From Chrysochromulina tobinii (taxonomy: Eukaryota > Haptophyta > Prymnesiales > Chrysochromulinaceae), in contig JWZX01002964.1 of the NCBI GenBank assembly GCA_001275005.1, forward strand, positions 1 through 31,621: a stretch of DNA of 31,621 nt, read 5' to 3'. Positions 1 through 31,621 of the stretch are shown in pieces. The notes beneath the pieces were generated by a model. It was given only the letters and a program-made list of their open reading frames with translations. It did not search any database and was not told where the DNA came from. The position numbers and the translations under genes are program-made. The stretch's first letter is position 1. The number at the start of each line of letters is the position of its first letter.

Positions 1-755
1 CCGCCGCCGCCGCCGCCGCCGGTGGCCATTGCCGCGCCGCCGCCGCCGCCGTCCTCGCCCTGCACGATCGGCGACGAGAGCAGGATGTCAGAGAGCACGT
101 GCGGGCCTGGCGGCACAGTGACGAGGTGGCTGTTGTCGTCAGAGTTGACCGCGTTTAGCAGCGCCTCGAGTTTGGGCGTGTTCTCCGCTTCCTCTCCAAA
201 GTTGATGATGTCGAGCGCAACCGAGTTCTTCTTGAGCTTCTTGCCCAGCTTCACGAGCTCCTTCTCATCCTCCTTGACCGGGCTGCCCACGAAGACGATG
301 ATGCGCTGACGCTGGTTCTTATTCTGCCGGTGCTTGAGCGCCAAGCCCGCCACCTGCAGCCCAGCCGAGAGGTTGATCTCGCCGCACACCTGCGCGCCGT
401 GCGACTGCGCGAGCACCTTGCCGACGTCGCTCGTCATCGCCACGCGCACGTCGACGCCCTTGCCCGCCATCGTCAGCACGCCGACGGTGTTCTCGGGGTT
501 GGACTGCGTCCTGCAAGCGCGGAGTCGCACCGGGGACGCAGACCGCGTCAGGTCGAGAGGTCAGGCGCAACGGCGGGTCTGTGCTGCGGAGGGGCAGGCC
601 AGTCTGGCAGAAGACTTGCGCCCACGGCCTGCGTACTTGGCTGCTGCGAGCAGGTTGACGGCATCCTGTTGCGCATCCAGGCGCGATGGGGCGAAGTCGC
701 TGTTGCGCATCCAGTCGCTGTTGTCGATCACGATAAAGGTCGCTTCGAGCACCAT
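1..755 (-). CDS. PSMD4: 26S proteasome regulatory subunit Rpn10/PSMD4, 5' part (two exons, runs off the left edge)
   Basis: Rpn10 is the ubiquitin receptor of the 19S proteasome cap; its N-terminal VWA domain docks it at the lid-base joint and its C-terminal UIM helices bind ubiquitin. Exon 1 (755-637) begins [20 protein letters not shown] and runs to LLAAA. A GT-AG intron (636-511, 126 nt) splits a Lys codon, and exon 2 (510 to beyond 1) continues [19 protein letters not shown]. The diagnostic Rpn10 strings [28 protein letters not shown] and [10 protein letters not shown] are all present in the right order, so the family call is certain. ATG 755 is chosen because the family starts with MVLE. 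The visible part ends in a Gly-rich linker coded by a GCC/GCG-type repeat at 1-50; the UIM region lies outside the window. Upstream ATGs exist in the leader, so upstream reading frames are possible. Confidence 0.95.
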
Positions 756-1773
756 AGCCGCCGTGAGGCGAACACCGACATGAATGACCGGGAAAGCACC
801 TGTGAATAATCGGCCCATGTCGGCCCTATCTTGGTGTTGAGGAAGCGTTAGGGATTCTTTAGCTCGCCTCATCGTGCACGCAGATAAACTCGCCGAAATG
901 GCCGTAATAATGCGAGCCTTCATTCAAGCCTTGCTGCAGTTGCCACTGCAGGCGCCACCGGCTGCAGTTGCCACTTCACCTGCAGCCGAGAGCTCACGTT
1001 TGATTGCTTGCTTCGAGCCCTTGGTTGGCGGTCCCTCCTTTTTGCCGCTGCACGTGGTCATTGAGCACGAAGCATCAGGGAGTTGCTTTGACTTCCTTCC
1101 AGAAGACCCGCTCGCCTTGGAGACCACGCTCGCATTGGTGACGGGTGCGGCTGTCCCTGGAAAAGTCCGGCACCGGACTGCTCGCCGTTCACGCCGTGGT
1201 GTCGTTCTCGGAGCCACAACTAAGAGCGTCGATGCCATCCTAAACATGGCGCGCCAACAACCGTCCGAGCTGCGTCTCCTCCGCAACGACTGTTGGAGCT
1301 TTGCGGCACGCGTGCGCGACTTTTGCATATAGGGCTGAGAGTCGGCGGTATACGACGGTCTCTCCAGCGTCCAGCCTGCTCATTTCCACGGCTCAAACGT
1401 CAAACCGCAAACACCCCATGCGTGAAGCCGCTCTGAGCTTCTCTGAGCCCGGAGGGGTTGGAGGTGTTTTCCGTATTTCGCCTGATGCATCGAGTCTTTT
1501 AGCGTGTTCTGGGTTAAGATAACCCAGCTACTTGTACATCAGCCTTGACTCGAAGAAAAGGATCACGTGTCATCCTTGGTCCCAAACACTGTGATGGGAT
1601 GCCAGCCTGACCCGTGACCGCTCCGTGGCTCGGTGGCTCGCCGCGCCCGCCCGGCCCTCGCGGACGTGCCGGAACCGTCCGGTCGTGGATGGAGAGGACG
1701 CAAAGCGCGTTTTAGGCAGCGTCGGCGGCAGGCGCTTCAGCCGAGCGCCGAACGCGTTATTCGCCAGCGATGA
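756..1773. other. Intergenic stretch, no gene recognised
   Basis: About 1 kb separates the Rpn10 start from the 3' UTR of the selenoprotein gene. Short open frames exist on both strands between 874 and 1332, but none looks like a protein family and the two strands are open over the same span. The only structure seen is a 15-bp direct repeat, GCTGCAGTTGCCACT, at 933-947 and 961-975. The Rpn10 promoter must lie near 760-900; no convincing TATA box was seen. Confidence 0.5.
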
Positions 1774-1847
1774 TCGGCACGAAGTCCTCCAGTACCCGCT
1801 TGCCGGGGGCTCCGATTGTGGGCGGTCACTATCATGATTCGTGCCGA
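1774..1847 (-). promoter_or_regulatory. SECIS element (selenocysteine insertion sequence) in the 3' UTR
   Basis: Reading the minus strand, this segment folds into a standard eukaryotic SECIS. Helix I is ten perfect base pairs: TCGGCACGAA (1847-1838) with TTCGTGCCGA (1783-1774). The 5' side of the quartet is ATGA at 1835-1832 and the 3' side is GGAG at 1790-1787, which supplies the GA. Helix II pairs AGTGACCGC (1830-1822) with GCGGGTACT (1799-1791), with one G-T wobble and one mismatch. The conserved apical AA is at 1817-1816, 14 nt after the ATGA, within the normal range. A small extra stem (TCGG with CCGG) after the AA suggests form 2. It lies about 40 nt after the TAG stop and about 260 nt after the in-frame TGA. 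Its role is to recruit SBP2 and eEFSec so that the TGA is read as Sec. Confidence 0.88.
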
Positions 1848-1884
1848 CTCTCGTGTGGCGGATACCATCTCGTGGACTCCTTTA

Positions 1885-2301
1885 CTAGCCGAGGAAGGCC
1901 ACTATCTTGCGGAAGTCATTGCCCGCAAATTTATCAACCAACTTGCCCGAAGAGATAAGCAAGATGGTAGGCACATAGCCAGTCGAAAACTCGGGAGAGT
2001 TGAGTTTATCAAAATCGCCGATAGCAAATGTCGCTTTGCCCTCGAATTCCTCGCTCCCGAAAGTCGCAGCAAACTTTGCGGGATTGCAACCACCTCACCA
2101 AGAGGCCGTGAGATAGACAACAGCCTTGCCACTCTGCGCGAACAGGGCTTTCAGCTGCGACTTGCCGTCAATCGCAACCACCGAGCCAGCCTGGACTTGC
2201 TCGAGTTCGGCGATCGGCACCGAAGGTGCTCGGCGTCCGCAAAAGAGCATGGAGGCGAGCGCGCCCGCGGCTATCACACCTCCGATGATGACCATCGACA
2301 T
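1885..2301 (-). CDS. Membrane-anchored thioredoxin-fold selenoprotein (TGA read as Sec at residue 69)
   Basis: The 138-residue protein starts at ATG 2301 and ends at TAG 1885-1887. An in-frame TGA at 2097-2095 is read here as selenocysteine. Residues 2-21 (MVIIGGVIAAGALASMLFCG) form a hydrophobic anchor or signal. The thioredoxin features are: strand KAVVYLTASW, active site W-U-G-G-C at 68-72, then an in-frame remainder with the cis-proline segment GYVPTILLISSGKLVDKFAG (Pro 111), matching the VPT...G...DKF.G pattern of thioredoxins. Sec replaces the first, attacking cysteine of CxxC. Both sides of the TGA stay in one frame and make one complete domain, and a SECIS sits downstream. The likely role is thiol-disulfide exchange at a membrane; substrate and compartment are unknown. 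Calling this two fragments or a pseudogene would leave the SECIS unexplained. Confidence 0.88.
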
Positions 2302-2330
2302 GGGAGCGGTGGATTAAAGACGCACCACAG

Positions 2331-2340
2331 ACTTTATAAA
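2331..2340 (-). promoter_or_regulatory. TATA box of the selenoprotein gene
   Basis: The minus strand reads TTTATAAAGT about 30 nt before ATG 2301. The sequence around it is GC-rich, so the motif stands out. The spacing would give a very short 5' leader. Confidence 0.5.
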
Positions 2341-2459
2341 CCCGGCGGCCGCAGCGAGGTCAGAACCGAGAGGAAGGACTATAGTCGACGATCTGAACTT
2401 CATGATGATATGAATACACCTGAACTTCACAGCCAATGGTTTAAGTCGACGGCCCTAGA

Positions 2460-2604
2460 GTTCAGTTCAGTTCAGTTCAGTTCAGTTCAGTTCAGTCTCC
2501 ACCATCTCCGACGACTCTCACCCCCACTGCTAGCCTCGAGAGCACATTCGATAGGCTTCCGTTAGGTTGTCTGTTGTTTATGTAGTAACTGAACTGAACT
2601 GAAC
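2460..2604. mobile_element. MITE-like non-autonomous DNA transposon, 145 bp
   Basis: The element begins GTTCAGTTCAGTTCAGTT and ends with the exact reverse complement, giving 18-bp perfect terminal inverted repeats. It is flanked by a 9-bp direct duplication, GGCCCTAGA, at 2451-2459 and 2605-2613. The interior has no coding potential. A 9-bp target duplication is typical of Mutator-like elements (hAT elements make 8 bp), so a MULE-derived MITE is the best guess. Insertion is between the selenoprotein promoter and the 3' end of the GT90 gene. No second copy was seen in this window. Confidence 0.72.
2461..2495 (+). repeat. (TTCAG)7 microsatellite in the left terminal repeat
   Basis: Seven uninterrupted TTCAG units. 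The right end of the element carries about three units in the opposite orientation (2588-2604), so the left end has probably expanded after insertion or by slippage. Confidence 0.9.
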
Positions 2605-2613
2605 GGCCCTAGA

Positions 2614-3017
2614 CACCGGACCGGCACTTGTGTTGTTTCGACTAATTAGCTTGCTTCACCGTTCACGCACCGACTGACACACTCCGGTCGTCCGCCGGCA
2701 ACCGTGTGAATAATAACCAAAGGTGAAGCGATCTTTCATCTTTCATCTTAGGTGTCGGGATTTTCCATGGGATAGGCGCGTGAAGGCCATGGAAGGCGCG
2801 ACGCGCGAAGACGCCGCCCGCTTTAAACCTACGGCGCGAGAATGAGACACAGTGGTGCGGGCGCTGTCGCCCCGACTCCCCGACCCCGTGTGGGGGGAGT
2901 GTGCTGTTGTGGGCGGATGCCCACTGCGGATGTGCAACATGCGCAGGAAGCAGGATGCAGGCTAGCCAGCACAGGGCGAGGTCGCGGGGCATGTCCATGT
3001 GGTCAGTGCCCACGGGC
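2614..3017. other. Short intergenic stretch, no gene recognised
   Basis: This lies between the MITE and the 3' end of the GT90 gene. Short open frames here (for example 2663-3013 on the minus strand) are Arg/His/Pro-rich with no recognisable family. It most likely holds the GT90 3' UTR. Confidence 0.4.
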
Positions 3018-4811
3018 CTACTTGTAGGTGCCCCAAGGGAGCGTCTTCGCGCCCTTGCCGGTGGTCGCTGGATCCTCCGTGCTCCAGTCGACGAGCGCGC
3101 CGCCCCGGTAGGCTTCGGGCAGATCCCAGTCGGGCCCGTCCAGGCGGCCTGAGGCGAGGTACTGCGGCGTGCCTTCGGTGCACACGCCCACCTCTGCGGG
3201 TGCGCTCAGGTCGTGCGAGGCGAGGCAAGGCGGGTGCGTACCCTGATACGCCCCGCCCCAGCCCGGTGCCTCGAGCCGAGTGCCAGGCGTCGGCGGACGT
3301 AGGCAGCTCGAGTTGTCCTCGATGAGATAGAGCTCCTGCAGCATCGTGCCACGGTCGTAGTGGCGCACCATGTCGTCCTCGCAGTTGACCTCCCATGAGC
3401 GAGGGTCGCGCTTTGGCTTGAAGCGTTGGAGCGCCGCGTACCCTTTGAGCATCTGGTAGCAGTAGTGAGCGACCTCCTCGACGTCCATCGAGGCCATCTG
3501 CTCCTGGCCGGCGCGCGCGATCGACTCGGCCCACGCGGGGTCGGCCTGCAGACGGCGGATCATGTCGGGCACCTCATCGACCGTCTCGACCGACGCATAG
3601 TGCACGCCAGGCACGAAGTGGCCCTCGAAGAATTCGAAGTTGAGCGAGTCGCGTCGCACCCAGATGACGACCGAGCCCGTGAGGAAGAGGTACTTGAGCT
3701 TGTTCGCATACCCGTTCGAGCCCACGTTGAGCGTGTACTTGTACCGGCAGAGCTCCTCAAAGGAGAGGCCGCACCGCTTGACGAGCACGCCGCCCTGCGT
3801 CACGTTCGGCTCGCCAATCTCGAAGCACGAAGGCGGCGACGTCTTGATATACACCTCGTTGACGAAGAGGAGCTCGGGGTGGCGCTGCGCCTGGTGGAAG
3901 ATGGTCTGTCGATTGGGGCTCGTCTTCATGTTGCCCGTGAAGACGGCGCGGTCGATGCGGTCGCTGAACTTGATTTTCCTCCCGAGCGCGAGCAGCTGCG
4001 GGTGCGCGAGCTGCCAGCGCGGCGTCTTGAGCGGATGTGTGCATGGCTTGCCGCACCGGCCCAGCGGCGGGAAGAAGGAGAAGTCGGGCCAGGGCAGATC
4101 CAGCGAGACCGTGTTGGCCGTTGGCGAGAAGAGCGGCGGAAGGGGCTGGCCCGGGCCGTACATGCGCTTCATGTGGTCAGCGTCGCGCGGCAGGTCGATG
4201 ATTGGGTAGTCCGTGCCCGAAAAGACGGCGTCGAGATCGGGTACCTTGAAGCGCTTCATCGTGAGCAGCAGCGGCATGATTCGCGCCATCGCGTAATGGC
4301 GATCGAAGAAGATGGAGCGCAAGTCGGTGATGTATAGCCGCCCGTCGATCACCTGCGCGCGGTGGCACCACGTAGAGATCTTGCACTTCTGTTCGGCGAG
4401 GCGAAGCCCCCTGAGGGTGATGCCGCCATTGAGCCGCTCGAAGGGACGCAGCGAGTGCATCACCAGCGGTGTCCACGTCCACAGCTGCCGAGGCGGCGAT
4501 GGTGACGACGAGTTGCCGGTCGGCGCGGCCGCCACGCCGGCCGAAAGACGAGCTGAAACGGACCAGGTCGGGGATGAGGTGCACGGCGGGCACGATCCTC
4601 GAGGGTCGACCTGACCCACCTGCCGCTGCAGGCGGCGCACTGTCACCTCCAGGAGCGCGACGCGCTGCTCCTGCGCTGTGCAGTGCTCTGCCGGTATCAT
4701 AGATTCAGACGAGAACAGCGGACGCAGAGCAAGCGCAGCGATTGCGCCACAGAGTACGAGCAGCACCGAACGCATCGTGGACGGCTCTCGATGCGAAACA
4801 CCCGTGCCCAT
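3018..4811 (-). CDS. GT90 (CAP10-like) glycosyltransferase, type II membrane protein
   Basis: The 597-residue protein has an N-terminal signal anchor (residues 13-32, MRSVLLVLCGAIAALALRPL), a Cys/Ser-rich stem, and a CAP10/O-glucosyltransferase-like catalytic region from about 140 to 470. Family-type landmarks are the acidic FSGTDYP segment (198-203), DRAVFTGN with a following NRQ (288-302), the core CRYKYTLNVGSNGYANKLKY (355-374) and LFLTGSVVIWVRRD just after it. These match the sugar-nucleotide-binding half of GT90 enzymes, which add xylose or glucose to proteins or glycans in the ER/Golgi. A roughly 110-residue Cys-containing C-terminal extension is extra. Both ATG 4811 and ATG 4775 are possible starts; 4811 is the first, and 4775 would start at the anchor itself. 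Donor and acceptor are unknown. Confidence 0.82.
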   Translation of the reverse strand: MGTGVSHREPSTMRSVLLVLCGAIAALALRPLFSSESMIPAEHCTAQEQRVALLEVTVRRLQRQVGQVDPRGSCPPCTSSPTWSVSARLSAGVAAAPTGNSSSPSPPRQLWTWTPLVMHSLRPFERLNGGITLRGLRLAEQKCKISTWCHRAQVIDGRLYITDLRSIFFDRHYAMARIMPLLLTMKRFKVPDLDAVFSGTDYPIIDLPRDADHMKRMYGPGQPLPPLFSPTANTVSLDLPWPDFSFFPPLGRCGKPCTHPLKTPRWQLAHPQLLALGRKIKFSDRIDRAVFTGNMKTSPNRQTIFHQAQRHPELLFVNEVYIKTSPPSCFEIGEPNVTQGGVLVKRCGLSFEELCRYKYTLNVGSNGYANKLKYLFLTGSVVIWVRRDSLNFEFFEGHFVPGVHYASVETVDEVPDMIRRLQADPAWAESIARAGQEQMASMDVEEVAHYCYQMLKGYAALQRFKPKRDPRSWEVNCEDDMVRHYDRGTMLQELYLIEDNSSCLRPPTPGTRLEAPGWGGAYQGTHPPCLASHDLSAPAEVGVCTEGTPQYLASGRLDGPDWDLPEAYRGGALVDWSTEDPATTGKGAKTLPWGTYK

Positions 4812-4905
4812 TGGCGATTCGCGCGGCCTCCTGTACTGTACTCCGCGGGCAGCGCTTCAAAGGGTTATTCCACTCGATCTGTGAACGGAATCCTGTGAAT
4901 GGATA

Positions 4906-4915
4906 CTTATAAATA
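4906..4915 (-). promoter_or_regulatory. TATA-like box of the GT90 gene
   Basis: The minus strand reads TTTATAAGTA about 95 nt before ATG 4811 in otherwise GC-rich DNA. The spacing suggests a leader of roughly 65 nt. Confidence 0.4.
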
Positions 4916-5133
4916 ATGGCCCTGCTTGCGCACATTCGCGGCGCACACTCACTTAGCGCACACGCGTGGCACGAGGCATGCACTCCAAGACCATGCTCCA
5001 TCTCGTCCCGATGTGGCACTGTAACCCGACCAGGCGTCTGTCGCGGCTCGCGGGCTTGCCGCGCGCCGTCATCATGCAATGATTGCAATTTCGCCCTCGG
5101 AGCACCAGACTAGGATCATCACACCCTCCCCGT

Positions 5134-8100
5134 TCACGCCGACTGCTCCACCTGGCCACTCGCCACCTGTGCGCTCTGCGTGAATGCGAGGTCCGGCAAC
5201 GGCTCCGCCGGGCGCACAAAGACACGGTGCTGCGCCGAGGCGTCGATGAGCTCGGCCGAGGTGTCGACGCACAGCAGCCGAGGCATCGGCAGGTGGACCG
5301 CGCCCGTCTTGATGGGCACCACGTTGAAGGTGAGCGTCTGCGAGAAGGCGGGCGGCAGCCGAAAGTGGTAGAGCTTCAGGCCGCAGAAGAGGCAGGACTC
5401 GTTCTCCGAAAAGGAGAGCCGCAGCGAGCGAATCTCCTTGGTTCGGTTGGTGACGACTACGATGAGCGTGAGCATCGCCCCGAGCTGGCCCTCCGTGGGC
5501 AGATGGTACGAGAGCTCGAATTCGGACGCGCGCACGTCGACGGGCGGCAGCGCGACGACGTCCTCGGCCATGCGCTCGATCGTGCCCGGCACGGCGCCTC
5601 GCGCGGACCCCTCCGAGAGAGCGCGCACCCAACGGACATGCACGTGGCCGAGGGATGTGGCGCGCACGTCACGCGTCGGTTCCAATCGAAAGAGGCACGA
5701 GTAGATCGAGCCCTCGCGCATCTCGCACCCGCCGGCATCCACCTCGGCGGCAGTACCCTCTGCGAGTGTGAGCAGCGGCACCGCTCCGGCCTCGCTCAGC
5801 CGCGCACCGCCCTCGGCCGCTGCCTCCGCCGCGGTGGCCTCGTCGGTGCCGACGGCCTCATCGGTGTAGTTCGCGGGCAGCATCGTGACAGAGTGCAATC
5901 GAAGGCTCGCGGGCGGCGGCGCGACGCTGGTGACGCGCACGAGCACGTTCACCGGCTCGCCGCGGCACAAGTGGCCACGCTGCCGCTGGTCGGCAGTGAG
6001 GACGAAGCTCGTCTGCACGCTCACCGCGGGCGCCGCGAGGAGATCAAAGCTCATCGAGACCTCCTGTGTCGGCTTGCCGCCCGCCGTCGTGTAGCGTGCG
6101 ACCGCAAGCAGGGTGTACTTGCCGGGCGCGTACGTGCACAGCGCGACCGGCACGGTGTGCGTGGCCGAGGGCGCCATGCGCGGGAGTGTGAGCGAGGAGG
6201 GGAGCGGCTTGCCTTCGGCAGTGAGCAGCTTTGGAAGGAGGAGTGTCGGGGCGCCCGGTGTGGCCAGCAGCGGCGTCGCGTCGAGCCGAGAGCCAAACGA
6301 GCCCGGCGACGGAAGAGGAGAGGAGAAGATTCCGACCATCGAAGTGGCTGCAGCGGTGGCAGACACGTTGCCGCCGCGGCTCGGACGGCCGGGCGAGGTG
6401 ATGATGGCGGCTGAGGGGGTGCCGCCGGTGCTGCCCGCGAGAGGCGTGAGGGGCGCGGGTGCAAAGGGGACGCGCAGGCCGGCCGGAGTGCTGCCGCCCG
6501 CCTCGGGGAAGGAGGCGAGGTCCGCCGTCTGGAACTCGTCACCTTCGGGCGCCGTGGCGGGCGCGAGCGTCAGGCTCAGGGTGCCCTCGAAGACTTCATC
6601 AGCAGCCGTGAGCAGGGTGAGCGTGGTCAAGGTCGCCTCGCGATTGAGGAGAGTCGGAGGGTGCGATAACGTGAGGCTCAAGTCCGGCGGTGGCTCGGTC
6701 ACGGAGATCTGCGGTGCAGTGGGCGTGCCGTCGGGCGCCGCTTCGTCGGCGGGGGCGACGACGGGAATGGAGAGGATTATGGCGCATGGCTCGAGGCCGA
6801 GCTGGACGGAGAGTGAGAGCAGCGAGACGACCGCCGCCACCTTGGGTGAATAGGTGAAGCGCACCACCATCACGCCGCCCGCTTCGAGATGCAGCGGCGC
6901 GCCCGCCGCCGCAGCGAGCGTCGTGGCGGGCATCGTGGCACTCGCGTCGGGCGGGAGGCTGCTGAGCGTCGTGCTGAGCGACGGGTCGGACGCGCTCAGC
7001 CGGAGCGCGTTCAGGTCGAGCGCGCCGGCCAGGTGCGATCTGAGCGCGATCTCGAGCGTCGCAGACTCGCCGAGGACGATCGAGGGCATCGACCAGACGG
7101 CCGTGCATGAGAGGAGCGACTGCGTGCCATCGAGGTCGAGCGAGATGGGCGAGGTGAGCGGCGGAAAGGGCGCCGGCGCCGGTGGAGGCGCGGCGCCGCC
7201 AGCGGAAGAGGCGACGGTGGTCATCGTGATCAAGGTGGTGGGTGCCTTGGCGGCTTCGGCGAGGAGCCCATCTGAAGGCTGCACCTTGACGAGCGCGAGC
7301 AGCCCGACGAGCGCGCGCGCCGCCTCGGGCGCCGACGAGAGGCGGCTCGACAAGAGGGCGACCGACGTGGACACGAACTCTTGGAGCAGCCCGAGCTGCT
7401 GCGAGCACTCGCGTAGGCAGCGCTGCGTGTGCGCGAGCACGTGGAACCAACGCTCCTTCTGGTACGTCTTCGCGACGCGCTCGTAGAAGCGCTTGGCCAT
7501 GGCGAAGTTGTGAGCGTAAAAGTATTCCTCGGCCATCTGCGCCGCCCAGTGAGCAAGCATTGAGAGCAAGCACTTAAGAGGGTGGAGCAAGCACTGACCA
7601 TCGGTTGCCATGAGTGCTCCTGATGGCCTATCAGGTAGGCAATCAGCTAGGCCATCAGTGGCACTCAGCGGCTATCAGTGGCCATCAGCGAGCATCAGTG
7701 GCTGTCATCAGCGATCCTCGGCGGCCCTCACCTGCGCCGCGAGGAAGAGAATCATACGCAGCTGGCGTGACTGCTTGAACTGCTCATAGGCCTTCGTGAG
7801 CAGCTCGATGACGAGCCCCGAGTCCGCGGCGACCGATACGTCCGCAACGACGCCGAGCTCGAGCGCGACCAAGGTAGCCGGCATACCGTCGATGAGCACC
7901 GTCGGCAGAAAGGCCGCCGCCGCCGCCGCCGCCGCCCCCGTCCCCGCAGACTCGGCCGCGGCGGCGGTGGCAGGTGCTGCGGCGAGCGCCCCCGCCGCTA
8001 TGAGCTTCTCCGCGCACTTGCGGCGTTCGAGGGCGCAGCTCGCGGCGGCCTGGTAGTAGTAGCCGCACTCGGTGTACTGCGGGTGCACGCCAGTGGCCGC

Positions 8101-9204
8101 GCCCTTGGCCGCCGCGCCTGCGCCGCTCGCTCCGACCGCCTCCAGCAGCCTCGCGAACATGCGGTACTGCTTGCCGAGCCATCCCCAGTGCACGTGCCCC
8201 GCCGCCGCGATCGAGGCGGCACTCACAGGCGTGAGCGAACTGGCGCTCCCGGGAGGAGGGGGCACGTGCACGAGCTGGCGGAAGGTGCGCATGTGCTTGC
8301 GGAAGGCTTCGCACGCCTCTGTGATCCTCAGCGCCTCGAAGGCCGCCGCGAGCATCTTACGGTTGACGAATTCGGCGATGCGCTTCACCTCGGCGAGCTT
8401 GACGAGCGGCCGCTCGGCCTCCGAGGGCGGAGAGACGACCAAGCGCAGCAGATCGAGCAACGCGCCCGAGCACGTCTGCCAGTGCTTCGCCGCCGACGCC
8501 GCGTCCCGACGCACCTCGGAGTAGTAGGCGCGCTTGAAGTGGTGGCGTGCCAGCAGCGCCGCGCCACCACCAACGCGCCCCGACGCCTTCATCTTCTTGT
8601 TGCTGCGCGAATCGTCCTTGTAGTAGTTGAGCGCGGCCTCGAGCAGTGCGCGCTCCACCCGGCGCACCGAAGTCTCCTCGAAGCGAAGAATCGCCTCGTC
8701 CTTGCTGTCGACGAGCGTGAGCGAGAGGACGGAGCGCGAGTCGAGCTCGGCGGCCTTGCGCAGCGCCGAGGCGCGCTCGTCGTCCTTCGCGGGCGCGGCG
8801 AGCGCGTTGAGGGCGGCGCCCGCGCCCGACTTGGAAACGAGCACGAGCACGATCTTGCACGAGGGCCGCACCCTCGTGCGGAAGCTCTCGAGGCGAGCGA
8901 GGATGGGAGCCATCGGCGTGTCAGCCTCCCACAGGAACCAGAGCGAGAGGATCGGGGCGACGACGTAGGTGTGCTTGTGCAGCCAGCCGCGCTTGAGCAC
9001 ACTGGCCGACCCCTCGTCGCTTGTCGATCCCGCGTAGTCGAGCTGCGCTGTGTCCTCGGGCAGGCTCAGGTAGCGCGCGTGCAGCTCGTCGGCCGCCGGC
9101 TTGCGCGTGGTGAGCGCGCAGTGCAGGTCCTGCGAGCCGACGAGCGCGACGAGCGGCAGCGGACGTTCCTCAAGGAAAGCGTCGAGCGACGCCGCGGCCG
9201 CCAT
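5134..9204 (-). CDS. TRAPPC11: Trafficking protein particle complex subunit 11 (TRAPPC11), two exons
   Basis: TRAPPC11 is a large subunit of the TRAPPIII complex, a Rab1 exchange factor acting in ER-Golgi traffic and autophagy. Exon 1 (9204-7732) carries the start MAAAASLDAFLEERPLPLVA and the foie-gras domain, with HFKRAYYSEVRRDAASAAKHW, KRIAEFVNRKMLAAAFEALR, FRKHMRTFRQL and GYYYQAAASCALERRK. A GT-AG intron (7731-7537, 195 nt) follows LRMILFLAAQ in phase 0. Exon 2 (7536-5134) continues MAEEYFYAHNFAMAKRFYER and the beta-rich C-terminal gryzun-type region ending at TGA 5134-5136. The spliced product is 1291 residues, somewhat longer than the human protein, mainly through Ala/Pro/Ser linkers (for example around 7140-7210) and an Ala run near 7915-7980. 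The long open frames on the opposite strand here are by-products of GC-rich codons. Confidence 0.9.
7537..7731 (-). repeat. TRAPPC11 intron filled with imperfect short tandem repeats
   Basis: The intron runs from GTGAGG (7731) to GCGCAG (7537). Between about 7615 and 7715 the plus strand repeats variants of the 9-mer ATCAGTGGC and its half ATCAG at roughly 9-20 nt spacing, many times. The repeat is imperfect, so it has probably been diverging for some time. Confidence 0.6.
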
Positions 9205-9358
9205 GACGAGCTGTGAACACAGCAGCAGAACAACTTCTGCAACTTCGGCGGCGCGGGGGACAACCTGTTTCGTTTCACACGTGTCGGCATGACCGTACTC
9301 GAATCAACTCACAACTGCAACCGAGTAAGATACACATCTCTCGGAGTACACCTCGAGA

Positions 9359-10789
9359 TCACTCGCGTTTGAGTTCGATGGCCCACTTTTCTAGAATGTC
9401 AACTATCTCCGAATAAGTGCCCACGACCATAAAGAGCGGCGTGAGCACGAAGAGGAAGAGCACACAGACGACGTAGTCGGGCCAGCTCACGGGCACGTTG
9501 GCGAGTGACGAGGCGCGTAAGAAGAAGAAGGCGGGGAAGCCGAAGACAAAGGCGGACCCCGTCAGCGACCCAAGCAGCCCCTGCAAGTCGGCGAAAAAGG
9601 GGATGCAAATCGCAGCCACCACGCTCACGAGGAGCTGCATGCACGTCAGCAGCAGCCAGTCGAAGGCGGCGCGCGGCGTGTACTCGCCCACCGTGCTTGG
9701 GAAGACGAAGCCGTGGAGACTCCGATGAAGCGGCTGGCCCGCCACGAGGTACGAGACAAGCGTGTGGAACGCTAGCAACACACCCACCAGACGCTTGGGC
9801 AGCCCCTCGGGCATCGAGTTGGGCAAAAATTCGCTCACAGAGGCGCCATATGCGCACACGCCCGCGACGGCCGTGCCCGTGTAGCACACGACCATGACAA
9901 AGGTGGCGACGGGCAAGGCTTTCGAGCCAAACTCGCGGCTGTCCACCATCTCGCGCATTATCTCGAGGTACATCGAGTGCCCCATGTACGCGAATAGGAA
10001 CGCGCCGATGTTGCCAAAGAAGTCAAAGATAGTGCCACTCGACTCCGGGCTCGCCATCGGCCCTTGGCTGCGATCCTCGAAGAACAGCGTGGCGAGGATG
10101 ATCACAATTGCAGTGATCACGGCGAGCGAGGACGGGAGGCACAGGGCGGAGATTTGGTGCAGTGTGCGCAGCTGCAGCGGAACGAACAGGATGACCGCCG
10201 TAATTAGGACCGCCGTCGAGCTGCTCAGCTGCGGCTCCGGCACGATGAGAGCAACCGCGTTGGCACACGCAAGCAGAAAGTACGGCAACAGCATGGCCCA
10301 TGCCACGCGCACCACGACGCCCGTTAGGCGTCCAAAGGCCTCGCCGCCCAGCGCGCATGCAAGGTCCTCGTAGGAGTTGGCCTCGGATTGGTCGAGGTCG
10401 TGCTTCACGCGTACCAGCAGCATGCCCGCATAGAATGCGACCGCCGCACAGAGTAGCGACGTCAGCACGCCGTGCACCAGACCCAGGCGCGCTGTCGCGT
10501 AAGGCAGCCCAAGCACGCCCGCGCCAATCACCTCTGCGAGAATCACGGGCGCAGTGTGGTACCACCGTGAGCGGCGCACTGCGTCGAATAGCTCTTTGGG
10601 GCTCACTTTATGACCGGTGAGGGTTGACTTCTCGTTGACCGCGAACTCTTCGCTCCTAACGGTATTCGCGGAGACGACTGCCGAATTGAGAGTTGCGCTC
10701 ATGGGAGAGGAACAATTCTCTGCCATATTTGGGCATGACCTTCGCAATTCCCGAAACGGACTAAACTTCTGGATCTCATGAGTTGACAT
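9359..10789 (-). CDS. Amino acid transporter, AAAP/Aa_trans family
   Basis: The 476-residue product has about 60 soluble N-terminal residues, then roughly ten to eleven hydrophobic segments ending near the C-terminus. The first transmembrane segment carries the family hallmark (PVILAEVIGAGVLGLPYATA), with the small-residue GAGVLGLPY unwound helix that binds substrate in this fold. Later segments include GNIGAFLFAYMGHSMYLEIM, also typical of Aa_trans proteins (F-x-GH). It should carry neutral amino acids, often with protons, at the plasma membrane or a vacuole; the substrate cannot be read from the sequence. ATG 10789 is the first in-frame ATG; 10726 (MAENCSSP) is an alternative. The open frame upstream of 10789 lacks an ATG. 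The 3' end is only 154 bp from the TRAPPC11 start. Confidence 0.88.
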   Translation of the reverse strand: MSTHEIQKFSPFRELRRSCPNMAENCSSPMSATLNSAVVSANTVRSEEFAVNEKSTLTGHKVSPKELFDAVRRSRWYHTAPVILAEVIGAGVLGLPYATARLGLVHGVLTSLLCAAVAFYAGMLLVRVKHDLDQSEANSYEDLACALGGEAFGRLTGVVVRVAWAMLLPYFLLACANAVALIVPEPQLSSSTAVLITAVILFVPLQLRTLHQISALCLPSSLAVITAIVIILATLFFEDRSQGPMASPESSGTIFDFFGNIGAFLFAYMGHSMYLEIMREMVDSREFGSKALPVATFVMVVCYTGTAVAGVCAYGASVSEFLPNSMPEGLPKRLVGVLLAFHTLVSYLVAGQPLHRSLHGFVFPSTVGEYTPRAAFDWLLLTCMQLLVSVVAAICIPFFADLQGLLGSLTGSAFVFGFPAFFFLRASSLANVPVSWPDYVVCVLFLFVLTPLFMVVGTYSEIVDILEKWAIELKRE

Positions 10790-10870
10790 GAATTGAATAG
10801 CAATAGAAGCACGCCGGCCGTGAAGCTGCGACCCTGCGTAGCGATGGCCCCACGCGTGAGAAGCAGATGG

Positions 10871-10900
10871 CGATATACACCGTATTGAGAGCAACCAATC
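10871..10900 (-). promoter_or_regulatory. Possible CCAAT and TATA-like promoter of the transporter gene
   Basis: The minus strand has GATTGGTT (10900-10893) followed by GTGTATATCG (10880-10871), 80-110 nt upstream of ATG 10789. The arrangement fits a core promoter but each motif is short. Confidence 0.35.
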
Positions 10901-10991
10901 AGTACTAGTAGTCTAGTACCTTTGTGATATTACCTTTGTCCTCACAAATTATTTTAATGATACGGCGGAGTCACACCGTGGCTTACGGATT

Positions 10992-11513
10992 TCACTCGCA
11001 CCTCATTAGGGGCACAGAGGGCCACATCGGCGGAGCGTCCGTGCGCATCGCTCGATCAAACGGCGCGTTGAGCCGCGCTTCGAGTGCGCGCACTTCGCCA
11101 GCGTGCTCACCGTACAGCACGGCCTTGAGCTCGCGCTCCTGTCGGCGCTCCACCTGCGCGATGCGCGAGGCCTCCTCCTCCCGTGCAGGCAGCGCAAACG
11201 GTTGACCGTGGCCAGTGGCCCGAGCGCGACTGCTCAGGGTTCCAGCCCGAGCCTTTGGGAGCCGCCTCTTCATTTGCGAGCGCGCCAGCAACGCGACTAG
11301 CTCGTCGTCGAGCGCAACGCCTGCCGCCTCGTCGTAGTCCTCAGAAACAGCGACGCAAGCAGGCTGCAATCGCTGCGCCGACTCATACCAAGGTGTATGT
11401 GCAACGCTCATGGATGTCGGCATCGCCGCGCACGAGAGTTCGAATGCATGCGGCGACTGTGGTGGCCACTGTGCAGCCCGAGTGACAGCCCGAGGGAATG
11501 GATACCAGCTCAT
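10992..11513 (-). CDS. Hypothetical protein, 173 residues
   Basis: I do not recognise this protein. From ATG 11513 (MSWYPFPRAV) it encodes a soluble, Arg/Ala/Glu-rich chain. The C-terminal half (QMKRRLPKARA, then EEEASRIAQVERRQERELKA and EVRALEARLNAPFDRAM) looks helical and may form a coiled coil; it ends in MWPSVPLMRCE. A second ATG about 30 codons in (MPTSMSVAHTPWYESAQRLQ) could be the real start, since the first part is more repetitive. The open frame upstream of 11513 has no ATG. It diverges from the next gene across a 187-bp gap. The opposite strand is partly open too, so this is a moderate call. Confidence 0.45.
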   Translation of the reverse strand: MSWYPFPRAVTRAAQWPPQSPHAFELSCAAMPTSMSVAHTPWYESAQRLQPACVAVSEDYDEAAGVALDDELVALLARSQMKRRLPKARAGTLSSRARATGHGQPFALPAREEEASRIAQVERRQERELKAVLYGEHAGEVRALEARLNAPFDRAMRTDAPPMWPSVPLMRCE

Positions 11514-11655
11514 TGAAAAATCATCGTCGCGCAAAATCGCAAAAAACCTCAAGGTCCTTTGGGCAATTGTCGGAAAATACTGGGACCAGAATCGCCGTTC
11601 CGGTGGAACCAGAAAACAAGTGTCCTCTTGTATGAACAACTGCGGACCATCCGGG

Positions 11656-11679
11656 TAAGGGGGCTGACCTACCCCCTTA
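11656..11679. repeat. Hairpin in the divergent intergenic region
   Basis: TAAGGGGG (11656-11663) and CCCCCTTA (11672-11679) are perfectly complementary around an 8-nt loop, with CCGG on both outer flanks. It lies 20 bp before ATG 11701, so it would be in the promoter or 5' leader of that gene. Confidence 0.5.
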
Positions 11680-11700
11680 ATCCGGGGAGCCCTGGTGGCA

Positions 11701-12225
11701 ATGCCACTTCCAACGGGGAGACAACCCGCGCCCGTCGTGTTCCACTCTGCGCACGCGCCGCTCCTGCATCAATTGCACGAACGTCTCAATGACTTCGAGC
11801 AGAGTATCGCGTACGCGCAGAGCATCTGCGGCAAATACGGACTGCCGGTGTCGGCACGGCGTCTTGCCCCGGACAGGGAGCTGAAGCAGAGGATGCAGCG
11901 CACGGCCGATGCATTTAATGCCATGCTCGAGCACGTGGAAGCGGTGGACGCATTCGTGGAGCGCGAGTACGTGGTATTAACACGAGCACGGTGTGGAGCA
12001 GCCAACAGCCTCTTCTCTGTCAGTGGGGTTGATGACGAGGCAGGCATTGAGGAGCGCAGGCGCATGGTGAAGACGTCTAGCAGAATTCTGGCGAACTCGT
12101 GCAAGCTCAAGTTTGCGTTCCCACCTCGTCCCTCGTACGAAGTCTTGATCCGAAGCCCCATCCTGGCCAACTCACACGAGGTTCGGCTGCTGTCTACCCC
12201 GCCCGAGCTGCTGGGACTGTGTTGA
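11701..12225 (+). CDS. Hypothetical protein, 174 residues
   Basis: I do not recognise this protein. It starts at ATG 11701 (MPLPTGRQPAPVVFHSAHAP). A helical N-terminal part (HQLHERLNDFEQSIAYAQSI, then RELKQRMQRTADAFNAMLEH) suggests a coiled coil. The C-terminal part has two similar proline-containing segments, ILANSCKLKFAFPPRPSYEV and SPILANSHEVRLLSTPPELL, each built on an ILANS motif, a possible short internal duplication. This layout (coiled coil followed by conserved Pro-rich strands) recalls small subunits of nuclear complexes such as Mediator, but that is only an impression. No targeting signal or membrane segment is seen. Confidence 0.5.
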   Translation: MPLPTGRQPAPVVFHSAHAPLLHQLHERLNDFEQSIAYAQSICGKYGLPVSARRLAPDRELKQRMQRTADAFNAMLEHVEAVDAFVEREYVVLTRARCGAANSLFSVSGVDDEAGIEERRRMVKTSSRILANSCKLKFAFPPRPSYEVLIRSPILANSHEVRLLSTPPELLGLC

Positions 12226-12497
12226 AGTTGCACATGCACATGCTGGCAAGAATTTGCGGCAGCGTGCGTGGCCCGACCGTGTGCCCTAGATTGGCGCCGA
12301 GGCACACATGCGGTTTCAGATCTCGATATTCCCTAATGTCCGACGCGCTCCGTCCGCTGTCGGGTTAGAACGTTACGATGATATGATGATTGGTTAGGTG
12401 TAACACATTCGCGCATGAGCCATGAGAATTTGAGCCCCACGCCCCTGCGCCCGTCGGCGTATTGCATCTTTGGAAACGAAAGCCCTCTTTCATTTGG

Positions 12498-12542
12498 ATG
12501 GCGAAAAAATTGCGCCGTCGTGAGCTTCTACCGGCGCCATGA
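12498..12542 (+). promoter_or_regulatory. Upstream ORF overlapping the SET gene start
   Basis: ATG 12498 opens a 14-codon frame (MAKKLRRRELLPAP) whose TGA stop at 12540-12542 overlaps the main ATG 12539, and a second in-frame ATG follows at 12542. If 12498 is in the mRNA, ribosomes finishing it would sit on the main start, a layout often linked to re-initiation control. Confidence 0.4.
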
Positions 12543-14086
12543 TGTTTACCTGCGACCAGGTGTGCGGTAGCTCGCGGCATGCCAAGCGCCGCCGACGCGA
12601 AGCCGGTGCCGCTGCCAGCAGCAAGGGCGAGGGCGAGGGTGAGAACGAGGGCGAGGAGGAGACGCCACTTGAGTTTGAGAGGGTCCTCGGTCGGCGCTTG
12701 CGAGATGGCGAGCCCGAATACCTTGTCAAGTGGCGGCCGCTACAAGTACCCACGCGACTCGGCACCGGTGGCGGCGGCAGCAGCACCATTACCAAGGGCT
12801 GCGCGCCGGCCAAAGGGAGTGGCAAGGGCGGTGCAGCCGCGCCTTCGGGTGCGAAGATGTCCGAAGCTGCCGTGGCCTCGGAGTGGCTGCCTCCCGATCA
12901 CATCCACGACCCAGTTGCCGTCGTGACGTACGACCGCGGACCACTGCGCGCCAAGGCGTATCAGGATTGGGCGTGGCAGTTGGACCCGCGCGGGGCTGGC
13001 TGGTCCATCGTGCCCTTGCCACTCGTCGACGCGTCGTCGGAAAGGGCACGCGGGCTCGCGAAGCCCGAGAACTGGCCCGAGGGAATCACGTACACGCCCT
13101 TCCTGATTTGGGAGCCGAGCCGCGCCACCGAGTTGCGTCTCCACTCCACCCTGTGCGTCCCGTGGCCCACCGCCGTCATCCGGCCGCTCATCGAGACTCA
13201 CCCAGCGCACGGCCACGAGCCACGTGAGAGCGCAGCCGTGGCGTGCGGCTTGTTTGCGCGTTGTGCCATCCCTTCGGGCGCGTGGCTCGGCGACTTCACC
13301 GGACTCGTCAAGCAGCAAGAACCAGAGGACGACTCACGCTACCTGCTCGAGGCGTTCCACCACCCGACCCTCGGCGTGCGTTTCGATGTGGACGCGCAGC
13401 GCTTTGGAAACGAGTCGAGATTCATAAACGACTTCCGAGACATCGCCCCGATGCCCAATGTCGCCTTTATGCCCTACCGTGCACCCGCGACGGGCGAACT
13501 CGCCATCGGCGTCGTCGCCCTGCGCGCAATCAGGGGTGACGATGAGATCCTCGCCGACTACGGTGGCGCTCCTTCAACTGATGGTGCTGCTCATGACGCC
13601 GATACTTCCGTCGCCCCGTCCGTTGACTCCGTCACTCGAATCATTTCCGACGGCGACGACGACGCGGCGCCGCCCATTATCGTCGTCACTCCGACGGCCG
13701 CGCCAGCGCCGCCGACGGCCACGCCCGCGCCGTCGTGGTCGCAGCCTCCGGCGCCGCAGCAGCCTCCGCCGCCGTGCTCGCTGCCTACGCCGCGGCCATC
13801 GTCTGTGTCGCAGCCTGAGCCAGCGCCGCAGCCTCCGCTAGCGTCGAGTCCTGCGCCACCGCGCCCGCTGCCTGCGCCGCCGCCGCCGCCGCCTCTCCTG
13901 TCGACCTCGGTCGCTAAGGCTGCTGGCATCGTGCGCCGGCCGCAGATGCCTCCGGCGACGGTGACGCGTGATGTGCGGCTGGAGGGCTACAAAGCGCTCC
14001 TCGTGCAGCTGAAGCAGCAGCAGCAGCAGCAGCAGCAGGCGATCCAGCGTGAAGCGAAGCGCGGCCTCGCAAGCGACGGCCGATGA
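12539..14086 (+). CDS. Chromo-SET domain protein, probable histone lysine methyltransferase
   Basis: The 515-residue protein has a basic N-terminus (HAKRRRREAG), then a chromodomain-like start (residues 46-69, FERVLGRRLRDGEPEYLVKW) interrupted by a Gly/Ser/Ala/Lys-rich insert and resumed as EWLPPDHI (115-122). A SET domain follows (about 232-343): ACGLFARCAIPSGAWLGDFT, the NESRFINDF segment (291-299) in place of the canonical NHSC-type motif, and DDEILADYGG (334-343) for the GE-L-x-x-DYG motif. SET enzymes use S-adenosylmethionine to methylate lysine; together with a chromodomain this points to chromatin. The C-terminal third is Pro/Ala-rich with a run of eight Gln (14015-14038). Loss of the usual Cys after NHS and the split chromodomain leave activity uncertain. 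Confidence 0.75.
   Translation: MMFTCDQVCGSSRHAKRRRREAGAAASSKGEGEGENEGEEETPLEFERVLGRRLRDGEPEYLVKWRPLQVPTRLGTGGGGSSTITKGCAPAKGSGKGGAAAPSGAKMSEAAVASEWLPPDHIHDPVAVVTYDRGPLRAKAYQDWAWQLDPRGAGWSIVPLPLVDASSERARGLAKPENWPEGITYTPFLIWEPSRATELRLHSTLCVPWPTAVIRPLIETHPAHGHEPRESAAVACGLFARCAIPSGAWLGDFTGLVKQQEPEDDSRYLLEAFHHPTLGVRFDVDAQRFGNESRFINDFRDIAPMPNVAFMPYRAPATGELAIGVVALRAIRGDDEILADYGGAPSTDGAAHDADTSVAPSVDSVTRIISDGDDDAAPPIIVVTPTAAPAPPTATPAPSWSQPPAPQQPPPPCSLPTPRPSSVSQPEPAPQPPLASSPAPPRPLPAPPPPPPLLSTSVAKAAGIVRRPQMPPATVTRDVRLEGYKALLVQLKQQQQQQQQAIQREAKRGLASDGR
14015..14038 (+). repeat. (CAG)8 trinucleotide repeat coding polyglutamine
   Basis: Eight pure CAG codons near the C-terminus of the SET protein, inside a predicted helix (GYKALLVQLK then Q8). 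Pure codon repeats like this vary in length between strains. Confidence 0.9.
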
Positions 14087-14407
14087 CGACGCCGGACATG
14101 TTTCGTGGAGGACGAGGCGGCCCAGCGTTCAGATGTCACCCTGATGTGCCAGAGTGGTCGGTTCGCAAACGATAGACCTACAATCATCGGGGGGAGCCAA
14201 GACACGGAACGGTGAGTGTTGCTTAGACCTTAGTTTCGCTTTGCGGTTTCTTCTTGAAACCTACTTGAGTCCTTAATCATTCGGTGGCTGTCTTCCGTTT
14301 CAGCTTTCACGCGTCACCTCCTGTTCTCGACACGCTTTCGGCCGCCGCGCCGCGTCGATGCAGTTGTGCGGTGTGTCGCGGAAAGCCCCCCGTTTTCAAC
14401 AGATCGC

Positions 14408-16249
14408 ATGGCGATCATGGACAAGGAGCGCGCAGCCACTGCCATGCAAGCGTGTGCACGTGCAAGGCAGGCTAGGGCTAGGGTCGAAGAGATCGGAGGA
14501 TCGAGAAAAAGATCGTCGCTGCTGGACAAGATTGATGGCAGCACCCGGCAAGCAGTTGCCATCGGACGAATCCGTGCAGGGACTAAGCAGGCCACGCGCA
14601 AGCCAGCAGCACTCGCACGTCAGGACGACCCAGGACTGGACGGATACTATAATCTTCTTTGGGGGAAACTAAGTTCCTGGTCACTTGATTCACCAGACCT
14701 GAGCAGTGCTGACCTACGCCTCCTCTCTACGGAGTTGCCACGCCGCCCACAGAGTGCGACTGCGGCACCCTGTGACGCTTTTTCTATTGAAGAACTTCGA
14801 ATGGCGCAAAGTGCCATCGCCTGGGAGCCAACTTTCACGCCGAAACGCCCACAGAGTGCTCGCAGCCACGTCGCTCAACCACCTTCCAAGCCCAATCACC
14901 CACAGAGTGCTTTCAGCCACGCCACACCTTCCACTCCTAATCGACCACAGAGTGCTCGTGGTCACGCCGCACCATCGCCTCCATCCACTCCCCATCGACC
15001 ACAAAGTGTTCGTAGCCACGCCGCCCAATCACCTCGCGAAGGAGTTGCGCCCAAGAGAGTCACTGGCACTCCTCCAACTCCGCTGAAGAAGAGGATCAAC
15101 GACGCTGTGCAGTCTCCTCAGCCAGTGCAGCATTGGCGGTTCGCACCGCATTTGCCGCCCAGCCCACCAAACACGTATCATGTGGATTTGGATACTACAC
15201 GTACTCCTGAGAGGATAGTCTACGGACGTCCAACTCGACCGCCGTCGCAACCAGCACGACCTTCAGAATCGGCAACACAACCAGCACGAGCAGCACATCC
15301 ACTTGTTCTATTGACTGGGCCCGAGCGCACACTTGGCTCAAGGTGGAGGAAAGTAGGTCCTCAGAAGCCGAAGACGGGCAATGAAATCTTCAGCCAGCAA
15401 CTCGAAGCGGCCCTCCGTACGAAGCAGGAGTTCAGCAAAGAGGAAGTTGCAGCATTTGACCTGGAGGACCTCAGGCTTGACAGCTTCATAAAGGTGGAGG
15501 ATGACGACCAAATCCAGTATGAGTACTATGAACAAGCTGTCCGCAGCCGCTCCCATTCAAAAGCATTGGGTAAGTCCCTCGAGCAGCTAATTATGGGCAA
15601 GAAACACTTGGCTCTTGGACCGGACGGGTTGACTTTGACACGCAAGGCTACAGCTGGCACGCCAGCCCGGCCAGCGGCAACGGCGAAGGAGGGCAAGGAG
15701 AAAGATAAGAAGGCGGTTGATGCCAAGCCAAAGGCGGGAGACGGCAAGGCCCGCAAGCCCAATGGCGCCATGACAGGCGCATCCCCGGATCCCATGGATC
15801 CCGTAAACCGCCTAAAGATCCTCGGGGCGATCGACCTTGACGAATCCCGGCCGATCCCCGCCCAGATCAGCGAGGCGATGCAGCGCTCGGCCCTGCGCGT
15901 GATGGACGTGTTCAAGGGGTTCGATACGGAACGACTGGACGGGCGCATCAGCCGCAACGAGTTCAAGAGGGGCCTCGTCGCGCTGCAGTTCGATGTGCCT
16001 GAGAAGTACCTTGACGAGCTCTTCGACTCCTTTGACCCCGACGGCTCCGGCGAACTTGAGCTGAATGAGTTCACCAAGATGCTCCGTGGACATTTCGACG
16101 AGATCGGGCGACCTTGTTCGTCGGTGCCACGCTCATCTATGCGCAGCGTTGGGCAGGAGGCGATCAAATTGAAGGCACCAGAGGTATACCCGCTTTGCTG
16201 CGGCCTGCGTGCTCAGCCGAGTTGGAAAAATGTGCACAGTCACTTGTAG
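14408..16249 (+). CDS. EF-hand protein with IQ-like start and RPQSA repeats
   Basis: The 613-residue product starts at ATG 14408 (MAIMDKERAATAMQACARAR); this helix, rich in A/R with a central Q, resembles an IQ motif. Residues about 110-205 carry five spaced copies of a (R/H)PQSA/V motif, separated by Pro/Ser/His-rich linkers (14744-15010). A long disordered basic stretch follows. At the C-terminus there is an EF-hand pair: a degenerate first loop near DTERLDGRISRNE and a canonical second loop DPDGSGELELNE with ligands D, D, S and E in place. RPQSA-type motifs are common in flagellar and basal-body proteins of protists, so a calcium-responsive axonemal or cytoskeletal role is a reasonable inference, not shown. 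The open frame upstream of 14408 has no ATG. Confidence 0.72.
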   Translation: MAIMDKERAATAMQACARARQARARVEEIGGSRKRSSLLDKIDGSTRQAVAIGRIRAGTKQATRKPAALARQDDPGLDGYYNLLWGKLSSWSLDSPDLSSADLRLLSTELPRRPQSATAAPCDAFSIEELRMAQSAIAWEPTFTPKRPQSARSHVAQPPSKPNHPQSAFSHATPSTPNRPQSARGHAAPSPPSTPHRPQSVRSHAAQSPREGVAPKRVTGTPPTPLKKRINDAVQSPQPVQHWRFAPHLPPSPPNTYHVDLDTTRTPERIVYGRPTRPPSQPARPSESATQPARAAHPLVLLTGPERTLGSRWRKVGPQKPKTGNEIFSQQLEAALRTKQEFSKEEVAAFDLEDLRLDSFIKVEDDDQIQYEYYEQAVRSRSHSKALGKSLEQLIMGKKHLALGPDGLTLTRKATAGTPARPAATAKEGKEKDKKAVDAKPKAGDGKARKPNGAMTGASPDPMDPVNRLKILGAIDLDESRPIPAQISEAMQRSALRVMDVFKGFDTERLDGRISRNEFKRGLVALQFDVPEKYLDELFDSFDPDGSGELELNEFTKMLRGHFDEIGRPCSSVPRSSMRSVGQEAIKLKAPEVYPLCCGLRAQPSWKNVHSHL

Positions 16250-16319
16250 TGTGAAGAAGAGCATTGTGTGAAAACCACGATCGTCATCTTATCTCCCTGT
16301 GTCTCAAGAGCTCTCACTA

Positions 16320-17258
16320 ATGCGACGCGTGACGGTGGTTTGCGTGCTCGCAGCTGCGACGGGCGCGCACGCGCGCTCGGCGATCGCGCACGGCGCATCG
16401 ACGCGTGTCGGGCGCGCTGCCACGTCGGCGCTGCTCACCCTGCGCGGCGGCGAGGAGCCGTCAGACGCGCTGCTGCAGGCCACGTACTCGTGCAATCAGC
16501 TCTACTCATCGGTGCTGGCGGACGCCATGAGCGAAGTCGCGGCACTGCGGAAGAGCGTGGCGGGCGGCGAGGCGGTGCCGACCTTTGGCGCCAAGGCCGA
16601 CGAGATCGTGGCCGACGCTTGTGACAAGTTCGAGGCGGAGGCGCCAAAGGGCGACGCCGAGGTGTCGGCCGTGTACAGCAGCCGCGCCGAGGAGCTGCGC
16701 GCGACGCTGGTGACAAGCCTCGAGCCGGTTTTCGTCCAGCAGATCTGCCTACTCAAGGACGCCGCGATGGAGCAGTTCAAGAGGGGCATGGTCGGCGACG
16801 GAGACGCCTCCGAGTCCCTTGCGGCAGCAGAGGGAGCGTTCGTGCGCGAGGCGAGCGCGAGTGTGCCGGGCAAGACGGGCTGGAGCTTCAAGCTCGAGCG
16901 CGCGAGCCTCGTGGGTGCGATGCAGGCCATTCTGGTCGAGCAGAAGAAGGCGCAGCAGGCCAAGCTCGCAACTGCCAGCCAGATGCAGACGGCGCTCTCC
17001 TACTTGCAGATGCAGCAGCAGCAGATGCAGGCACTCCAGGCGCAGTACATGGGCGGCCAGGGCGGCAAGTGGAACCTCGGCGGCGCTTACCGTCCGCCGG
17101 ACACAAACATCAACCTCTCGGCCTCGTACCAGCAGGGGCGCACCAACCTACAGGTTTCGATGGTGCCCGATGAGGGCGCCAATCTGCTCGGCCCCAACGG
17201 CTTCACGCAGGGCGTCGGCCCCGCCAACCTCGGCCTCTCGTTCAACATTCACATCTGA
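16320..17258 (+). CDS. Unassigned protein with a plastid-type bipartite leader (LTLRGG)
   Basis: The 312-residue protein starts at ATG 16320 with a signal-peptide-like segment (MRRVTVVCVLAAATGAHARS), then an Arg/Ser/Ala stretch ending in LLTLRGG, the kind of two-part leader seen on plastid proteins of algae with secondary plastids. The mature part has a helical region (about 45-230) rich in Ala/Glu/Lys with a Met/Gln segment (YLQMQQQQMQALQAQYM), and ends with a beta-rich, glycine-containing region (KWNLGGAYRPPDTNINLSAS ... GLSFNIHI). I cannot name the family. The ending looks like a repeated strand pattern, as in membrane-associated or lipid-binding beta proteins. It starts only 70 bp after the EF-hand gene stop, so its promoter is very short or overlaps that gene. 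Confidence 0.7.
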   Translation: MRRVTVVCVLAAATGAHARSAIAHGASTRVGRAATSALLTLRGGEEPSDALLQATYSCNQLYSSVLADAMSEVAALRKSVAGGEAVPTFGAKADEIVADACDKFEAEAPKGDAEVSAVYSSRAEELRATLVTSLEPVFVQQICLLKDAAMEQFKRGMVGDGDASESLAAAEGAFVREASASVPGKTGWSFKLERASLVGAMQAILVEQKKAQQAKLATASQMQTALSYLQMQQQQMQALQAQYMGGQGGKWNLGGAYRPPDTNINLSASYQQGRTNLQVSMVPDEGANLLGPNGFTQGVGPANLGLSFNIHI

Positions 17259-18232
17259 GGGTGGGGCATGAGAGCTCACACGAAGCATATGGCAAGAGGA
17301 GGGCGGCACGAGCGCGCGTGGGTAGGCGCGGGCGGCGCAGCAGGTCGCCCTCGACGAGCAGCCCCAGCAGCCTCCCACCCTCGCCGAGAGGTCTGTGCTC
17401 TCCACAAACGGTGTGGTGAGAGGAATCAGGTGGGGCTTCGGTCTTGGGCCAGCGTGACAAGTGGGTGATGTGAGAGTTAATTATACTTTGAGAAAGGTGT
17501 AGTCTCGCGTTTAAGTGAGTTGATACGGCGGGTTCGTTGCGGTTTATCTTTCGCTCGCGCGCGGGATATCGTTAGGACGGCGCCGGGTTAAAAACGGGGT
17601 TATGTTCCGCAAAGCGCAATGGTTTTCCGAGCCGTCCACCCGTCCACGCTCCCACGCTGCGTATAGTTTCCGTTCTCCGTTCAGCGCTCTCGCGCGCGGC
17701 GCGGACGTGCTAGTTGATGTGCTCGCTCGAGCCCACAGGTGTGCCCTATACCTGACAAAGTGAACCGTCTGACCGCCACGCGCCAGCGGGAGCCGCCGCC
17801 CCCCGCTCGAGCCCCCCGCAGAGCCGCAGTGCCGCGGACCCGGGGTCGAACGCGGCGGTATCGTTGTATTATGAAAGTTGAAGGAGTGACGTGAACCGCA
17901 CCCCGTGTGCTGAGGCCGTGCGAGGCCGTGTGACGGAAGGCGGAGGTGGCGTGCGAGCAGCCATTCGATGCCTTGCACCGCCGGATCAGTAGCGGTGCCG
18001 AGCTCGCTGATTTAACGGTAATATGATGGTTGAAATCCAAATCGCGGCGGCTTTGGCGACCAGGGCTCTCCTGTCTGCGCAGGGGCAAGGCGGTACAACG
18101 CGCTTCGGGCGGCATGCGCGTAACGCAACCGTGACAGTATAGCATAAGTATAGCAGTCCGTCGTCACAGCCTGGAGTATGTGAGCGTGCACAGTTCCCAG
18201 TACTTCGCGGGGAAGTAGATCGTCGCGGTGAC
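17259..18232. other. Intergenic stretch, no gene recognised
   Basis: Nearly 1 kb between the 3' ends of a plus-strand and a minus-strand gene. Open frames on the minus strand at 17544-18145 are Arg/His/Ser-rich and match nothing I know. A TTCGA-containing loop near 17845 was examined as a tRNA T-arm and fails to pair. Presumably two 3' UTRs and spacer. Confidence 0.4.
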
Positions 18233-19561
18233 TCAGATCTTGAGTACCGGGGGTATCGGAGCCACAACCATTGCGAGCGCCAACGCTCCGCACGCCGCGA
18301 GCAGCAGCCCCCCTGGTAGACGGAGCGAGGTCCTCCCAGACGCAAGCGTCCCAACTGCACCGATCACAAGCACTGCGTACACGACATGGAGCGGATCATG
18401 TCGAGCCGTCGCTGTGCCGCTCAAGGTCGACCACGGCAGCGGGGAGGGGCAGAGGTACACACGCCCGAGCCACGGGACCGTTTCAGCCACCCACGAGGCA
18501 AGCTGTGAAAGCAAGCGCGCAAGCTGGCGCAAGACCACCGCGACGAGGAGCACTTCTGCAACGAGACGCCCTATGGCAGCGCTCTGTCGTCGGACTCTTC
18601 GCCATGGAATCTCGGGCCGGAACCACGCAAGCCTCAGCGAGTGGAGCCTCCGCTGCATACGGCTCCAAATCGCATTCGGCTGCGTCCGCGTCGCGCTGAG
18701 CTTATCGATTCGAGCGGCCTCGGCCGAGGAGTGGACGAGCATCTGCTGAAGCGAGTGACTCAGTTCTGTGAGCTCCGCACACACGTCCGCCATCGTCGCA
18801 GTGAGAGCGTCGTCGGCCAGCTCGGCACCATCGTCTGGCAACTCGCTCGAGAGGGCCTCAATGGATCGGGTGGCCCAAGGACTGAGCGGCCAGGTTCGCT
18901 CCGCCTCTGGGGTCAAGGGCTGGGCTGCTTGTCCTATCATAGCTCGGGGCAGATAGAGTCGATCCTCGCTCTGGGCATCGGCTGGCTCTGGGATGATGGC
19001 GAGGCTCTCTGCTGCGTCCTCCGAATCACGCGTTGAGGTCAGCTCGTTGATGTTCCTTTGAGCTTTTTGCAAGTTCGTGTAAGTACGCCTCAAGAGAGCC
19101 ATGTCGACGCCACTCTCGGCGTCCGACGTCTCAATCGGCTCGCGCCGCACCCCTCCGGCAAACAAGTCGAGCGAAGCTTGCGCGGAGGTCACGGCGGCGG
19201 CGGCGGCGGCTTGCGCCCTGCCAATGAGCTCTCGATCGACATCGATTGGTTCATGCCAGTGCTCGCGACTTTGCCATTGATCACGAGTTTGACTTTTGAC
19301 TGCCCGCGCCTCCATGACGCAATGTGTCGCAGCATCCGTGAGCCCACGCAGCGCAAGCTGCGCGCGGGTGATGGCCTTCTGATCGACGCCCACAGGTGTG
19401 CGAGGCGCGCTAGAGGTCACCTCATCAACGGGAAAGGAAAATGCCAGAGCGCTCTGGCATTTTCCTTCATTATCCGGCGAGGCTGAGGCCATATCCGTAG
19501 CGCCCGTGGCTTCCCGTGGTGTTCGAGGAGTTCGGAACGAGCTCGCCGGCGACTCGATCAT
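18233..19561 (-). CDS. Hypothetical membrane protein, 442 residues
   Basis: I do not recognise this protein. From ATG 19561 (MIESPASSFRTPRTPREATG) it has a long soluble N-terminal part with an Ala run, a Leu/Asn/Gln helical stretch (MALLRRTYTNLQKAQRNINE) and a second helical stretch near TATMADVCAELTELSHSLQQ, both possible coiled coils. The C-terminal third is hydrophobic: about three candidate membrane segments, around VAEVLLVAVVLRQLARLLSQ, HVVYAVLVIGAVGTLA and GGLLLAACGALALAMVVAPI. A soluble helical domain followed by C-terminal membrane anchors would suit an organelle-surface tether. The opposite strand is also partly open. A 34-bp palindrome lies inside the coding sequence (see separate entry). 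The open frame upstream of 19561 lacks an ATG. Confidence 0.58.
   Translation of the reverse strand: MIESPASSFRTPRTPREATGATDMASASPDNEGKCQSALAFSFPVDEVTSSAPRTPVGVDQKAITRAQLALRGLTDAATHCVMEARAVKSQTRDQWQSREHWHEPIDVDRELIGRAQAAAAAAVTSAQASLDLFAGGVRREPIETSDAESGVDMALLRRTYTNLQKAQRNINELTSTRDSEDAAESLAIIPEPADAQSEDRLYLPRAMIGQAAQPLTPEAERTWPLSPWATRSIEALSSELPDDGAELADDALTATMADVCAELTELSHSLQQMLVHSSAEAARIDKLSATRTQPNAIWSRMQRRLHSLRLAWFRPEIPWRRVRRQSAAIGRLVAEVLLVAVVLRQLARLLSQLASWVAETVPWLGRVYLCPSPLPWSTLSGTATARHDPLHVVYAVLVIGAVGTLASGRTSLRLPGGLLLAACGALALAMVVAPIPPVLKI
19434..19467. repeat. 34-bp perfect palindrome
   Basis: The arm AAGGAAAATGCCAGAGC (19434-19450) is followed directly by its exact reverse complement (19451-19467) with no spacer. 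It lies inside the predicted N-terminal coding region of the 442-residue protein, where it codes for residues around EGKCQSALAFSF. Confidence 0.95.
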
Positions 19562-20390
19562 CGATACACGTTGAGTCGCGAGCTGACCCTCGTCCAAGCA
19601 CTCAGACACGACGTGGACGTAAGGAATCCTCAAGCGCACGGTCAAGAACTGCCGTTTCGCTTGCGTTACACAACTTCTAACTTTCTTGGACTTTCAGGTA
19701 AAAAGACGCCGGGGGGAGCCGGGATACACATGGGACACACGGGCGCACACGGGCACACGGATCACACAGACGAACCTCACAACCATCCCAACCCCCCAAT
19801 AGACCAACGCACCCGCACGACAGCGCGACGACCGAATCCGCGGCCGACTCAACAGCCGCAGCCCCGGAGCCGACCGCTCCCCGCGGCCGAATCAGAAGAG
19901 GCCGCCCCCTGCGAACCCGACCCTGCCGCCACCCGCTCCCAGAGCGCCTCCCCGCGCCTGCTCGAAGGCCGGTCTTAGGCCGGTCGGCGCGAACGCGGAC
20001 GGGAGCGGCCCGCGCGCCCGCGGTGTGCGCTGGTCCGGCGGCCGTCCGCGCGCTCCGGCCGTGCGGGACCGTGAGACTTACCTCGCCTGCTGTTCCCACC
20101 GGTTAGTTGCATACACCGCGTACTTAACCGCGTACAAGCAAGTACTATTTTCCTTTACGCTCAATGAACTCTCACTGAAAGCACATTCGCACCGCCACAC
20201 CCGACCAGCCCCCAGCACCAGCCACCATTTCGCGTGTCTAGTCCGCACGGACCGTGCGACCGTCGGCGTCGGGAGGGGTCAATGTATCCCGCGCACGCAC
20301 GCGCGCACACACCGCAGTGCGTAGAGATCCCATGCATGATCACAACTCGAAAGACGTACAAGAGTGAATATTGAGGCCGACTGGGTTGGG
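19562..20390. other. GC-rich intergenic stretch with minisatellite-like DNA
   Basis: This holds the promoter of the 442-residue gene and the 3' UTR of the fibrillin-like gene. From about 19728 to 19770 the plus strand repeats GGGCACACGG-like units, and GGCCGGTC is repeated at 19968-19986. Open frames here (19571-19978 plus, 19677-20099 minus) are low-complexity and look spurious. Confidence 0.4.
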
Positions 20391-21338
20391 CTAGTTGTTG
20401 CTCGGTGGCGGACCGAAGTTGTTGATGGGAGTGCCATCCTTGGTGCGCCCGCCGTAGCGTCCTTCTTTCCGTGCTTCTTCGTCGAGCCGCTTCTGCCAGA
20501 TCGGTCGGTCGTCATTCGGGTCGTCCTCCGGTTCATCCTCCACCTCCACCTCGTCTTCCATGAACGCCTCCGGATCGATCTCTATCTCTTCCGTGCGCAG
20601 GCTCGCCAGCTCCGCCAGCGCCACATCCGCCTCGAGCTTTTCGTACACTCGTAGCGAGCCGTCCACAGCGCGGCAGACGCGCAAGGTGTCGCTCAAGAAC
20701 TTGAAGTCCCAGCGGTTGGACATGCCGGCTCCGGGCTGAGCCGCACCATCGACTTCGACACAAGAATACGTCTCCGTGACGCCCAGCTCAGTGTCGGCCA
20801 AAGGACCCACGTAGAAACCTCCCTTCATTGTGACTGTCGATGTCACGCCGATCTTGGCATCGGCGATCACCTCGGACGTCGTCATGAAGAAAGAGCTCTT
20901 TCCGGTGAAGATATCCATCGGATCTGGCTTGGCGAACGTTTGAAAGTGGCCGATGACCGACTGAAAGCGCGTGAGCGCACGGCCGCTCAAGCCCACGCTG
21001 CGGATGCAGTCGGCATCGCTTGCAGCCACGAGCTTCCACGAGCCAATGAGCTGTTTTTTGACTGCTGTGGACTCCTGGCTCGTATCAAAGGCATCCGGCA
21101 TGCCAGCCAACTTCTCCTGGTCAACGCGGGACCACGACTCAGCGTACTGACGAATGATCTGCTCCTCGTCGGAGTACTTCGGCCCTGCTGCTCCCTCAAC
21201 GTCGATCACTTCCGCCGACTCCTCGACAGCCGCGATTTGCATCTGCAATAAAGAGGCCGGTCTATGCGAAAGTTGCCATCGAATAGCAGGCGACAAAAGC
21301 AGCGACGGCAGAATCGTCGTCACAACGAGCACGTGCAT
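20391..21338 (-). CDS. Plastid lipid-associated protein / fibrillin-like
   Basis: The 315-residue product starts at ATG 21338 with a hydrophobic leader (MHVLVVTTILPSLLLSPAIR) followed by an S/H/Q transit-like stretch, as expected for a plastid protein in an alga with a secondary plastid. The core (about 90-250) has the PAP/fibrillin pattern: an early helix, KKQLIGSWKLVAASD, strands with FTGKSSFFMTTS, TSTVTMKGGFYVGPL and LGVTETYSCVEVDG, and WDFKFLSDTLRVCRAVDGSL near the end. Fibrillins bind lipids and sit on plastoglobules or thylakoids. After the domain comes an acidic tail (EDEVEVEDEPEDDPNDD) and a conserved-looking C-terminus (IWQKRLDEEARKEGRYGGR ... NNFGPPPSNN). The family call is from pattern, not from a search. 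Confidence 0.62.
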   Translation of the reverse strand: MHVLVVTTILPSLLLSPAIRWQLSHRPASLLQMQIAAVEESAEVIDVEGAAGPKYSDEEQIIRQYAESWSRVDQEKLAGMPDAFDTSQESTAVKKQLIGSWKLVAASDADCIRSVGLSGRALTRFQSVIGHFQTFAKPDPMDIFTGKSSFFMTTSEVIADAKIGVTSTVTMKGGFYVGPLADTELGVTETYSCVEVDGAAQPGAGMSNRWDFKFLSDTLRVCRAVDGSLRVYEKLEADVALAELASLRTEEIEIDPEAFMEDEVEVEDEPEDDPNDDRPIWQKRLDEEARKEGRYGGRTKDGTPINNFGPPPSNN

Positions 21339-21425
21339 GAAAAATCTCTCGTCAAGACGAGAACGAGCATGAAAAATCTCGCGTGATGAGCAGAGGACAA
21401 GCTCGTGCGAGCGTTCACGAGCGCG
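21339..21425. promoter_or_regulatory. Shared 87-bp divergent promoter with a duplicated 14-bp motif
   Basis: Only 87 bp separate the fibrillin-like ATG (21338, minus) from the PDI ATG (21426, plus). GCATGAAAAATCTC occurs twice in the same orientation, at 21335-21348 and 21367-21380; the first copy overlaps the minus-strand start codon. Confidence 0.5.
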
Positions 21426-22259
21426 ATGGTTCCCATTCTTGTCCTAGCTGCTCTTAGCGTCGCCGCCTCGGGTCAGCAAGCGGGGGCCGCTCAGCGGGCT
21501 GATTACTATCACGTGGTTGAAGTGTTTGACAGCGACTCAACATCCATCGATCAGCTGATTTCCGTGCTGACAGACAAGCTCGGCGCCACTGAGGATAAGG
21601 TGCAGCCACTCATTGGAAAATTGGAGAAGCACGGCAAGGCCGTACTGGTCGCAGGCTCCGAAGAGTCTTGCAACGAAGCTGCCAAGATGTTCATCGAAAT
21701 CGGCATGAAGGCGGAGGTACGACCCTTGTCCGTCACTGACATGCCAAGCGAGTATGATGAGTCGGATGTGGTCGTGGCAGGCGCCGAGAAGCTGCAGGAG
21801 GTGCTCGAGGGTGGCAAGGGTGCATTGGTCGCTTTTCACGCGCCGTGGTGTGGCCACTGCAAGACGATGATCCCGGCGCTCAAGGAGGCTGCCAGCACGC
21901 TCAAGGCGGACGGAGTGCCCGTTCTTGCCATCGATGGGCAGAGCAGCCCGGAGCTGGCCGCGCAGCTAGGCGTGCGCGCCTACCCCGCCCTCAAGTGGCT
22001 CAAGTTGGTCAGCGGCTCCAATGAAGATGAGGTCGCTTTGGGCAGCGCCGACTACAATGGGCCACGTGACGCAGCATCGCTGGTCAAGTTCGCCAAAGCG
22101 GCGAGCGCAGCGACGGCCATAAAGTCCAAGTTGCCTACCGGGGCGGACGGGGTGGACGAGGCCGCTGCCCGGCCTGAGAGCAAGCTCGGCGAGAGTAAGG
22201 TGGGCGGCAGCAGCGTTCAGAAGGCGAAGCTGCCGGCTGAGGCGGCTGCGGCTGCGTGA
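21426..22259 (+). CDS. Protein disulfide isomerase-like protein, single thioredoxin domain
   Basis: The 277-residue protein has a clear signal peptide (MVPILVLAALSVAASG), an N-terminal region (about 25-110, YYHVVEVFDSDSTSIDQLIS ... GMKAEVRPL) and one thioredoxin domain (about 115-230) with the active site HAPWCGHCKTM (W141, C142, C145) and a cis-proline segment GVRAYPALKW. WCGHC is the oxidising PDI motif, so the role is disulfide formation or isomerisation in the secretory pathway. There is no KDEL-type signal; the C-terminus is an Ala/Lys-rich tail ending AAAAA, so retention may differ, or the protein may pass on to the plastid. The N-terminal region, with its duplex helix-strand layout, recalls the ClpS/L7-L12 C-terminal fold, a tentative view. 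ATG 21426 is chosen because the upstream open frame has only GTG. Confidence 0.82.
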   Translation: MVPILVLAALSVAASGQQAGAAQRADYYHVVEVFDSDSTSIDQLISVLTDKLGATEDKVQPLIGKLEKHGKAVLVAGSEESCNEAAKMFIEIGMKAEVRPLSVTDMPSEYDESDVVVAGAEKLQEVLEGGKGALVAFHAPWCGHCKTMIPALKEAASTLKADGVPVLAIDGQSSPELAAQLGVRAYPALKWLKLVSGSNEDEVALGSADYNGPRDAASLVKFAKAASAATAIKSKLPTGADGVDEAAARPESKLGESKVGGSSVQKAKLPAEAAAAA

Positions 22260-22305
22260 GAGTCTAGACAGACGCTCCGTGGCGCAGGGCAGCAAACTCC
22301 ACACG

Positions 22306-22355
22306 ATGGTTGAACCCAAGTCTCGTTTGTTCAGTTCAGTACACTATGGTTGAAC
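22306..22355 (+). repeat. Direct repeat ATGGTTGAAC, 40-bp spacing
   Basis: Copies at 22306-22315 and 22346-22355, lying between the PDI stop and the next ATG (22453). Between them is GTTCAGTTCAG, which resembles the start of the MITE terminal repeat at 2460. Confidence 0.6.
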
Positions 22356-22452
22356 TCGTCCTTTGAGAGCTCTTTTGTGTCCGTAAGTTTCCTTGTGGTT
22401 TCCTCGCCTCTTCCGAGGTATCAGCATGGGAGGACGATCTCTTTAGTTACAA

Positions 22453-23436
22453 ATGCGGACGCTTCTCACCCTCGCGATCCTCGCCGTCTCGGCCGCCTAC
22501 ACGCTGCTTCCGCTCCGATCGACCGCGCCGGTTGTGCCGGCCTGCCGGCCTGCGGTGCCGTACGTGCAGGTGTGCTGCAAAAATGCACGCCGCCCAGATA
22601 CTGGGAAAAGCCCAGCGGGAATCTGCGTCTAGAAGCCCTGTCCCACTCGCTCAGAGTCGTCTTGTGCATGGCAGATGGGCGACGAGCCTTTTCCGGTGGA
22701 ACCGCCGGCCGCTGCCGATGCTTCTTCCATGGATGTGAAGGCTGAGCCTGCCGCTGTCGAGCAGGCGCTGGTCGGTGGTGATGATTATGACGACGCTCTC
22801 TTTGAGGAGGGCAGCATCGCCAAGGAGGCGCTCAAGTCCGAGATCGCCGACGGCCTGAAGGGCGCGAAACCCGACAGGGCCGTTGTTGGCGAGATCCTGC
22901 TCGCGCTCGAGGCGCAGAATCCGACGCAGTCACCGGCGACCTCGCCTCTGCTCAACGGGAAGTGGAAGTTCCTGTACGCGTCGGGCGCCTCGCCCGGCCT
23001 GAAGGCCCTCACACTGCTGATGAAAGGCGCCAAGTCGGCGCCCAAGTCGCCGAGCGGTGCGGACCTGGTCGACGTGGGCGACACGTACCTCACCATCCGG
23101 CCCGAGCAGCCACGTGCCACGGCAGAGGTCAAGGTGCGCGTGCTCTCGTTCGAGAATACGGTGAAGCTCGCCTCGAAGCTGGAGGCCGAGTCGGCTGTGC
23201 GCCTGGTCGAGATGTACACCGAGGCACAGTCCGAGTACATGAGCCTCAAGCTTCCCTTCCAGGCGCCCGTGGAGTACAAGCGCTCGGTGCTCATCTCGTA
23301 TCTCGATGATGAGATGATGGTGGTGCGTGATGCGGCAGGTAGGCCGGACGTGCTCATGCGAGTCGCCGAGGGCGGGAACTTTCCCTCCTCCGACGTGGAC
23401 GCAGCGTCCGAGGCGGAGGCGCCCGGCGCATCGTGA
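22453..23436 (+). CDS. Second plastid fibrillin/PAP-like protein, two exons
   Basis: Exon 1 (22453-22569) codes a leader, MRTLLTLAILAVSAAYTLLP followed by an Arg/Pro/Ala stretch. A GT-AG intron (22570-22674, 105 nt; donor CAG/GTGTGC, acceptor GGCAG/ATG) keeps phase 0, and exon 2 (22675-23436) gives 253 more residues, 292 in total. Without splicing, exon 1 hits a stop at 22630. The core matches the fibrillin layout: helix ALKSEIADGLKGAKPDRAVV, then NPTQSPATSPLLNGKWKFLY with the W-K-x-x-Y of the family, ADLVDVGDTYLTIRPEQPRA, and a closing strand pair YKRSVLISYLDDEMMVVRDA. It should be a lipid-binding plastid protein, distinct in sequence from the one at 20391-21338. Confidence 0.75.
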
Positions 23437-24272
23437 GTGCTTCACAGCGGGTTCACAGCGGCAGCTTCACAGCGGCATGTGCTGTTGGAGCTGCGCTCGC
23501 GATGGTGCCTTGATGTGCATGCGTGTGGGCTGTGGCGGTGATGTGCATAGGCAGTGCGCCGGAGAGTCCTATGCGAGAGCATGGCATGCAACGGCGGCGC
23601 GTACGCGTGTGTTGCGCGTACGTGTGTGTTTGTAGCCGGGGTGCGTAGAGGCGTGTCGTGCGACTGCGGCGCGATGCCGGTGGGCCGCCCGATCCACTAA
23701 TCCGTATCCCGGGCGGTCAGCCACGTCGACCGGGCGTCGTGCTCCGTCGCGGTCAGCCACGTATGCATATCCGCGTGTACTCCGACTGACCGTCTTCGAT
23801 TGGTTTCAGATTAGAGATTTGACCACGCTCGCGACACTATAGCGCACTTACTGTATACTGACTTGCGTGTGATGCGAGAAAATACGGGTTGTCGGACGAC
23901 CGCGCGCGCGGCCGCGATCGCGGCGCACTCATCCAGCGTCCACATCCCGGACACGTCGGTTCAACAATCATCCAAGATCCAAGAACGATAAGCTGCCTGG
24001 CCGGCTCTCCTCCCGTCCCACACCGCTCACCCCAGAGCCCAGTCATCCTGAGGAGTTGCCCGAGAGAAGCTACTCAACTCAAAGGAAGCCTGGTCGGCAC
24101 CATCGATGAGATGTGCACGTGTTGAGCGTCCCAGCTCCACCTTAGAGCTTCATTCCCTTGCATGCACCTCTGGCAGCGAGCTCAGCCACAATTCACTTCA
24201 GAATGCAGCGGCTCAAGCTGCCACAGTGACACTGAGCAGAACGTCACCAATCCCGTTCGTCCTGTCTCTGCT
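23437..24272. other. Intergenic stretch between convergent genes
   Basis: No gene recognised. CGGTCAGCCACGT is repeated at 23714-23726 and 23750-23762, and near 23890-23925 there is a GC-alternating segment containing the 14-bp palindrome GCCGCGATCGCGGC, which could adopt left-handed DNA. GTACGCGTGTGT-like repeats lie near 23600-23630. Confidence 0.4.
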
Positions 24273-27200
24273 TCAGCGCCCATTGGCACGAACGGAAAGG
24301 CCGCGTTTCGAGATGGGAGCATCATTGGCGCGTTTCGAGATGGGAGCATCATTGGCGCGTTTCGAGAGCGGAGCATCATTGAGGCGCTTGGAAATAGGAG
24401 CGTCATTGACGCGTTTCGAAATGGGAGCATCGCTGGCGCGCTTGCTGATGGGAGCTCCGCTAGCGCGCTTGGAGCTCATCGGTACGCCATTCTCTTTCGT
24501 AGTTGCACGATTCGAGGCCAGCTTCTTCAAAGGAGGCGGCAGCGGCTTTGCTGCCGCCTTAACCGCCTTCTCGACCTCCCTCACAGGATCGGCAGGTCTC
24601 ATGACCTTCTCGATTTGAGCACCGAAGTCAGATGCGGCGTTTTGAGCTGCGCCCCAGAGCTGTTCGAGAAGTTTCGACGGGGTCGTAGGAAGAGGCTTGT
24701 TCTCAACGTCCTTGACGCGGCGCTCGCCCGCGCAGGGGATGTGATCAGCATCCTTGACATGACGAACGCCCGCGCACACTTTCTCGTCGGCAGCCTTGAC
24801 ATGGCGAACGCCAGCGCACAGGTGCTCATCATCATCGATGACATGGCGCACGCCCGCGCAGACCTTCTCGTCGTCGTCCTTGACGTGACGCACACCTGCA
24901 CACACCTTCTCGTCGGCAGCCTTCACGTGACGCACACCGGCGCAGACCTTCTCGTCGTCGTCCTTGACGTGACGCACGCCCGCGCATACCTTCTCGTCGG
25001 CTGCCTTCACGTGACGCACGCCAGCGCACAGGTGCTCATCGTCATCGATGACATGGCGCACGCCCGCACAGACCTTCTCGTCGGCAGCCTTCACGTGACG
25101 CACGCCAGCGCACAGGTGCTCATCGTCATCGATGACATGGCGAACGCCCGCGCAAACCTTCTCGTCGGCATCCTTGACGTGACGAACGCCCGCGCAGACC
25201 TTCTCGTCGTCGTCCTTGACGTGACGCACACCTGCACACACCTTCTCGTCGGCAGCCTTGACGTGACGCACACCGGCGCAGACCTTCTCGTCGTCGTCCT
25301 TGACGTGGCGCACGCCTGCACATACTTTCTCGTCGGCATCTTTGACGTGACGCATGCCCGCGCAAACTTTCTCGTCGTCGTCCTTGACATGACGCACGCC
25401 CGCGCATACCTTCTCGTCGTCGTCCTTGACGTGACGCACGCCCGCGCATACCTTCTCGTCGGCTGCCTTCACGTGACGCACGCCAGCGCACAGGTGCTCA
25501 TCGTCATCGATGACATGGCGCACGCCCGCACAGACCTTCTCGTCGGCTGCTTTCACGTGTCGCACGCCAGCGCACAGGTGCTCATCGTCATCGATGACAT
25601 GGCGAACGCCCGCGCAAACCTTCTCGTCGGCAGCCTTGACGTGACGAACGCCCGCGCAGACCTTCTCGTCGTCGTCCTTGACGTGACGCACGCCCGCGCA
25701 TACCTTCTCGTCGGCATCTTTGACGTGACGCACGCCAGCGCAAACTTTCTCGTCGTCGTCCTTGACGTGGCGCACGCCTGCACATACTTTCTCGTCGGCA
25801 TCTTTGACGTGACGCACGCCCGCGCATACCTTCTCGTCGTCGTCTTTGACTCGATTTGTTCCAGCACAAGGTACGACGTCTTTATCCTTCTTCTTCTTCT
25901 TGATTCCAATCGTCTTCCTCTCAGAGACGTTCCCCTTTTTGCGAGCAGAGCCCCTGCATTTCTTCTCGTCGGAATCCTTGACGTGACGAACGCCCGCGCA
26001 CACCTTCTCATCAGCGTTTACGACACGACGAACGCCAGCGCACAAGTGCTCATCGTCATCGATAATATGACGCACGCCCGCGCACTTCTTCTCGTCGGCA
26101 TCTTTGACATGGCGCACACCCGCGCAGATCCGCTCGTCATCGTCCTTGACGTGGCGAACACCCGCACAGACCTTCTCGTCGGCGTCCTTGACATGGCGCA
26201 CACCCGCGCAAAGCCGCTCGTCATCGTCCTTGACATGGCGCACACCCGCGCAGAGCCGCTCATCATCGTCCTTGACGCGGCGAACACCAGCACAGACCTT
26301 CTCGTCGGCATTCTTGACATGGCGCTCGCCCGCGCATTTGATTGAGTCGTGATCGACAAAGTGATGCTCGCCCGCGCACGGGACGTCGTCGATGTTCTTG
26401 GTGCGGCGTTCGCCCGCGCACGCCTTGTTTTCCTTATGCATGAAGTTGAGGAGGCGCGCCTTGTTTTTTTCGATCATTTTGCTCACGGCACTCTCTTTGT
26501 GCTGCGGCGCCGCGTTCTCCTTGTCACGTTCTGTTCGCTGCGACTTAGCCTTGCCCTTCTTGCCCCTTTTGGTACGGCTCTTTCGAGAGCTCTGAGCTTT
26601 CGCCTCGGACTCATGCTTCGTGAACTTAACGTCCGCCACCTCGTCGCTCTCGAACATGTGCATGTACTGGCCCATGTTTCGAAGCGCGTTCGTGAGTGGC
26701 GCGCCAACCCCACGGAAAGCCTTTGGCGCTTCCTCAGCCGCATCCGCAGCGGCGCTCTTTGCGCAGTCAGCCGCGGGCCGCGCGCGCTTTAGCCGCCGCC
26801 ACTTCAGGCCTCTTGGAGCCCTCGTTTGCGTGGCCGAACATGTTGGCGAGGTCGAGCAGCTCCTTAGCGAGCTCGGAGCGCCACACGCCCTCGATTGGCT
26901 GGTCGGTTGGGAGCAGGGGCGGGGGGAAGGCCTTGCCTTCTTTCTTGAGCTTGATGCCTTCTTTGATCTTCGCCACCTTATCCTTTGTGGCGGTGCTCGT
27001 GCCCGGGTTGAACAGCGACGGAAAGGCAGCCGCCGGTCCAAGGTACTTCATGTTGTAGCCGAGGCCGGGGCGGGGTGGCGCCGGCATTGCATCCATCGAT
27101 GCAGACTCGTGGGTCACCGAGGTGTGATAGTCAAGCGGCTGGACGAGCGGCCTCTCCATCATGCCATTCTTCTGCATTTCGGGCTCTGCAACCATCGTCG

Positions 27201-27527
27201 GAACAAAGATGGTGCTGTTCTCGGCGCGCAGCTGCTCGAGCGCCGACCACAGCTTCTTGAACTTGATGCCCTTGGGCTTGAGGTTGAGCGGTGCGACGGC
27301 AAGTGCGAGAGCATCCTCGCTCAGATCCTTGAGCGCGGGCAGGTCGTGACACCTTACGAAGCAGCGCCTCGAGCAGCCCAGTGGCACATATGCAGGCCTA
27401 ACGCCTCAAGGAAGGTGGCGATCCCCGACTCGCCGGCCTTTTGCTTCTGGAACGCATGAAGACGGTCAAGCTCGGCTGTAGCAGCATCTGCGGAAGCATC
27501 AGTGACTGGAGCGCTGGCGTCGGCCAT
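24273..27527 (-). CDS. SAM-like domain protein with 39 C-A-G-x-R-H repeats of 14 residues
   Basis: The start is ATG 27527 (MADASAPVTDASADAA), preceded by a good context (CGCC). The first part, GIATFLEALGL, and the second, DLPALKDLSEDALALAVAPL with KGIKFKKLWSALEQL, look like the first and last helices of a SAM domain, an oligomerising or RNA/protein-binding module. The reading frame changes near 27360-27400 and again near 26770-26810, returning to the first frame; either two very short introns or two compensating indels are needed (candidates: 35 nt ending at AAG before GTGTCACGACC, and 46 nt GTGGCG...CAAAG with a CTGAC branch-like site). Then a basic region (KSRTKRGKKGKAKSQRTERD), the repeat array, a linker with LPTTPSKLLEQLWGAAQNAA, and SKRxxDAP repeats to the TGA at 24273. 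I know no named family with this repeat. The nearly one-kb upstream junctions make the exact protein uncertain; the array itself is certain. Confidence 0.72.
24305..24478 (-). repeat. C-terminal 9-residue repeats (SKRxxDAPI), about 27 bp each
   Basis: Six consecutive units of the type SKRASDAPI, SKRVNDAPI, SKRLNDAPL and SKRANDAPI, followed by a broken copy SKRGLSVRANGR. They are basic, each with a KR pair, and may act in nuclear targeting or nucleic-acid contact. Confidence 0.85.
24693..26420 (-). repeat. Tandem array of 39 x 42-bp coding repeats with one 90-bp break
   Basis: Read from the protein, the array has 39 units of 14 residues; 39 x 42 plus a 90-nt break equals the 1728 nt between 26420 and 24693 exactly. 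The consensus is CAGVRHVKDxDEKV, with x mostly D or A. Variants alternate: KDADEKV, KDDDEKV, KAADEKV and VIDDDEHL, and pairs of KAADEKV with VIDDDEHL recur as higher-order units. The first three and last two units are the most diverged (CAGERRTKNIDDVP, CAGEHHFVDHDSIK, CAGERRVKDVENKP), as expected if the centre is homogenised by recombination. After unit 11 a Lys-rich break (KTIGIKKKKKDKD) starts with a degenerate CRGS copy. Confidence 0.97.
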
Positions 27528-27989
27528 GGCGATGGACAGGGCCGGGCGCTTCAAGCCTTCTTTCGGGTGCTCGTAGTTCAAGTGCCGACTCCAAAAAGGG
27601 GAAGCCGAGCGCGCATCCGGCAGGGGTTTTTTTTCAGCAAAGCCCGGCGAACGCTACTTTTTAACTGATGACTCAGGCAGCTAGATGTGCTGATAAGTCA
27701 TTTGGACTGGGCTGTGAACCACGTGCGCGCGCGCGCCGTATACCGTGACCGCGTGACGTCGGGCGCCAGCCGAGCCGCGCCGTGCACCGCAGCCTGCCGG
27801 AGGTCTCTCAAGGGATACCGCCCCAACGCCGATCACCGTACCGACCGTGTGGCATGCCGTGTGGGAGGAGCACTCTCTTCGACTGGGCTCATGTCTCTTC
27901 GACTGGGCTGCCGACAGTGTCGCAGCGCACGCACGCTGGCACTCGAGACGCACGGACCCGCGCCACCCGCCTCGCTGACTCCTCCTCGC
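27528..27989. other. Intergenic stretch with promoter of the repeat gene
   Basis: No gene recognised. A T8 tract lies at about 27627-27634, an alternating CG run at 27723-27735, and TCTCTTCGACTGGGCT is tandemly repeated with a 20-bp period at 27874-27909. The 3' UTR of the CRAL-TRIO gene probably takes up the right part. Confidence 0.4.
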
Positions 27990-28946
27990 TTACTCCTCCT
28001 CGCTGTCGGCGCCGTCGGGCCGACCTGCTTTGAGGTGTGGGGGCAGATGCTGTGGCGGCACGTACTTGCCCACCTCCTCGGCAGAGGTATAAGAGGTCGT
28101 GAGCAGCACGATGCGGTCCTTGTGGTGCTGCGGCAGGAAGGTCGAGATGACCGACCACGCCGGGCTGAAGATGCGCGGCACGTTTATGATGAGGATCTTC
28201 TGCACCATGGGCGGGAACAGCCCCGCGCAAGCCTCCTCGACGGGCGGCATGTACTGGCCGAGTAAGCTGCGCATCCGATTCCACAGCGAGATGTAGCCCT
28301 GCGGGCACGAGATGTCGTGGATCATCGACCAGAAGCCGGGCTCACCGTGCCGCCGGATGTAGTTCTCACACTGCAGCCACCGCCACTGAGTCACATACAC
28401 CATGTCCTTGGTGAAGTCGGCAGGCGTCACGGGCGGCGGCTCGTCGGCGGCAGGCGCGGTGGCGGACATGCCCACCTTGCCGTGGCCGTAGCGCAGCTCA
28501 TAGCAGCCGATGACGTCGCCGTACTTTACCTTCTTGCCGTCGATCTCGACGTCATTGTCGGACGACGACGCCACCGCCTGTGCCTTCTCTAGCGACGAGG
28601 TACCGTTAACGCGCACGACGCCCTTGACGGCGCGTGCATGTGGCAGGTCGTCGAGGCCGAGGCCGCCGCGCACGATGTCTTCCTTGATTTTGCTGACGCC
28701 CAGCGCCACACGGCGTTCGAGCGACCTTTTGTAGAGCTCGACCACCTTGGCCTGATCCCAACTATACCGATCCAGCAGCATGCCAATCATAGGATCGTCC
28801 TCATAATCGTTCTCGCTCAGGCCACAAGCCGCGCGCACCTTGGCGATGGCCGGCTCGAAACGCGGGTCCTTCCACTGGACCTTTAGCGCTGTAGCGGATG
28901 TTGATGCATTGGGCAGCGGCGGGGGCGGCGGCGGCGGTATCTCCAT
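27990..28946 (-). CDS. CRAL-TRIO (Sec14-like) lipid-transfer protein
   Basis: The 318-residue protein starts at ATG 28946 with a Pro-rich run. Residues about 25-85 (WKDPRFEPAIAKVRAACGLS ... WDQAKVVELYKRSLERRVAL) correspond to the CRAL-TRIO N-terminal helical region. The lipid-binding domain spans about 98-300, with RWLQCENYIRRHGEPGFWSM, the signature-like LFPPMVQKILIINVPRIFSP (243-262) and WSVISTFLPQHHKDRIVLLT (264-283). These match the Sec14 gate and exit strand, where phosphoinositides, tocopherol or retinoid-type lipids are bound. It ends in an acidic tail (DGADSEEE). No membrane segment is seen. The ligand cannot be read from the sequence. It diverges from the DUF1279 gene. Confidence 0.85.
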   Translation of the reverse strand: MEIPPPPPPPLPNASTSATALKVQWKDPRFEPAIAKVRAACGLSENDYEDDPMIGMLLDRYSWDQAKVVELYKRSLERRVALGVSKIKEDIVRGGLGLDDLPHARAVKGVVRVNGTSSLEKAQAVASSSDNDVEIDGKKVKYGDVIGCYELRYGHGKVGMSATAPAADEPPPVTPADFTKDMVYVTQWRWLQCENYIRRHGEPGFWSMIHDISCPQGYISLWNRMRSLLGQYMPPVEEACAGLFPPMVQKILIINVPRIFSPAWSVISTFLPQHHKDRIVLLTTSYTSAEEVGKYVPPQHLPPHLKAGRPDGADSEEE

Positions 28947-29085
28947 CGTAATTACAGTTCGTCATTATCAATCGTGTGCTCGCGGCGCGTCCGCCGCGCG
29001 CCGCTTGGCAAGGCGTAAAGTATTGCACCTCGTTCATTGACGTAATTGGGCGTCTTCGCGATCTCGCGCTTCGTCCATCCTTGCG
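28947..29085. promoter_or_regulatory. Shared 139-bp divergent promoter
   Basis: The starts of the CRAL-TRIO gene (28946, minus) and the DUF1279 gene (29086, plus) are 139 bp apart. No clear TATA box was seen on either strand, so initiator-type start sites are likely. Confidence 0.5.
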
Positions 29086-29598
29086 ATGTTCGCCTTCTGC
29101 TCTGCTCTCTTCGCCATCAGCTGGACGCTCGCGCCGCAGACGCACCTGGCTTTGACGCCGGCGCGGCAGCCCGTCCAGCGGCTCGGCTCGCCGACATGCG
29201 CGCAGAAGCAGCAGACACCCGACGAGGTCGTCGAAAAGTACGGCTTGGAGGCGGGGCTCTTCTCGGCTCTGAAAAAGGGTGGCAGTGGCGACGGCAAGGT
29301 AACGGCAGGGGAGCTACTCAAGCGTTATGGCGGAGCCTACCTTCTCACCTCTACCTCGTTTGCGATTGTCTCCTTTGCGCTCTGCTACCTAGCCGTTGAC
29401 AATGGAGTCGACGTGGCAGCCCTGCTGGAGAAGGTGGGGCTCGAGGTGGTGGTGCCCAAGGAGGCGGGCACCATCGGCCTCGCATATGCCATCCACAAGG
29501 CTGCTTCACCTATCCGCTTCCCGCCGACCGTCGCGCTCACGCCAGTCGTGGCCAAGCGGCTGTTCAAGAATGATGGCAGCGAGCCAAAGGCCGAGTGA
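29086..29598 (+). CDS. DUF1279 / FAM210-like organelle membrane protein
   Basis: The 170-residue protein has a leader (MFAFCSALFAISWTLAPQTH then an R/P/Q stretch) that fits plastid or mitochondrial targeting. The DUF1279 core (about 76-160) is clear: ELLKRYGGAYLLTSTSFAIV, a transmembrane helix FALCYLAVDNGVDVAALLEK, then AGTIGLAYAIHKAASPIRFP and TVALTPVVAKRL. FAM210A proteins of animals act at the mitochondrial inner membrane, and plant homologues are found in plastids. Before the domain is an EF-hand-like short stretch (GGSGDGKVTAGEL) that keeps the D-x-K-x-x-x-x-E order, of unknown value. Confidence 0.85.
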   Translation: MFAFCSALFAISWTLAPQTHLALTPARQPVQRLGSPTCAQKQQTPDEVVEKYGLEAGLFSALKKGGSGDGKVTAGELLKRYGGAYLLTSTSFAIVSFALCYLAVDNGVDVAALLEKVGLEVVVPKEAGTIGLAYAIHKAASPIRFPPTVALTPVVAKRLFKNDGSEPKAE

Positions 29599-30230
29599 AG
29601 AGCGCCGGGAGAACTAGGCATCAGGAGCCACTGCGCGAGAGCGTGCGTGCTGATAGGGCCCGCTGCGGCAAGCAGGTGCTGCCGTTGCAGATGCGCAGTC
29701 CTGACGACGATCGTCCGAGGGGCGGTGCCGAGTGTCTTCGCGTCTACCAATCTCATGAAAACGGGCCGTCGCGTACGCTCTTTAGCTGTGAACCAACAAC
29801 AAACCAACTCCGAAAATGTGATGTGTGCACACCGGCCACGTGAATGTGTGTGCGTGTCACACCCCACGGTCTAAGACTTGTAAGTAGCTCGACGATGTGT
29901 ACATGCAACAAATGGTGCGCCTCCGAGCTCCAGCGGGCTCACTGTATACCCGGCGCACTCGACCGCCGACCGCAGCCCGCGCACAGACGCTCCCACTGCG
30001 ACCGGTCTGGAGCCGGGACAGCAATCTGGAGGCATGCCACATGGACACCGAGATCACACCGAGATCTCTCTACTGTACCATCATCGCCTTGGAGTCCGAG
30101 AGGCGACCCTTGTCCGCCTCCATTGTGGCTTGCGGCGCGCGCTGCGTGCCCTCACCTACGCACGCGCTTGGCGTGCGGCCGCTCGGAGCTCGAGCTCGCC
30201 ACGTGTGAAGCAGCTCGCCCCTCGGCATGG
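29599..30230. other. Intergenic stretch between convergent genes
   Basis: No gene recognised. Open frames on the plus strand (29595-29874, 29844-30242) are Arg/Cys/Thr-rich and appear to be chance. If the C-terminus of the DBHS gene uses the alternative frame (see findings), it would reach to about 30152. Confidence 0.4.
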
Positions 30231-31109
30231 TCATGGTCGTAGCTCATGCCCGGCATGCCCTCGCCGCTCGCGCCGCTCGCGCCCGTCGCGAGGGCTTCGT
30301 CGACGGCCCTCGAGCTTCTGCAGCGTGTGGCGATAGATCTGCACCTGCTCCTGCCGGAGCACCTCGCGCTCCTGCCGGTGAGCCTCCGCGAGTCGCTCCT
30401 CTTCGGCCTGGTGAGCAAGCTGCAGCTCGCGCCAGCGCAGCGCAAAGTCAAACTCCAGCGTGCCAGGCGCGCAGAAATGGGGCGGCGGCTCGATGTTCTT
30501 ATCCTCTGAGACGGGCTCATGGATCGCCTGCACCTCCGCTCGCTCGTCCACGGCAAAATCGACGCGCAACGGCACCGGTGACGACGAGAGCAGGAAGAGG
30601 TTTTGGTTACACAGCTGGTGCACCCGCGCGGCGATGGCCCGCTTAGCAAACTCGACGAAGCCGAAGCCCTTGGAACGACCACCGAGCTCGGGCGGATCGT
30701 GCTCGACGCGGCATTCGATCACGTTTCCAAACTGCGCAAATGCCTCGCGCAATTCCGGCGTCTTCACTTTTGGCCCGAGGTTGTGGATGACTAGTGTCGC
30801 GCGGTCGATCGCGAAGCGGACCTTGATCGGTCCGATGGTGCAGCCGGGCCGACCGGCCCGCGTGCCGTCGAGCGCCGCCTTCGCACGACTCGCAGATATG
30901 GTGCTGCGCATCTTCACGATTGCGAAGCCACGTGAGCCACCCGCTATCTTTCCATTTGGCTGACCATCCCGAAGCACCTCAAGTTCCTCCACTTCGCCAT
31001 GCTGCTGGAAGGCGTTGCGAAGTTCGTCCACCTGTAGTTGGGCTTCCTCCTCGTCATCGATGCGCTCGAGTCCCGACACGAGCAGCGTATCGCGCTGCCC
31101 CTTGACCAT
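30231..31109 (-). CDS. DBHS family RNA-binding protein (NONO/PSPC1/SFPQ-like)
   Basis: From ATG 31109 (MVKGQRDTLLVSGLERIDDE) the 292-residue product has RRM1 (about 7-100, with RGFAIVKM at 60-67), RRM2 (about 104-185; ATLVIHNLG and KGFGFVEFA), then the NOPS region (about 200-240), with PPPHFCAPGTLEFDFALRWR matching PPRF..PGSFEYEYAMRWK of animal NONO. A charged coiled-coil helix follows (EERLAEAHRQEREVLRQEQV). In animals these proteins dimerise through RRM2-NOPS and coiled coil, and work in transcription, splicing and paraspeckles. After about 30310 the next frame codes a more natural tail (EALATGASGASGEGMPGMSY ... KRVRR), so the last 25 residues given here may be wrong. The frame extension upstream of 31109 uses only GTG. 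Confidence 0.82.
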   Translation of the reverse strand: MVKGQRDTLLVSGLERIDDEEEAQLQVDELRNAFQQHGEVEELEVLRDGQPNGKIAGGSRGFAIVKMRSTISASRAKAALDGTRAGRPGCTIGPIKVRFAIDRATLVIHNLGPKVKTPELREAFAQFGNVIECRVEHDPPELGGRSKGFGFVEFAKRAIAARVHQLCNQNLFLLSSSPVPLRVDFAVDERAEVQAIHEPVSEDKNIEPPPHFCAPGTLEFDFALRWRELQLAHQAEEERLAEAHRQEREVLRQEQVQIYRHTLQKLEGRRRSPRDGRERRERRGHAGHELRP

Positions 31110-31621
31110 GGCAAAAAAAGAACTTTCATTCACAACACTCTCTATTCATTCACTGCCAGTCCCTGACGGTCCTTGTTGATGGCCCCTGCGATACGAGATG
31201 GCCCCTGAGATGGCGTTCCTCTCCGTGTTCTGAGCTGACCTTTAAGATCTTCATACCTTAATCCCGCCGAAGCTCTCCGCTCCGCCGCCCACACGTTTTA
31301 ACTCCAGGGAGTCTCGAAACACCTCCTGTGCAAAATAAGCGTCATGTTCTCAGCGGTCCGACCTGACCTCAGATCTTCAAGTGGCCGGGTCTCAAGAGTC
31401 AAGTGGGATCAACTTGAATTTTACTGTTGAGGATCACTTTCCCACTTTCGAGACCTTGCAGGCGCAAATCACACGGCAGGGCTCTCAGAATTCACACGTC
31501 CTGCCTCACATTTCTACCCCGCGCTCGCTCGCACCGCGCACACCTGAGTGACCTCCACAGCGCCCACACAGTCAGGCAAAGGACAGGGGACCCCACACAT
31601 TGCGGTGCTCTCTCTACGCCC
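31110..31621. other. Right-edge stretch, no gene recognised
   Basis: This holds the DBHS promoter and perhaps the 5' region of the next gene. It is poorer in GC than most of the window, has TGGCCCCTGAGATGG-type repeats near 31180-31215, and no open frame of note. Confidence 0.4.

Follow-up and report, generated by a model that had tools for sequence, protein, structure and literature searches.

Thioredoxin-fold selenoproteins in algae and bacteria

We describe the closest known systems from excerpts of the cited papers. EhSEP2 of the haptophyte Emiliania huxleyi is a PDI-like protein, labelled with 75Se, that has one thioredoxin domain and selenocysteine (Sec) as its first active-site residue (PMC6254913). 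For Ostreococcus and Thalassiosira, selenoproteins have been reported under the descriptions "thioredoxin-fold" and "thioredoxin-like" (PMC2375036). A broader survey reports 42 selenoprotein families in algae, counts 96 genes for selenoproteins in E. huxleyi, and includes several proteins that carry Sec in thioredoxin-like domains, such as PDI_a to PDI_e, TlpA and SymSEP (PMC7539508). In bacteria, thioredoxin selenoproteins with a PF00085 domain and a UxxC motif are described (PMC1088965, PMC13188914), and their Cys homologues are listed as widespread (PMC1088965).

Here we analyse a minus-strand locus at positions 1774-2301 of contig C1805 in the 53.15-Mb assembly of Chrysochromulina tobinii. 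The whole stretch analysed, 31,621 nts in length, is referred to as the window. We assign a probability of roughly 0.93 to the locus being a genuine selenoprotein gene in which UGA 69 is read as Sec by means of a SECIS element in the 3' UTR, and which encodes a thioredoxin-fold protein with the pair U69-C72. The initial annotation had already proposed Sec at this codon, and the proposal is supported by a paralogue with the same TGA and a matching hairpin, by the N-terminal relatives, 11 out of 11 of which break at this point, and by the tRNA-Sec, SepSecS and SelD genes found in the genome.

A thioredoxin frame with an in-frame TGA

The coding region (1885-2301, minus strand) begins with an ATG at 2301 and extends through codon 138, which ends at 1888, to a TAG (1887-1885) with a TAA next to it. 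The sole stop within the 138-codon frame is the TGA of codon 69 (2097-2095), which read as Sec gives the motif W-U-G-G-C. The initial annotation described the frame as open on both sides of the TGA, and codon usage agrees with that description. Against a reference of 14 other ORFs of the window taken as genes, the log-odds are +0.22 before the TGA and +0.24 after it; for the 300-nt flanks, each of the three minus-strand frames gives a negative value. There is no in-frame ATG downstream of the TGA. As 11 of 15 long ORFs that we chose from the window terminate with TGA, this codon functions as a stop in the window.

The product matches the Pfam family PF00085 (Thioredoxin), with 29.2 bits against a cut-off of 23.5 when C is substituted for U. 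In an alignment to solved thioredoxins, the TGA falls on the first Cys of the WCxxC active site, as first annotated, with Trp preceding it and Cys72 (2086-2088) three residues on. Cys72, presumably the resolving cysteine, is kept in the paralogue and in the database relatives P0010 and P0012, and is not present in P0008. Pro111 of the sequence GYVPT (1969-1971) aligns with the thioredoxin cis-proline. The AlphaFold2 model has a mean pLDDT of 75, with ten-residue blocks at 84-94 for residues 41-138 and values below 50 for residues 1-27, and in a structure search it resembles PDB thioredoxin structures. These results bear on the case of a TGA that acts as a genuine stop, where the product would be the N-terminal 68 residues and the remainder a separate or remnant ORF. 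The protein database does have N- and C-terminal pieces as separate proteins, but such a product would be half a thioredoxin fold without a redox site, and the part after the TGA, with no in-frame ATG of its own, is still conserved. We regard a true stop as extremely unlikely.

Classical thioredoxins have a WCGPC motif and a buried Asp26. The window gene has W-U-G-G-C and, at the position of the buried acid, it has Tyr63 (2113-2115; placed by alignment to thioredoxins). Tyr occupies this position in 13 out of 13 sequences: each of the 11 N-terminal relatives has it, as do the window gene and the paralogue. Compared within the genome, 21 of 26 Cys-type sites have the buried acid, against none of five Sec-type sites; the comparison covers the 30 of 68 thioredoxin-domain matches that have loci, with L041, which has no W-C-x-x-C, dropped. 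The absence of the acid would fit a selenolate that needs little help with deprotonation, a hint drawn from five Sec sites belonging to two families.

The initial annotation described a 138-residue, N-terminally anchored protein. The 138 residues hold; what we find in place of a defined anchor is a hydrophobic stretch at residues 3-21 (2239-2295), followed by GRR, which is a possible signal anchor. It has a Kyte-Doolittle mean of 2.31 (2.17 in the relative P0014) and is kept in close relatives and in P0014, which is 54% identical. It is absent from the reading frame of the paralogue, and AlphaFold2 leaves it unstructured and with low confidence. By the positive-inside rule, the stretch and the GRR suggest an anchor that would leave the domain on the cytosolic side. 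The window copy may be tethered to a membrane with a cytosolic domain, and the paralogue would be a soluble form.

Several other features lie in the window. On the plus strand, a 243-residue ORF (1834-2565) runs antisense across the selenoprotein gene; the two paralogues differ most often at the third codon positions that the minus-strand frame defines. An (AGTTC)n tandem array and an inverted copy (2459-2496 and 2587-2604), some 90-110 nts apart, lie upstream of this gene and could form a long hairpin or a cruciform. A Cys-type thioredoxin-domain protein (FHAPWCGHC) is encoded on the plus strand at 21426-22256. On the minus strand, positions 24276-26675 encode a protein of 800 residues and contain a 42-nt repeat (e.g. 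CAGVRHVKDADEKV) some 38 times. This protein matches the Pfam Galaxin_repeat model with 97.3 bits (cut-off 28), galaxin being a coral skeletal-matrix protein; composition may contribute to the match, since the protein also matches a beta-roll model.

A SECIS-type hairpin in the 3' UTR

A hairpin with the features of a SECIS element occupies positions 1847-1774 of the minus strand, beginning 37 nts past the TAG; it is identified by our own scan, is rare in shuffles and has a core in common with the paralogue. Helix I has 10 perfect pairs (1847-1838 with 1783-1774), the quartet consists of ATGA (1835-1832) and GA (1789-1788), and an apical AA (1817-1816) is found 14 nts past the quartet, a distance that is 11 in the paralogue. 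An extra mini-stem has 4 bp. The fold and the scan recover the 10-bp helix I, the ATGA/GA quartet and the small extra stem of the initial annotation. The 9-bp helix II has to be corrected: in the fold of the scan, helix II (1831-1822/1799-1790) has 8 pairs, arranged as 4+4 around a 2x2 loop, and not 9 clean pairs.

Run on the two strands of the window (63 kb), a strict SECIS scan reports three candidates, and a single hairpin only at 1847-1774. When the window is dinucleotide-shuffled 100 times (6.3 Mb, both strands), the same scan gives 33 hairpin candidates, of which four score as high, so that about 1e-4 equally good candidates are expected per given 200 nts of one strand. The 3' UTR of the window gene folds with -51 kcal/mol (z = -2.33), and 6 of 200 shuffles are as good. 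As a point against the hairpin, the Rfam SECIS_1 model makes no call in the window or at the locus; across the whole genome, it has none above the cut-off among the 133 of 386 first-look candidates that were scored.

We also ran the scan on 11 TGA-bearing control loci. For the GPX matches among the controls, 10 of 13 had loci and the eight with a TGA entered; a ninth match with a TGA but without a locus was left out. The strict scan finds a hairpin in one of the 11 loci, and a relaxed version finds convincing hairpins in four. The relaxed scan also ranks an unlikely hairpin, 1235 nts past the stop of the paralogue, over the paralogue's own. The strict scan is specific, not sensitive.

A diverged paralogue with the same TGA

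The only other close match in the assembly is at C2003:6569-6868; the next, on C792, has 35% identity and no stop. The C2003 paralogue has 71% identity to the window gene, and it has one TGA, at the same codon, with UGGC and Cys72 kept. Conservation reaches the TGA on both flanks (KAVVYLSATW-TGA-GGCNPGKF). Between the two genes, dN is 0.277 and dS is 1.38 before the TGA (dN/dS about 0.20), and dN is 0.161 and dS is 0.85 after it (dN/dS about 0.19). Over the 69 codons after the TGA, the differences at codon positions 1, 2 and 3 are 12, 6 and 29. Judged from these substitutions, the C-terminal part after the TGA is under purifying selection.

The UTRs of the two genes can also be compared. The distance from the stop to the ATGA is 49 nts in the window gene and 50 nts in the paralogue, and the paralogue UTR folds with z = -2.82, with 1 of 200 shuffles as good. 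The SECIS arms have 18/20 and 20/22 identical positions; elsewhere, identities are 20/34 from the stop to the SECIS, 23/36 in the inner part and 19/29 in the stretch past the SECIS. The count for helix I covers 9 pairs: seven are unchanged, one is compensated (C-G/A-U), and one no longer pairs in the paralogue. In a shuffle control, one compensated helix-I pair is not separable from chance (248/500), a comparison that involves two sequences and helix I only.

The paralogue weighs on two other explanations of the TGA. If the TGA sat in an intron, the mature protein would have no Sec. Mechanically, 175 frame-keeping GT/GC...AG combinations could remove the TGA, and the relatives P0010 and P0013 look spliced near this point. 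Any such splice would, however, remove residues of the thioredoxin active site. In the paralogue, conservation extends to the TGA from either side; codon usage in the window gene is coding before and after the TGA, and the 3' SECIS would be left unexplained. We consider an intron very unlikely. A second explanation is a decayed gene or a sequencing error, with TGA in place of TGC or TGT, in which case the real protein would carry Cys or be cut short. A single step separates TGA from either Cys codon, but the diverged paralogue has the same TGA, the C-terminal part is under purifying selection, the 11 N-terminal relatives all break at this position, and a SECIS-like hairpin is found downstream of both genes. 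We give decay or error hardly any weight, and continue with UGA 69 as a Sec codon.

Database relatives break at the probable Sec site

Three protein searches identify 46 related clusters, together with eight generic thioredoxins. In the second search, 28 of 34 matches belong to the family; the third, which scored the 7984 candidates that had most words in common, adds 18 new ones among 37 matches. The 46 clusters are pieces, and as two clusters may represent one gene, the number of genes is lower. One relative has a named source, P0015 from Prymnesium polylepis. A further cluster, P0045 (196 aa), has the C-terminal thioredoxin part followed by a Cys-rich extension. The profile built from the family (A6) has 15 rows chosen from 30 family sequences, and the fold alignment (A8) has 22 chosen rows; P0014 was misaligned and is omitted from both. 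Searches of viral contigs, by single protein or by profile, find no relatives. In contigs of other genomes we find eight loci, seven campylobacterial and one clostridial, with 33-36% identity.

The relatives divide at the Sec site. All 11 N-terminal relatives stop at the Trp that precedes the TGA position, and 35 clusters are C-terminal; the relatives are known as protein sequences, and we infer the TGA at their break. Homologues that end at the TGA had been named in the initial annotation as evidence against Sec. Such endings do occur in every N-terminal relative, and they are accompanied by the 35 clusters of matching C-terminal pieces. We do not take them as refuting, because an ordinary gene caller breaks at a TGA and the C-terminal pieces exist.

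Most C-terminal pieces start past the site or have unalignable residues ahead of it. In ungapped register, three have a letter other than Sec at the site, each near the called start: Ser in P0008, Ala in P0012 and Phe in P0010. P0008 has S-S-A-G in place of U-G-G-C. For these three, the gene models may be wrong, or the proteins may be forms that have no Sec. None of the 46 related clusters has a Cys at the Sec site. On the lack of a conserved Cys or Sec, which had also been proposed as evidence against the Sec reading, the outcome is mixed: both genes that we read as DNA have the TGA, no family member with Cys is found, and three fragments have Ser, Ala or Phe at the site.

Selenium machinery and other selenoprotein candidates in the genome

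The genome has a tRNA-Sec with 70.7 bits (cut-off 47), a score over the cut-off being obtained in 5 of 14 control genomes, as well as SepSecS (417 bits) and SelD (293 bits). We do not find eEFSec: the selB model has 16 matches at 14 places in the genome, which look like other translational GTPases, as named by eye, and PF21208 has no genome match in a search that had no positive control. This counts against the Sec reading. Of the 13 GPX-domain matches in the genome, nine contain one TGA, as do four of the 68 thioredoxin-domain matches; neither TAA nor TAG occurs within any of these 13 and 68 matches. Neither the window gene nor its paralogue scores well enough to be counted in the 68. Of the four thioredoxin-domain matches with a TGA, three are of the APWUGHC type (contigs C2059, C2039 and C2194). 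The three APWUGHC loci with a TGA (L032, L033 and L039) all have Lys in the buried-acid position.

Proposed function and comparison with known selenoproteins

We propose that UGA 69 is decoded as Sec under the direction of the SECIS in the 3' UTR, and that the product would be a small protein of the thioredoxin fold, whose redox pair would be U69 and C72 of W-U-G-G-C. From the UxxC layout with Sec first, it is most likely a thiol-disulfide oxidoreductase. In the proposed reaction, the U69 selenolate would attack either a disulfide or some oxidised substrate, C72 would resolve the mixed selenenylsulfide, and recharging could be by thioredoxin reductase or by the glutathione system.

This gene would add a probable unnamed selenoprotein family to those of algae, and it is an example of a family split by annotation at the catalytic residue. 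Tentatively, and with somewhat less than even confidence, we also consider a distinct marine-algal thioredoxin family in which Sec is almost obligate. Consistent with it are the lack of a Cys form among the relatives, the Tyr in place of the acid, the anchored and soluble versions, and the occurrence of only broken pieces in the database searched. Our rating of it is lowered by the residues other than Sec at the site in P0010 and P0012, as well as in P0008. If the family truly has no Cys forms, these algae may need selenium for a thioredoxin step that is done elsewhere with sulfur, and such a dependence, if true, bears on selenium as a haptophyte nutrient.

No paper naming the window protein appears among the open-licence literature matches listed. 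In the excerpts of the published descriptions, the protein resembles EhSEP2 in coming from a haptophyte and in having a single thioredoxin domain with Sec as the first active-site residue (PMC6254913). The two differ in motif, the one feature on which we compare their sequences: EhSEP2 has UGHC, whereas the window gene has UGGC and so departs from the PDI-type [C/U]GHC. The UGHC motif of EhSEP2 is present in three separate proteins of this genome, those on C2059, C2039 and C2194. The Ostreococcus and Thalassiosira selenoproteins share with it the thioredoxin fold, the Sec and an origin in unicellular algae, a likeness by description only (PMC2375036), and they could belong to the same family. 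Among the algal proteins with Sec in thioredoxin-like domains, PDI_e has a GUGUU motif, unlike the single Sec and UGGC found here, and for algal TlpA a hemerythrin domain has been described, whereas a Pfam scan of the window protein finds PF00085 alone; the term UGGC is absent from the main text of that survey (PMC7539508). With the bacterial thioredoxin selenoproteins, the window protein has the Pfam family and the UxxC motif in common, but we find no close Cys form of it. The window protein is thus a probable unnamed branch of the known UxxC thioredoxin-fold kind.
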